A DNA stretch of 53,493 nt from positions 1 through 53,493 of the forward strand of contig CAJWNQ010000011.1 in assembly GCA_913043905.1 (NCBI GenBank). Direction: 5' to 3'. This document shows, in pieces, positions 1-53,493 of this stretch. The stretch is from an uncultured Paracoccaceae bacterium (GTDB lineage: Bacteria > Pseudomonadota > Alphaproteobacteria > Rhodobacterales > Rhodobacteraceae). The position numbers were made by a program, and so were the translations under genes. A model generated the notes under the pieces. That model saw nothing but the letters and a program-made list of their open reading frames with translations. It was not told where the DNA came from and ran no database searches. Each line of letters opens with the position of its first letter. Within the stretch, counting starts at the first letter, position 1.

Positions 1-5
1 AAAGA

Positions 6-944
6 TTATAAAGTTTCAATTTTCGATCGAACGCCACAACCTAAAAGGCCCGCAGCATCGTCAGTAATTAAATTGATTGGAAGCTCATCTAAACTTTTTA
101 AAAAATGTGGCTTTTTAATAAAAGATTTTTCAAATTCTGCACTCATTCCAGCTTCAAAAATACCTCGTGATACACTTCCAGCAAAGTAAATTCCACCAAC
201 TGGTAAGTACTGTACAGCTAGCTCTCTAGTCATCAAACCCAATAACTTTGAAAATAACTCAAGTGTTTGAGTGGCAATTAGATTACTTCCGTTTAAATGC
301 TCTTCAGCAACAGCCTCACCAGTTTTTGGCTCCCCTCCAGACATGGCTTGGTACAACTTTCCCAACCCCTTACCAGAAAATAAATCTTCCACAGTGTTAA
401 ATCCAGCAGCATTAATTTCACTATCTAAAGAATTTTTAACATTATTGGGGAGAGATGAATGTCCTAATTCTACCTGTAAACACACGGGATTTCCAACTCC
501 ATCTGAAACCACAGGACAAACATTAAAGCCAGTTCCTAATCCAACAACCAAATATTGCCCGTTATGAATACTAACTGTATCGGGGCCAGTTATATGAGTA
601 ATACCATGACTTGGTAATTTTTCTAGACAGTATCCAAGCGAAGTTAAGTCATTTATTAAAGTAACTTTTTTGCATGATGTTGATTTTTTTAAATCCGAAA
701 CTGTAATTTCCCAATCAAGGTTGGTAAATGAAACCCGGCCCGCCACAATCGGACCCGCTAAAGCAATTACACAAGAAGATATTTTTTTTTGTTCATTATC
801 TACAAAATATTGCTCAATAACTTTATAAAAAGATTCAAAATTAGAATTTAAAAATTTTCGTGTAGATTTTTTATTTAGAATACCATTTTGAATCAAACCC
901 AATCTTGACTGAGTGCCCCCAACGTCAGCAACTAAAGTTATCAT
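6..944 (-). CDS. glk: Glucokinase
   Basis: Predicted to phosphorylate glucose with ATP to glucose 6-phosphate in the cytosol. The 312-residue protein has the N-terminal phosphate-binding motif ADVGGTQSRLG (about 6-16), a conserved LAGPIVAGRVSFTNLDW segment with the sugar-contacting NLDW, the catalytic NDL (about 98-100) and the VGLGTGFNV nucleotide loop. Length and order fit the bacterial Glk family (PF02685) rather than ROK kinases, as there is no ROK zinc motif. The stop codon lies 5 bases inside the window edge, so the gene is complete. It is transcribed away from the purine block, and its upstream gap is AT-rich with no recognisable operator. Family assignment is firm; sugar specificity is inferred. 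Confidence 0.9.
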   Translation of the reverse strand: MITLVADVGGTQSRLGLIQNGILNKKSTRKFLNSNFESFYKVIEQYFVDNEQKKISSCVIALAGPIVAGRVSFTNLDWEITVSDLKKSTSCKKVTLINDLTSLGYCLEKLPSHGITHITGPDTVSIHNGQYLVVGLGTGFNVCPVVSDGVGNPVCLQVELGHSSLPNNVKNSLDSEINAAGFNTVEDLFSGKGLGKLYQAMSGGEPKTGEAVAEEHLNGSNLIATQTLELFSKLLGLMTRELAVQYLPVGGIYFAGSVSRGIFEAGMSAEFEKSFIKKPHFLKSLDELPINLITDDAAGLLGCGVRSKIETL

Positions 945-1240
945 TTTTGAATTTCCATTTATTGGATCCCTAATCTAACGAAACCCAGTTCCTGGATTGA
1001 AGTAAAAAATCATAACTAATTCAAAAGCAAATTCAAGAGATTTCCTCATTTGACCCTAGTTTATTAAAATAAACACACAATTATTTTATTATTATCTGGC
1101 CTTATAATGAAATATATATCAGCATTATAATCTTAGGTATTTTTCTTAATAAAGAATGTATTTTAAACACTCTACTTTAGATAAATATTTAAGCTCAATA
1201 TTTTAGTTAATCAAAATATTTTTGATAGTATAAATTAAAC
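945..1240. other. AT-rich intergenic region
   Basis: Between glk and the terminator of the purine-transport operon I see no convincing gene, RNA or palindrome. It presumably holds the glk promoter. A 24-codon frame at 975-1049 on the minus strand is too short to call. Confidence 0.5.
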
Positions 1241-1271
1241 AAAAAAGGCTCACCATTAAAATGATGAGCCT
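1241..1271 (-). terminator. Rho-independent terminator of the BMP/ABC operon
   Basis: Arms AGGCTCACCAT (1246-1256) and ATGATGAGCCT (1261-1271) form an 11-bp stem with one G-U pair and a 4-base loop when read on the minus strand. Six T residues (1241-1246 complement) follow. It lies 24 bases past the BMP stop codon. Confidence 0.88.
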
Positions 1272-1294
1272 AATGTATTTATAAGTTATTATTT

Positions 1295-2368
1295 TTAGTT
1301 AGGCACTTCACCTTCAATGCCCTCAACATAGAAGTTCATTCCAGCTAGAGTGCCATCGTCAGCTGTTTCACCACTTGCCAACCAAGCAGAACCATCTTGT
1401 TTATTTACTGGGCCTGTAAAACTATGAGTTGCTCCACTCATTAATGCCTCTTTCAAAGCTGTAGCAGATGCCTGAACACTAGCCGGAATATCATTAGAAA
1501 AATCACCTATTCCTACCATTCCTTCTTTAATTCCATCCCATGTGGATGTTGATTCCCAAGTTCCATCCATTACTGCCTGTGTACGAGCAATATAGTACGG
1601 CGCCCAGTCATCAATAATAGAAGACAAGCGAGCTTTAGGGCCAAACTGTTTCATATCAGACGCTTGTCCAAAAGCATACATACCTTTTTCTTCAGCTATA
1701 GTCATAGCTGCAGGTGAATCTGTGTGTTGCATGATAATGTCTGCACCTTGCTCAATGAGAGCAGTTGCAGCATCAGCTTCTTTAGCTGGGTCAAACCAAG
1801 TATATGCCCAAACAATCTTTAACTTAACATCTGGATTCACTTTTTTAGCAGCAATATAAGCAGCATTAATTCCACGAATAACTTCAGGAATTGGGAATGA
1901 TGCTATGTAACCAATTGTATTACTTTTAGTCATATGACCCGCAATATGTCCTATAACTGAACGTCCTTCATAAAAACGTGCCGAGTAAATAGAAACATTA
2001 TCAGCTTGCTTATATCCAGTTGCATGTTCAAATTTCACATTAGGAAATTTCTTTGCTACGTTAATTGTAGGATCCATATACCCAAAAGACGTGGTGAAAA
2101 TAAGATCTGCGCCATCTAGGGCCATTTGTGTCATCACACGTTCTGAATCTGCTCCTTCTGGAACTGACTCTACAAACATAGTCTCAACTTTATCACCAAA
2201 CGCTTCTTCAACTGCCTTGCGGCCTTCATTGTGCTCGTATGACCAGCCGAAATCACCAACTGGACCAACATAAACAAAACCAACCTTAGTTTTGTCTTCA
2301 GCTTGGGCCATTCCACCCAAACCAACGACCAGTGCAGCACCAGTCATAAGTGTTTTTAGCAGCTTCAT
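1295..2368 (-). CDS. BMP-family (PnrA-like) substrate-binding protein
   Basis: Periplasmic binding protein that should deliver a nucleoside or related purine compound to the ABC transporter encoded just upstream. The 357-residue product has a signal peptide (MKLLKTLMTGAALVVGLGG, cleavage near MAQA-ED). The mature part belongs to the BMP/PnrA family (PF02608), shown by GFVYVGPVGDFGWSYEHN near the start and by the later HTDSPAAMTIAEEKG segment. No lipobox Cys is present, so it is a soluble periplasmic form. AGGAGA sits well upstream of the ATG. It is the last gene of a four-gene transcript and is followed by a strong terminator. BMP proteins of alphaproteobacteria mostly bind nucleosides or purines; the exact ligand cannot be read from the sequence. 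Confidence 0.88.
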   Translation of the reverse strand: MKLLKTLMTGAALVVGLGGMAQAEDKTKVGFVYVGPVGDFGWSYEHNEGRKAVEEAFGDKVETMFVESVPEGADSERVMTQMALDGADLIFTTSFGYMDPTINVAKKFPNVKFEHATGYKQADNVSIYSARFYEGRSVIGHIAGHMTKSNTIGYIASFPIPEVIRGINAAYIAAKKVNPDVKLKIVWAYTWFDPAKEADAATALIEQGADIIMQHTDSPAAMTIAEEKGMYAFGQASDMKQFGPKARLSSIIDDWAPYYIARTQAVMDGTWESTSTWDGIKEGMVGIGDFSNDIPASVQASATALKEALMSGATHSFTGPVNKQDGSAWLASGETADDGTLAGMNFYVEGIEGEVPN

Positions 2369-2417
2369 TTTACTCTCCTAATTGCGAGGCTCCCGTGCCT
2401 CTGTGAAATTTATACCC

Positions 2418-3341
2418 CTACGAAGAGGCATGGAAAATCTTGCCTAAAGAGGCAGGCGCATTCAAAGATGCACGTGTTCGATCTGAAGACATAATAACCA
2501 GAACCACGATGGTCACAAGATACGGAGCCATAGAAAGATAAGAAACAGGCATATCAAATCCATTTGCTTGTAAATTAAGCTGTAAAATTGTGACACCGCC
2601 GAACAAATAGGCACCCAATATAAGCCGCCAAGGCTTCCAACTAGCAAAAACTACAATAGCCAAGGCGATCCAGCCTGCTCCAGCGGTCATACCCTCAGTC
2701 CACTGCGGAACACGTACTAAAGATAAATATGCACCACCCATGCCAGCGCAAGCGCCACCAAACATGATAGCTAAAATACGAATTCGAATAACTTTATAAC
2801 CTAAAGCATGGGCAGCATCATGATTTTCACCCACTGCACGTAAAACCAATCCCCCACGTGTAAATTTTAAAAACACCCAAACCATTAGAACTAAGAATAT
2901 ACTAAAATAAACCATCATATCATGATTAAAAAAGATAGGGCCAACTACTGGTAATTCAGCCATTCCAAACCATTCCATTTTAGGAGAACTTGGCGGTCTA
3001 ATTCCTGAATAACGATGCCCCAGCAAGGCAGATAATCCCAAACCAAACAAAGTTAAAGCCAACCCGGAGGCTACCTGATTAGCCAGTAAATATTGTGTCA
3101 AAACTGCAAATAATAGCGACAGCGCAGCACCTGCAAGAGCCGCCACAATAAAACCAATTAGCGGGCTATCTGTATTTACTGCGGCAATAAATCCACAAAT
3201 TGCGCCTATAATCATCATGCCTTCAACACCCAGATTTAAAACACCTGACTTTTCTACAATTAATTCACCAGTTGCAGCCAATAGAATTGGTGTGGCGGCA
3301 ACGATTAATGTGGCTAGGAGCGAAACAATTGAAATATCCAT
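2418..3341 (-). CDS. ABC transporter permease, nucleoside/BMP type (second subunit)
   Basis: Inner-membrane permease, 307 residues with about 8-10 hydrophobic segments. It is of the BPD_transp_2 type (PF02653), as seen from LAATGELIVEKSGVLNLGVEGMM near residues 22-44 and the later GENHDAAHALGY loop that contacts the ATPase. Its start overlaps the stop of the other permease (TAATG at 3341), which indicates translational coupling. It pairs with the gene at 3341-4423 to make the heteromeric membrane channel of a nucleoside-type importer like NupQ/YufQ. Assignment to the family is firm; substrate is inferred from the neighbours. Confidence 0.9.
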   Translation of the reverse strand: MDISIVSLLATLIVAATPILLAATGELIVEKSGVLNLGVEGMMIIGAICGFIAAVNTDSPLIGFIVAALAGAALSLLFAVLTQYLLANQVASGLALTLFGLGLSALLGHRYSGIRPPSSPKMEWFGMAELPVVGPIFFNHDMMVYFSIFLVLMVWVFLKFTRGGLVLRAVGENHDAAHALGYKVIRIRILAIMFGGACAGMGGAYLSLVRVPQWTEGMTAGAGWIALAIVVFASWKPWRLILGAYLFGGVTILQLNLQANGFDMPVSYLSMAPYLVTIVVLVIMSSDRTRASLNAPASLGKIFHASS

Positions 3342-4423
3342 TATTTACTATTCCTTTTGCTTATTCTTAGTCGGAAATTAACCAAAACATCTACAGCTAA
3401 TAAGAAAAATAACAGCATCCCTTGGAAAACTTGAATAGACGCCTTTGGAAGGCTCAATTGAGACTGGATAATATCCCCACCAACGTAAGTCACCGCCATA
3501 AGTAACCCTGCCAACAAAATGCCAATTGGGTGCAATCGCCCAAGAAAGGCTACAATAATTGCGGTAAATCCATACCCTAGCGGAAAAGTAGTTGTTAATT
3601 TACCAGCAGGGCCAGTAACTTCAAATAAACCCGCCATACCTGCAAGTGCGCCAGACAAGCCTAAACAGATCGCAATCATTTTATTTGGGCTTACGCCTGC
3701 AAATTTAGCTGCACGAGGTGCTTGGCCTGCAAGACGCACATTAAACCCAAAAATATGACGTGTAATCATTATGTAAGCCAATATTACAAAACCCAAAGTA
3801 AATAACACACCTAAATGGATACCTGTTCCAGCCCACAACTCTGGATTATGAGCTGCAGGGAAATCCTGAAATGAGCGACTCTCTGGAAAATTGAACCCGT
3901 CAGGATTACGTAATGGTCCAGTGACCATTCCAATTAGAAAATTAAATGCAACATAAACCAGCATTAGAGAAACTAAAATTTCATTAGCATTAAATCTAAT
4001 TTTTAGGAATGCAGGTATCATTGCCCATAAAAAACCACCTAAGGCACCCATAACAATCATAAGTGGAAAAACAATAAAACTATTTAAAGGATATAATGCT
4101 AAGCCTGTCGCTCCACCTATTACAGCACCCATTATAAATTGCCCTTCAGCACCAATATTCCAAATGCCCGCACGAAATCCAAACGAAAGGCCCAGAGCAA
4201 TCATAATTAATGGAGCAGCTTTAACCAATATCTGACCTCGATAGTAAAAAGCATGTTCACCAAGTAAAGGATCCCAAAAAATCATTCTAATTGCCTCAAA
4301 AGGGTTTTTACCAAGAGTGACAAAAAGTATTCCACCGACAACCATTGTAGCTAATACCGCTAAAATAGGGGTTAATATAATCATAGCTTGGGAAGGATTA
4401 GTGCGGGGTTCTAAACGTATCAT
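3341..4423 (-). CDS. ABC transporter permease, nucleoside/BMP type (first subunit)
   Basis: Inner-membrane permease of 360 residues and the NupP/YufP-like partner of the following gene. The family signature is RAGIWNIGAEGQFIMGAV near residue 84, which matches the NLGVEGMM motif of the other subunit. The loop AGQAPRAAKFAGVSPNKM (about 230-248) is the EAA-like ATPase contact. It overlaps the upstream ATPase gene by four bases (ATGA), so the operon order ATPase, permease, permease, binding protein is tightly coupled. Confidence 0.9.
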   Translation of the reverse strand: MIRLEPRTNPSQAMIILTPILAVLATMVVGGILFVTLGKNPFEAIRMIFWDPLLGEHAFYYRGQILVKAAPLIMIALGLSFGFRAGIWNIGAEGQFIMGAVIGGATGLALYPLNSFIVFPLMIVMGALGGFLWAMIPAFLKIRFNANEILVSLMLVYVAFNFLIGMVTGPLRNPDGFNFPESRSFQDFPAAHNPELWAGTGIHLGVLFTLGFVILAYIMITRHIFGFNVRLAGQAPRAAKFAGVSPNKMIAICLGLSGALAGMAGLFEVTGPAGKLTTTFPLGYGFTAIIVAFLGRLHPIGILLAGLLMAVTYVGGDIIQSQLSLPKASIQVFQGMLLFFLLAVDVLVNFRLRISKRNSK

Positions 4424-5916
4424 ATTTCTTTACTACCTCCCATTAGAAGGCCAATTGTTTCAGTCGTCACGCCTTTAATTGGACGCGGCGCCGACAGCCT
4501 ACCTTCAGAAATCACTGTGAAAGTATCAGAAATTTCCATTAATTCATCTAAATCCTGGCTTATAACTAAAACGCCTGCACCACCCAAAGCAAGCTCAAGC
4601 AATGCTTGACGAATAAATGCTGCAGCTGCAGCATCTACACCCCAAGTTGGTTGATTTACGATGAATACTTTAGGATCCTGTAATATCTCACGTCCCATTA
4701 CAAATTTTTGTAAATTTCCACCAGATAACGATTTTGCAGCACTACCAACTGAAATTGTTCGAACATCAAACTTTTCAATAATTTTTTCTGCAAATGCCGC
4801 CGCACCTAGCTTATTGACAAAACCACGGCGTCCTAGTTTTTGACGTTGAAAACCTGAAATTAGTGTATTTTCTGAAAGATTCATTTCAGGTGCAGCTGCG
4901 TGCCCGAGGCGTTCCTCTGGTGCAGTCAAAAGGCCCTGCAATCGGCGCTCAACAGGACCAGTCTGCCCTATAAAGTTATCTTCTAACTGAATTGAATTAG
5001 CCTTAGTTAATACCTCACCGGATAAGGCTAGCATTAACTCATCTTGTCCATTCCCAGCCACGCCAGCAACACCCATGACTTCACCAGCTCGAATAGTGAA
5101 TGTAATATCTTTTAGGGAAGTTCCAAAAGGGTCAGTTGACCTGAGAGAAAGATCTTTTACAATTAATAAAGGTAGTCCAAAGTTAGTAATAGTCTTTTGG
5201 GGAGTTTTAAGTTTTGACCCGACCATCATCTCTGCCATACTTTTTGCAGTTTCATTTTTAGGTATACAAATTCCAATAACTTTTCCATGACGAAGAATTG
5301 TAGCGCGGTTACAAAGTGTTCTAATTTCTTCAAGCTTATGAGAAATATACAAGATGGATGTTCCTTCATCTCGCAAGCGCCGAAGCGTAGTAAATAAAGC
5401 GTCTACCTCTTGTGGCGTTAAAACAGATGTAGGCTCATCCATTATTAGAAGTTTTGGGTCTTGGAGTAAGCAACGAATAATTTCTACTCGTTGCCGCTCT
5501 CCAACAGATAGATTACCTACTAATCGGTTGGGATCTAACATAAGTCCATACTTTAGAGATACATCGCGAATTTGATTAGATAAGGCATCAGTCTTAGGTG
5601 GATTTTCCATGCCCAAAGCAATATTTTCAGCAACGCTTAACGCCTCAAATAAAGAAAAATGCTGGAACACCATTGCTATTCCCCTAACGCGAGAAGCGCG
5701 CGGATCAGTGGGTGCAAAACTTTCACCATCAAGCATCATAGTACCAATATCAGGTTGTACTAATCCATAAATCATTTTTACTAATGTTGACTTACCTGCA
5801 CCATTTTCACCCAATAATGCATGAATTTCACCTTTATCAACTTTAAAAGTGATATCATTATTAGCTATTACACCACCGTATTTTTTTGTAAGGTTATTTA
5901 GTGCAATAAGTGTCAT
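4420..5916 (-). CDS. ABC transporter ATPase with two ABC domains (nucleoside/BMP type)
   Basis: The 498-residue ATPase energises the nucleoside-type importer. Domain 1 has Walker A GENGAGKST (about 37-45), signature LSVGERQRVE and Walker B LLIMDEPTS. Domain 2 has a degenerate Walker A (VAGNGQDEL), an LSGGNLQK signature and a divergent Walker B ending NQPTWGVD. This asymmetry is normal for the YufO/RbsA-like subfamily and means that mainly one site hydrolyses ATP. It is the first gene of the operon. The 170-base upstream gap carries the terminator of the NCS2 permease gene, so this operon must have its own promoter there, although I cannot place it. Confidence 0.92.
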   Translation of the reverse strand: MTLIALNNLTKKYGGVIANNDITFKVDKGEIHALLGENGAGKSTLVKMIYGLVQPDIGTMMLDGESFAPTDPRASRVRGIAMVFQHFSLFEALSVAENIALGMENPPKTDALSNQIRDVSLKYGLMLDPNRLVGNLSVGERQRVEIIRCLLQDPKLLIMDEPTSVLTPQEVDALFTTLRRLRDEGTSILYISHKLEEIRTLCNRATILRHGKVIGICIPKNETAKSMAEMMVGSKLKTPQKTITNFGLPLLIVKDLSLRSTDPFGTSLKDITFTIRAGEVMGVAGVAGNGQDELMLALSGEVLTKANSIQLEDNFIGQTGPVERRLQGLLTAPEERLGHAAAPEMNLSENTLISGFQRQKLGRRGFVNKLGAAAFAEKIIEKFDVRTISVGSAAKSLSGGNLQKFVMGREILQDPKVFIVNQPTWGVDAAAAAFIRQALLELALGGAGVLVISQDLDELMEISDTFTVISEGRLSAPRPIKGVTTETIGLLMGGSKEI

Positions 5917-6036
5917 GTATTTTCCCCAAAATCTTTATTCCGCATACAGTTATTAATGCAATATCTTAAAACAAAAATACTCAGAATATTTTAACATTAA
6001 CTCAGCTTGATATTACTGGAAAGTATTCATTTGGAA

Positions 6037-6067
6037 TAAAAAACCCCCACTTGTAATGTGAGGGTTT
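6037..6067 (-). terminator. Rho-independent terminator after the NCS2 permease gene
   Basis: Arms AAACCCCCAC (6041-6050) and GTGAGGGTTT (6058-6067) pair over 10 bases with one G-U pair and a 7-base loop. A run of T follows on the minus strand (A-run at 6037-6043). It starts 18 bases past the permease stop. Confidence 0.88.
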
Positions 6068-6084
6068 AATTCTATTTTTTTAAA

Positions 6085-7413
6085 TTACTCTTCTTCAGGT
6101 AATACTAGATTCAGAACTACGGCCAATATTGCTGTAGGGGCAACAGCTGATGTTGCTAGTGTTTTCCAAATACCAGGTAAGTATTGAACAGCAGATGGAA
6201 CTAAATTAAGCCCAAGTCCTACAGCTAATGAAACAGAAATTATGATCATATTGCGACGTGACATCTGTACCGACGACAGCATATTCATACCAGCGGCTAC
6301 CACCATTCCAAACATTACGATAACTCCACCACCAAGTACTGGTAATGGCATTGACGCAATTAATGCACCAACCTTTGGAATCAAACCGCAGACAATCATT
6401 ATTATACCTGCAATTGTTACAACGTGACGAGACATTATACCTGTCATCCCAACTATACCTACGTTCTGACTAAATGATGTATTAGGCAGGCCACCAAACA
6501 CAGCGGCTATAGCAGTGCCGAGACCGTCTGCATAAGTAGCACCAGAAACTTCTTCATCTGTTGCATCACGTCCTGCGCCACCTTTTGTTGTTGCTGATAC
6601 ATCGCCGACAGTTTCAATTGCAGAAACAATTGATACTAAGGTTACGCCAAATACAGCAGCTAAACTAAATTCAAAACCATATGGAAACGCAGTTGGAATT
6701 TGAAAAAATCCTGCCTTAGCAACGGCACCAAAATTTACCATTCCCTGCGCCCAAGCCACAGCATATCCTGCCACAAGACCAATCAAAATAGCTGCATTTG
6801 AAACTAAACCTCGTCCCATGAACTTACAAACAAGAGAGACCACAACAACTGTTAAAGCTGCAAACCAATGCATCATTGACCCAAAGCTCGCTGCTTCCAT
6901 TTGAAAGTTAGCAGCGCCACCTGCTGCATACTTAATAGCAACAGGAATTAGATAAAGGCCAATTGCTAATATTACTAAGCCCGTTACAAGTGGTGGGAAC
7001 ATAAAACGTAAATGTTTAATAAAACCACCGAGTATAAAATGAATTATACCACCTATTAGACAAGCTGTTAGAGCTACACCCAATCCTTGGGTTGCGGAAA
7101 TACCTGCAAGAACACCCACAAATGCAAAACTAGTTCCTTGCATAATTGGCAAACGTGCTCCTATTGGACCTATACCAATTGTTTGAAATAATGTCGCTAT
7201 ACCAGCAAATAGCATTGCCATTTGGATAAGATAAACTTGTTCTGCACTTCCAAATGCAAGTCCAGCAGCACCAGCTACAATTACAGATGGAGTAACATTT
7301 GATGCAAACATCGCTAATACATGTTGAATACCTAATGGAATTGCTTGCCCCATTGGAGGTGTGACGTTTGGATCTCTCATAGCTTTTGGAGATCCTGTTG
7401 TAGAATCTGTCAT
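6085..7413 (-). CDS. NCS2/NAT-family purine (xanthine or urate) permease
   Basis: A 442-residue inner-membrane symporter of the nucleobase-ascorbate transporter family (PF00860) with about 12-14 hydrophobic segments. The NAT signature QNVGIVGMTG is present near residue 313, as is the conserved acidic stretch SAIETVGDVSATT that lines the substrate site. These features favour xanthine, urate or uracil with H+ or Na+. The neighbouring BMP-type ABC importer and the deaminase at 7712 make a purine the likely substrate. It is monocistronic: a terminator follows and a 298-base AT-rich gap precedes it. The leader holds two small hairpins. Confidence 0.88.
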   Translation of the reverse strand: MTDSTTGSPKAMRDPNVTPPMGQAIPLGIQHVLAMFASNVTPSVIVAGAAGLAFGSAEQVYLIQMAMLFAGIATLFQTIGIGPIGARLPIMQGTSFAFVGVLAGISATQGLGVALTACLIGGIIHFILGGFIKHLRFMFPPLVTGLVILAIGLYLIPVAIKYAAGGAANFQMEAASFGSMMHWFAALTVVVVSLVCKFMGRGLVSNAAILIGLVAGYAVAWAQGMVNFGAVAKAGFFQIPTAFPYGFEFSLAAVFGVTLVSIVSAIETVGDVSATTKGGAGRDATDEEVSGATYADGLGTAIAAVFGGLPNTSFSQNVGIVGMTGIMSRHVVTIAGIIMIVCGLIPKVGALIASMPLPVLGGGVIVMFGMVVAAGMNMLSSVQMSRRNMIIISVSLAVGLGLNLVPSAVQYLPGIWKTLATSAVAPTAILAVVLNLVLPEEE

Positions 7414-7431
7414 TTTGTTCCCCTTTTTTTC

Positions 7432-7469
7432 ATACCCTAATGGATACTATTTGTGGCGGTTTCCCACCA
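7432..7469 (-). promoter_or_regulatory. Two adjacent hairpins in the leader of the NCS2 permease gene
   Basis: Read on the minus strand, TGGTGG-GAAA-CCGCCA (7454-7469) forms a 6-bp stem with a GAAA tetraloop. About 6 bases later GTATCC-ATTA-GGGTAT (7432-7447) forms a 6-bp stem with two G-U pairs. They end about 18 bases before the start codon. I do not recognise a known riboswitch class. The rest of the gap up to 7711 is AT-rich with no gene. Confidence 0.35.
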
Positions 7470-7711
7470 AGTAATTAAAAAATGGCAGAAATATAAACAA
7501 AATCAAGAAAAATCTTATAAAGACAGGGTATTATCAAATTTTTACATATAATGTATCAAGCTAAACCAGAAAATAATATATATTTTTGAATGATATTATA
7601 ATATAAAAACTTTAAATTAAAAAATTTGATATTTTATTGAAACATTTTAATCTAAGCTAATTTTACACTTTTTAGTTAAAATAAATTCATATGTTACTTT
7701 ATATAAAAGTA

Positions 7712-9055
7712 TTAGCTCATCAAACGCTTCACTCGTGCGTTAACTCGCTCCACAATCATAGCTTCTTCTTCATTAACCAAACGGCCCTCAGCAACAACAG
7801 GCTGACCATCAACTAATAAGTCCCGAACATTGAACGGTCCATTCAAAACTAAAGAAGCAACTGGATCCCAGGCCCCTGCAGCAACTAAACCTGTAATATC
7901 CCAAATTGCAATATCTGCTCGTTTTCCAACTTCAATAGACCCCAAGTCAGTACGATTTAAAACAGAAGCTCCACCAAGTGTGGCAATTTCTAAAGCCTCT
8001 CGTGCACGCATAGAATCAGCACCATTTCGTACTCGTTGCAGTAAAAACATTTGCCGTGCCTCAGACAACAAATGCCCAGCATCACTAGATGCTGAACCAT
8101 CAACACCTAATCCAACTTTAACACCAGAATCTCTCATCTGGCGAATAGGTGCAATTCCTGATCCAAGTCTACAATTTGAGCAAGGGCAGTGTGCCACTCC
8201 AGTTTTGGTTCTTGCAAACAAATCAATCTCAGTTGCATCAAGCTTTACACAATGTGCATGCCATACGTGTTTGCCAGTCCATCCTAAACGTTCGGCATAC
8301 TCCCCTGGGCGGCACCCGAAATGTTCTAAAGAGTATGCAATATCTTCATCATTCTCTGCCAAATGCGTATGTAGCATTACCCCTTTATCTAATGCCATCA
8401 GGGCAGTGTCCCGCATCAATCCTTCGGAAACAGTGAATGGTGAGCAAGGTGCAAGACCTACCTGAACCATAGCATTAGAAGATGGATCGTGCAGTTCAGC
8501 TATTACTCTTTCAAAATCACGCAAAATATCAGTTTCTTTTTCAACTAAACTATCAGGTGGAAGCCCACCGCTACTCTCACCAACTGACATTGCGCCGCGA
8601 GTTGCATGGAAACGAACCCCAATAGATTTTGCTCCACTTATAGCGTGCTCTAGCTTTACATTATTTGGAAAAATATACTGATGATCCGCACTCAGAGAGC
8701 ATCCAGACAAAGCTAACTCACCCAATCCTAATTGAGCAGAAGTAAACATATCTTCACCCTCCATCCGCTGGAAGATTGGGTAAAGGGTCTTTAACCAACC
8801 AAATAACAAAGCATCTTGTCCCGCAGGTACACCTCGAACCAAAGATTGAAACAAGTGGTGGTGAGTATTTATTAATCCTGGAGTTACAACACAGCCTTGT
8901 GCATCAATTATATTATCAGCTGGTCCCAAATCGTATCCTACCGCTACAATTTCACCATTAGAAATTAGAATGCTTGCACCCTTCATTTCTGAACGCTTAT
9001 AATTCATAGTAACAATGACATCTGCATTTTTAATTAAAGTTGTTATTTTTTTCAT
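7712..9055 (-). CDS. Amidohydrolase, 8-oxoguanine deaminase-like
   Basis: Predicted cytosolic Zn-dependent deaminase. The 447-residue protein has the amidohydrolase HxH at H65/H67 (NTHHHLFQ), the metal or substrate histidines in LHTHLAENDED and WHAHCVKLD, and the catalytic Asp in GLGVDGSASSDAG. The ADHQYIFP and HCPCSNCRLGSG segments match the 8-oxoguanine deaminase clade known from Pseudomonas, which older databases label hydroxydechloroatrazine ethylaminohydrolase. It probably converts 8-oxoguanine (or a related purine) to urate plus ammonia. It lies next to purine transporters in the same orientation, consistent with salvage or catabolism. An isocytosine, guanine or triazine substrate cannot be excluded. 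Confidence 0.82.
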   Translation of the reverse strand: MKKITTLIKNADVIVTMNYKRSEMKGASILISNGEIVAVGYDLGPADNIIDAQGCVVTPGLINTHHHLFQSLVRGVPAGQDALLFGWLKTLYPIFQRMEGEDMFTSAQLGLGELALSGCSLSADHQYIFPNNVKLEHAISGAKSIGVRFHATRGAMSVGESSGGLPPDSLVEKETDILRDFERVIAELHDPSSNAMVQVGLAPCSPFTVSEGLMRDTALMALDKGVMLHTHLAENDEDIAYSLEHFGCRPGEYAERLGWTGKHVWHAHCVKLDATEIDLFARTKTGVAHCPCSNCRLGSGIAPIRQMRDSGVKVGLGVDGSASSDAGHLLSEARQMFLLQRVRNGADSMRAREALEIATLGGASVLNRTDLGSIEVGKRADIAIWDITGLVAAGAWDPVASLVLNGPFNVRDLLVDGQPVVAEGRLVNEEEAMIVERVNARVKRLMS

Positions 9056-9172
9056 AATAGTAATCCTGCCTTAATCAGCCCAATATATACTGGTGAAATA
9101 AATATAAAACTTCAATACTAACGGCATTAATATATACGCCCCTTAAAATATTATTGTTAAACTTAAAGCTAT

Positions 9173-10846
9173 CTATTTATCATCTGGAATATGATTTTGT
9201 TCTGACTTGCCAATATATTTAGCTATCAAATCTGGTTCTAAGTCAGCACCATCATAAACACCTAGTAATACTCCTCGTCGCTGAGATAGGCCACGCATAT
9301 TTCGAATATCACGTTCAGATTTTGTCACTCGCTGTGACATCCTACGCGCCCAGCGGCCTAACCGTTCATACATCATATCAATTATACCACTTGGATCACG
9401 CCCATCCTTACACAAATCATCAAGTTCATTTGGATCATTAATTAAATCAAACAGCATGGGACGAAAACCACCTTCAGCATGCATCATTTTCCATTTTTTA
9501 TCAGCAACCATAAACAACCGGCAGTCGCGCGGCTCTAATCCCAGCTTAGATCCAGCGGTAGTCATTGAATAGTCATACTCACTTATTGCGAAGTCGCGCC
9601 AATTATTAGGTGTCTTTCCATGCAAAAATGGCAAAAGTGAATGTCCTTCAACTATATGTTTAGGGACTACTCCACCTGCAGCTTCAATAAAAGTGGCAAC
9701 GCAGTCGATACTCTCAACCAAATTGTCACAAATGGATCCACGTGTTGTGTCTGCTTCTTTACTGGGGTCATAAATAATCAATGGAACTTTTGATGAGCAA
9801 TCATGAAATAAATCTTTTTCGCCCATAAAATGATCTCCTAGATAATCACCATGATCTGAGGTCAGAACAATCATCGTATCTTTCATACGATCTGTACTTT
9901 CTAGATATTTAAGCAATCGCCCTAGTTGATCATCACATTGCTTAATTAATGACATGTAAGCAGGAATAACCACATCCCTTACTTCAGAAGTTTGGAATGC
10001 TTTTCCAATACTATTGCTAGTAAATCCTTCATATACAGGATGTTGATTTTTAAGTTCATTATCATCACGATTTAGCAATTGAACATCATTAACATTATAC
10101 ATGCTATGATAGGGGGCAGGGACAATATATGGCCAGTGTGGCTTAATATATGATATATGTGCCAACCAAGGCTCCTCACCTTGTTCACCAATGAAATCAA
10201 TCGCGCGCGATGTTAACCAAGGAGTTTCACTATCCTCTTCTCGTACATTTGCTGGCATATCTGCGTTTTTCATTAAAAATCCACTGGCAATGTCTCCGTC
10301 ACCTGATAGTCCAGAATTTGCATAATCGTGCCAAGGATTTTCCCCAGAATAACCCTTATGCTTTAGGTACTCGTTATAAGGTGATCGCCTATCATCATAG
10401 AACCCATCTGGCCCTTCAGGAACCATACCATCCTCTCTAATATAACTATCAAATCCACATTCAGAAACCCGCAGTCCTATTTCAGAAGTCTCTGACATAC
10501 CCAATCGTTCCATGCCTTCTTTATCAGCGCGCATATGTGTCTTGCCTATCAGATGGCATTGCATTCCAATTTTACGCAAATGATCCCCCAAGGTATGTTC
10601 TCCAACCCTTAATGGATATCCATTCCACTGTGCTCCATGACTATGAGTGTAACGGCCAGTATAAAATGACATTCTTGAGGCACCGCAAACAGGTGACTGC
10701 ACATAACAGCGTGAGAAACGCACACCCATTTTTGCAACTTTATCAAAATTTGGCGTTTGTAAGGTTTTATGGCCAGCACACGATAGATAGTCATGGCGAA
10801 GTTGGTCGTACATTATAAAAAGAATATTTTTTACTTTACGAACCAT
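9173..10846 (-). CDS. Sulfatase-family hydrolase
   Basis: A 557-residue alkaline-phosphatase-superfamily enzyme that should cleave sulfate (or phosphonate) esters. The N-terminal MYDQLRHDYLS holds the metal Asp14. SPVCGASRMSFYTGR contains the formylglycine motif C-G-A-S-R with Cys54. TSDHGDYLGDH (about 335) supplies further metal ligands, and IKPHWPYIVP is typical of the choline-sulfatase/phosphonate-monoester-hydrolase branch. No signal peptide is visible, so it is probably cytosolic, acting on an imported small ester. No formylglycine-generating enzyme is encoded in the window. The gap to ilvD is 80 bases on the same strand, so co-transcription is possible. Confidence 0.85.
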   Translation of the reverse strand: MVRKVKNILFIMYDQLRHDYLSCAGHKTLQTPNFDKVAKMGVRFSRCYVQSPVCGASRMSFYTGRYTHSHGAQWNGYPLRVGEHTLGDHLRKIGMQCHLIGKTHMRADKEGMERLGMSETSEIGLRVSECGFDSYIREDGMVPEGPDGFYDDRRSPYNEYLKHKGYSGENPWHDYANSGLSGDGDIASGFLMKNADMPANVREEDSETPWLTSRAIDFIGEQGEEPWLAHISYIKPHWPYIVPAPYHSMYNVNDVQLLNRDDNELKNQHPVYEGFTSNSIGKAFQTSEVRDVVIPAYMSLIKQCDDQLGRLLKYLESTDRMKDTMIVLTSDHGDYLGDHFMGEKDLFHDCSSKVPLIIYDPSKEADTTRGSICDNLVESIDCVATFIEAAGGVVPKHIVEGHSLLPFLHGKTPNNWRDFAISEYDYSMTTAGSKLGLEPRDCRLFMVADKKWKMMHAEGGFRPMLFDLINDPNELDDLCKDGRDPSGIIDMMYERLGRWARRMSQRVTKSERDIRNMRGLSQRRGVLLGVYDGADLEPDLIAKYIGKSEQNHIPDDK

Positions 10847-10888
10847 AACTAGTTGGGTCTCCCGATGTAAATTTGAAACACTAAAGCC

Positions 10889-10908
10889 TTAAAGTTGGAG
10901 GACTTTAA
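10889..10908 (-). other. Short inverted repeat between ilvD and the sulfatase gene
   Basis: Perfect 7-bp arms TTAAAGT (10889-10895) and ACTTTAA (10902-10908) enclose a 6-base loop that reads CCTCCA on the minus strand. No clean T-run follows, so it is a weak terminator at best. Confidence 0.35.
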
Positions 10909-10926
10909 AACTTTATTTGATTCGAC

Positions 10927-12768
10927 TTATGGCTCGCTTCGAACCGCGCCTTGAGAGGCATTAGTAACTAAAGAAGCATAAGCACGTAATGCTCTACTTA
11001 CTTTACGTTTGCGCTCTTCTTCTGGGGCCCATGCTCCTTCACCTTTAGCAATCATTTCGAGGCGACGTTCATCCAGTTCAACATCAGATAATGCTATGTT
11101 GATAGTTCGATTAGGAATATCAATTTCAATTATATCCCCTTCTTTAATCAAACCAATATTACCGCCCTCAGCCGCTTCTGGAGAAACGTGCCCAATTGAC
11201 AGGCCAGATGTTCCACCTGAAAAGCGGCCATCAGTAATTAAGGCACAAGCTTTACCTAAGCGCATAGATTTTAAATATGACGTAGGATATAACATTTCTT
11301 GCATACCCGGACCGCCTTTGGGACCTTCATATCGAATAATAATAACGTCCCCTGCTTTAATTTCTTTATTTAAAATCCGGTTCACAGCCGTATCTTGGCT
11401 TTCACATACAACTGCGGGCCCACTAAACTTTAAAATGCTATCATCGACACCTGCAGTTTTTACAACACAGCCTTCTTGAGCAAGATTACCAAACAAAACA
11501 GCAAGACCACCATCTTTACTAAATGCATTATCTTCATTTCGGATGATCCCACCAACACGATCTAAATCTAACTCATTATATTCGCGCGACTGGCTAAATG
11601 CTTCTATTGTTCTAACACCCCCTGGTGCTGCCAAAAATAAATCATGAGCTGCTTTATTATTAGTTATAGCCACGTCCCACTTAGCAATAGCTTGCGCCAT
11701 TGTTGGAGTATGAATTGTTGATACGGAAGTATCAAGCAGACGACAGCGATCAAGTTCGCCGAGCAAGGCAAAAACTCCACCAGCACGGTGAACATCTTCC
11801 ATGTGAACATTTGCAATAGCTGGCGCTACTTTACATAAGCACGGCGTAATTCGAGATAAGCGATCAATATCATCAACAGTAAAATCAACCTCAGCCTCAC
11901 GGGCCATAGCTAAAAGATGTAAAATAGTATTGGTAGATCCACCCATAGTAATATCCATGGTCATAGCGTTTTCAAACGCAGCTTTTGTTGCAATACCACG
12001 TGCGGTAAGTCCAACTTCACCACCTTCATAATGCCGCTTTGTAAGGTCAACAATTAGCCTACCGGCTTCACGAAATAATGCTTCACGTTTAGAATGTGTT
12101 GCCAATGTTGATCCATTGCCTGGCAAAGCTAAACCCAAGGCTTCTGCAAGACAATTCATTGAGTTAGCTGTAAACATTCCTGAACATGACCCACATGTTG
12201 GGCATGCTGCTTCTTCAATTGCTTGAACATTAGCATCTGACATTTCAGGATTTGCAGCTTCAATCATTGCATCGACAAGATCAACTTTACGTAGCTCTCC
12301 ATCGATATCAACCTTACCCGCTTCCATTGGACCACCTGATACAAATACAACCGGGATATCTAATCGCAATGCAGCCATCATCATGCCAGGAGTAATTTTA
12401 TCACAGTTAGAAATGCAAACCATAGCATCCGCACAATGGGCATTAACCATATATTCCACGCTGTCAGCAATAATTTCTCGTGATGGCAATGAGTACAGCA
12501 TTCCATCGTGACCCATTGCAATACCATCGTCTACGGCAATAGTATTAAATTCTTTAGCAACGCCGCCAGCAGCATCAATTTCTCCAGCTACTAACTGACC
12601 CAAATCTTTTAGGTGAACGTGACCTGGTACAAATTGTGTGAAAGAGTTTACCACAGCTATAATTGGTTTGCCGAAATCTTCATCCTTCATACCTGTGGCA
12701 CGCCAAAGTCCACGCGCTCCCGCCATATTACGGCCGTGTGTCGTTGTTCTAGAGCGATATGGGATCAT
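10927..12768 (-). CDS. ilvD: Dihydroxy-acid dehydratase
   Basis: Third common step of valine/isoleucine synthesis: dehydration of 2,3-dihydroxy-isovalerate or -3-methylvalerate to the 2-keto acid. The protein has 613 residues from the ATG at 12768. That start was chosen because AGGTG lies 7 bases upstream and IlvD proteins begin with [21 protein letters not shown]; an in-frame GTG three codons earlier is less likely. Fe-S ligands are in [11 protein letters not shown] and [19 protein letters not shown], and [11 protein letters not shown] and [11 protein letters not shown] are conserved. The length and these motifs fit the long IlvD type, not sugar-acid dehydratases of the same superfamily such as L-arabonate dehydratase. 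Confidence 0.93.
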
Positions 12769-12777
12769 TATTTTCAC

Positions 12778-12982
12778 CTGTGTAAAAGTTGCTGTAAAGG
12801 TTTTGCCAAAAATATAGCTGGAAAGCTAGAAGATTCTAATATCTATTAAAATTATAGAATATAAAACACTAAGTAAAACTGCACAAAACTAAATGTTATT
12901 AACTATTAGTTTATATTGCACCTAATATAAGATTATGCCACTTAAATTCATCAAAGTCTCACAACTCCTCTAGGACGCTAAA
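12778..12982. other. Divergent promoter region between ilvD and the ALDH gene
   Basis: A 200-base AT-rich gap between divergent genes must hold both promoters. I see no strong palindrome or leader structure. Confidence 0.4.
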
Positions 12983-14473
12983 ATGTTAGAAAAAACAAAT
13001 CTTAAATCTCTTTTAAACGATCCAAGTCTCTTGGCAAATCAAGCATATTTAGCTGGGGAGTGGGTAGATTCTCCAAGTGGAGAAACATTTGATGTTATAA
13101 ATCCCGCAACTGGAGAAATCATTGCAAGCTTACCAGATTTAGATGTTGAAATGGCAAAGCGAGCGATAGATCAGGCCGCAATAGCGCAAAAAAAGTGGGC
13201 AAAATATACCGGTAAAGAGCGCGCTATTATCTTACGTGATATGTATAATCTAATGACAATAAATGCAAAGGACTTAGGCATTATATTGACTACAGAAATG
13301 GGCAAACCTTTAGCTGAAGGAATAGGCGAAATTGGCTATGCTGCAAGCTTTTTTGAATGGTTTGGTGAGGAAGCAAAGCGCATTTACGGTGAAACCATTC
13401 CTGGCCATATGCGTGACAAACGCATTACTGTTCTAAAAGAACCAGTGGGTGTTGTTACTTCAATAACTCCATGGAATTTTCCATCAGCGATGATTGCACG
13501 TAAGCTTGCTCCAGCACTTGCAGCAGGCTGTTCGTTTGTTGGTCGCCCTGCAAATCAAACTCCACTTTCAGCATTAGCTATTGCAGTAATTGCCGAGCGC
13601 GCTGGACTACCTAAGGGACTTTTATCTATTTTAACGTCTTCAAAATCACGTGAAATTGGTATGGAATTTTGTACAAATTCTAAAGTTCGTAAATTGACTT
13701 TTACTGGTTCAACTCCAGTAGGGCGTATTCTAATGCGTCAGTGTTCTGACCAAATTATGAAATTATCACTAGAGCTAGGCGGAAATGCACCATTCATAGT
13801 ATTCGATGACGCTAACTTAGATGATGCAGTGGACGGTGCAATTGTTTCTAAATTTCGAAACAATGGTCAAACCTGCGTTTGCGCAAACCGAATTTATGTT
13901 CAATCTGGGGTGTACGACGCTTTTGCTAAAAAATTAATTAAACGTGTCAAAGCAATGACAATTGGGAACGGAATAGACACTGGTATAATGAACGGGCCAT
14001 TGATAGATATGAGTGCTGTTGAAAAAGTTGAAGAGCACATCGCTGACGCAGTCTCTAAAGGTGCAAAAGTTGAAATTGGTGGTGGTCGCCACGAGTTGGG
14101 CGGTACTTTCTTTGAACCAACAGTTTTAACAGGTGTTACATCTGGCATGCTGGTTAACGATGAAGAAACATTTGGCCCACTGGCGCCATTGTTTAAATTT
14201 GAAACCGAAGAAGAAGTAGTAACAGCTGCCAACGATACAATCTATGGCTTAGCCTGTTATTTTTATGCTAATGATTTAAGTCGCGTAACGCGGGTTCAAG
14301 AAGATTTAGAATATGGAATTGTTGGCGTAAACACAGGCATAATTTCAACAGAAGTTGCTCCCTTTGGTGGCGTTAAACAATCTGGCTTAGGGCGTGAGGG
14401 CTCTCATCATGGAATTCAAGATTACTTAGAAATGAAATATGTCTGCACGTCCATCAAACAAGAAAATGATTAA
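12983..14473 (+). CDS. gabD: NAD(P)-dependent succinate-semialdehyde dehydrogenase-like ALDH
   Basis: Oxidises an aldehyde, probably succinate semialdehyde, to the acid. The 496-residue protein has the ITPWNFPSAM Rossmann entry (about 161-170), the general base Glu264 in LSLELGGNAP, nucleophile Cys298 in GQTCVC and the GVKQSGLGREG C-terminal motif. GMRDKRI-like and GIVGVNTG segments resemble GabD. One oddity is GRPANQTP at 187-194: Arg188 replaces the Lys of the usual KPA motif that contacts the cofactor ribose. It stands alone on the plus strand with AGGA about 8 bases before the ATG. It could act on another semialdehyde such as glutarate semialdehyde. Confidence 0.8.
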   Translation: MLEKTNLKSLLNDPSLLANQAYLAGEWVDSPSGETFDVINPATGEIIASLPDLDVEMAKRAIDQAAIAQKKWAKYTGKERAIILRDMYNLMTINAKDLGIILTTEMGKPLAEGIGEIGYAASFFEWFGEEAKRIYGETIPGHMRDKRITVLKEPVGVVTSITPWNFPSAMIARKLAPALAAGCSFVGRPANQTPLSALAIAVIAERAGLPKGLLSILTSSKSREIGMEFCTNSKVRKLTFTGSTPVGRILMRQCSDQIMKLSLELGGNAPFIVFDDANLDDAVDGAIVSKFRNNGQTCVCANRIYVQSGVYDAFAKKLIKRVKAMTIGNGIDTGIMNGPLIDMSAVEKVEEHIADAVSKGAKVEIGGGRHELGGTFFEPTVLTGVTSGMLVNDEETFGPLAPLFKFETEEEVVTAANDTIYGLACYFYANDLSRVTRVQEDLEYGIVGVNTGIISTEVAPFGGVKQSGLGREGSHHGIQDYLEMKYVCTSIKQEND

Positions 14474-14518
14474 CCCTATTTTTACAAACCTAAGACCCCA
14501 TATAGGCTTGTGATGAAA

Positions 14519-14549
14519 ACGCCACCCTCAAGGGAAAAGTGGGTGGCGT
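14519..14549 (-). terminator. Terminator hairpin downstream of hsp20
   Basis: Perfect 9-bp arms ACGCCACCC (14519-14527) and GGGTGGCGT (14541-14549) with a 13-base loop. On the minus strand the stem is followed by TTTTC, so it most likely ends the hsp20 transcript. On the plus strand no T-run follows, but the hairpin also sits downstream of the convergent ALDH gene. Confidence 0.7.
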
Positions 14550-14589
14550 CCAGACCCAAGACTTCAGTTAAGAAATCATATTTGGGGAC

Positions 14590-14628
14590 AAAGTCCTTGC
14601 TGGAAAAGGGGGAACCCGGCTTTGGACT
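14590..14628 (-). other. Hairpin in the hsp20 3' untranslated region
   Basis: AGTCC/GGACT (14592-14596, 14624-14628) close a stem continued by GCTGG/CCGGC (14599-14603, 14616-14620) across a small internal loop. It lies between the hsp20 stop and the terminator. Together they could form a stable 3'-UTR RNA of about 130 bases. No known RNA family is recognised. Confidence 0.35.
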
Positions 14629-14645
14629 ATGTTTCTTTCAAAACC

Positions 14646-15131
14646 TTAAGCTTCAATTGCCCTAGATTTTGTTACTTTTTGCGTATTTTTTCCATTAATC
14701 ATGGATGCATTCGCTATTTCAATTTTGCGTGGCTTCAAGGCTTCAGGAACTTCCCGCAACAAATCGATGTGTAAAAGTCCTTCACTTGATTCTGCCCCGA
14801 CAGGTCGAACATGATCAGCTAGTTGAAAGCGTTTTTCAAACGAACGCTGCGCAATACCTCTATGTAAATAGGTAATTTGATCATCTGCAATTTCTGCTTT
14901 TTTTGCAGCAATTACTAACTGGCCTTCACGCATTTCTACGTTTAATTCATCTTCACTAAAACCAGAGACTGCTACCGTAATTCGGTATTTGTCTTCACCA
15001 GCTTTTTCAATGTTATATGGGGGATAAGTATTTGTTCCAGTATCCGCTGTCAGAGCTATATCTAGCATACTGGCTAAGCGGTCAAAACCTACTGTTGAAC
15101 GGTATAATGGTGTAAAATCATAGTTACGCAT
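14646..15131 (-). CDS. Small heat-shock protein (Hsp20/IbpA type)
   Basis: ATP-independent holdase chaperone of the cytosol. The start at 15131 gives 161 residues beginning MRNYDFTPLYRSTVGFDRL, the usual IbpA N-terminus, and has AGGA 7 bases upstream. The open frame runs 49 codons further upstream, but a sigma-70-like promoter lies inside that extension, so it is leader rather than protein. The alpha-crystallin domain runs from about residue 35 to 130 (YRITVAVSGFSEDELNVEMREG; YLHRGIAQRSFEKRFQLADHV), and the C-terminal RKIEI is the I-x-I oligomerisation motif. The leader can sequester the SD, suggesting thermosensor control. Confidence 0.92.
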   Translation of the reverse strand: MRNYDFTPLYRSTVGFDRLASMLDIALTADTGTNTYPPYNIEKAGEDKYRITVAVSGFSEDELNVEMREGQLVIAAKKAEIADDQITYLHRGIAQRSFEKRFQLADHVRPVGAESSEGLLHIDLLREVPEALKPRKIEIANASMINGKNTQKVTKSRAIEA

Positions 15132-15218
15132 GTGCATATCCTTTTCTAAGCGATACGTTTTTAAAGGCCTTCCATATGGACAGACCCGGGTAGTTACGGA
15201 CCCCATTTGGGCATCCGT
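15132..15218 (-). promoter_or_regulatory. Candidate RNA thermometer (ROSE-like) in the hsp20 leader
   Basis: Read on the minus strand. The first hairpin has arms ACGGA/TCCGT with inner CCC/GGG (15196-15218) and starts about where transcription should begin. The last hairpin pairs GTCCATAT (15174-15181) with ATATGCAC (15132-15139), seven of eight bases, and CCTTT (15163-15167) with AAAGG (15141-15145 or one base shifted), which is the Shine-Dalgarno sequence. A 6-base bulge separates the two helices. Imperfect pairing over the SD directly before an hsp20 start codon is the hallmark of ROSE elements, although the strict ROSE consensus is not obvious. Confidence 0.55.
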
Positions 15219-15223
15219 TTTAC

Positions 15224-15253
15224 AGTATACTGCAACTTCTTTCAGTTTGGCAA
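15224..15253 (-). promoter_or_regulatory. Sigma-70-like promoter of hsp20
   Basis: TTGCCA (15248-15253 complement) and TATACT (15224-15229 complement) are separated by 18 bases. Predicted start of RNA is near 15217, giving a leader of about 86 bases. I saw no clear sigma-32 consensus. Confidence 0.5.
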
Positions 15254-15310
15254 GTAATTTTGAAAAATTAATATTCACATTAACTTTACCTAGATTTATT
15301 CTCCTATGAA

Positions 15311-16081
15311 TTAATTACCAGTAAAAAAATTTAGCTTTTCCATTTGAGCAATACTTGAAACCTTTCTTAATTGGCCCAATAATTCGCTTAATGGTTCCTC
15401 AAGAGACACACCTAAAGATACATTCCTTCCATTCACTTTACCCTTAGCAGACACAATTGAAGTAATCATAAGTTCACCATTTATCTCTGTAAAAATAGGT
15501 GCCCCAGATGCCCCAAAATCTACTACACAATTTGAAACAATAATTTGATTTTTAACAGATAAAATATTACATTTTTCCTCAATTAAAGGCGCTTCTAATT
15601 TTTTTTCTACATAAGAGATTAGACTTATTTTTTGCCCAATAGCAGGAGATCTGCTCAACAGAAAGGGGCGAATTCCATTAGCATTCATGGGGGTCAGAAG
15701 TTCTATTAGTGCTATGTCAGTCGACACAAGCTCATCACTTACAGTGTGAGAATATTCATAGCTTTTATGTACAAAGATATGATGTGCTTGGCCAAGAGCA
15801 GATGCCCCTTCATTACCCCAGCCTGCTAAAAACTGTATCATATTTGGTGTATAAACTTTTCCAGTAGACCTATTTACAACACAGTGTGCAGCAGTCAACA
15901 CATGGCTATCTGAAATCAATACACCCGAACAAAGCCGATCAAGGTCACCACCACTTACATTCAACCGCCCAATGCCCGACCATGCCGCTGATTGGCCCAC
16001 GGTCATTAACTTACGCAAAACAGTATCTGCATGTGCGCATTGACCAAAAAAAATAGTAATAATTATGCAAAGAAATTTCAT
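15311..16081 (-). CDS. Secreted trypsin-like serine protease
   Basis: A 256-residue exported protease of the chymotrypsin fold (S1). A signal peptide covers about residues 1-18 (ends CAHA-D). The triad is visible: His66 in LTAAHCV, Asp122 in STDIALIEL and Ser192 in DFGASGAPIF. Several Cys (51, 67, 171, 185) could form periplasmic disulfides. The oxyanion motif is GASGAP rather than the textbook GDSGGP, which occurs in many bacterial V8-like or trypsin-like proteases. It lies between hsp20 and glcF on the same strand. A link to envelope protein quality control is only a guess from its location. Confidence 0.83.
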   Translation of the reverse strand: MKFLCIIITIFFGQCAHADTVLRKLMTVGQSAAWSGIGRLNVSGGDLDRLCSGVLISDSHVLTAAHCVVNRSTGKVYTPNMIQFLAGWGNEGASALGQAHHIFVHKSYEYSHTVSDELVSTDIALIELLTPMNANGIRPFLLSRSPAIGQKISLISYVEKKLEAPLIEEKCNILSVKNQIIVSNCVVDFGASGAPIFTEINGELMITSIVSAKGKVNGRNVSLGVSLEEPLSELLGQLRKVSSIAQMEKLNFFTGN

Positions 16082-16154
16082 CGATTACCCTTTGAAATAA
16101 TCTAGCGTGCTATTTAGGTACTGTACAAATATAAATATCGATAATTTTATGTAA

Positions 16155-17456
16155 TTATTCTGCCGCAATAACATCCAATGACATTTTTGCTGGCTTCGGC
16201 CCACCTGTAGCCCAATCTAAAAGCTCTGCAGTATGTACAACCGGCACTCCAATTGCTGATCCAATTTGCATCATACAGCCAATGTTACCTGCACTAATTA
16301 CATCTGGGGTAAGCGCATCTAGGGTTTTAACTTTACGATCTTTAAGCTGTTTTGAAATTTCTGGCTGCATTAAATTGTAAGTACCGGCCGAACCACAACA
16401 AAGATGGCTATCTTTGGGTTCCATAACTGTGAAGCCTGCATCTTTCAAAAGGGTTTTAGGATATGTCTTGATTTGTTGACCGTGTTGCAAAGAACACGCT
16501 GCATGATACGCAACGCGTAATTCTGGCACGGATGGATTTTTCAAACCAAGCTCTATCATTACTTCTGATATATCCTTCGCTAAGGCCCCAATGGTTTTAG
16601 CATCCTCTTCTAAAATATCACCTTCAAACATATGGCCGTAATCTTTTACTGTCGTTCCACAGCCACTCGTATTAATCACAATAGCATCTAATCCGCCATT
16701 GTTTATTTCAGTCATCCAAGCTTTAATATTTTTTGCAGCTGAAACATGGCTTTGTTTAGCTTTACCCATATGGTGAGTTAGTGCACCACAACATCCAGCA
16801 CCTTGAGCAACAACAACTTCGCATCCATGGCGTCGAAGTAATCTAATAGTTGCATCATTAATATCAGTGTCCAAGGCTTTTTGTGCGCATCCCGTCATTA
16901 AAGCTACGCGCTTTATACGAGCGCCTTCAGCCAGAAAGACTTGTGGCTTATCGTTTAAGCTGGGTACAGGTAATTTTTTAGGGGCAAAATCAACCATGTT
17001 TCGAATTTTTGAAGGAAAAATGGGTGCCAAAGGCTTTACCAATTGAGCTGACTTCATGGCAAAGCGGAAGCGGCGATCATAGGGCAAAATTTGCGCTAAA
17101 GTTGCTCTCATTATACGATCAAAAAGTGGCCTCTTATAATTATCCTCTATGTATTCTCGCGCATGATCAACCAAATGCATGTAATTTACACCAGATGGGC
17201 ATGTCGTCATACACGCCAGACATGAAAGACAGCGATCCACGTGCTTAACTACTTTTTTATCTGGTATACGTTGATTTTCCAACATATCTTTAATCAGATA
17301 AATACGGCCCCGAGGACTGTCTAGTTCATCACCTAAAATTTGATACGTCGGGCATGTTGCAGTGCAAAAACCACAATGCACGCAATTGCGTAAAACTGCA
17401 TTAGATCGTGCAATTTTTGGATCATCTAATTGCGCATCGGTAAAGTTGGTTTGCAT
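16155..17456 (-). CDS. glcF: Glycolate oxidase iron-sulfur subunit
   Basis: Electron-transfer subunit of membrane-associated glycolate dehydrogenase. The 433-residue protein has two 4Fe-4S motifs near the N-terminus (CVHCGFCTATCP and CLSCLACMTTCPSG) followed by two CCG-type domains (ending CCGALTHHMG and CCGSAGTYN). Its start codon overlaps the glcE stop (TAATG), so it is translationally coupled. It is the last of glcDEF. No terminator is visible in the 73 bases before the protease gene. Confidence 0.93.
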   Translation of the reverse strand: MQTNFTDAQLDDPKIARSNAVLRNCVHCGFCTATCPTYQILGDELDSPRGRIYLIKDMLENQRIPDKKVVKHVDRCLSCLACMTTCPSGVNYMHLVDHAREYIEDNYKRPLFDRIMRATLAQILPYDRRFRFAMKSAQLVKPLAPIFPSKIRNMVDFAPKKLPVPSLNDKPQVFLAEGARIKRVALMTGCAQKALDTDINDATIRLLRRHGCEVVVAQGAGCCGALTHHMGKAKQSHVSAAKNIKAWMTEINNGGLDAIVINTSGCGTTVKDYGHMFEGDILEEDAKTIGALAKDISEVMIELGLKNPSVPELRVAYHAACSLQHGQQIKTYPKTLLKDAGFTVMEPKDSHLCCGSAGTYNLMQPEISKQLKDRKVKTLDALTPDVISAGNIGCMMQIGSAIGVPVVHTAELLDWATGGPKPAKMSLDVIAAE

Positions 17457-18574
17457 TATCCCATGATCCCTTTATTTAACACTTCGCGTGGATCAAACTT
17501 AGCACGTAATCCTGCTTCAATCTCTGTAACCAATTTGTTTTGAATTGGCATCGCAGCAGCTCCACCACCATTACCGCGAACCAAAGTAGCGTGACCCTGC
17601 ATCTCAACCAAATAATCTCTTATATTAATATCATCAGCCACTGAGAGGTAAACCAAACCACCACCCCAATCATATTGAGCCTCTAATTCAATTCCTGCAT
17701 TATGGAGGTGTTCTACAATTTCTGGCCCCTTTGTTGGCTTAACAGATAAGCGCCAAATTGAAGTTTTAATTTTTGCAAAAATATCTACATCACCAACAGA
17801 TTTCCAAAGTTTAGAATTATTATTTAAATTTGTTTCCACAGTAACTTCTAACTCAGAAAATAAGGATTTTAAGGCTTCAGATCTGTAAGCAATGGACCCT
17901 TTAAATCCCTCAATACGGATGAATGTTTTTCCATCTAAATGAGCAGCGCCATTCACATCGTTAGGTGATCCCAGCGCACGACACAAAGCTGCTATTCCAT
18001 CAGTATCACTTAAGCCATGTAAAGTTATTGTAGCACTTGCTTCTGGCTTGGGTAAAAGTTTGAATGACAATTCAGTCATCACACCTAATGTTCCATAACT
18101 TCCCGCCATTAGCTTTACGAGATCATAACCCGTGACATTTTTCATAACACGGCCACCATTTTTGACAATTGTACCCATGCCATCAACAAATCGCACACCA
18201 ATCAAACTATCTCGACAAGCACCAGTTTGAATACGCCGTGAGCCTGAGATATTACAAGCAACAACACCGCCAATTGTAGATACACCTTGTGTACCCAAAA
18301 GACTTGTGTGATCCATAGGTTCAAAAGGTAACTGCTGATTTTCAGCAGCTAAAGCTTCTTGAACTTCGACTAATGGAGTACCTGCACGAACAACTAACGT
18401 TAAAGCTGCAGGCTCCAACAAGGTAATTCCCGTTAAACCTGAAGTAGATAGCTTAACTTCAGGTTCCACATAGTTTCCTAAGCCTTGACGTGTTCCACCA
18501 CCAACAATACGCACAGATTTATCAGTGTTTGCCAAAAATTCAGAGACTTCATTTTCCGTTTGGGGTGTTATCAT
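17456..18574 (-). CDS. glcE: Glycolate oxidase FAD-binding subunit
   Basis: Second FAD subunit of glycolate dehydrogenase, 372 residues. The FAD_binding_4 domain occupies about residues 1-175 with RIVGGGTRQGLGN, PMDHTSLLGTQGVSTIGGVVACNISGSRR and the KNVTGYDLVKLMAGSYGTLGVMTE tail. It overlaps glcD by four bases (ATGA) and glcF by one. The length fits the family. With GlcD and GlcF it oxidises glycolate to glyoxylate, feeding electrons to the quinone pool; glycolate is an abundant phytoplankton product, which fits a marine heterotroph. Confidence 0.92.
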   Translation of the reverse strand: MITPQTENEVSEFLANTDKSVRIVGGGTRQGLGNYVEPEVKLSTSGLTGITLLEPAALTLVVRAGTPLVEVQEALAAENQQLPFEPMDHTSLLGTQGVSTIGGVVACNISGSRRIQTGACRDSLIGVRFVDGMGTIVKNGGRVMKNVTGYDLVKLMAGSYGTLGVMTELSFKLLPKPEASATITLHGLSDTDGIAALCRALGSPNDVNGAAHLDGKTFIRIEGFKGSIAYRSEALKSLFSELEVTVETNLNNNSKLWKSVGDVDIFAKIKTSIWRLSVKPTKGPEIVEHLHNAGIELEAQYDWGGGLVYLSVADDINIRDYLVEMQGHATLVRGNGGGAAAMPIQNKLVTEIEAGLRAKFDPREVLNKGIMG

Positions 18575-20004
18575 GCGGCTCGCCGATCCTCAGTAGCAAT
18601 CAAAGGGAAAACTTTGGCTCCATTTAATAACCACTTAGGATCAAAAACATCCTTTACATTTAATTGTGCTTCAATATCAGCATGACTATATTGATCAAAC
18701 ATTAGATCGCGCTTTTCAACTCCAACACCGTGCTCTCCAGTTAGACACCCACCAACCTCTACACATAGGCGGAGAATTTCTGCCCCCATTTTCTCACAAA
18801 GCTCTAAGTCACCTGGTTTATTGGCATCAAATAAAATCAGAGGGTGCATATTACCATCACCTGCATGAAATACATTACCCACACGCAATCCATACTCCTT
18901 ACTAATTTCACCAATACGTCGTAATACATAGGGAAGTTCAGAAACTGGTATTGTGCCATCTAAGCACATGTAATCACTAATTTGCCCAATAGCGCCAAAA
19001 GCTGATTTACGTCCTAACCAAATTTTAGCACTTTCTTCTGGTGAATTACTTTGACGCAGCTCAACCGGGTTGTGTTTCTCTGCAATAGTAATAATTTTTG
19101 TTAATTGCTCTTCGATCTCTAATTCAGAGCCCTCTACTTCAATAATTAGTAGAGCTTCTGCATTAGGATATCCTGCTTTTGCAAAGTTTTCGCTCGTTTC
19201 AATACATAGACGGTCCATAAATTCCATAGCCACAGGAAGAACGCCCGCCTTAATAATATCAGCCACACATGCGCCTGCTACCTCATTTTCGTCAAAAGCA
19301 ATTAATATAGGTCTGGCACCAACTGGCTTATGTAATATTCGAAGTGTAGCTTCGGTTACCACACCCAGCTGACCCTCTGATCCACATATAAGTCCCAATA
19401 GGTCCAATCCAGCAGAGTCTAAATGGCTCCCACCAATTTCAACAACCTCACCATCCATCATAACCATCGTAACGCCCATGAGGTTGTTGGTCGTTACTCC
19501 ATACTTCAAACAGTGAGCCCCACCAGAGTTCATCGCAATGTTACCGGCGATGGCGCAGGCAAGTTGACTGCTAGGGTCAGGTGCATAGAAAAAATCATCC
19601 TCCTCAACTGCACCTGAAACAGATAGATTTGTACGACCTGATTGAACTCGGATTAGCCGGTTATCATAGTCTGTTTCCAACACATCATTAAGCTTGGCCA
19701 CACCCAAAATAACGCAATCTGCAGTGGGCATTGCTCCACCAGCAAGAGATGTACCTGAGCCACGCGGGACAACTGGCACTCCCTCTTCATGGCAAATTCT
19801 TAAAATATCAGAAACTTGCTGAGTATTTTCAGGTAATACTGCTATCATTGGAGAACACCGATAGGCAGTTAGTGCATCACATTCATAAGCGCGCGTCTCA
19901 TGCTCTTCTGAAATAACAGACCCACTTGGCAACACCTTAGATAGGCGGCGCACAACATGTGCTTTTTTATTTAAAACAGCAGCGTTAGGGATCGGCATTT
20001 CCAT
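18571..20004 (-). CDS. glcD: Glycolate oxidase catalytic FAD subunit
   Basis: Catalytic subunit of glycolate dehydrogenase. The chosen ATG at 20004 gives 477 residues: AAGG sits 9 bases upstream of it, while the ATG three codons earlier abuts the same AAGG with no spacer. The FAD_binding_4 domain has PRGSGTSLAGGAMP and the SSQLACAIAGNIAMNSGGAH segment. The FAD-oxidase C-terminal domain has VGNVFHAGDGNMHPLI and GGCLTGEHGVGVEKR. It heads glcDEF. No glcC-type regulator or malate synthase gene is adjacent, and the divergent neighbour is a DUF1285 gene. Confidence 0.93.
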   Translation of the reverse strand: MEMPIPNAAVLNKKAHVVRRLSKVLPSGSVISEEHETRAYECDALTAYRCSPMIAVLPENTQQVSDILRICHEEGVPVVPRGSGTSLAGGAMPTADCVILGVAKLNDVLETDYDNRLIRVQSGRTNLSVSGAVEEDDFFYAPDPSSQLACAIAGNIAMNSGGAHCLKYGVTTNNLMGVTMVMMDGEVVEIGGSHLDSAGLDLLGLICGSEGQLGVVTEATLRILHKPVGARPILIAFDENEVAGACVADIIKAGVLPVAMEFMDRLCIETSENFAKAGYPNAEALLIIEVEGSELEIEEQLTKIITIAEKHNPVELRQSNSPEESAKIWLGRKSAFGAIGQISDYMCLDGTIPVSELPYVLRRIGEISKEYGLRVGNVFHAGDGNMHPLILFDANKPGDLELCEKMGAEILRLCVEVGGCLTGEHGVGVEKRDLMFDQYSHADIEAQLNVKDVFDPKWLLNGAKVFPLIATEDRRAA

Positions 20005-20170
20005 TTTTAACATCCTTTTATTATTGGTAAAATAATCTTACCAATTATAAAAAGCAAGAAGTTTTTAAAATTTGGACTAATTTCTTATATTCATTTATCA
20101 ATAATGACAAACTTCTTATAAGTTCTATATTAATAAAAATATTAAATACAAATATTATAAAGAATTTCTA

Positions 20171-20764
20171 ATGCAAAAAATGCCGCCTATAAAAAAAGAA
20201 AATACTGATAGTATTGTGCAAGCTGCTACTAAAGCTTCCAAAAAAGGGCCTCCGCCAGTTCACTTATGGAACCCACCCTTTTGTGGGGATTTAGATATGA
20301 GAATTGCACGAGACGGTACTTGGTATTATTTAGGGTCTCCTATTGGAAGAGCGCCATTAGTAAAACTATTTTCCTCTATTATTCGAAAAGATGGGGATAA
20401 TTATTTCTTGGTTACACCCGTAGAAAAAATTGGAATTAAAGTTGATGATGCCCCATTTTTAGCAATTGATTTTGATGTTAAAAATGAAGGCCATAATCAA
20501 GTTATAAATTTTCATACTCATGTTGGTGACAGCGCACTTGCTAGCATAGATAATCCAATTCGAGTAACGAGAGATCTAAAAACAGGCGAGCCCAGTCCAT
20601 ACGTATTGATACGTAACAATCTAGAAGCTTTAATAGACCGTAAAAGTTTTTATAGACTTGTAGAAATTGGAACCAAACAGGATTTTGAAGGTAGTAGTTG
20701 GTTTGGCATACGTTCCAGTGGAACTTTTTTTCCAATTATTCCAGCAATAGAGTTAGAGCTTTAG
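20171..20764 (+). CDS. DUF1285 family protein
   Basis: A 197-residue cytosolic protein of unknown function. It matches the DUF1285 family (PF06938) of alphaproteobacteria: PPVHLWNPPFCGDLDMRI near residue 30, DGTWYYLGSPIGRAPLVKLFSSI, then DAPFLAIDF and NLEALIDRKSFYRLVE. There is no signal peptide or membrane segment. A second in-frame ATG lies four codons in. It is divergent from glcD and converges on the YdcF gene with only 25 bases between stops and no terminator visible. A role cannot be assigned from its context. Confidence 0.82.
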   Translation: MQKMPPIKKENTDSIVQAATKASKKGPPPVHLWNPPFCGDLDMRIARDGTWYYLGSPIGRAPLVKLFSSIIRKDGDNYFLVTPVEKIGIKVDDAPFLAIDFDVKNEGHNQVINFHTHVGDSALASIDNPIRVTRDLKTGEPSPYVLIRNNLEALIDRKSFYRLVEIGTKQDFEGSSWFGIRSSGTFFPIIPAIELEL

Positions 20765-20789
20765 AAACATGCTAATAATAAATACATAT

Positions 20790-21530
20790 TTAATATTTTA
20801 AATTATAATATGTTCTTCCAATCATTTCTCTAACAAAAAAACTAGTTTTTAAAAATGCCCCTGCCGATGGAATAAAGCTCATAAAAGTTTGTTTACTGGC
20901 ACCACTACGAAAATCTACTGGAAAAGGTATTACCTGAATGCCTGCAGCCTCAAAAACTTTTTGCGCCCTTGGCATGTGAAATGCAGATGTAACTAATATA
21001 ACTTTAGGGTCATTTATTTTGAAAAGTTTTTTAACAGAAATAGCTTCTTGATCAGTATTTCCTACATTTTCAGTCAAAAGAATATTTTCTTTTGGAACAC
21101 CCAACTTAATAGCAAAATCGCGCAAGTGTTCACCTTCTGGCTTTCCAACACTCCATGGAAGCTTTCCACGCGTAAGAATTAAAGAAGGAGCTTTATTTTC
21201 TTTAAATAAATCAATTCCAGCAAAAATTCTATCTACTGCTCCACCCCATTCATAAGCGAAGCCAGTTTTTGTTTTAATAGTGGCGACCATACCACTCAGC
21301 ACAACTATAGCATTTGCTGTATCAGCTTCTGACGCATGACTGAGCTGGTAGTTAACCTCAAGATGGGTGATCAATCGGTTCGACAAAATTGGCAAAGAAA
21401 AAATAATTAAAATTATTATTCCAAGAAAACTAGTTCGCTTAGATTCAATGATTATTCCTAAAATAATTAACCCAAGTATAATAAATAACGGGCTCACTAT
21501 TAGTGGAAGAATTTTGTGAAGATATATCAT
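20790..21530 (-). CDS. YdcF/SanA-like DUF218 membrane protein
   Basis: A 246-residue inner-membrane protein with two N-terminal hydrophobic segments (about 7-27 and 34-52) and a periplasmic DUF218 domain (PF02698). AIVVLSGMV, LTRGKLP, TENVGNTDQEA and ILVTSAFHMPRAQKVFEAAG are the family landmarks. E. coli ElyC, SanA and YdcF belong to this family, and ElyC affects envelope and peptidoglycan lipid-carrier steps, but the biochemical role is unsettled. It is monocistronic as far as can be seen. The downstream 155-base gap (21531-21685) is upstream of this gene on its own strand and should hold its promoter. Confidence 0.82.
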   Translation of the reverse strand: MIYLHKILPLIVSPLFIILGLIILGIIIESKRTSFLGIIILIIFSLPILSNRLITHLEVNYQLSHASEADTANAIVVLSGMVATIKTKTGFAYEWGGAVDRIFAGIDLFKENKAPSLILTRGKLPWSVGKPEGEHLRDFAIKLGVPKENILLTENVGNTDQEAISVKKLFKINDPKVILVTSAFHMPRAQKVFEAAGIQVIPFPVDFRSGASKQTFMSFIPSAGAFLKTSFFVREMIGRTYYNLKY

Positions 21531-21685
21531 AATAACCCAATCTATTACTTTTAAAGAAAAGTGTTTGCATATTATTGAGTATATTTTTTATTATTATTTA
21601 ACAATCCACCTATTTCAAAACGCTAACTATATTTTACAAGCTTACAATTTAAACTAATTAAATAACAGTTATCAAAATCTTGAGA

Positions 21686-23188
21686 TTACTCCTTTAATTC
21701 ATCCGGCAATAATGCTTTTGGAACATTTTGGTAACTTACAGGGCGAAGCCAGCGCACAATTGCCAATGTACCAACTGAAGTTGCACGCACATCAGTACTT
21801 GCTGGGTATGGACCACCATGCATCATTGATGAACAAACTTCTACACCCGTTGGAAAGCCATTACACAAGACACGTCCTGCCTTTTCTTCCAATATAGGCA
21901 ATAAATCACGTGCTAAATCGTGATCTAAATCATCCAAATGCAATGTTGTAGTTAACTGACCTTCTAAACACTCAGCAACTGCTTGCATTTCATTTGTATC
22001 ATTACAAACAACTAAGATCCCAGCAGCACCAAAGACTTCATATTGCAATGTTGGATTTGCGATCCATTGCTGGGCAGACACTTTAAATAAAGCAGGCAAG
22101 GAAGACCGTTTTGATATGGCTGTCCCACAATTGCTAACATCTTCCATTAAATCCGCAAATAGGCGAACACCGTCTTCAAATGCTTTATGAATTCCATCTG
22201 TCAACATTTTCTGTTCTGCAATATTTTTCAACCCAGCTATACAGGAGGTCTCCATACGATCTGCAGCAGTTCCTTTGACGATTACATTTACGCCGGGGTT
22301 AGTGCAAAATTGCCCTGCCCCCATAGTTAACGATCCAGCCCAACCCTCACCCAAAGCTTCAGCACGGCTTTCAGCCGCTGATGGTAAAACAAACATAGGA
22401 TTTATGGACCCAAGCTCGCCATAAAATGGAATTGGTGTTGGCCGTTGGTGACAAAGGTCATACAACGCACGCCCACCACCCAAAGATCCAGTAAATCCAA
22501 CTGCAGTAATTTCAGAATGCTTTACTAAAGCAGCACCAACTTCACGCCCTGAACCTTGAACCATTTGGAAGGTTGCCTTTGGCATGTTGCATATTTCAAT
22601 TGCTAACATAATGGCTTGGGCAACTAATTCAGCAGTACCTGCGTGTGCGCTATGACCTTTGATTATAACAGGACACCCAGCGGCCAATGCAGAAGCTGTG
22701 TCACCCCCCGCAGTGGAAAATGCCAATGGGAAGTTAGAAGCACCAAAAACTACAACTGGGCCAATTGCCTTATGCATGAGACGTAAATCTGGGCGTGGGA
22801 TAGGTGCACGATCAGGCAAAGCTTCATCTTTTCGAATATCTAGGAATGTTGTGTTCTCTATCAAATCAGCAAACATCTTCAATTGACCCGTTGTACGGCC
22901 ACGTTCACCCTCTAAACGTGCTGCAGGCAAGCCTGTCTCCTTACTCCCAATCTCAGTAATCTCTGCGCCAAGTTTGTCCATTTCATCAGCAATGGTTCGT
23001 AGAAATTTTGCACGCTCAGCACGTGTTTTTTTTGAATAGGGTCTAAATGCCATCCGGGCAGCAATAGCAGCTTGGTCCACATCAGTTGCAGAGGCTTGTG
23101 CAAAAGCAAACCCATCCAAATCATCAGAGGCCAACATATTATTTGAACCGACCCAAGCGCCGTCAATTAGATTTTTTCCGTATAACAT
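21686..23188 (-). CDS. 2-oxoglutarate semialdehyde (2,5-dioxovalerate) dehydrogenase
   Basis: Last step of non-phosphorylative pentonate catabolism: oxidises 2-oxoglutarate semialdehyde to 2-oxoglutarate with NAD(P). The 500-residue ALDH has VVFGASNFPLAFSTAGGDTASALAAGCPVI-type cofactor region (about 146-176), Glu258 in YGELGSINP and Cys295 in GAGQFCTNPG. The YGELGSxNP and HxxHxGTAEL patterns are typical of the KGSADH clade rather than GabD. Its start directly follows the stop of the dehydratase gene (no gap), so expression is coupled. It is the distal gene of the tct-gntR-pdxA operon. Confidence 0.9.
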   Translation of the reverse strand: MLYGKNLIDGAWVGSNNMLASDDLDGFAFAQASATDVDQAAIAARMAFRPYSKKTRAERAKFLRTIADEMDKLGAEITEIGSKETGLPAARLEGERGRTTGQLKMFADLIENTTFLDIRKDEALPDRAPIPRPDLRLMHKAIGPVVVFGASNFPLAFSTAGGDTASALAAGCPVIIKGHSAHAGTAELVAQAIMLAIEICNMPKATFQMVQGSGREVGAALVKHSEITAVGFTGSLGGGRALYDLCHQRPTPIPFYGELGSINPMFVLPSAAESRAEALGEGWAGSLTMGAGQFCTNPGVNVIVKGTAADRMETSCIAGLKNIAEQKMLTDGIHKAFEDGVRLFADLMEDVSNCGTAISKRSSLPALFKVSAQQWIANPTLQYEVFGAAGILVVCNDTNEMQAVAECLEGQLTTTLHLDDLDHDLARDLLPILEEKAGRVLCNGFPTGVEVCSSMMHGGPYPASTDVRATSVGTLAIVRWLRPVSYQNVPKALLPDELKE

Positions 23189-24103
23189 TTATTTTCCCCA
23201 GTTGAGGACCAGTGGGTCCAATGGTGTGATCAGTTCAATTAACATTTCATGTATTGGTTGTGGCAATGGCGGTATTGGGTGCCGGCAGAAGGCTGATTTA
23301 ATAACCCCTCCAGCAACCATTGCCACTTTGGCAGAACGCCAACCACATTGGCGGTTTTCATGATTTACTGCTGGTAATATTCTACTATAAGCAGCAAATG
23401 CTCCTGCCCTATCACCAGAATGGAACAGGTCAATCACCGGTTTAATTTGATCAGGGATCATTGCACTAGTCATTGCTCCAGTCGCACCAGCATCAAGATC
23501 AGCCAACAGCGTAATTGCTTCTTCACCATCAAATGGACCTTCAATGGCATCGCCACCAGCAGCAATCAACGCTCGCAATTTATCAGCTGCACGCGGACAT
23601 TCAATCTTAAATAATTTTAACATCTCAATTTCATTGGCCATTTTAACTAACAACGCTACAGGCAAATCTACACCCGACAATGGCGCATCTTGCACCATAA
23701 TGGGGATGCCAACTTTGCCCACAGCAGCAAACTGTTCATAAGTGTCTTGTGCAGAACCTTTGAGCAAAGCCCCATGATAAGGGGGCATCATCATGACGAT
23801 GTCTGCACCTAAATCTTTTGACATTTGGGCACGTTCAACCGCAATTTGCGTAGCATAATGACTAATAGTTACAATCACAGGCTTGCGCCCTGCTACGTGC
23901 TCCAAACATAGACGCATCAGCTTTTCACGTTCGCCATCTGAAATCAGAAATTGTTCTGAAAAGTTGGCTAGAATACAAATTCCATCAACACCACAATCAA
24001 TAGTAAAATCTAAAACTCGACGCATTCCCTCATAATCGACTGATCCATCATTTAGAAATGGTGTGGGTACAACTGGCCAAATTCCTTTAAATTGAGTATT
24101 CAT
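23189..24103 (-). CDS. L-2-keto-3-deoxyarabonate dehydratase-like (DHDPS family)
   Basis: Class-I-type lyase of the DHDPS/NAL superfamily, 304 residues. GICILANFSEQF, EHVAGRKPVIVT, MMMPPYHGA, the Schiff-base Lys166 in LFKIECP, GDAIEGPFDGEEAITLL and the C-terminal end LDPLVLNWGK resemble, from memory, the L-2-keto-3-deoxyarabonate dehydratase of Azospirillum. That enzyme removes water and an oxygen function to give 2-oxoglutarate semialdehyde, which the next gene's product would oxidise. A 5-keto-4-deoxyglucarate dehydratase role is the main alternative but those proteins differ in these motifs. Only two bases separate it from the enolase-family gene upstream. Confidence 0.82.
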   Translation of the reverse strand: MNTQFKGIWPVVPTPFLNDGSVDYEGMRRVLDFTIDCGVDGICILANFSEQFLISDGEREKLMRLCLEHVAGRKPVIVTISHYATQIAVERAQMSKDLGADIVMMMPPYHGALLKGSAQDTYEQFAAVGKVGIPIMVQDAPLSGVDLPVALLVKMANEIEMLKLFKIECPRAADKLRALIAAGGDAIEGPFDGEEAITLLADLDAGATGAMTSAMIPDQIKPVIDLFHSGDRAGAFAAYSRILPAVNHENRQCGWRSAKVAMVAGGVIKSAFCRHPIPPLPQPIHEMLIELITPLDPLVLNWGK

Positions 24104-24105
24104 TT

Positions 24106-25281
24106 TTATTCCTCAATATCAAAATTATGCAGATGTTTGTCAGAAATTGTGATGCCCAATCCAGGCTTGCTGTCATCTAGTTGCAAAAAGCCGTCAAATG
24201 CTACTGGATCGCCATCAAAAATATAATAAAATAGCTCGTTGCCAACCTCTACGTCATGAGCTGGGAAATATTCAGCAATTGGGCAATTAACGTTTGCCAT
24301 AGTCAAATGATAGTTATGCATTTGTCCTGCATGAGGAATCACGGGAATCTGATAAGCTTCTGCGATCGCATTGATTTTTTGTGCCGCTGTAATGCCCCCT
24401 ACACGGTTTGTATCATACTGCAAAACGCTGACAGCTTTTTTTTCCATCAATTGCTGGCAGCCCATAACAGAAAATTCATGCTCTCCACCAGAAATGGGTA
24501 CAGATCCCATTGCATTTAATTCAGCATAGCCATTTATATCATCTGCAATAACTGGTTCTTCCAACCAACGTGGTTCGTATTTTTCTAATTTAGGCAACAT
24601 ACGTTTGGCATAGTCTAGGTTCCAACCCATATAACATTCCAACATTAAATCTACATCATAACCCAATACTTCACGCATTGCTTCAACACGTTTTAGGTTT
24701 TCACGCATACCTTTCATTCCATCTTTTGGGCCATAACCAAAACGGGTTTTAAAACCTTGATAGCCATTGCCTTTAGCCTCTTCAGCTTCAGCCTGCATTT
24801 GCTCGATTGGACCTGCATATAACTTAGAATAATACACAGGGATTTTTTCCTTAGTACGTCCACCCAGTAATTTAAACACAGGTTTATTCGTTAGCTTACC
24901 CATTAAATCCCAGATTGCTAAATCAATTGCAGACATCGCAGTCATGCCAATTCCTTTGCGGCCCCAAGCATGGCTGCGACGGTACATTTTATCCCAAATA
25001 TACGCATAATCAAATGGATCTTCACCAATCACCATTGATGCATACCAATCATCAATTGCTTTTTTGACCACAGTTGGCGCAAGAGCAGCATTACCAATTC
25101 CGATAGTTCCATCTTCTGTCTCAATTTCACACGTTAACCATTGGTGAAATCTAAACGACGCCATTGCATCTCCTTTGTCCCACAACGCATCTCCTGCGTT
25201 GGTGCAAAAGTTTCCAGTAGGGGGAACTGTTGGCCCCTTCCAATTCCATACACGGGTTCGAACTGACTTAATTTTAGCCAT
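24106..25281 (-). CDS. Enolase-superfamily sugar-acid dehydratase (RhmD/LyxD-like)
   Basis: A 391-residue mandelate racemase/enolase-superfamily dehydratase predicted to convert an aldonate to its 2-keto-3-deoxy acid. Metal ligands appear to be Glu215 (LMLECYMG), Glu241/242 (WLEEPV) and Glu267 (SGGEHEF). Asp290 with His317 (IPHAGQ) form the usual Asp-His base pair. The layout resembles L-rhamnonate dehydratase, but the first ligand is Glu where RhmD, as I recall it, has Asp. Its context, with a KDA-dehydratase-like lyase and KGSADH, points to L-lyxonate or L-arabinonate rather than L-rhamnonate. Substrate is inferred from neighbours, not seen. Confidence 0.82.
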
Positions 25282-25292
25282 AAAAATCTCCT

Positions 25293-26303
25293 TTAAATCG
25301 CACTAGTGTTTGCGCGGTGAGTATTTGCCATGCGCACCAACAGATCAAACGCCTGTTTTGTTGCACCAACGTTTGCTTTATTTTGTCCTGCTATATCAAA
25401 AGCAGTCCCATGTGCGGGTGTAGCGACAGCGATTGGCAAGCCCCCAGCGACTGTCACACCCCGCTCAAAACCCATTAGCTTAATAGCAATTTGACCTTGA
25501 TCATGGTACATCGTGACAACTGCATCGACTTCGCCACGTTGCGCCTTTAAAAATACTGTGTCAGAGGGCCAAGGCCCTGAAACATTCATTTGAAGCTCTT
25601 GAAACGACTTAATTACAGGCTCTAAAATATCAATTTCTTCGCGTCCAAATTTACCATTATCTCCCGCATGAGGATTTAACGCCGCAACTGCAATCCGCGG
25701 CCGCATATTACCTGCGCGATGCAAAGTATCATTCGCCAAATTAACAGCCCGCTTAACACCCTCTCTGTTAATCTTTTTCGCAACATTTCTGATACCAATA
25801 TGGCTAGTAACGCGTGTAGTCATCAATTCATCCAGGACATTAATTTCTGAATGATATCCTTTGAACCCAAGATATCGTGCCATATATTTATGCTCATCTT
25901 CAGCATTCAATCCAGCACTCGTCATAGAGGATTTATTAAATGGTGCGAACAAAACTCCATCCACCAATTCCAATTGCGCAAGATCAAGCGCCTTATCCAA
26001 ACAACGTAATGACGTTGTTCCTCCTTCAACAGTAACTTCAGAAATTTTTACGTCATTAGAAACAATAGTTTTCATTTCCAAATGCGACAAACCTTCTTGG
26101 GCCGCAATATCCACTTCTGGTATAGTGTTTAAGGGAACTTCCAAATCTGCTTGTTGTGCACCACGTTTCCAAAGATGACTGTCACCAATGAGTAAAATAT
26201 TCGCGGCATCTAGAACGCCGTCTTCGTATAGTAATTTAGCAATTAGTTCAGGCCCAATACCAGCAGGATCACCGGGAACGATAGCAATGCGAGGTTTAGT
26301 CAT
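25293..26303 (-). CDS. PdxA2-like NAD-dependent 4-phospho-hydroxyacid dehydrogenase
   Basis: A 336-residue member of the PdxA family (PF04166), which oxidises and decarboxylates 4-phosphohydroxy-acids. GDPAGIGPE (about 11-19), the metal His in [20 protein letters not shown] and [12 protein letters not shown] are all present. Catabolic PdxA2 enzymes act on D-threonate or D-erythronate 4-phosphate, made by a DUF1537 kinase. No such kinase is encoded here and no pyridoxine-synthesis gene is near, so neither role is supported directly. It is 46 bases downstream of gntR and 11 bases upstream of the dehydratase gene, clearly within the operon. Confidence 0.85.
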
Positions 26304-26348
26304 TATTTTTGTTCCCAGTAATTTGAGTTTGAGGGTTTTTTGTTCATT

Positions 26349-27035
26349 TTATAAAGTCTTAATATTAGCAATATTAGTATATGTACTTTGTAAATGTGTT
26401 CGCATCGCTAAACCCGTAGAAACTGCATCTCGATTAATAATTGCTGTAGTAATCTGAGCGTGCTGTTTTAACGTGTTTTCACGCCGATCCACTTGTTGTG
26501 ATGACAAAAACCGAGCCCGCCAAAGACGCGCATTATACTGACGATGTGTTTCTATGAGAGGTTCATTTCGGCTAGCTTCAACGATAGCAGCATGAAACCC
26601 CATATCTAATTTAAAAAAGGCCAATGGATCCAAAACCTTTGCCCTTGCTTCTAAATCAGCTACCAACCGCTGGATATTAGAGATTTCGGCATCTGTTGCA
26701 GCTACACATGCTATTTCGCCAGCAAGCCCCTCAAGAGTTCCAAGAACTGCTATATTTTGTGATAATTCTTCTAGGGACGGATCCGCTACGTGCGGCCTTC
26801 GCGTGGCAGAGTATTCAACCAAACCTTCATTCTCTAATAGCCGAAGAGCTTCACGAAGTGGCGTGCGAGATACCCCCAAAGCTTCAGCTAAATCACGTTC
26901 AGGAACAGCCGTTCCTGGTTCTAACTTTCCCAAAAGAATAAATTCTCTTAAAGTTTCAGCCGCTTCTTCTGATAACGTTTGACGCGGCTTAACAGCTCCT
27001 TCATTTTTCAATGTATCCAACCAATTAACTACCAT
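26349..27035 (-). CDS. GntR-family (FCD/FadR subfamily) regulator of the sugar-acid operon
   Basis: A 228-residue DNA-binding regulator. The winged HTH (about 18-85) has GTAVPERDLAEALGVSRTPLREALRLLENEGLVEY. The C-terminal FCD domain includes LDPLAFFKLDMGFHAAIVEASRN, which carries the usual Asp/His metal ligands. It lies inside the operon, between tctA and pdxA. Its likely ligand is the aldonate or a pathway intermediate. A palindrome TGGTATACCA upstream of tctC resembles the UxuR/ExuR operator of this subfamily and is its best candidate site. The start overlaps a short upstream reading frame by 7 bases. Confidence 0.9.
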   Translation of the reverse strand: MVVNWLDTLKNEGAVKPRQTLSEEAAETLREFILLGKLEPGTAVPERDLAEALGVSRTPLREALRLLENEGLVEYSATRRPHVADPSLEELSQNIAVLGTLEGLAGEIACVAATDAEISNIQRLVADLEARAKVLDPLAFFKLDMGFHAAIVEASRNEPLIETHRQYNARLWRARFLSSQQVDRRENTLKQHAQITTAIINRDAVSTGLAMRTHLQSTYTNIANIKTL

Positions 27036-27199
27036 TTTATTTCCCCCACTTTAATACGACTGGATCCAGAGGTCGCAACAGCTTCACCATTGTATAGAGC
27101 AACACTCGCATTCGTGCAAAAGTAACGTATTAGTAAAATGGCTTTATCACTCCACTTCAATATACAAATACAAATACAAACCAATTTGATTTCTAGCAT
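27029..27199 (-). CDS. Possible 56-residue small protein between tctA and gntR
   Basis: An open frame of 57 codons fills the whole gap. Its ATG follows the tctA stop after two bases (GGAAAA about 7 bases upstream), and its TAG overlaps the gntR ATG (ATGGTAG). The N-terminal third is hydrophobic and contains C-I-C-I-C-I, encoded by a (ATACAA)n-type direct repeat. The C-terminal half (ASVALYNGEAVATSGSSR to IKVGEIKW) reads like real coding sequence. I do not recognise a family. It may be a genuine coupled peptide, the tail of a decayed gene, or chance. Confidence 0.35.
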   Translation of the reverse strand: MLEIKLVCICICILKWSDKAILLIRYFCTNASVALYNGEAVATSGSSRIKVGEIKW

Positions 27200-27201
27200 T
27201 G

Positions 27202-28701
27202 TTATTTTCCAGCCACTTTGCGTTTCAAACGATATTTAATTATACGGTCCCAAACTGGGGGTCCAAACAGCGCCAATATAGTAAGGACAAAAAAGAAAAG
27301 TGAAAGAGGCCGATTTAGCATCAACCACCACTTTTCATCCAACATTACCATTGATTGACCTAAGCGAGTTTCAAGCATACCCCCAAGAATTAGACCTATA
27401 GCCATAGGTACAACAGAGAAGCCATAGCGCCGCATATAAAACCCAAGAATACCTGACCCAACAGCAATCCAAACATCCATCATTGATTGTTCAAGAGCAT
27501 AAGCACCCACTATCGAAAAAATGAAGACAATAGGCCAAAGGATCTGGATTGGAACAAAAGTGACTCGAGCAAAAATTTTGGCACCCCATAAACCTATAAA
27601 AAAGAAAAGTATATTTACAAGCAACATTGACCAAAAGATTGCATAAGCAAAATCTGCTTGGTCAGTAAACATTGTTGGACCAGGTCGTAGCCCATGCACC
27701 ATAAGACCTGCTAAAATTACTGCAGCAGTTGGACTACCTGGAATCCCTAAAGCTAAGGTAGGAACCATTGCCCCACCAGTAGCTGAATTATTCGCCGCTT
27801 CAGATCCAGCAATTCCTTCAAGCGAACCATGACCAAATTCTTCAGGAGTTTTAGACCATCGCTTTGCCTCATTATAACCAATCATAGAGGCTACAGTTGC
27901 GCCTTCAGCGGGTAAGATCCCAATGAAAGTGCCAATACCTGAAGATCGCAGAATTGTTTTCCAAACTTTACGGTAGTCGTTCATATTTGGTAAACGGATA
28001 GACTTCATGACAACTTGTTTACGTTCAACATGCAGATTATCCGCTTGAACTAACAATTCACTGATACCAAAAACACCGATCATAACAGGCACAAAAGGGA
28101 TGCCTTCACTTAGTTCATTTAAACCAAAGGTAAATCGCTCAACAGAGGTCAGAAGATCAATGCCAACAGTGGCCACAAGAATTCCAAACGCGCCCGATAT
28201 AATGTTTTTCACAGGTGAACCGTCACCAATGGTCGCCAACATGGAAAGACCAAAAACAGTTAGAGCAAAATACTCAGGTGGAGCAAAATTATATGCAGCA
28301 CGTGCTAGCAAAGGAGCCGCCGCCATCAAACAAACAACAGAGATGATTCCTCCAATTGTTGAAGAAACAGCCGCCATACCCAAGGCGCGGCCTGCTTCGC
28401 CTCGTTGGGCCAATGGATATCCATCCAAACAGGTGGTGGCACTTGCGGATGTACCAGGAGTATTAATAAGAATTGCCGTTATAGCACCAGCAAAAGTTGC
28501 TGCACAGTAAATAGCAGTTAGAATTGCAATAGCTGGAATTGGTTCCATTGTAATAGTAAAAGGCAGCAGCAAAGCCACACCCGTGGTTGCGTTAAGCCCC
28601 GGTAGGGCACCTACAAGAACACCGCCAAGCGTAGCAGCAAATAATAGCATTAATAAATATGGGTCAGCTAATGCAAACAAGCCGTTAAGAAGTGCATCCA
28701 T
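27202..28701 (-). CDS. tctA: Tripartite tricarboxylate transporter, large membrane subunit
   Basis: Main permease of a TTT-family importer, 499 residues with about 12 hydrophobic segments. The chosen start is the ATG at 28701 (MDALLNGLFALADP), which follows the tctB stop by 5 bases with GGTGA upstream; an in-frame start six codons earlier would overlap tctB. Family landmarks are GALPGLNATTGVALLLPFT, NTPGTSASATTCLDGYPLAQRGEAGRAL-type loop and PTLALGIPGSPTAAVILAGL. Despite the name, many TTT systems of alphaproteobacteria import sugar acids or other carboxylates. The downstream operon suggests an aldonate here. Confidence 0.92.
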   Translation of the reverse strand: MDALLNGLFALADPYLLMLLFAATLGGVLVGALPGLNATTGVALLLPFTITMEPIPAIAILTAIYCAATFAGAITAILINTPGTSASATTCLDGYPLAQRGEAGRALGMAAVSSTIGGIISVVCLMAAAPLLARAAYNFAPPEYFALTVFGLSMLATIGDGSPVKNIISGAFGILVATVGIDLLTSVERFTFGLNELSEGIPFVPVMIGVFGISELLVQADNLHVERKQVVMKSIRLPNMNDYRKVWKTILRSSGIGTFIGILPAEGATVASMIGYNEAKRWSKTPEEFGHGSLEGIAGSEAANNSATGGAMVPTLALGIPGSPTAAVILAGLMVHGLRPGPTMFTDQADFAYAIFWSMLLVNILFFFIGLWGAKIFARVTFVPIQILWPIVFIFSIVGAYALEQSMMDVWIAVGSGILGFYMRRYGFSVVPMAIGLILGGMLETRLGQSMVMLDEKWWLMLNRPLSLFFFVLTILALFGPPVWDRIIKYRLKRKVAGK

Positions 28702-28706
28702 GTTAA

Positions 28707-29192
28707 TCACCCATACCAAATATTAGTTAAAAGCCCACGAGGAAAGCGCACTTCAAAGATGCTATCAAAAAGGAAGAAAACAGAAAAAGGAACAAAAAGA
28801 CCCACTAAAATAATGGCCCAAGCACGCCGCTCACCCCAAAGAATAGTTAACATGGTCGCAAAAAGACCCAGTCCCAAAAACAGATCAATATCAGCAATTA
28901 TTAAAAACCCAACAAGCAAACCCATTGTTAAATGAACAACTTTAGTCATTCGTTTAGGTGTCTTGTCATTATCACGGAATATCAACCAGACTGATAATAT
29001 TATAATTAAACCAATTATTAGTTGTGGAAAATCTGACGGCTGCATACCACGTTTCAGGATTGGTGGTACGCGATCAAACTGAGTTGATAGAAAGTAAGCC
29101 AAAACACAAAATGCAATTATCCCAAACGGTATCAAGTAGCGAAAAACAGTCCGATTGGAGGTATGCTTAGAAACATCAACAAATGGTTGCAT
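28707..29192 (-). CDS. tctB: Tripartite tricarboxylate transporter, small membrane subunit
   Basis: A 161-residue inner-membrane protein with four hydrophobic segments (about 20-38, 51-69, 89-106 and 117-147), as in TctB (PF07331). LKRGMQPSDFPQLI matches the conserved loop of this family. AGGAC lies upstream of the ATG. It sits between tctC and tctA, the canonical order, and is preceded by a hairpin that follows tctC. Confidence 0.87.
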   Translation of the reverse strand: MQPFVDVSKHTSNRTVFRYLIPFGIIAFCVLAYFLSTQFDRVPPILKRGMQPSDFPQLIIGLIIILSVWLIFRDNDKTPKRMTKVVHLTMGLLVGFLIIADIDLFLGLGLFATMLTILWGERRAWAIILVGLFVPFSVFFLFDSIFEVRFPRGLLTNIWYG

Positions 29193-29222
29193 TTAACAGT
29201 CCTATTTTATCATTAAATGTGA

Positions 29223-29246
29223 CGTGGCAATAATATAACTGCCACG
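29223..29246 (-). other. Intercistronic hairpin between tctC and tctB
   Basis: Perfect 7-bp arms CGTGGCA (29223-29229) and TGCCACG (29240-29246) with a 10-base loop lie 14 bases past the tctC stop. No T-run follows, so it probably protects or separates the tctC message rather than terminating fully. Confidence 0.65.
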
Positions 29247-29259
29247 CCTAAAGGTTAAC

Positions 29260-30210
29260 TTATTCTATGAAGCCAAGCTCTTTCAAAGCTGATTCCATAT
29301 CAGTTACCATTGTAGTAATCTGATCACCCCATTCATCCGAACCCACAACAGATGTGCTGTCTAAACCAACAGATTCTAAGAAACCTTGATAAATGCTGTG
29401 GTTCATCGCTTTTAATAAAGCTGTTTCAATTTTCTCAGCGATTGCATCGGGAGTATCCTTATGAACCGCAAATCCACGCACAGTTGAGAAACTAACATCT
29501 ATTCCCATTTCTTTAGCAGTTGTGACGTTTGGCAACCCTGCCATACGCTCGTTTGCTAAAACAACTATTGGACAAACATCACCCGCATCAATCTGCGATC
29601 CTGCTTCTGCCAAGTTTAAAACTGCAGCATTAACTGCGCCCGCAACCAATTGTGTTGCAAGTTCACCACCACCATCAAAGGGAACGATTTTTGGGGTTTT
29701 CATTCCACCCTTTTTTGTAAACATAAATGCTGATACATCATCAATATTGCCTAGATGCGTTGTACCATAAAGAATTGGAGCTTCTTTTTGTGCTGCAACA
29801 AAAGCATTTGCATCCGCATACGCTCCACATTTTACCATAAGAATTTGTGGATCATCCGTACCCCGTGCAATTGGACGAATATCATCAAGCACCATCTTAG
29901 TTTTGCCTTTAGCAACAGTAGCCGCGTGACCAATAGTAAAAGTCAGGATCGAATATCCATCCGCTGGTACAGTTAAATAGTGATCCATAGCCACGGCACC
30001 ACCGCCACCTTTTTTATTAACAATAACCATATCTGCTTTTAACTCGCGCCGCGCTCGCAGCATCATCATACGCGTGGTAACGTCAGTTCCACCACCATTG
30101 CCAGCGTGAGTGACAACTTCAATAGTCTTTGACGGGTACTCTTCCGCAGCTGCAGTGGTTCCAGTCAAAGCCATTACCACAATAGAACAAGTCGTAAAAA
30201 ATTTATTCAT
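29260..30210 (-). CDS. tctC: Tripartite tricarboxylate transporter, periplasmic binding protein
   Basis: Extracytoplasmic solute receptor of the TTT importer. The ATG at 30210 has GGGAGA 8 bases upstream and gives a 316-residue protein starting MNKFFTTCSIVVMALTGTTA, a signal peptide cleaved near AAA-EEYPSK. A frame 22 codons longer upstream lacks both an RBS and a signal sequence. The mature TctC/Bug fold (PF03401) shows YPSKTIEVVTHAGNGGGTDVTTR, the ligand-binding first loop, and later FDGGGELATQLVAGAVNAAV. It is the first gene of the sugar-acid operon and the receptor that decides the substrate. Confidence 0.92.
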   Translation of the reverse strand: MNKFFTTCSIVVMALTGTTAAAEEYPSKTIEVVTHAGNGGGTDVTTRMMMLRARRELKADMVIVNKKGGGGAVAMDHYLTVPADGYSILTFTIGHAATVAKGKTKMVLDDIRPIARGTDDPQILMVKCGAYADANAFVAAQKEAPILYGTTHLGNIDDVSAFMFTKKGGMKTPKIVPFDGGGELATQLVAGAVNAAVLNLAEAGSQIDAGDVCPIVVLANERMAGLPNVTTAKEMGIDVSFSTVRGFAVHKDTPDAIAEKIETALLKAMNHSIYQGFLESVGLDSTSVVGSDEWGDQITTMVTDMESALKELGFIE

Positions 30211-30295
30211 TATTATTCTCCCAATAAGTTTTTGATCGTTGCACCATCCGGCGCTTCGAATCATCGTAAAACTCACATATCAGGTATTTGGTGTT

Positions 30296-30305
30296 TGGTA
30301 TACCA
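30296..30305. promoter_or_regulatory. UxuR/ExuR-like operator upstream of tctC
   Basis: TGGTATACCA is a perfect 10-bp palindrome inside TTTGGTATACCATTT. It is close to the AAATTGGTATACCAATTT consensus bound by E. coli UxuR/ExuR, FCD-type GntR regulators. It lies 86 bases upstream of the tctC start and is the best candidate site for the operon's own GntR protein. Confidence 0.55.
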
Positions 30306-30337
30306 TTTATCATAATCTACATAAGGTTTATGATAAA
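30306..30337. repeat. 10-bp inverted repeat next to the tctC operator
   Basis: Arms TTTATCATAA (30306-30315) and TTATGATAAA (30328-30337) are exact inverted copies with a 12-base spacer. The repeat lies between the operator and the IS relic. It could be a second protein site or an RNA hairpin; no T-run makes it a terminator. Confidence 0.5.
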
Positions 30338-30344
30338 AAAATAA

Positions 30345-30559
30345 TATTAACTTGAGACAGGAACCTACCACCAAAAAAATTGGCTCATTAAAATAACCCT
30401 AAAGATACGAATACCTTAGTTATCGAAAGCCCTGTTGTTATCGCACCATTCTGTTTCTTTCAAATGTAAATGAAAAGTGTATCTGGGCACACGTTTAAAC
30501 TTCGCCAAACGCACTTTACCCATGCACCAGAAGCCTTCGATCCCATTGGTGTGAATGTT
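30345..30559 (-). pseudogene. IS1595-family transposase remnant (C-terminal part)
   Basis: Read on the minus strand from 30559, the frame gives NIHTNGIEGFWCMGKVRL then AKFKRVPRYTFHLHLKETEW, ending at a TAA (30416-30418). H-x-NGIE-x-FW, K-x-RL-x-KF and TFHLHLKE are hallmarks of the C-terminal end of IS1595-family (ISXO2-like) transposases. The N-terminal two thirds are absent; the hisD-like gene begins 26 bases upstream. Immediately after the coding relic, TGTCTCAAG at about 30346-30358 (complement) may be part of one terminal inverted repeat. The element is dead, but it marks a past insertion at the junction of two catabolic islands. Confidence 0.75.
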
Positions 30560-30584
30560 GAAAATTTTATAAAAATAATATTAT

Positions 30585-31922
30585 TTATTTAGTATCAGTA
30601 TTTTGCCGATAAGCGGGAGCTCCCTTGCCATATGGTACGTTTACGCCTCCATAACGTCGCACGCGAAGATTGCACTGTTCGGCATGTCCCACAAATCCTT
30701 CAAGCATACAAAGGCGTGACCCATAAGCGCCAATTTCTGCAGCTGCTTCATCCGTTGTAATTTTTTGATAAGAGTGTGTTTTTAGGTATTTCCCAACCCA
30801 AAGCCCTCCAGTATAACGACCCGCTTTTTTAGTTGGTAATGTATGATTTGTGCCAATTACTTTATCACCATTCGCCACATTCGTACGAGCACCTAAAAAT
30901 AATGCACCATAGCAAGTCATATTGTCCAAGAACCAATCATCACGGTTAGTCATTACTTGAACATGTTCCGAAGCAATGTCATCGGCTACCTGCAACATTT
31001 CATCATAAGTATCACATAAAATAACTTCGCCGTAATCATCCCAAGATACACGTGCTGTTTCAGAGGTTGGCAGAATATTTAAAATACGGTCAATCTCAGA
31101 CAAGGTTTGTTCGGCGAGTTTGCGAGAATTAGTTAGCAATACACAAGGACTATTATATCCATGCTCAGCTTGTCCCAAAAGGTCTGTAGCGCACATTTCT
31201 GCATCTACAGTATCATCAGCTATAACCATCGTTTCAGTAGGGCCTGCAAAAAGATCTATACCAACTCGACCAAAAAGTTGGCGCTTAGCTTCAGCAACAA
31301 AGGCATTACCTGGCCCAACTAAAAGATGAACTGGGTCAATTGTTTCCGTACCAATAGCCATGGCACCAACAGCCTGGATACCACCTAAAACATAAATTTC
31401 ATGTGCTCCTCCAAGGTGCATAGCAGCGATAACTGCAGGATTAGGTTCACCTTTGAACGGTGGCGTACAGGCAATGATCCGAGGAACACCCGCGACAGAT
31501 GCGGTTGCAACCGACATATGGGCTGAAGCTACCATTGGAAACTTACCACCTGGCACATAACAACCCACTGATTGTACTGGGATATTCTTATGCCCCAGTA
31601 TGACACCAGGCATTGGCTCTACTTCAATATCTAGCATTGAGTCTCGCTGAGCCTGGGCAAATTTTCGTACATTATCTTGTGCAAATTTTATGTCAGCCAT
31701 ATCTGAAGGTGCCACTTGAGAAATAATCTCAGCAATCTCAGCATTACTTAGACGATAAGTATCTTTATCGTAATTATCAAATTTTATTGCTAAATCATGT
31801 AGAGCTCGATCTCCACGATTTTCTATATCTTTTAATGTTGCCGCAACAATTGATGCCGTATGCATATCATCTTCAGCTCTATCAGCTTCAGGTTTGCCTT
31901 GCTTGAGGTATGTAATAGTCAT
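30585..31922 (-). CDS. hpsN: Histidinol dehydrogenase-family enzyme, HpsN-like (sulfopropanediol dehydrogenase)
   Basis: A 445-residue Zn- and NAD-dependent dehydrogenase of the HisD superfamily. [40 protein letters not shown] and the metal-binding DLLGQAEHG and EGFVGHAEQ are present. It is not next to his genes and resembles HpsN of roseobacters, known to oxidise (R)-2,3-dihydroxypropane-1-sulfonate to sulfolactate in two steps. Its gene overlaps the aldolase gene by four bases (ATGA) in a TRAP operon under a LacI regulator. No sulfolactate lyase or hpsOP genes lie nearby, so the true substrate is open. Confidence 0.72.
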
Positions 31923-32698
31923 TTTATTATATCCTTAGTGCTTCGAAATTTATTGAAATTTTGTGAAAGGGTGGCACCACCAGTGGTCATTAAGGAGTGG
32001 TCAGACCCAATTACAAATAAAGACCCACCCGCAGCATGCAGTGCTGTTAAATCTTCAGATGGCGGACAATAAAGACCAGTTGATGTATTTTTATTACCCA
32101 GCATTTTATTAGACATCTCGGTTACTTCAGGTGCAAAAAAATCAGTATATCCATGTGATACTGCCAAATCAGCACGCCCAATAAAAAGTGCATCAACACC
32201 GTCTACAGCAGCAATATCTGCATGGTTAATTACACCTTCAGGATCCTCTATCTGGCAAATTAAAGATACTTCACTATATGTCTTTTCAAGATGTTCTGTC
32301 ATTGAGCGTCGAGCATAATTAGCTGCTCTAGATGTGCCTGCAAATCCACGCCCCCCAATACCGTAGGATGTTGATTTTGATATTAATTCCGCCTGAACAG
32401 CTGTTTTAACATGGGGCACCATAATTCCAGCAGCCCCAGCATCCAAAACATTAAGCACCCAATCTGATGTTGAACTCGGTACTCGAACAATTATTGGGCA
32501 ATTTTCAGCACGTCCTGCAATAATCATAATATCCATTGTAGTCCTGTCAAATGGAGCATGCTCAGCATCCAGAACTAAAAAATCAAATCCAGCGTTTGCC
32601 ATGATCTCAACAATAATGGGATGTGGAGTTTTAATAAATGCCCCCAACAAAAGTTCTTTGGAAACTAATTTTTTTTTGAAGTCAGAGTTTATAGACAT
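31919..32698 (-). CDS. HpcH/HpaI-family aldolase
   Basis: Class II pyruvate-type aldolase, predicted to split a 2-keto-3-deoxy or 4-hydroxy-2-keto acid into pyruvate and an aldehyde. The ATG at 32698 has GGAG 7 bases upstream and gives 259 residues starting [19 protein letters not shown]; the frame runs 30 codons further but into the transporter gene. [32 protein letters not shown] (metal Glu) and [15 protein letters not shown] (metal Asp) are the active-site motifs. The usual G-P-x-D-L is G-R-A-D-L here. The aldehyde could be passed to the HisD-like dehydrogenase encoded next. Confidence 0.83.
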
Positions 32699-32711
32699 TT
32701 TATTTCTCCAA

Positions 32712-34616
32712 TTAATAGACATTAGCTTCATGAGAAGCTGCATAGCGATTTGACAAAATCCAAAACATGCAAACCAAACCAACACCAATAATTGTTGATG
32801 GCCAATGGGGAAATAATAGCAATACAGATGGGAATGCCCACATCACAGATGTAAATCGCCCAAAGATAGGTTGCCCAGCAAAAAATGCAGCCACGCTTAG
32901 CGTGAAGCCAATACCCGCTAATATTGCCATAGCTATAGATGCCGCACCTCCTTGTAATAATAAACCAGGATAAATCAGCATCAGCATTGGAATTGCATAA
33001 GCAGTCACTCCCAACCTTAAAGATTGACTAGCAACTCCAGTCCAACTGGTTTTTGCTACTGTAGCTGCAACAAATACTGCCACGCAAACTGGTGGCGTAA
33101 TTACAGACAAAACAGCATAATAGAGTACAAACAAATGCACAGTAATAGGTGGTAGACCTTGCTGAATTAATACAGGAGCAAAAACTGCTGCCACTAGAAC
33201 ATACGCCGCAGAAGTAGGAAGCCCCATACCAGCAATAAGGCAAACTATAGCCATAATAATTGCAATCAAAATTAGATTACCATCAGCCAATGTAAGAATA
33301 GATGATGTTACAGCCACACCAACCCCTGTAAGATTTACAATAGCTACAAAAACTTGAGCCGCCACTAGCAAAATACCGACAATGACCACACCCCGACCTC
33401 CATCTTCAAGGGCTCGAACAAGTGTTTTGAATATTTCACGAATTGAAATACCCACTGATAAGCTCAAGACAACATAAGAAATAATTATTCCAATCATGCC
33501 ATAGCAAGCTGTCAATTGGATCGAATTACCATTAAATATTCCAAATGCTAATCCTGCAATACCTGCAACAATTGGACCCATACGGTACCAATTAAATGCA
33601 TCACGCCAATCTGGAAGTTCACTCTGTTCGACAGCACCAAGACCAGTTCGCTTAGCTATAAGGTGGATAGTAGTGAAAACACCAAGATAGAAAAGAAATG
33701 CAGGAAAAACCGCCACAGCAGCTATATTCCAGTAATTGACACCAACTAATTCCGCCATAACAAAAGCTGCAGTACCCATAATTGGAGGTGCAAGCTGACC
33801 ACCTGTAGAGGCCACAGCTTCAACCGCACCAGCAAAAGGCGCCGGATAACGTAGTCGCTTCATTAACGGAATAGTAAAATTTCCAGTGGTAGCAATGTTC
33901 GCTACTGAAGATCCAGAAATTGAACCAAAAAGTCCAGATGCAATAGTAGCAATTTTAGCAGCGCCTCCAGGACTTTTACCCCCTGCACGAGCACTTAAAT
34001 CAAAAAATGTTTGCCCTGCACCAGTATGAAGCAGTAATGAGCCAAAAAGAATAAAAGCAGCTAAGGTTGTGGAAGCTATTGAAACTAACATACCCCAGAG
34101 GCCTCGGTCAGAAAGAAATATTACTTCTGCCAAATAACCTATATCAAAACCTCGGTGGCCCAGTGCTCCCGGAATTTTGTCTCCCAAAAAAGCATAAATA
34201 ACTATACCACCCACGATTAATGGGAATATTAAAGACGCACTTCGGCGTGCCATTTCAAGAATAACGAGAAGAGTGCCAAATCCCAAAATTATATCTATTT
34301 CTTCTGCAATAGGTAGATTGTTCATAATGCGCTCAAAATTCAAGACTATATAAGCGGCTGATATAATAACAAAAATTGAAATCAAAATATCAATCAGTGC
34401 TCCCAGTGGTCTCCATTTTTTACCAATGCCTAACGGAAATAATAATACACTCAGTGGTACTATCATTGCAACGAAGATGGCGCGCTGAATTAATGTCTCA
34501 AATGAACCAAAAAAAGATGTATAGAATACAAAAAGGCCAATCCCAATTGCAATTATAGCTGCAAAAAAATTAAGTAATGATGTCGTTGAAGATGTGTCAT
34601 CTAAAATTTTTGGCAC
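32712..34616 (-). CDS. TRAP transporter fused 4TM/12TM permease
   Basis: A 634-residue inner-membrane protein that fuses the DctQ-like small subunit (four segments in about residues 1-125) to the DctM-like large subunit (about 130-600). This fusion is normal for TAXI-type TRAP systems. Landmarks are GSISGSSVANIATTGNFTIPLMKR, STGGQLAPPIMGTAAFVMAE and GMGLPTSAAYVLVA. Uptake is driven by an ion gradient together with the receptor encoded just upstream. The spacer between the two genes contains a hairpin. Confidence 0.9.
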   Translation of the reverse strand: MPKILDDTSSTTSLLNFFAAIIAIGIGLFVFYTSFFGSFETLIQRAIFVAMIVPLSVLLFPLGIGKKWRPLGALIDILISIFVIISAAYIVLNFERIMNNLPIAEEIDIILGFGTLLVILEMARRSASLIFPLIVGGIVIYAFLGDKIPGALGHRGFDIGYLAEVIFLSDRGLWGMLVSIASTTLAAFILFGSLLLHTGAGQTFFDLSARAGGKSPGGAAKIATIASGLFGSISGSSVANIATTGNFTIPLMKRLRYPAPFAGAVEAVASTGGQLAPPIMGTAAFVMAELVGVNYWNIAAVAVFPAFLFYLGVFTTIHLIAKRTGLGAVEQSELPDWRDAFNWYRMGPIVAGIAGLAFGIFNGNSIQLTACYGMIGIIISYVVLSLSVGISIREIFKTLVRALEDGGRGVVIVGILLVAAQVFVAIVNLTGVGVAVTSSILTLADGNLILIAIIMAIVCLIAGMGLPTSAAYVLVAAVFAPVLIQQGLPPITVHLFVLYYAVLSVITPPVCVAVFVAATVAKTSWTGVASQSLRLGVTAYAIPMLMLIYPGLLLQGGAASIAMAILAGIGFTLSVAAFFAGQPIFGRFTSVMWAFPSVLLLFPHWPSTIIGVGLVCMFWILSNRYAASHEANVY

Positions 34617-34639
34617 AGATTTATTCCTTTCTTAATTAT

Positions 34640-34670
34640 GCCCAACGCCACTCATAAAGTAGCGCTGGGC
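34640..34670 (-). other. Intercistronic hairpin between the TAXI receptor gene and its permease gene
   Basis: Arms GCCCAACGC (34640-34648) and GCGCTGGGC (34662-34670) pair over 9 bases with a single G-U pair when transcribed on the minus strand; on the plus strand this would be an A-C mismatch. It starts 8 bases past the receptor stop and likely stabilises or separates the receptor message. Confidence 0.65.
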
Positions 34671-34678
34671 AAATTGAT

Positions 34679-35644
34679 TTATTTAAGGGCAGATGGAACC
34701 GTAAGTCCAATTTCCTCGAAATATTTTATAGCACCAGGGTGCAGCTTTGAAGTCGCATATTGTAGCGTCAACTCTGCAAGGTTTTTTCCTTTAACAGCTG
34801 GGAAGGCCGTCGCTTGTTCAATACTGTCCTCCATCACTGCCTTGACTATGTTATACGCTACATCATCAGACAAACCAGGTCGTGCAGATACACCTACCAT
34901 GAAGGCCCAAGCAGTGTATGGTCCAGAATTTTCCATTTTTCCTCCAGGCATCTCTACGATAGAAAGCTCTGGTAATTCTGCTTTAATTATACCTACTTGT
35001 TCTTTGCTAAGCCCCAAAACCTGTAGTGGCGTAAAGGTCGCTATGTCTGTTGTTAGAGCGTCAAAACTGGTACCAACTGCAGATTTTACGAAACCTACTG
35101 ACCGGTTATCTTTAATTGCTGATGCAAGCTCTCCGTTTGAACCACGCACCCAGTCTGGTTCAAAACCAAGTGTCGACATTACGTCTAAAGATGTTGCTTC
35201 TGTTGAACTACCCCGTTGTCCAGGACCAAAACGTACTCCTGTCAACTCAGATAGTGAAGTAACACCAGAATCTTGGCGAACAACTACATTCTGTGGTGCC
35301 AATGTGTAAGCCCAAAGAAGTTTAGAGTCTATCGCGTTTCCATCAAATGTCTTAATACCACTATTTGCGTGATAAAGAGCACTTGTTGTTATTAGGCCAA
35401 TATCAAGCTGTCCACGCGCCATTCTTTTTAGATTATCAACTGTAGCACCTGTTTCAACTACAGAAGCTTGATAGTCTGGGTAAGCCTGATTTACGAGCTT
35501 TGTTATAGCTGCAAAATACGCATAGTGTGAACTTTGAGCATTGGTCGCACCAAACGCTAAGCGCTCTTCTGCAGCTGCAGCAAACGGCATAACAGCAGTC
35601 GCCATCAGCAATACTGCCGGTCTCCATACTTTTAAAAAATTCAT
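34679..35644 (-). CDS. TAXI-family TRAP transporter solute receptor
   Basis: Periplasmic solute-binding protein of 321 residues. A signal peptide spans about residues 1-24 (VMPFAAAA-EER). The TAXI family (PF16868) is shown by LAFGATNAQSSHYAYFAAITKLVNQ, ETGATVDNLKRMARGQLDIGL, GVRFGPGQRGSSTEA and the C-terminal LHPGAIKYFEEIGL. Characterised TAXI receptors bind glutamate, 2-oxoglutarate or other carboxylates; the ligand here cannot be told. It is the first gene of the operon, behind three palindromes that are probable LacI-type operator sites. Confidence 0.9.
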   Translation of the reverse strand: MNFLKVWRPAVLLMATAVMPFAAAAEERLAFGATNAQSSHYAYFAAITKLVNQAYPDYQASVVETGATVDNLKRMARGQLDIGLITTSALYHANSGIKTFDGNAIDSKLLWAYTLAPQNVVVRQDSGVTSLSELTGVRFGPGQRGSSTEATSLDVMSTLGFEPDWVRGSNGELASAIKDNRSVGFVKSAVGTSFDALTTDIATFTPLQVLGLSKEQVGIIKAELPELSIVEMPGGKMENSGPYTAWAFMVGVSARPGLSDDVAYNIVKAVMEDSIEQATAFPAVKGKNLAELTLQYATSKLHPGAIKYFEEIGLTVPSALK

Positions 35645-35671
35645 GATGCATTACTCCTTGCATATGTGGCA

Positions 35672-35815
35672 CCACGAAATAATTTCATGGTAATATCCAC
35701 TATTCAAAAAAGTAACGTTAGTGAAATAAACTGCAAGATAAAATATTATTTTATGAAATATTTCATATATCTTTATTTATTAAACAAAAAAAATAGCCTA
35801 TGAAATTATTTACTC
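35672..35815. promoter_or_regulatory. Three related palindromic operator-like sites upstream of the TAXI operon
   Basis: Site 1, 35672-35690: CCACGAAATAATTTCATGG, palindromic except for one pair. Site 2, 35752-35767: TATGAAATATTTCATA, a perfect 16-bp palindrome. Site 3, 35798-35815: CTATGAAATTATTTACTC, close to site 1 read on the other strand. The shared core is TGAAAT(n)ATTTCA. All three lie between the lacI-type gene and the receptor gene, so they are good candidates for its binding sites. The core lacks the central CG of most LacI operators. Confidence 0.6.
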
Positions 35816-35820
35816 TAAAT

Positions 35821-36801
35821 TTAGCCACTGGATCTTTCAACAAACCTTGACCTGACCATAATCAACTCACCTTCAACATCTGGATCCTGCCACATTGCCT
35901 CAATCAAATTTAAAGTATTTATGACCATTTGCTTAATGCGTTGCCTAAATGACGTTAAATCATAAGCAGTCCAAGCTGCCATAGGTACGTCGTCAAACCC
36001 AAGGATAGCTATATCTTCACCAACAACCATGCCAATTTTTTTTGAGGCATCTATAGCAGCAAAAGCCATTACGTCATTAGCACAAAACAGTCCATCTGGC
36101 CGAAGCGGACTTTCTAAGAGATCACTAATAACAGCAAAAGATTCATTATAATCATACCCACCAGATTCTTCAAATGTTAACCTAGTTTCTTGTCTCTTTA
36201 GTCCATCTATAAAACCTCTCCTACGTTCTAAGTGGGTTGAGGTATCACGGATTCCACCAATAAAGCCTATGGAACAGCAATTCTTAGATACGAGCCGCTC
36301 CGCAGCAAATATTCCACCATTGTAATTATCTGTGCAAACGGCATTAATTCGACCATCAGTTTGTATTCGATTAAATAAAACGGCAGGTATACCTCTTTGT
36401 TTACAGCTACGCGCCAAATCAGATGATAGATTAGCAGAAGCAATAATAGCAGCGTCTGACCCTGTTTTAAGAACCTGTGAAATAGTACTATCCACTGTTT
36501 CATCAGACGGGACAACATGCACTAACATATGATGTCCTCGCAAAGTCATTTCTTTAGCAAATATTTCCAATGCATTGGGGTAGAAAGGATTCAAAATATC
36601 TCCAACTACTATTGAAATAGTGCGAAAGCCTTCAACTTTTTTAATACGTTTTGCAGGGGGCAGGTAACCTATTTCGCGAGCGACAGAAAGTATTTTAGTT
36701 CGCAAATTAATATCAATAACTGAGTGCGCTCGAAATGCCCGTGACACTGCAGCCGTAGAAGTATTACATTTTATAGCAACGTCTTTAGCTGTAATTTTCA
36801 T
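35821..36801 (-). CDS. LacI-family transcriptional regulator
   Basis: A 326-residue regulator with an N-terminal LacI HTH (about 2-50, ITAKDVAIKCNTSTAAVSRAFR) and a periplasmic-binding-protein-like effector domain (about 61-326; VVGDILNPFYPNALEIF, GFIGGIRDTSTHLERRRGF, FCANDVMAFAAID, ILGFDDVPMAAW). It lies directly upstream of the TAXI-TRAP/aldolase/HpsN-like operon on the same strand, with 176 bases between containing three palindromes. It probably represses that operon until the imported compound or a product binds. Its hinge (KRIKKVEG) differs from the usual ARxLxxG pattern, which may go with the unusual operator core. Confidence 0.88.
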   Translation of the reverse strand: MKITAKDVAIKCNTSTAAVSRAFRAHSVIDINLRTKILSVAREIGYLPPAKRIKKVEGFRTISIVVGDILNPFYPNALEIFAKEMTLRGHHMLVHVVPSDETVDSTISQVLKTGSDAAIIASANLSSDLARSCKQRGIPAVLFNRIQTDGRINAVCTDNYNGGIFAAERLVSKNCCSIGFIGGIRDTSTHLERRRGFIDGLKRQETRLTFEESGGYDYNESFAVISDLLESPLRPDGLFCANDVMAFAAIDASKKIGMVVGEDIAILGFDDVPMAAWTAYDLTSFRQRIKQMVINTLNLIEAMWQDPDVEGELIMVRSRFVERSSG

Positions 36802-36900
36802 AATATACCCTTTGACTAAATATTACTCCAAAAGTTTTCACGTACTAATCATAATTTCTTAATCTATTTATTCTACCAAATTCTTAGCAGAATAATTGAT

Positions 36901-37815
36901 TTAAATATCAGTTTTTTTAGTCTGCTCTCTAATAAATATATAGTAAGTAGAAGCAATTATTATTGCTGTCCCTACAATATACTTCACTGTAATTGCCTCA
37001 TTAAATAGCAAAATTCCAATAGTTACACCTAAAGGTATTGAAAGATATTGAAGTGGGGCAAGTGTGGACGCTTGAGAGTACATGTGGCTCTGAGCTAAGC
37101 AAAACTGTTGAAAACTTGCTAAAACGCCTAAAGTTATAAATAAATAAAATGTACTTAAATCTCTAGTATTCAAAACTACATCAAAACCATCTAAATAATG
37201 CGCTAAAACACCTGCAAAGATTATACCTGATGAATTATACCAAATAGCAGTTGATATTGCGGGATCTGTCCTCCCAATTACTCTTAGATATACAAACATA
37301 AGAGCACCAAATAAAGAAGACAACAAGGCATATATTACTCCCCAAAGGTTGAGCTCTGGAGACAGTGGTAACAATAAGACAAGCACGCCTGCAAAGCCAA
37401 TTATAACTGACACAACCCGCCTAAAACCAACGTACTCGCCAGCAATAAAAACTGATAATATAGTTATAAAAATTGGCATAGTCTGAGTAAGCGCCGTAGC
37501 AAGACTTATATCAATTTCAGATATTGCTAAAAACCACATCATAAGCCCTATAAATCCAAAACAAGATCTAAGAATAAGTCCTCTAATATTCTTAATACTA
37601 AGAAACTTAGAGCCTCTGGAATAAACACCGTACACAATTAATAATGGTAGGCAAAATAGATACCGGAAAAAAAGAATCAAAAATATTGAAAAATCGATAT
37701 GAAGTGTTTTAACTATAGTCACCAATAAAAATGAAATTAAAATATCTGCAACTAAGTAGGATGCACCAATAGTATTGTTTTTATGATTAACATCAAACAC
37801 AGCATAATGCTCCAC
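36901..37815 (-). CDS. EamA-family (DMT) transporter
   Basis: A 304-residue inner-membrane protein with about ten hydrophobic segments arranged as two EamA repeats. FRYLFCLPLLIVYG and ISLATALTQTMPIFITILSVFIAGEYVG in the first repeat, and LAPLQYLSIPLGVTIGILLFNEAIT in the second, are typical of drug/metabolite exporters related to RhaT and YdcZ-like proteins. Substrate cannot be inferred. The gene stands alone: 99 bases upstream of lacI on the opposite side and 44 bases from the DUF2938 gene upstream. Confidence 0.82.
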   Translation of the reverse strand: MEHYAVFDVNHKNNTIGASYLVADILISFLLVTIVKTLHIDFSIFLILFFRYLFCLPLLIVYGVYSRGSKFLSIKNIRGLILRSCFGFIGLMMWFLAISEIDISLATALTQTMPIFITILSVFIAGEYVGFRRVVSVIIGFAGVLVLLLPLSPELNLWGVIYALLSSLFGALMFVYLRVIGRTDPAISTAIWYNSSGIIFAGVLAHYLDGFDVVLNTRDLSTFYLFITLGVLASFQQFCLAQSHMYSQASTLAPLQYLSIPLGVTIGILLFNEAITVKYIVGTAIIIASTYYIFIREQTKKTDI

Positions 37816-37859
37816 AGTTAATATAGATGATTAAAACAAATATAAGTCTAAATATTAGT

Positions 37860-38363
37860 TTACATGGCTTTAAGCAATAGAGCTATTGAAACACCAAAAA
37901 TAGAGTGTGTTATAAACGCTGATATACAAACAAATGTTGGATTAGGTGTTTTGCGTGCAAGAATGCCAGCTCCTATTGCCGGCATAAAGAAAAACCATGG
38001 GACCAGTACACTTATTGCACCAAAGACAAAACCATCCCAAATAGTAGTGCTAATTAATCCGCATATTTTCCAAAGTATAAAATACACAATAACATAAGCG
38101 CCACCAACCAAATAATGAAAAATCCAACCAATAGTTCTTTCATTGGGGTAAGCATCAGTTTCTTGTAATTGAGTATTAACGATTATGCGGTGACTGAAAA
38201 TCATCAATAACCACCGCCCAATTATACCCCAATCAGTTGGGGCTGATCCCCCTAAACGATGTGCAATACGTTGCCATAAATCTATTACAGCAACAGACAA
38301 AAAACTGATTATAATTAAGTATACCGTAGAGGTGAGCAAAAAGTTTTCTCCAGTTTTTATCAA
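37860..38363 (-). CDS. DUF2938 family membrane protein
   Basis: A 167-residue protein with four hydrophobic segments (about 12-30, 79-100, 108-130 and 145-166). GRWLLMIFSHRIIVNT, NERTIGWIFHYLVGGAYV and PWFFFMPAIGAGILARKTPNP are conserved stretches of the DUF2938 family (PF11158). The function is unknown. It follows polA by 43 bases on the same strand and may be read through from it. Confidence 0.75.
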   Translation of the reverse strand: MIKTGENFLLTSTVYLIIISFLSVAVIDLWQRIAHRLGGSAPTDWGIIGRWLLMIFSHRIIVNTQLQETDAYPNERTIGWIFHYLVGGAYVIVYFILWKICGLISTTIWDGFVFGAISVLVPWFFFMPAIGAGILARKTPNPTFVCISAFITHSIFGVSIALLLKAM

Positions 38364-38406
38364 ATAAAACTTAAATTAGACTACTAATAAAAATAGTTTC
38401 AAAAAA

Positions 38407-41199
38407 TTAATGGGCATCAGCCCAATTTTTGCCAGTACCAGCGTCAACTACCAATGGGACATCTAATTTCACTACCGGTTCGCTTGCATTTTCCATAATC
38501 CTTCGCACAATATTGGTTGTTTCTTCAACTGCGCTTTCTGGAACTTCAAAAATCAATTCATCGTGCACCTGTAACAACATTTTAGCAGGTAAATGCGCAA
38601 TTGCTTTAGGCATCTGAATCATGGCGCGGCGAATTACGTCTGCAGCAGTACCTTGGATTGGTGCATTAATTGCTGCGCGTTTGGCGAAGCCTGCTTGGGG
38701 GCCTTTAGCATTGATTTCACTTGTATGAATTTTTCTACCAAACAAAGTTTGAACAAACCCATTTTCTTTAGCAAACGTGACTGTCTCATCCATATAGTTA
38801 CGAATGCCAGGGAACCGTTCAAAATATGTATCAATAAATGCTTGGGCTTCCTTACGTGGAATTCGAAGATTACGGGCAAGACCAAATCCACTTATCCCAT
38901 AAATTACACCAAAGTTAATTGCTTTGGCCTGACGCCGGACCATTGGGTCCATATTTTCTAACGGCACGTTAAACATTTGTGATGCTGTGAGCGCGTGAAT
39001 ATCCTGACCCTCGTGAAAGGCTTGCTTCAACGAATCAATTTTCGCGATATGTGCCAAAATACGTAATTCAATTTGACTGTAGTCCAGGGAAAGCAATACA
39101 TTGCCTTCATCTGCAATAAATGCTTCACGAATTTTTCGGCCAGCGTCAGATCGTATTGGTATATTTTGTAAATTTGGGTCAGTAGAAGACAAGCGCCCAG
39201 TCGATGCTCCTGAAATAACATAGGAAGTATGCACACGCCCAGTGTTTGGATTGATATGCGTCTGTAATGCATCAGTATATGTACTTTTCAGCTTTGACAT
39301 CTGACGCCAATCTAAAACTCGGGTAGGTAAGTCATATCCTTCTGCAGCTAAGTCCTCCAAAACATCAACTCCAGTACCATAAGCGCCTGTCTTACCTTTT
39401 TTTCCGCCAGGCAATTCTAATTTATCAAATAAAATTTCACCTAACTGCTTAGGTGACCCAACGTTGAAAGATTGCCCTGCTAGTTCATATATTTCAGCCT
39501 CAAGCCCAGACATCGATTGGGCAAAGTTATTAGACATACGGCTCAGAGTATCACGATCAACTCTTATACCATGCATCTCCATTTCAGCTAATACAGGAAT
39601 TAACGGACGCTCTAGAGTTTCATACACTTTAGTAACACCTACACTATGTAATTGAGGCTTAAACAACTGCCAAAGACGAAGTGTAATATCAGCATCCTCA
39701 GCTGCATATTTAACTGCGTCATCAATGCCAACTTTATCAAATGTAATGGCTGATTTTCCAGCGCCTAGAACCGTTTTAATACTAATAGGTTTATGCTCTA
39801 AGTATCGCTCAGATAAATAATCCATACCATGATTATGCTTACCACCATTTAAAGCGTAGGATAGCAGCATCGTATCATCAACAGGTGCAATAGCCACTTC
39901 ATAACGCGCAAATATCTTTGCATCGTATTTCATATTTTGGCCAATTTTTATGATTGACGTATCTTGTAGAACTGGACGTAATATTTTTAAAGCTTCATCC
40001 AAATTCATCTGGCCTTCTACTAATGAAGACCCCCCAAACAAATCATCTTCACCACCTTTATGGGAAAGTGGAATATAACAAGCTTCACCTGCTTTAACTG
40101 ATAAACATATACCAACTAGATCGACAATCATTTCGTTTAGCCCTGTCGTTTCAGTATCAACAGCTACATAGCCACATTCATATATTTTATGCACCCAACG
40201 GTTTAATTCACTAGCATCACGTACACATTCGTACTTAGATGAATCAAAGGGAACCTGTTCTTTAGGAGCGTTAACTCGTGCACCATTAGGAATGTCAATT
40301 ACCGGTGCAGAAACTCCCAATTTATTTGCTATTCGGGCAGACATAGTGCGGAATTCCATATCTGCAAGAAACCCAAGAACCGTATCAGGATTAGGTGCCC
40401 TCACTTCAAAATCTTCAAATGTGCAATCCATTTGCATATCAGTTTTTAAAGTTACTAATTCGCGACTTGTACGAATTTGATTAGCATTATCAATTAGAGA
40501 TTCACGTCGTTTTGGCTGCTTGATTTCACCTGCACGCTCTAAAAGGCTATCCAAGTCACCATATTCATTAATAAGAAGTGCAGCTGTTTTAATTCCAATT
40601 CCAGGTGCTCCTGGAACATTATCTACACTATCACCAGCCAATGACTGGACGTCAATTACGCGCTCAGGACCAACACCAAACTTTTCTTCTACTTGCTCAC
40701 GCCCAATTCGTTTATTTTTCATCGCGTCATACATTTCAACGCCATCGCCAACTAGTTGCATCAAGTCTTTGTCAGATGAAACAATAGTTACGCGCGCTCC
40801 CGCCTCACGGGCCTGAACTGCCAACGTTGCCATAATATCATCTGCCTCAAAACCAACTTCTTCTATGCAGGCCAAACCAAAAGCCCTCGTAGCATCTCGA
40901 GTAAGGGGGAATTGCGGTATTAAATCTTCAGGCGTTGGGGGTCTATTCATTTTATATTCTGGGTAAATATCAGATCTGAATGTTTTACCTTTAGCATCAA
41001 ATACTACTACTAAATGAGTTGGCGCATCTGAACCTTTTTGATCTTCGATCATTTTAAAAAGCATATTACAAAAACCGCTAACTGCACCAACAGGAAGCCC
41101 ATCTGACTTTCGAGTTAAAGGCGGTAATGCGTGATATGCTCGGAATATGAATCCTGAACCATCTATAAGATGAATGTGATGACCTTTGCCAAATGCCAT
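38407..41199 (-). CDS. polA: DNA polymerase I
   Basis: Repair and Okazaki-fragment polymerase of 930 residues. It has all three domains: 5' nuclease (about 1-290; IHLIDGSGFIFRAYHALPPL, SSDKDLMQL, GIGIKTAALLINEYG), 3'-5' exonuclease (about 325-520; VAVDTETTGLN, YAAEDADITLRLW, so proofreading residues look intact) and polymerase (about 540-930; DPNLQNIPIRSDAGRKIREAF, SLDYSQIELRILAH, RRQAKAINFGVIYG, LQVHDELIFEVP). The gene starts three bases past the small zinc-finger gene, so the two are probably co-transcribed. Nothing unusual in its length. Confidence 0.96.
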   Translation of the reverse strand: MAFGKGHHIHLIDGSGFIFRAYHALPPLTRKSDGLPVGAVSGFCNMLFKMIEDQKGSDAPTHLVVVFDAKGKTFRSDIYPEYKMNRPPTPEDLIPQFPLTRDATRAFGLACIEEVGFEADDIMATLAVQAREAGARVTIVSSDKDLMQLVGDGVEMYDAMKNKRIGREQVEEKFGVGPERVIDVQSLAGDSVDNVPGAPGIGIKTAALLINEYGDLDSLLERAGEIKQPKRRESLIDNANQIRTSRELVTLKTDMQMDCTFEDFEVRAPNPDTVLGFLADMEFRTMSARIANKLGVSAPVIDIPNGARVNAPKEQVPFDSSKYECVRDASELNRWVHKIYECGYVAVDTETTGLNEMIVDLVGICLSVKAGEACYIPLSHKGGEDDLFGGSSLVEGQMNLDEALKILRPVLQDTSIIKIGQNMKYDAKIFARYEVAIAPVDDTMLLSYALNGGKHNHGMDYLSERYLEHKPISIKTVLGAGKSAITFDKVGIDDAVKYAAEDADITLRLWQLFKPQLHSVGVTKVYETLERPLIPVLAEMEMHGIRVDRDTLSRMSNNFAQSMSGLEAEIYELAGQSFNVGSPKQLGEILFDKLELPGGKKGKTGAYGTGVDVLEDLAAEGYDLPTRVLDWRQMSKLKSTYTDALQTHINPNTGRVHTSYVISGASTGRLSSTDPNLQNIPIRSDAGRKIREAFIADEGNVLLSLDYSQIELRILAHIAKIDSLKQAFHEGQDIHALTASQMFNVPLENMDPMVRRQAKAINFGVIYGISGFGLARNLRIPRKEAQAFIDTYFERFPGIRNYMDETVTFAKENGFVQTLFGRKIHTSEINAKGPQAGFAKRAAINAPIQGTAADVIRRAMIQMPKAIAHLPAKMLLQVHDELIFEVPESAVEETTNIVRRIMENASEPVVKLDVPLVVDAGTGKNWADAH

Positions 41200-41202
41200 T
41201 GC

Positions 41203-41379
41203 TTAATGGCCTATATCAATATTGTTTTTGAGCACAAACTTACAATCACAATATGGACATTCTACCCAACCAAGTTCATCGGAAATTTGCAACCAGACAC
41301 GCGGGTGCCCCCCAGCGCCACCATCACAAGCCACACGGGATACTGTAACTTCTTTTACTTCTCTTGGCTCTTTGCTCAT
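41203..41379 (-). CDS. Small CHCC zinc-finger protein (NDUFS6-like)
   Basis: A 58-residue protein with start MSKEPREVKEVTV. Cys18, His25, Cys41 and Cys44 occur as C-DGGAGG-H and ECPYCDC, the pattern of the zf-CHCC domain (PF10276), related to the zinc-binding part of mitochondrial complex I subunit NDUFS6. In alphaproteobacteria such proteins are widespread and are thought to be linked to complex I, but their role is not settled. AGGGGAAG lies 6 bases before the ATG, and the stop is three bases before polA, indicating a shared transcript. Confidence 0.85.
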   Translation of the reverse strand: MSKEPREVKEVTVSRVACDGGAGGHPRVWLQISDELGWVECPYCDCKFVLKNNIDIGH

Positions 41380-41437
41380 TAGTCTTCCCCTAAATTCTTA
41401 TTTATTACCTAGCTTCTGCAATCAGCACTCGCAATGT

Positions 41438-41812
41438 TTAAGATTCGATCATACGACCAACAGAACTACCACCCAAAATATGTACATGAAGATGGGGTAC
41501 TTCTTGGACCCCATGTTCACCACTATTGGCAATCATCCGAAATCCATCACCCACATCAATCGATATACCAAGTATATCACACACCTTACCTACTGCCCGA
41601 GTGAAGCCGACTATCTCAACGTCAGAAGCCTCTTTGGCAAAATGATCAAAACTAACATATCTTCCCTTAGGAATAACTAAAACGTGCAGTGGACGTTGAG
41701 CATTAATATCGCGAAATGCCAATGCATGGTCAGTCTCAAGGACTGTATCATTAGGAATTTCGCCACGTAGAATCTTAGCAAAAATATTTTGATTATCATA
41801 AATATAAGTCAT
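41438..41812 (-). CDS. HIT-family nucleotide hydrolase
   Basis: Histidine-triad protein of the HinT type, 124 residues from the ATG at 41812; a TTG eleven codons earlier is less likely. FAKILRGEIPNDTVLETDHALAF marks the N-terminal region, and the catalytic triad is HLHVHIL near the end. HinT hydrolyses purine nucleoside phosphoramidates. Its stop is 58 bases before the CHCC zinc-finger gene on the same strand. Confidence 0.9.
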   Translation of the reverse strand: MTYIYDNQNIFAKILRGEIPNDTVLETDHALAFRDINAQRPLHVLVIPKGRYVSFDHFAKEASDVEIVGFTRAVGKVCDILGISIDVGDGFRMIANSGEHGVQEVPHLHVHILGGSSVGRMIES

Positions 41813-41921
41813 TTTAAGTCCACTTTTAAAATATTGCGTACCCAAAGTATAATCTTTGGCAGAAGCTTAATTCAAAACTATAACTTTATAGTTGTAAAAT
41901 CATCTATTTACTTCAAAAATC

Positions 41922-42914
41922 TTAAAGCCCATTGGCAGTAAATAGTTGCTGCAGGTTTTTTTCTGGCCGCGCACCCATATGTGAGATTATCTCACCTGCT
42001 GCTACACATCCCATTTTACCACAAATATCTAAAGATTTATTCTGCGATATACCTGCCAAAAACCCAGCCGCAAATAAATCACCGGCTCCGGTGGCATCTA
42101 CAATATTTACTGCATTTGTTTCTACATGAATGATTTTACCACCATGCGCAATATAGGCCCCATCAGCACCTGCAGTGCAAACTAATGTGTCAACATACTG
42201 GGCACCATTTATAATAGATTCCATAAGTGTTTCACCAGAATACATGGCAGAAACTTCATGTTCATTGCAAAATAACATATTAATATGATTAACAATCAAA
42301 TCATGAAAAGCATCGCGATGACGATCTACACAAAAGGGATCTGACAAACTAATGGAAGATTGACCTCCCGAAAAATTACATAATTCTACAGCATGGATAA
42401 ATGCTGCTTGGCTTTCTGGGCGGTCAAATAAATATCCCTCTAAATATAACCAATCCGTATCTGACATTAACTTCGGATCAATATCTGAAACAGCCAATTG
42501 ATTGGCAACACCTAAGTAAGTATTCATTGATCTTTCGCCATCTGGGCTTACCAAAATCATACTTCGTCCAGTTTCATCTGGATGACCTGCATCAACCATT
42601 GGTGTATTAAACTCTGCACCTTGAGCACGGATGTCATGTGCAAAAACACGGCCCAATTGATCATCTTTAACTTTACCAACAAATGCTGACTTAACACCAA
42701 GTGTAGACAACCCCGCAATCGTATTAGCAGCAGATCCACCAGAGATTTCCGTTCCAGCCGCCATAACGCCATATAAATCTGCGGCACGTGCGGTATCAAT
42801 TAACTGCATGATACCTTTTTCTACACCGTTACCAGTAAGAAAGGCATCATCACACTTTGCCAATACATCAACTATCGCATTTCCAATACCGACAACTTTA
42901 TAAGCTTTATTCAT
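41922..42914 (-). CDS. PfkB-family carbohydrate/nucleoside kinase
   Basis: A 330-residue sugar kinase of the ribokinase fold, annotated as adenosine kinase-like in relatives. The ATG at 42914 (MNKAYKVVGIGNAIVDVLA) overlaps the end of nth by 8 bases; a frame 28 codons longer lies wholly within nth. ISGGSAANTIAGLSTLG is the PfkB signature 1 region and VDATGAGDLFAAGFLAGI is signature 2 with the catalytic Asp. The sugar specificity is uncertain: adenosine, ribose or fructose-type substrates are all possible. Confidence 0.88.
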   Translation of the reverse strand: MNKAYKVVGIGNAIVDVLAKCDDAFLTGNGVEKGIMQLIDTARAADLYGVMAAGTEISGGSAANTIAGLSTLGVKSAFVGKVKDDQLGRVFAHDIRAQGAEFNTPMVDAGHPDETGRSMILVSPDGERSMNTYLGVANQLAVSDIDPKLMSDTDWLYLEGYLFDRPESQAAFIHAVELCNFSGGQSSISLSDPFCVDRHRDAFHDLIVNHINMLFCNEHEVSAMYSGETLMESIINGAQYVDTLVCTAGADGAYIAHGGKIIHVETNAVNIVDATGAGDLFAAGFLAGISQNKSLDICGKMGCVAAGEIISHMGARPEKNLQQLFTANGL

Positions 42915-43569
42915 TAGTTTTTTCCTCAAATTTACATAAGTCTTCAATGATACAGTTTGAACAAACTGGTTTGCGCGCCTTGCATGTATAACGCCCATGC
43001 AAAATCATCCAATGATGTGCATGATGTTGAAATTCAGCGGGAATATGATCTTCAATTGCACGCTCAACGGCGACAACGTCTTTCCCTTTAGCCACACCAC
43101 TGCGATTACCAAACCGTAAAATGTGAGTGTCTACAGCTTGGGTTGGCTGCTTAAACCACATGTTCAAAACAACATTAGCTGTTTTACGCCCTACACCTGG
43201 AAGACTTTCTAACGCTGCCCGCGATGAAGGCACAATACTACCATAGTCCTCGATAAGGATTTGACTCATCTTCATAACATTTCTTGCTTTTTGTCGAAAT
43301 AAGCCAATGGTTTTTATGTGATTGATAATAGTATCAAGACCCAAGGCTACCATTTTTTCTGGTGTATTAGCCATCTTAAACAACTCTTTTGTAGCTTTGT
43401 TAACACCAATGTCAGTTGACTGTGCAGAGAGCGCTACGGCAACTACCAAAGTATAGGCGTTAACATGATCTAGCTCACCAACAGGTTCTGGCTCACAATC
43501 ACGAAAACGGCGGAACATTTCATAAATTGAATGATAATCAAGTTGATTTGGCATTTCACCTTGTGCCAT
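42907..43569 (-). CDS. nth: Endonuclease III
   Basis: DNA N-glycosylase/AP lyase for oxidised pyrimidines, 220 residues. The helix-hairpin-helix LPGVGRKTANVVLN (about 122-135) contains the catalytic Lys, and VDTHILRFGNR holds the catalytic Asp. The 4Fe-4S cluster ligands follow as C-x6-C-x2-C-x5-C in CKARKPVCSNCIIEDLC. It is divergent from the methyltransferase gene at 43643, placing two repair genes back to back. Confidence 0.95.
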   Translation of the reverse strand: MAQGEMPNQLDYHSIYEMFRRFRDCEPEPVGELDHVNAYTLVVAVALSAQSTDIGVNKATKELFKMANTPEKMVALGLDTIINHIKTIGLFRQKARNVMKMSQILIEDYGSIVPSSRAALESLPGVGRKTANVVLNMWFKQPTQAVDTHILRFGNRSGVAKGKDVVAVERAIEDHIPAEFQHHAHHWMILHGRYTCKARKPVCSNCIIEDLCKFEEKTNE

Positions 43570-43642
43570 GCAAATTCTATTTTGCCAAGCATTGAGATAT
43601 ATTTAAGTAGCCTAAATTCTAAATTTGTCACAATATAGTATT

Positions 43643-44299
43643 ATGATAAACAATCCATATTCTAACACATTTTCTAAAGCTATAATAAATAATAACTATA
43701 TTAGTTTTGATCCTAACAATGAGCCTAATATGTTAGCGTCAGCACAATCAAATAATATATGCTTAAAGTCAGAAGTAATTTTACCCAGTGAGATTATACG
43801 AAAAGGAAAGGGTATTATTATTAACTATGGCTGGTTTGATAGCCCATACGGCTTTATGCTTATACTTGCCACAAAGCGCGGTGTATGTGGATTGGCGTTA
43901 ACAGACAATTACAGATCCATTAAAGTGTTAGAAGATATGGTCAGTAGATGGCCACAAGCTCATTTTGTCGAAAACCAGGATTCAGTTATTCCATGTGCCA
44001 AGACAATATTAGAACATGGTACCAAAGCTGATGTATATATTTCTGGCAGCCAGTTTCAAATAAAAGTATGGGAAACAGTCCTAAAAATACCATTAGGTAA
44101 CGTAACAACTTATAGCCAAATTGCTAACTATATTGGTAAACCTAGAGCTGTTCGTGCAGTAGCTACTGCCATTGGACGTAATCCAGTATGTTGGTTAATC
44201 CCTTGCCACCGCGTATTACCTAAGGCAGGTGGTTTAGGCGGCTACCATTGGGGATTATCAATAAAATATAATTTGTTGAATGACGAGCTTTCAAAATAA
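43643..44299 (+). CDS. ogt: Methylated-DNA--cysteine S-methyltransferase
   Basis: Suicide repair of O6-alkylguanine. From the ATG at 43643 the protein has 218 residues (a TTG six codons earlier is also open). The MGMT C-terminal domain has FQIKVWETVLKIPLGNVTTYSQIA, RAVATAIGRNPVCWLIPCHRVLPKAGG with nucleophile Cys in PCHR, and GLGGYHWGLSIK. An N-terminal Ada-like flank of about 130 residues is present but there is no Ada regulatory or zinc domain, so this is an Ogt-type enzyme. Confidence 0.92.
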   Translation: MINNPYSNTFSKAIINNNYISFDPNNEPNMLASAQSNNICLKSEVILPSEIIRKGKGIIINYGWFDSPYGFMLILATKRGVCGLALTDNYRSIKVLEDMVSRWPQAHFVENQDSVIPCAKTILEHGTKADVYISGSQFQIKVWETVLKIPLGNVTTYSQIANYIGKPRAVRAVATAIGRNPVCWLIPCHRVLPKAGGLGGYHWGLSIKYNLLNDELSK

Positions 44300-44404
44300 T
44301 AACTTGCCTTTGAGAGTTTTTATCATTTTTTTGTGATCAATCTTGTAATATGATAATTAAATTGCTCTCTAATCAAACAACTTAATAAAACAGGGATACG
44401 GACT

Positions 44405-45037
44405 ATGCTGAACTATTTTAAGCCAATATTTATTTTATTACTAAGTGTGTTTACATTAACTGCTTGTACCGAAGATCCCTTTAATACAAAAAAAGGTGCA
44501 ATAATTGGGGCAACTGCTGGAGTGATGTCAGGCCTCCTAACAGGAGATGATAGTAATGGAACAATTAAGCGAGCGCTTGCAGGTGCAGCATTAGGTGCTG
44601 CCATAGGCAATGAATTAGACATTCAGGAAGAAGAATTACGCAAGGATCTTAGTGGCAGTGGGGCTCTTATAAAAAACACAGGTGATAGTTTAATTGTAAC
44701 CCTGCCAGAAGCAATAACATTTGATATTAATAGTTCTATCGTTCGCTACACCTTGGAAGATTCACTTGTACGTCTGGCAAAAAGCTTAAACAAATATGCA
44801 AATACAAATGTTGATGTGATAGGCCATACTGATAACGTTGGTAATGAAAGCTATAATCAAGAGTTATCTGCACGCCGCGCTGGAAGCGTTGCCGCAATAT
44901 TGGCACAAAGTGGTGTATCCCAATCTCGTATGCGGGCATATGGGCGTGGCGAACTAAAGCCTACAAAATCAAATGATACAGCCAATGGCCGCGCAGCAAA
45001 CCGACGCGTTGAAATCATTATGACACTCAACGGCTAA
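44405..45037 (+). CDS. OmpA-family outer-membrane lipoprotein
   Basis: A 210-residue lipoprotein. The signal peptide ends in the lipobox LTAC with Cys21. A glycine-zipper segment (about 30-75; GAIIGATAGVMSGLLTGDD, AGAALGAAIGNEL) follows, then a C-terminal OmpA domain (about 90-210) with the peptidoglycan-binding pattern DVIGHTDNVGNESYNQELSARRAGSVA and a final NRRVEI. It resembles YiaD-type proteins. It probably tethers the outer membrane to peptidoglycan. It is followed by a gntR gene with 58 bases between. Confidence 0.9.
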   Translation: MLNYFKPIFILLLSVFTLTACTEDPFNTKKGAIIGATAGVMSGLLTGDDSNGTIKRALAGAALGAAIGNELDIQEEELRKDLSGSGALIKNTGDSLIVTLPEAITFDINSSIVRYTLEDSLVRLAKSLNKYANTNVDVIGHTDNVGNESYNQELSARRAGSVAAILAQSGVSQSRMRAYGRGELKPTKSNDTANGRAANRRVEIIMTLNG

Positions 45038-45095
45038 TCAATAGCTTGTCTCTCTTCTAGTTTGATAATACAATTTTTTTAATTAGGAGAGCGGG

Positions 45096-45863
45096 ATGCC
45101 ATTTCAAAAAATCGAACTCGACCGAGTAGCAGTTAATGTCATATCACAAATTGAGCAATTAATTCTGCGCGGTATAATACGACCTGGCGAACGGCTTCCA
45201 TCTGAGCGCGATCTTGCAGAGCGTATGGGTGTTTCACGCCCATCACTTCGAGAAGCCATTTCTTTGCTTCAAGACAAAGGCCTGTTAACCACTAAAGCTA
45301 ATGCTGGTGTTTTTGTTGCAGAGCTTTTAGGCGCTCCATTTTCAGTACCATTAACAGATTTATTTTCTACACATGATGAAGCAGTCTTTGATTATATATC
45401 TTTTAGAAGCGATTTAGAGGGCATGGCAGCAGAACGTGCTGCAAACTTAGGTTCCGAAACTGATCTCAAAGTGATCAAAGCTATATTTGATAAAATGCAA
45501 GCGGTGCACGAACTAAAAGATCCAGATCAAGAAGCTTCTTTGGATGCTGAATTCCATATGGCAATCATTGAAGCATCCCATAATGTATTCTTATTGCACA
45601 TGGTTAGATCTATGTTTGAAATGCTGAAAAAAGGTGTGTTTTACAACCGTCAAATTATGTTTAGCCGCCATACTACTCGTGGCGCTCTATTAGAGCAACA
45701 TAGAGCAATATGTAATGCTATTCAAAACCGCAACCCGAAGGCAGCACGTAAGGCTGCAGAAGATCACATGGATTTTATTAAAGCCTGTATGGAAGAGGTA
45801 AAGAAAGCTGAAGCTAACGAAATGATAGCAAAACTTCGTCTTGATCACACTGAAACTAACTAA
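45096..45863 (+). CDS. GntR-family (FadR/FCD) transcriptional regulator
   Basis: A 255-residue regulator. The winged HTH (about 8-75) has PGERLPSERDLAERMGVSRPSLREAISLLQDKGLL, and the FCD domain has LDAEFHMAIIEASHN with metal-type Asp/His residues plus RHTTRGALLEQHRAICNAI. This resembles PdhR/LldR-type regulators of pyruvate or lactate metabolism, although no target gene is adjacent. GGAGAG lies 6 bases before the ATG. A bidirectional terminator separates it from the ATP synthase genes. Confidence 0.88.
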   Translation: MPFQKIELDRVAVNVISQIEQLILRGIIRPGERLPSERDLAERMGVSRPSLREAISLLQDKGLLTTKANAGVFVAELLGAPFSVPLTDLFSTHDEAVFDYISFRSDLEGMAAERAANLGSETDLKVIKAIFDKMQAVHELKDPDQEASLDAEFHMAIIEASHNVFLLHMVRSMFEMLKKGVFYNRQIMFSRHTTRGALLEQHRAICNAIQNRNPKAARKAAEDHMDFIKACMEEVKKAEANEMIAKLRLDHTETN

Positions 45864-45878
45864 GTATTGATTCTATAA

Positions 45879-45914
45879 AAAAGCCCTACCAATCATATAG
45901 GCCAATAGGGCTTT
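45879..45914. terminator. Bidirectional terminator between gntR and atpF
   Basis: Arms AAAGCCCTA (45880-45888) and TAGGGCTTT (45906-45914) form a perfect 9-bp stem with a 17-base loop. A-rich sequence before and T-rich sequence after allow it to work for both convergent transcripts. Confidence 0.82.
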
Positions 45915-45935
45915 AAAATTCTCAATTACTTAAAT

Positions 45936-46493
45936 TCAGTGTAGTTTATCTCCCGCATCTTTAATTGCAGTATCGATTAAATTGTTAGCATCCGAAGCCT
46001 TCATCTCTGAAGCAATAACATCTTTTGCAGCGGCTATAGCTATAGATACGGCAGCATCTTTTACTTCTTTTACGGCTGCTGACTGGGCAGATACAATCTG
46101 ATCTTCAGCGGCAGCTAAACGACGCTTAATAGAAACTTTTAAACTTTCCTTAGCAACTACAGCAGCTAACTTTGCTTCTTCTTTAGCATTAGCTACAATC
46201 TGATCAGCTTGAGTTTGAACTTCTTTTTGTTTGCGCTCATATTCAGCTAAAATGCTTTGTGCTTCTTCGCGCAAAGAACGTGCTTCATCCAATTCAGATT
46301 GAATACCTTTAGCGCGCTCATCTAGCATGCCACTTATTGTGCCTGGTACTTTAAGATATACAAGTAAACCTATGAATAACAAGAAAGCTAACAGTACAAC
46401 AAAATTTGTATTGTTAAGCGAGATAAAGGGACCAGAAGCAGCAAAAACAGGGCTTGCTGATAAGGCTAACAGTGATGTCAGAGTAATTCGCAT
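45936..46493 (-). CDS. atpF: ATP synthase F0 subunit b
   Basis: Peripheral-stalk subunit of the proton ATP synthase, 185 residues. It has a signal-like N-terminus (about 1-19) then a membrane segment (NFVVLLAFLLFIGLLVYLKV, about 30-49), followed by a long charged coiled coil with DEARSLREEAQSILAEYERKQKEVQ. Alphaproteobacteria carry two b-type genes; this is the distal one (b), and the one upstream is b'. The 4-base spacing to atpF' indicates coupling. Confidence 0.92.
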   Translation of the reverse strand: MRITLTSLLALSASPVFAASGPFISLNNTNFVVLLAFLLFIGLLVYLKVPGTISGMLDERAKGIQSELDEARSLREEAQSILAEYERKQKEVQTQADQIVANAKEEAKLAAVVAKESLKVSIKRRLAAAEDQIVSAQSAAVKEVKDAAVSIAIAAAKDVIASEMKASDANNLIDTAIKDAGDKLH

Positions 46494-46497
46494 CGGA

Positions 46498-47034
46498 TTA
46501 ACCTTTCATACGGGCAGCAACAGCTGCTTTAATAGTTTTTGCATCACTAGTACCTGGCATCATTGCTTTCACAATATCTGCCGCAGTAGAGTTGGCAACT
46601 TCTTGAACAGATTTAATTGCACTTTCGCGAATTTCACCAATGGCTTTTTCAGATTCTGCTGCTTTAGACGCTATTTCCGAATCTGCTTTAGCAATTGCTT
46701 TATCTAGATCTTTTTGAATTTCAGATTTTGCTTCATTAACAATATTACCAGCATGCGCTCTAGCCTCAGCCAATGCTAAATTATAAACATTTTCTGCGTT
46801 TACAGCAGCACGTTTCATCTCTTCAGCTTTGTCAAGATCACGCTGTATGGCACCTTGTCGTTCAGTCAAAACTGTTGCTATGCGAGGTAATGCAACTCGG
46901 CTAAGAATAAGATATAAGACAACTAGTGTTATAAATAACCAAAATATTTGATTTGGAAACGTACTAAAGTCCAGCTGAGGCATTCCTGGTGCAGATTCCG
47001 CGCCATTTGCTGTGCCGGTTGTAGTATCAGCCAT
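46498..47034 (-). CDS. atpF': ATP synthase F0 subunit b'
   Basis: Second peripheral-stalk subunit. The ATG at 47034 has GGAG 8 bases upstream and gives 178 residues (MADTTTGTANGAESAPG); a frame 17 codons longer runs into the hairpin before the gene. The membrane segment is IFWLFITLVVLYLILSRVALPRI (about 35-57) and a coiled coil follows (ERQGAIQRDLDKAEEMKRAA). The b and b' pair forms a heterodimer in photosynthetic bacteria and alphaproteobacteria. Confidence 0.92.
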   Translation of the reverse strand: MADTTTGTANGAESAPGMPQLDFSTFPNQIFWLFITLVVLYLILSRVALPRIATVLTERQGAIQRDLDKAEEMKRAAVNAENVYNLALAEARAHAGNIVNEAKSEIQKDLDKAIAKADSEIASKAAESEKAIGEIRESAIKSVQEVANSTAADIVKAMMPGTSDAKTIKAAVAARMKG

Positions 47035-47054
47035 TATGTTCTCCAATTGGAAAA

Positions 47055-47078
47055 GCGAGTGGGGAGAACCCCACTCGC
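47055..47078 (-). terminator. Strong intercistronic hairpin (attenuator) between atpE and atpF'
   Basis: Perfect 10-bp arms GCGAGTGGGG (47055-47064) and CCCCACTCGC (47069-47078) with a 4-base loop (TTCT on the minus strand) are followed by TTTTCC. A weaker stem AGTGTG/CACACT (47088-47109) precedes it. As a partial terminator or RNase barrier it would favour the c-subunit message over b and b'. Confidence 0.75.
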
Positions 47079-47119
47079 GTATCACTTAGTGTGAGAAAAC
47101 CCACACACTCTCTATTTGC

Positions 47120-47356
47120 TTAAACCGCAAACATTAATAGTAATGCTACTAGGAATGAGAAAATACCTAAAGCTTCAGCAAACGCTATGCCAATAAACAA
47201 AGTTGCTGTTTGCGCTCCAGCTGCTGCTGGATTACGAAGTGCGCCTGACAGGAAGTTACCTGCAACAGTACCAACACCGATACCGGCACCACCCATACCA
47301 ATACAAGCTAGACCTGCTCCAATGTACTGCCCCAATTCTGCGATATTACCTTCCAT
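47120..47356 (-). CDS. atpE: ATP synthase F0 subunit c
   Basis: Ring-forming proteolipid of 78 residues with two membrane helices (about 9-33 and 50-77). The polar loop is [11 protein letters not shown] with the RNP motif, and the ion-carrying carboxylate is Glu61 ([10 protein letters not shown]). The helix lacks the Q/E-S-T set of sodium-binding c subunits, so it should carry protons. The glycine-rich first helix ([12 protein letters not shown]) allows tight ring packing. Confidence 0.96.
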
Positions 47357-47402
47357 GACGATTTCTCCTTTTGATGGAATAGATATAATAATTGTTCAAA
47401 CG

Positions 47403-48155
47403 TTAGTGGCTCGGATGCAAAGCATCATTAAGATACACACACGTCAAAATAGTGAAAACATAAGCTTGAATACCAGCAACCAGCACCTCTAGCCCATATA
47501 CAGCTGTAATAGATATAATTGGTAATGCCGCCCAAATACCTAATGCACCTGCAAAACCTGCGAATACTTTAATCACTGCATGACCAGCCATTACGTTACC
47601 CGCAAGACGAATAGAGTGGCTTACTGGGCGGACAAAGTATGAAATTAATTCAATTATAGCCAAAATGGGGCGTAACGCTAACGGCGCCGATGATACCCAA
47701 AACAAGCCAAGAAATTTCATTCCGTTTTTATAAAAACCGTAGATAGTAACTGTCAAAAATACACCCATTGCCAGACAAGCTGTTACAGCAATATGAGAAG
47801 TTGTTGTGAACGACATTGGCAATAAGCCAAGAAAGTTGGATACTAAAACAAATATAAATAGAGTGAAAATGTATGGAAAGAATTTTAGACCCTCTTTACC
47901 AGCCACATCTTCAATCATTTTGTATACGAAGCCGTATGCCATTTCAGCAATTGATTGCATACGTGTTGGTATTATCGCACGCTTTCGCGTACCTACAACT
48001 AACAGCAAGACAACTGCTAAAATAGCAAGTCCCATCCAAAGTGTAGCATTTGTAAAGCTATACCAATGAATTGGGCCGTCACCAAACAATGACTTAATTT
48101 CGAACTGATCCATTGGATGGATGTTGAAACCATTACCAGCTTCTTCTTTAGCCAC
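47403..48155 (-). CDS. atpB: ATP synthase F0 subunit a
   Basis: Proton-channel subunit of 250 residues with about 5-6 membrane segments. The essential Arg lies in [20 protein letters not shown] (about 190-208). [26 protein letters not shown] and the C-terminal [21 protein letters not shown] are conserved. It follows atpI by 25 bases and precedes atpE by 46 bases. Confidence 0.95.
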
Positions 48156-48180
48156 GGGCTTATTCCTTCTTCTCTAACAA

Positions 48181-48537
48181 CTAAGTTTCGTCGTCATACA
48201 TCTCTGCTTTACCAGATGGAGGCGTCACACCATCCAACATCGAATTCTTTCTTTGAACCTCAGCTGCAGTACGCATCATAGTGCGCACTCCAGCAGCAAA
48301 GCCCAACATCGTGAATAAGATCAGAAACCATGGCAGCGAGCCAAACAGATTATCTAGACCATATCCAATTCCAAGTCCCATGAGCATTCCCACAACCAAC
48401 TCAGTTACCATCCGCCAACCCATTTGCGCTCCTGAGTAGTGGTTTTCATGCGCGGGCTCTGGTTCAGAACGTTTACGCTTTGCCACCAACTTTTTATTCA
48501 ACTCATCGAGACGTTTTGGGTCGATTGGATCAGCCAT
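48181..48537 (-). CDS. atpI: ATP synthase assembly protein AtpI
   Basis: A 118-residue membrane protein with two helices (about 41-60 and 66-86; MVTELVVGMLMGLGIGYGLD and LPWFLILFTMLGFAAGVRTM), the AtpI/Gca1-like family. The ATG at 48537 has GAGG upstream; a GTG two codons earlier is less likely. It is the first gene of the F0 operon, and AtpI aids c-ring assembly. Confidence 0.88.
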   Translation of the reverse strand: MADPIDPKRLDELNKKLVAKRKRSEPEPAHENHYSGAQMGWRMVTELVVGMLMGLGIGYGLDNLFGSLPWFLILFTMLGFAAGVRTMMRTAAEVQRKNSMLDGVTPPSGKAEMYDDET

Positions 48538-48840
48538 AAACACCTCACTTTAAACAACTGGGGATAGTTCAGGATGTAATAGGCCGAGACCCTCTTAGAG
48601 TCAACGAATTTAACTATATAGTTAAATAGACTATCTAGCTGATAAATTTACATTTAATTCTATATATATAGTTTAAATTCCAACAAATTAAAACTCGTTA
48701 TATAGAATTAGTATAAATTTTATATTCAACCTTTTGGTTGATAAACAATATTTCATAAAACTTATAATGTGCGTATTTTATTAAATGGGTTATTTAATCC
48801 AACAGTTGACCTTTAAGTTAGATAAAAGATAGTGAAGTTT
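48538..48840. promoter_or_regulatory. Divergent promoter region between atpI and arsR with a 20-bp palindrome
   Basis: ATTTAACTATATAGTTAAAT at 48608-48627 is a perfect 20-bp palindrome. A looser relative, CTATATATATAGTTT, follows about 35 bases on. AT-rich palindromes of this kind are typical operators of ArsR-family repressors, so autoregulation is likely, and the site is about 70 bases upstream of atpI. The rest of the gap is AT-rich with no gene. Confidence 0.55.
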
Positions 48841-49170
48841 ATGACACACAACCTAGATCAAACCTTCGCTTCTCTTGGTGACCCAACACGCCGCCAGATT
48901 TTAATAATGTTATTAGAGGATGATATGGCTGTAACTGACGTTGCTGAACCATTTGGCATATCGTTGGCTGCAATATCAAAGCATCTACAGATTTTGACTA
49001 GAGCCGGGCTCATATCACAGGAAAAACGTGGCCGTGTAATATGGTGTAAATTACAAATGCACGCAATGCGCGACGCAGCAATATGGATGGAAAGTTTTGG
49101 CCAATTGGAGCAAGTCAATCTAGACATTTTTGAAGCATTTCTTAAAGATCAAAAAATTCAAGTTGATTAG
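48841..49170 (+). CDS. ArsR-family transcriptional regulator
   Basis: A 109-residue winged-HTH protein. ASLGDPTRRQILIMLLEDDMAVTDVAEPFGISLAAISKHLQIL (about 10-53) is a typical ArsR HTH, followed by the wing ISQEKRGRVIWCKL. Only one Cys is present and no CxxC or CVC metal site, so it is not a metal sensor of the SmtB/ArsR type by sequence. No SRPBCC-domain partner, the usual neighbour of this subgroup, follows. The ATG at 48841 was preferred to a GTG three codons earlier. Confidence 0.85.
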   Translation: MTHNLDQTFASLGDPTRRQILIMLLEDDMAVTDVAEPFGISLAAISKHLQILTRAGLISQEKRGRVIWCKLQMHAMRDAAIWMESFGQLEQVNLDIFEAFLKDQKIQVD

Positions 49171-49178
49171 TTAATTTT

Positions 49179-49194
49179 AAAGTGGACCCGCTTT
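49179..49194. terminator. Weak hairpin between convergent arsR and ytoQ
   Basis: AAAGTG-GACC-CGCTTT forms a 6-bp stem with one G-U pair and is followed on the plus strand by a pyrimidine-rich ATTCTTCTC. It may end the arsR message. Confidence 0.4.
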
Positions 49195-49222
49195 ATTCTT
49201 CTCGCTTAATGCGCATAATATT

Positions 49223-49672
49223 TTATTTTATTAATGACCCATCAAGAACATAACGTAAAATTTGTGCAACTTGCTCAGACGTTTCTACAACAGCTAATGC
49301 AGCCGCATCAATTTCTTTTAAAGGGTGTTGGTGTTCTGGCTGATGCATCACAATAATAGATTTCCCCAGAGCACACGCCTGGCCAGCATCAAACGCAGCA
49401 TTCCATTGTTTATATTTTTCACCAAATCGAACAACAACAATATCAGCATCGCCTATTGCTTTGCGCGTACGAATTGCATTTAATTTAGCACCTTTATTGT
49501 CATGCCAAAATTTATTATTTTCAGCGCCCATAATGGCTACGCCACAATCGTCTGATGTGTCATGGTCCGTGACTGGAGCAGAAAATTCTACGTTTAGACC
49601 TACACAGCCCGCTGCAATTTCTTCGCGCCAATTAGAGTGAATTTCACCTGCTAAATATACATTTAATACCAT
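49223..49672 (-). CDS. ytoQ: YtoQ family protein
   Basis: A 149-residue protein related to nucleoside 2-deoxyribosyltransferase-like folds. NVYLAGEIHSNWREEI at the start, then FSAPVTDHDTSDDCGVAIMG and ADIVVVRFGEKYKQWNAAFDAGQACALGKSIIV, are the family's conserved segments. The function is not established. Its ATG begins one base after the pheT stop, so it is translated with pheST; that link to phenylalanyl-tRNA synthetase is positional only. Confidence 0.85.
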   Translation of the reverse strand: MVLNVYLAGEIHSNWREEIAAGCVGLNVEFSAPVTDHDTSDDCGVAIMGAENNKFWHDNKGAKLNAIRTRKAIGDADIVVVRFGEKYKQWNAAFDAGQACALGKSIIVMHQPEHQHPLKEIDAAALAVVETSEQVAQILRYVLDGSLIK

Positions 49673-49673
49673 G

Positions 49674-52088
49674 TTAACCCCTTAAAACTCCACCAGTTAC
49701 TTTAGCAACCTTGTCAATTATTTTAGCAGATACTGTTTCAATATCCTTATCAGTCAGAGTTGCATCTATTGGTTGTAATTTAATAGTGATTGCTATGGAT
49801 TTTTTACCTTCACCCATCTGCGCCTCTGCTTTTGACCCCTCAAAAACGTCAAATATAGATGCACCCAAAATCAGTGCTTTATCAGCACCTTTAGCAGCAT
49901 TTAGCAATGTTAAGGCTTCTATTTGAGTATCTACAACAAAAGCAAAATCACGATCAACCGCTTGCAAATCGCTGACCTTTAAAGCTGCGCGCGTTGATGT
50001 TTTTTGTTTTGGCTGTGGTGGGTTTTCCAAATGAATTGCAAATGCTACTGCTGGCCCTTTAATGTGAAAGGCATCAATAACCTTTGGATGTAATTCACCA
50101 AAAGCACACATCACATTTTTTGGACCCAATGAAAGCTTGCCCGATCGTCCAGGATGCCACCATGCCTTGGCTCCTCGTAAAACCATCAGTTTCTCTGGCG
50201 CTCCGATTGCAGATAAAATTGCCTCTGCATCTGCTTTTGCGTCAAAAGTATCAACTGAACGGCGTGCGCCATGTGCATCTCGAGGGCCCGTGTGCCCAAT
50301 TAATAAACCTGTAGCTAAAAGTTCTTGTTCCTCAGGTTCACCTCCATGAAAAACAGGCCCAACTTCAAATAAAGCCATGTCCATTATGCCACGCGCTTGA
50401 TTTCGTTGAGCAGCCTGTAAAAGGCCAGGCAACAATGATGGGCGCATATGACTCATATCTGAAGAGATTGGATTACCAATCATAACAGCATCACTGCCAC
50501 CACCGAACAACTCTGCAGATACCTGATCAATGAATGAGTATGTTACACACTCATTATATCCTAGTGACGCAATAGTACGCCGCGCCAGAGCTTCTCGCCG
50601 TTGCATAGCCGTCAAAATAGGTTTTGGGATTCCATCAGACAATCGCGGCAATGGTACTCCTACCAATTTGGTCAATGACGCAATTCGCGCAACCTCTTCC
50701 ACGAGGTCCGCAGAACCAAGCACATCAGGACGCCAGCTGGGCACATGGGCTTGATCGCCTTCAATCACAAAACCTAAATCAGTCAAATATTTTACTTGAT
50801 TTTTAGCAGATATTTCCATTCCAACTAATGATTTTACTCGATCAGTATCTAATGTGTATGAACGCGATACATCTGGAACTGTACCTGCAACAATCATTTC
50901 AGACGCATCACCACCTGCAAACTTTTGAATCATTGCAGTTGCATGATCACAACCATTTGGAGTGAATACAGGATCAACACCACGCTCAAATCGATAACGT
51001 GCGTCAGAATTAATTTTTAACTTACGTCCTGTTATAGCAATTTGCGTTGGGTTCCAGTAGGCACTTTCAACGAATACATTTACAGTATTTTCATCACAAC
51101 CAGCGGCTAAGCCACCCATAATACCTGCAATACTTTCAACACCATTATCATCAGAAATAACCATCATGCCTTTTTGTAGTGTATATTCCTTATCGTCTAA
51201 GGCAGTTATCACTTCACCACCTTTGGCTCGGTGAATACATAGATTACCAACAATTTTATCCATATCAAAAACATGTAGTGGTCGGTTGCGGTCATAAGTA
51301 TAATAATTAGTTACATCGACTAACAATGAAATTGGGCGTAATCCAATAGCACGTAAGGCTGATTGAAGCCAAGATGGACTAGGGCCATTTTTGACACCTT
51401 TAATTACTCGACCTATAAAAACAGGGCAGCCATCCAATGTATCATCATCAATTTTAATCTGTAAATCAGACGTAAACTTTGGATCTATTGGAGCAACTAA
51501 ATCACGTTTAATTAGTGTACCCAAACCGCGTGCAGCTAGATCACGAGCTATTCCACGGACACCAAGTGCATCTGGTCGATTTGGCGTAATCGCAATTTCA
51601 ATTATAGGGTCAACAGTTTCAGGTCGATTACTAATCAAATAATCAGTAAACTTAGAGCCCACTTCAGGTTTACCATCCAGCTCAATAATTCCATCGTGTT
51701 CGTCTGATAATTCCATCTCACGCTCGGAAGCCATCATGCCATATGATTCAATGCCACGGATCTTACCAACCCCAATTGTTATATCCAAGCCAGGAACATA
51801 AACTCCAGGCTTTGCAACAACTACATAAATACCCTCACGCGCATTTGGTGCCCCACAAATAATTTGTAGCTCACCTTCATCAGTATCAACCTTACATACT
51901 CGCAATTTATCTGCATCAGGATGCTTTGCAGCATGATTTATATAACCAATCGTAAAGTCTGATAATTTATCAAGTGGGTTTACAACCTCTTCAACTTCTA
52001 ACCCTAGGTCAGTTAATGCATACAAAATATCATCTAGAGATGCCTCTGTTTTAAGATGCTCTTTAAGCCAAGATAATGTAAATTTCAT
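49674..52088 (-). CDS. pheT: Phenylalanyl-tRNA synthetase beta subunit
   Basis: An 804-residue subunit of the (alpha-beta)2 enzyme that charges tRNA-Phe. Domains in order: N-terminal tRNA-binding EMAP-like domain (about 40-150; GYINHAAKHPDADKLRVCKVD, ICGAPNAREGI), B3/B4 editing domain (about 215-390), B5 (about 410-475), catalytic-like core (about 480-700) and C-terminal FDX-ACB anticodon-binding domain (about 710-804; LQAVDRDFAFVVD). The length fits the usual 790-810 residues. It is separated from pheS by 185 bases, unusually wide for this gene pair. Confidence 0.95.
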   Translation of the reverse strand: MKFTLSWLKEHLKTEASLDDILYALTDLGLEVEEVVNPLDKLSDFTIGYINHAAKHPDADKLRVCKVDTDEGELQIICGAPNAREGIYVVVAKPGVYVPGLDITIGVGKIRGIESYGMMASEREMELSDEHDGIIELDGKPEVGSKFTDYLISNRPETVDPIIEIAITPNRPDALGVRGIARDLAARGLGTLIKRDLVAPIDPKFTSDLQIKIDDDTLDGCPVFIGRVIKGVKNGPSPSWLQSALRAIGLRPISLLVDVTNYYTYDRNRPLHVFDMDKIVGNLCIHRAKGGEVITALDDKEYTLQKGMMVISDDNGVESIAGIMGGLAAGCDENTVNVFVESAYWNPTQIAITGRKLKINSDARYRFERGVDPVFTPNGCDHATAMIQKFAGGDASEMIVAGTVPDVSRSYTLDTDRVKSLVGMEISAKNQVKYLTDLGFVIEGDQAHVPSWRPDVLGSADLVEEVARIASLTKLVGVPLPRLSDGIPKPILTAMQRREALARRTIASLGYNECVTYSFIDQVSAELFGGGSDAVMIGNPISSDMSHMRPSLLPGLLQAAQRNQARGIMDMALFEVGPVFHGGEPEEQELLATGLLIGHTGPRDAHGARRSVDTFDAKADAEAILSAIGAPEKLMVLRGAKAWWHPGRSGKLSLGPKNVMCAFGELHPKVIDAFHIKGPAVAFAIHLENPPQPKQKTSTRAALKVSDLQAVDRDFAFVVDTQIEALTLLNAAKGADKALILGASIFDVFEGSKAEAQMGEGKKSIAITIKLQPIDATLTDKDIETVSAKIIDKVAKVTGGVLRG

Positions 52089-52115
52089 AGGTCTACCGTA
52101 TATAGATTTTTATTA

Positions 52116-52193
52116 TGATTTGGTTAAACGAAAGCGCGTAGAAAGGGAAGGCTTCTCGCCATACTCAATATTTCCAACACTTTCTAAAGTAGC
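52116..52193 (-). pseudogene. Possible gene remnant between pheS and pheT
   Basis: Read on the minus strand, a stretch of about 26 codons gives ATLESVGNIEYGEKPSLS then TRFRLTKS and ends in two stop codons (52110-52115). It has richer GC and more coding-like codons than the rest of the gap, but no start codon; the frame closes upstream at a TAA near 52246. It may be the tail of a small gene lost from the pheS-pheT interval. I do not recognise the family. Confidence 0.3.
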
Positions 52194-52273
52194 AATATAA
52201 ATTATAAATTTATTAAAAACTAAAATGTTTATTATGAAGATTTCTTAGGAACTCCCTAAAAATATATCACCTA

Positions 52274-53356
52274 TTAACGATTAATTCCATCATGCAGATT
52301 AGGCGTATCTAAACTTGCAAAGCCATAGTGACGCAACCAACGCAAATCACTATCAAAAAATGCTCGTAAATCTGGGATCCCGTATTTAAGCATTGCCAAA
52401 CGATCAATACCCATACCAAAAGCAAAACCTTGGTAAATATTAGTATCAATACCACCTGCAGTTAAAACTTTGGGGTGTACCATTCCAGAGCCAAGTATTT
52501 CCATCCAGTCATCACCTTCGCCAATCTTTAGCTGACCCCCAGCCCAAGAACAGCGTATGTCCACCTCTGCGCTTGGTTCAGTAAATGGAAAGTGTGACGC
52601 ACGAAAGCGAAGCTCAATGTCATCTACTTGAAAAAATACACGGCAAAATTCTTCAAGGGTCCATTTCAAGTTTGCCATTGAAATATTTCTATCAATACAC
52701 ATACCCTCATATTGATGAAACATTGGTGTATGTGTTTGATCATAGTCTGCGCGATAGACTCGGCCAGGACAGATAATTCGGCACGGTGCACCATGCGTTT
52801 CTAAATGACGGATTTGTACTGGGCTTGTGTGCGTACGCAAGACATGAGCAGGACGTTCATCTGCAACGTCGCGATGCATATAGAACGTATCATGTTCCTG
52901 ACGCGCTGGATGTTCAGGCGCTATGTTTAGCGCATCAAAATTATAATAATCATTTTCAATTTGCGGACCTTCAGCTACTGAGAAGCCTAAGGATGCAAAG
53001 ATAGCAACAATTTCTTCTGTTACTTGTGAAATAGGGTGTAGCGTTCCCTGGCGACGCGGGCGCCCAGCCATAGATACGTCAAGCCATTCAGATTGCAGTC
53101 GCTCATCTAAAGCTGCATCAGAAAGTGCTATCTTTTTAGCTATCAATGCAGAATTTATTTCATCTTTTAAGGCATTCAAAGCAGGGCCTGCCACTTGTCG
53201 TTCTTCTGGGGTCATTTTTCCCAGTTCACGCATCTTTAAACTAATTTCACCTTTTTTACCTACTGCCATCACACGCAAATTTTCAAGCGTAGCTTCATCT
53301 ACTGCACCAGATACAGCGCTTAGATATTTTAATTTAAGGGCGTTAAGAGCGTCCAT
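52274..53356 (-). CDS. pheS: Phenylalanyl-tRNA synthetase alpha subunit
   Basis: A 360-residue class II synthetase subunit with a coiled N-terminal region (about 1-95; [21 protein letters not shown]) and a catalytic core. Motif 2 is visible as [24 protein letters not shown] near residue 205, and motif 3 as [24 protein letters not shown] near 309-332. [13 protein letters not shown] is the conserved phenylalanine-site segment. It heads pheS-pheT-ytoQ. Confidence 0.95.
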
Positions 53357-53402
53357 GATTATGTCCTTTTAATTGTTAAATTAAGTATCACAACAGCCCT
53401 TA

Positions 53403-53420
53403 AATGCAAGTGTTTGCATT
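53403..53420. repeat. Short inverted repeat upstream of pheS
   Basis: AATGCAA-GTGT-TTGCATT is a perfect 7-bp inverted repeat about 47 bases upstream of pheS. It may be a weak terminator or attenuator of the gene upstream (outside the window) or an operator; no clear T-run follows. Confidence 0.35.
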
Positions 53421-53493
53421 ACAAATTATAATTCAATACTAATCAGTAAATTTTAAATAAATATTAATGCTATTATTTTAGCACTAGATAAAT

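Follow-up and report, generated by a model that had tools for sequence, protein, structure and literature searches.

A probable ROSE-type RNA thermometer with three bulged-G hairpins in the hsp20 leader of an uncultured Paracoccaceae bacterium

In the available passages of PMC12857270, PMC9450479 and PMC11182007, ROSE-like RNA thermometers are defined by a U(U/C)GCU sequence that faces the Shine-Dalgarno (SD) sequence within the last hairpin. ROSE1 has four hairpins according to the excerpted text of PMC9450479, and the short ROSE of Pseudomonas ibpA, of ~62 bases, has two, a stable first hairpin and an SD hairpin that melts and carries UYGCU (PMC3669281, in the portion available). The Rfam database describes a rhizobial element, ROSE (RF00435; e.g. 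Bradyrhizobium hspA), and an enterobacterial one located before ibpA, ROSE_2 (RF01832). The closest printed precedent that we found for the locus described here is Nautella sp. R11, a member of the Roseobacter clade with ROSE-like motifs upstream of ibpA and hspD (PMC3230580); the gene is the same and the family is probably the same, but in the available part of that report the motifs are given in a sentence, with neither structure nor covariation.

The window analysed here is a stretch of 53,493 nucleotides (contig CAJWNQ010000011.1). On its minus strand, the hsp20 leader, running from 15132 to approximately 15217 (~86 bases), comprises three hairpins, H1, H2 and H3 (Table 1). An earlier reading, made from the sequence alone, had proposed a leader of about this length, a hairpin near +1 (15196-15218, here H1 at 15217-15197) and an AAAGG preceding an ATG at 15131, and these three points held on the minus strand. 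In the last hairpin, UCGCU (15153-15149) lies opposite AAGGA, with G15151 predicted to bulge out opposite the SD; the anti-SD arm of H3 that pairs with the SD is UAUCGCUU (15155-15148). Two further hairpins, H1 and H2, lie upstream, and the leader belongs to a small heat-shock gene, as indicated by Hsp20 profile matches. The architecture differs from the four hairpins of ROSE1. It shares with the Pseudomonas ibpA element UYGCU, a first hairpin expected to be stable and an SD hairpin expected to melt. A FourU thermometer also hides the SD in a hairpin; it was discarded for this leader, whose anti-SD arm has no run of four consecutive U paired with the SD.

Table 1. Positions of the hsp20 gene, its leader hairpins and associated signals in the window.
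Feature	Positions	Strand	Basis or remark
Probable RpoH-type promoter, CTTGCC (15254-15249), 16 bases, CAGTAT (15232-15227)	15227..15254	-	overlaps TTGCCA/TATACT
In-frame extension from GTG 15278, read as leader plus promoter, not protein	15132..15278	-	
Hairpin H1, CGGAU(G)CCC-aaau-GGGGUCCG, bulged G 15212	15197..15217	-	starts approximately at the expected +1; sequence and covariation
Hairpin H2, GGUCU(G)UCC-auau-GGAAGGCC, bulged G 15181	15166..15186	-	covariation; part most like Rfam ROSE_2
Hairpin H3, ROSE core UAUC(G)CUU-agaa-AAGGAUA over the SD region, bulged G 15151	15137..15155	-	covariation
SD sequence AAGGA, 7 bases 5' of ATG	15139..15143	-	sequence
hsp20, IbpA-like small heat-shock protein, MRNYDFTPLYRSTVGFD...	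14646..15131	-	ATG 15131-15129; Pfam HSP20 (PF00011) 1.2e-15

We consider it very probable that this leader is a ROSE-type RNA thermometer placed before hsp20, a structure established by comparison and a function assigned by analogy with other ROSE elements. The evidence in hand consists of the structure itself, its covariation, its place before hsp20 and its match to a recognised ROSE, and it upholds the sequence-only reading, which had suggested an RNA thermometer and named ROSE as one of two kinds.

Of 61 genomes, 52 encode an Hsp20 (paralogues counted), and the three hairpins recur across the hsp20 leaders of relatives listed among the loci up to L139. A covariance model (R1) derived from seven close leaders, including that of the window (alignment A4), gave matches (E <=0.1) in the window and, among the 51 loci L001-L051, in all 50 other than L047; a second R1 match, on the plus strand of L021 (E 0.14), was taken as chance. 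A second model (R2) was built from 41 leaders (alignment A5; 40 distinct), taken from 41 of these 51 loci. The ten omitted loci (L038, L040, L042 and L045-L051) are among 14 from outside the family; nine of them had matched R1 at E values from 9e-9 to 0.1 and the tenth is L047. In the A5 row of L032 the model skipped H3, although the core is present in the sequence. Alignment A6 comprised 79 named leaders, none of them identical to an A5 leader and with the closest pair 0.86 alike; to judge from their titles, the named loci belong mostly to Rhodobacteraceae or their genera, six (L117, L123, L130, L133, L137 and L139) belong to other groups, and L061, L110 and L113 are assigned just to Alphaproteobacteria.

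Since alignments A5 to A7 were fitted to the model, the pair counts lean to it; with this bearing, the ROSE pairs were formed in 98.8% of cells in the 41 leaders, with double changes in 13 of the 23 pairs (43 double-change cells vs 6.2 in shuffled alignments) and a covariation score of 0.286, compared with 0.163 when shuffled and at most 0.096 when slid. The corresponding values for the 79 named leaders were 96.1% of cells, 19 of 23 pairs, 281 double-change cells vs 70.3, and a score of 0.500 vs 0.189 shuffled and at most 0.123 slid. For H3 alone, double changes occurred in three of seven pairs among the 41 leaders and in four of seven among the 79, two and three pairs, respectively, being invariant. 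The three-hairpin structure is therefore far beyond chance by conservation and covariation, and not by folding energy.

No Rfam family matched at its gathering score anywhere in the window. A search with the Rfam ROSE models had been put forward as a check on the thermometer, and its outcome was divided: when 15080-15330 was searched permissively, ROSE_2 ranked first, aligned at full length to the leader and extending just inside the coding region (15125-15198, minus strand, E 0.0044), but its 23.9 bits did not reach the gathering score of 65 bits, and ROSE (gathering score 45 bits) was absent from the matches listed there up to E 10. The remaining four matches of the permissive search had E values above 3. 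ROSE_2 was likewise detected at the hsp20 start in 6 of 20 loci, with 28.3-31.8 bits (E <=0.1), and a search of 20 of the 80 named loci (E <=1) returned one ROSE_2 and one ROSE, both under the cut-off. Among 100 family genomes, none exceeded the RF01832 cut-off, with a single weak match and a positive E. coli control; none exceeded that of RF00435 either, an absence that is not proved for the family because the 14 control genomes were likewise without a match. Rfam annotation at cut-off would therefore miss the element in this family.

The Salmonella ibpA leader, which scores 95.2 bits with ROSE_2, was matched by R2, all three hairpins lying in register, with a score of 37.5 bits and an E value of 1.3e-9 for 908 bases. 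The likeness to ROSE_2 includes the same gene, an H3 with UCGCU and a bulged G, and an H2 whose sequence, CUGUCCAU..UGGAAGG, is nearly letter for letter that of the window; H1 of Salmonella ibpA has a bulged G too, located 5' of the start of the Rfam model. On the other hand, in the window alignment the two outermost pairs that the model has around H3 are non-standard, and ROSE_2 is enterobacterial whereas the host of the window is alphaproteobacterial. The rhizobial ROSE, as aligned in L062, resembles the window in the bulged G of H1 before CC..GG and in the UYGCU core, and differs in that its H2 lacks a bulged G. A weaker R2 match (19.9 bits) was obtained in the Salmonella ibpB leader (L192, 698-778), covering H1 and the core with most of H2 absent from the alignment, perhaps a two-hairpin form.

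At 37 C the leader with some coding sequence (102 bases) folds with -25.6 kcal/mol (z -0.93), and 32 of 200 shuffles fold as well; folding energy was thus rejected as proof of structure. In the nearest-neighbour model, the probability that the SD of the window leader is unpaired fell from 0.48 (20 C) through 0.35 (37 C) to 0.32 (50 C), a trend opposite to that of a melting thermometer; in a 122-base piece with more coding sequence it fell from 0.71 (10 C) to 0.34 (42 C) and then rose to 0.45 (55 C). Across 119 leaders the median rose only from 0.046 (20 C) to 0.165 (50 C). Non-canonical pairs have been reported in ROSE elements (available text of PMC9450479), and nearest-neighbour energy models do not contain such pairs; the modelled trend is not counted in favour of a thermometer. 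The isolated H3 of the window has -2.3 kcal/mol at 37 C vs a median of -3.2 for 120 leaders, of which 26, among them the window, are no stronger than this; the H3 of the window's clade is weaker than the median.

In the folding model H3 competes at low temperature with a hairpin over the start codon, ACGUAU (15158-15153) with AUGCGU (15131-15126). In the minimum-energy fold of the 122-base piece this hairpin replaces H3 up to 37 C and H3 appears from 42 C; on the window leader, too, it has the minimum energy up to 37 C, although the centroid at that temperature is H3. Such folds would suit a switch in which the start codon, and not the SD, is hidden in the cold and H3 forms just on warming. 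We regard this as improbable, as the hairpin is paired in 79.4% of cells vs 78.5% when shuffled (123 of 500 shuffles as high), its score is 0.155 vs 0.139 (87 of 500 as high), one of its arms consists of the codons ATG-CGT, kept for the protein, and its competitor H3 covaries. With pairing and score this near to shuffled values, the start-codon hairpin was set aside as the main switch.

Under the favoured ROSE reading, the RpoH-like promoter would start a message with ~86 leader bases, which would fold into H1, H2 and H3, the UCGCU of the anti-SD arm pairing with AAGGA around the bulged G. Because H3 covers AAGGA, we propose that ribosomes bind poorly at normal temperature; upon heating, H3 would loosen and translation of hsp20 from the ATG at 15131 would rise, and H1 and H2 would remain folded. 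The melting, its temperature range, the effect on translation and the stability of H1 and H2 are suggested by the literature on other ROSE elements. The hairpins might instead chiefly protect the message or set its half-life, H3 being conserved merely because the SD lies inside it; in favour of this idea, H1 is located at what should be the 5' end, a position in which a stem-loop can stabilize the message, as discussed for Pseudomonas ibpA (PMC3669281, in the part available). Nevertheless, the anti-SD arm lies outside the SD and is nearly invariant, since four of the five UYGCU columns are identical in 79/79 named leaders and the fifth is C or T, and the UYGCU arm is the hallmark of tested ROSE elements in the passages available from PMC9450479, PMC12857270 and PMC11342760. 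We therefore judge message protection as the chief role to be slightly less probable still than the start-codon switch.

On the minus strand the hsp20 frame is open upstream of the ATG at 15131 as far as a GTG at 15278, making a frame of 210 aa (15278-14646), as had been noted from the sequence, and the proposal that the N-terminal extension is leader was sustained. The NCBIfam models IbpA (NF008013) and IbpB align from residue 50 of this frame, the second Met of MHMRNYDF, with scores below their equivalog cut-offs, and since they begin at MRNYDF we place the hsp20 start at ATG 15131-15129. A stop in the hsp20 frame lies within the leader in 29 of the 41 leaders (the window, itself without such a stop, being counted) and in 47 of the 79 named ones, and an open frame with a start codon 5' of H1 occurs in only 4 of the 41 (one of them the window) and in 17 of the 79; in these counts the start codon of four of the 41 leaders was placed by text search near the end of the model match. 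Moreover, leader lengths differ by one base between close relatives, and the region is taken up by covarying RNA structure. A genuine N-terminal protein extension, for which the open frame and its GTG could be cited, is thus very improbable, and an annotation using the long frame would be wrong, the downstream ATG being the start. A trypsin-like protease gene (Trypsin 5.6e-12; 15311-16081) lies directly upstream on the same strand, separated from the hsp20 ATG by a gap of 179 bases.

Another alternative, in which CCUUU pairs with the AAAGG SD and GUCCAUAU pairs with AUAUGCAC, was the pairing put forward by the sequence-only reading and is hardly tenable: the short stretches are complementary in the window save for one C-C mismatch (GTCCATAT vs ATATGCAC), but the CCUUU:AAAGG pairs have an ensemble probability of 0.00 at all nine temperatures from 10 to 55 C, and the structure breaks H2, which the GGCC of the stretch closes instead, and H3, both of which covary far more strongly (98.8% of cells and 0.286 for the ROSE pairs vs 59.8% and 0.147 on the same 41-leader alignment). 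The covariation of this structure was slight: the pairs formed were near the shuffled level (59.8 vs 58.6%, reached by 21 of 500 shuffles; double changes in 4 pairs vs 3.3, 204 of 500), and the score was slightly above it (0.147 vs 0.127; 3 of 500 as high), an excess that columns shared with H2 and H3 may explain. On ensemble folding and covariation this pairing was rejected, the SD pairing with the anti-SD arm of H3 instead.

Regarding the promoter, the proposed sigma-70-like elements, TTGCCA (15253-15248) and TATACT (15229-15224) separated by 18 bases, are present; what did not stand is the housekeeping sigma-70 as the best reading. A pattern consisting of CTTG, a gap of 15-20 bases from the six-base -35, and a CCATAT-like hexamer matching in at least 4 of 6 positions was found in 111 of the 119 leaders whose upstream sequence was long enough, compared with a mean of 3.85 and a maximum of 9 in shuffles. 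The -35 was mostly CTTGAA (89) and the spacing 17 (64) or 16 (41) bases; the window, with CTTGCC-16-CAGTAT, matches 4 of 6 at -10, the lowest score counted. The distance from the end of the -10 to the start of the model match was 7 bases in 13 of the 14 leaders listed and 8 in the other. We take the CTTG-N16/17-CCANAT-like pattern to be the RpoH-type motif, and on these motifs the promoter is probably RpoH-like rather than sigma-70. As the hexamers of the window fit sigma-70 too, both RpoH and sigma-70 may read it.

R2 detected the element at E 0.01 in 90 of 100 genomes of the family, probably Rhodobacteraceae, one per genus (85 of 95 when the five used for model building are excluded), and in 79 of the 80 named loci, the missed one, L113, having only 23 bases upstream. 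It also matched in 74 of 190 genomes in a search of the class and in 44 of 299 in a search of the phylum (E 0.001), 10 of the latter outside the class; the fetched matches from outside the class (7 of the 10) align across the whole R2 model, L214 with a poor H2 part. Of the best 52 loci from the own-genome, family and class searches, 49, including that of the window, have an Hsp20 start at the match end, all at E <=0.01, and the other three are weak own-genome matches. In the best 26 new loci of the phylum search the Hsp20 start was present in 26/26, within ~12 bases of the match end. These data provide as a resource 120 aligned leaders (41 + 79) together with a model able to detect it in 90 of the 100 genera sampled. 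The search for further copies in the genome of the window gave weak R2 matches only (21.8, 15.1 and 14.5 bits). The first of them (L141, 1192-1104, minus strand, G000:C4; E 0.025) terminates at an ATG that opens a small ORF (MRVITIFLLLVPMPAFAHWGH...) and is possibly a chance match. Near the Salipiger bermudensis hsp20 (L081, 2328-2423), Rfam identified Cis2_sRNA (RF02645) with 51.3 bits vs a cut-off of 50.

With a Roseobacter-clade precedent in print (PMC3230580, in the portion available), this is a known kind of thermometer, ordinary and well supported, with one unexplained detail that is repeated: each of H1, H2 and H3 has one unpaired G on its 5' arm. For each of the three hairpins the bulged G is present in 40 of 41 leaders, the remainder having a gap or T, and in the named set in 76 of 79 for H1, 72 of 74 for H2 (5 gaps) and 79 of 79 for H3. 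When 120 leaders were folded separately to their minimum energy, 301 single-base bulges were found on a 5' arm 2-4 pairs from the loop, of which 297 were G. Such a bulge occurred in three hairpins in 76 leaders, in two in 28, in one in 13 and in none in 3; among 600 shuffled leaders, 13 had one such hairpin and none had more, and of 99 such bulges there 13 were G. This count is independent of the alignment columns, although the leaders themselves had been delimited with the model.

The feature is implicit in the known models, since the bulge is visible in the Rfam consensus for H1 of RF00435 and H2 of RF01832. In the available passages of PMC9450479, PMC12857270, PMC3669281, PMC11342760 and PMC11182007, to which two original ROSE papers do not belong, the G is discussed for the SD hairpin alone. 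In P. putida ibpA, deleting the bulged G increased heat induction, whereas the deletion together with a U-to-C change abolished expression (PMC3669281). The role of the 5' hairpins of ROSE is described in print, in the text available, as not fully understood, and one printed passage, also seen as an excerpt, speaks against a sensing role of upstream ROSE hairpins in general.

A tentative reading, to which we give somewhat less than even weight, is that the alpha- and gammaproteobacterial ROSE leaders are one homologous three-hairpin RNA in which the same module, a stem whose 5' arm carries one bulged G at a distance of 2-4 pairs from the loop, is present three times, the upstream hairpins having a selected feature of their own and the Rfam models each being partial. 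In support of this idea, the G is held while the surrounding pairs change with compensation, which would imply that the upstream hairpins carry a selected feature. If this were true, that feature of H1 and H2 might be a non-canonical G contact that they share, a weak point that has been tuned, or a binding site, and the two Rfam ROSE models, whose cut-offs are passed in 0 of 100 family genomes, would each cover just part of the RNA. A bulged G common to the three hairpins makes the role of the 5' hairpins testable by single-base changes.

It is also worth mentioning that the genome of the window possesses a second hsp20, located outside the window (L052, G000:C1:176693-177450), whose leader is shorter. 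It has a hairpin resembling H1, GGTT(G)CC..GGGACC, and, directly 5' of the start, a core with the sequence AGTC(G)CTT..AAGGGCT, which together probably make a two-hairpin ROSE, closer to the Pseudomonas ibpA form as described in the portion available of PMC3669281. Upstream of these hairpins lies a promoter-like site, CTTGAGA..ATCATAT, and L053-L057 and L059 look similar by eye.
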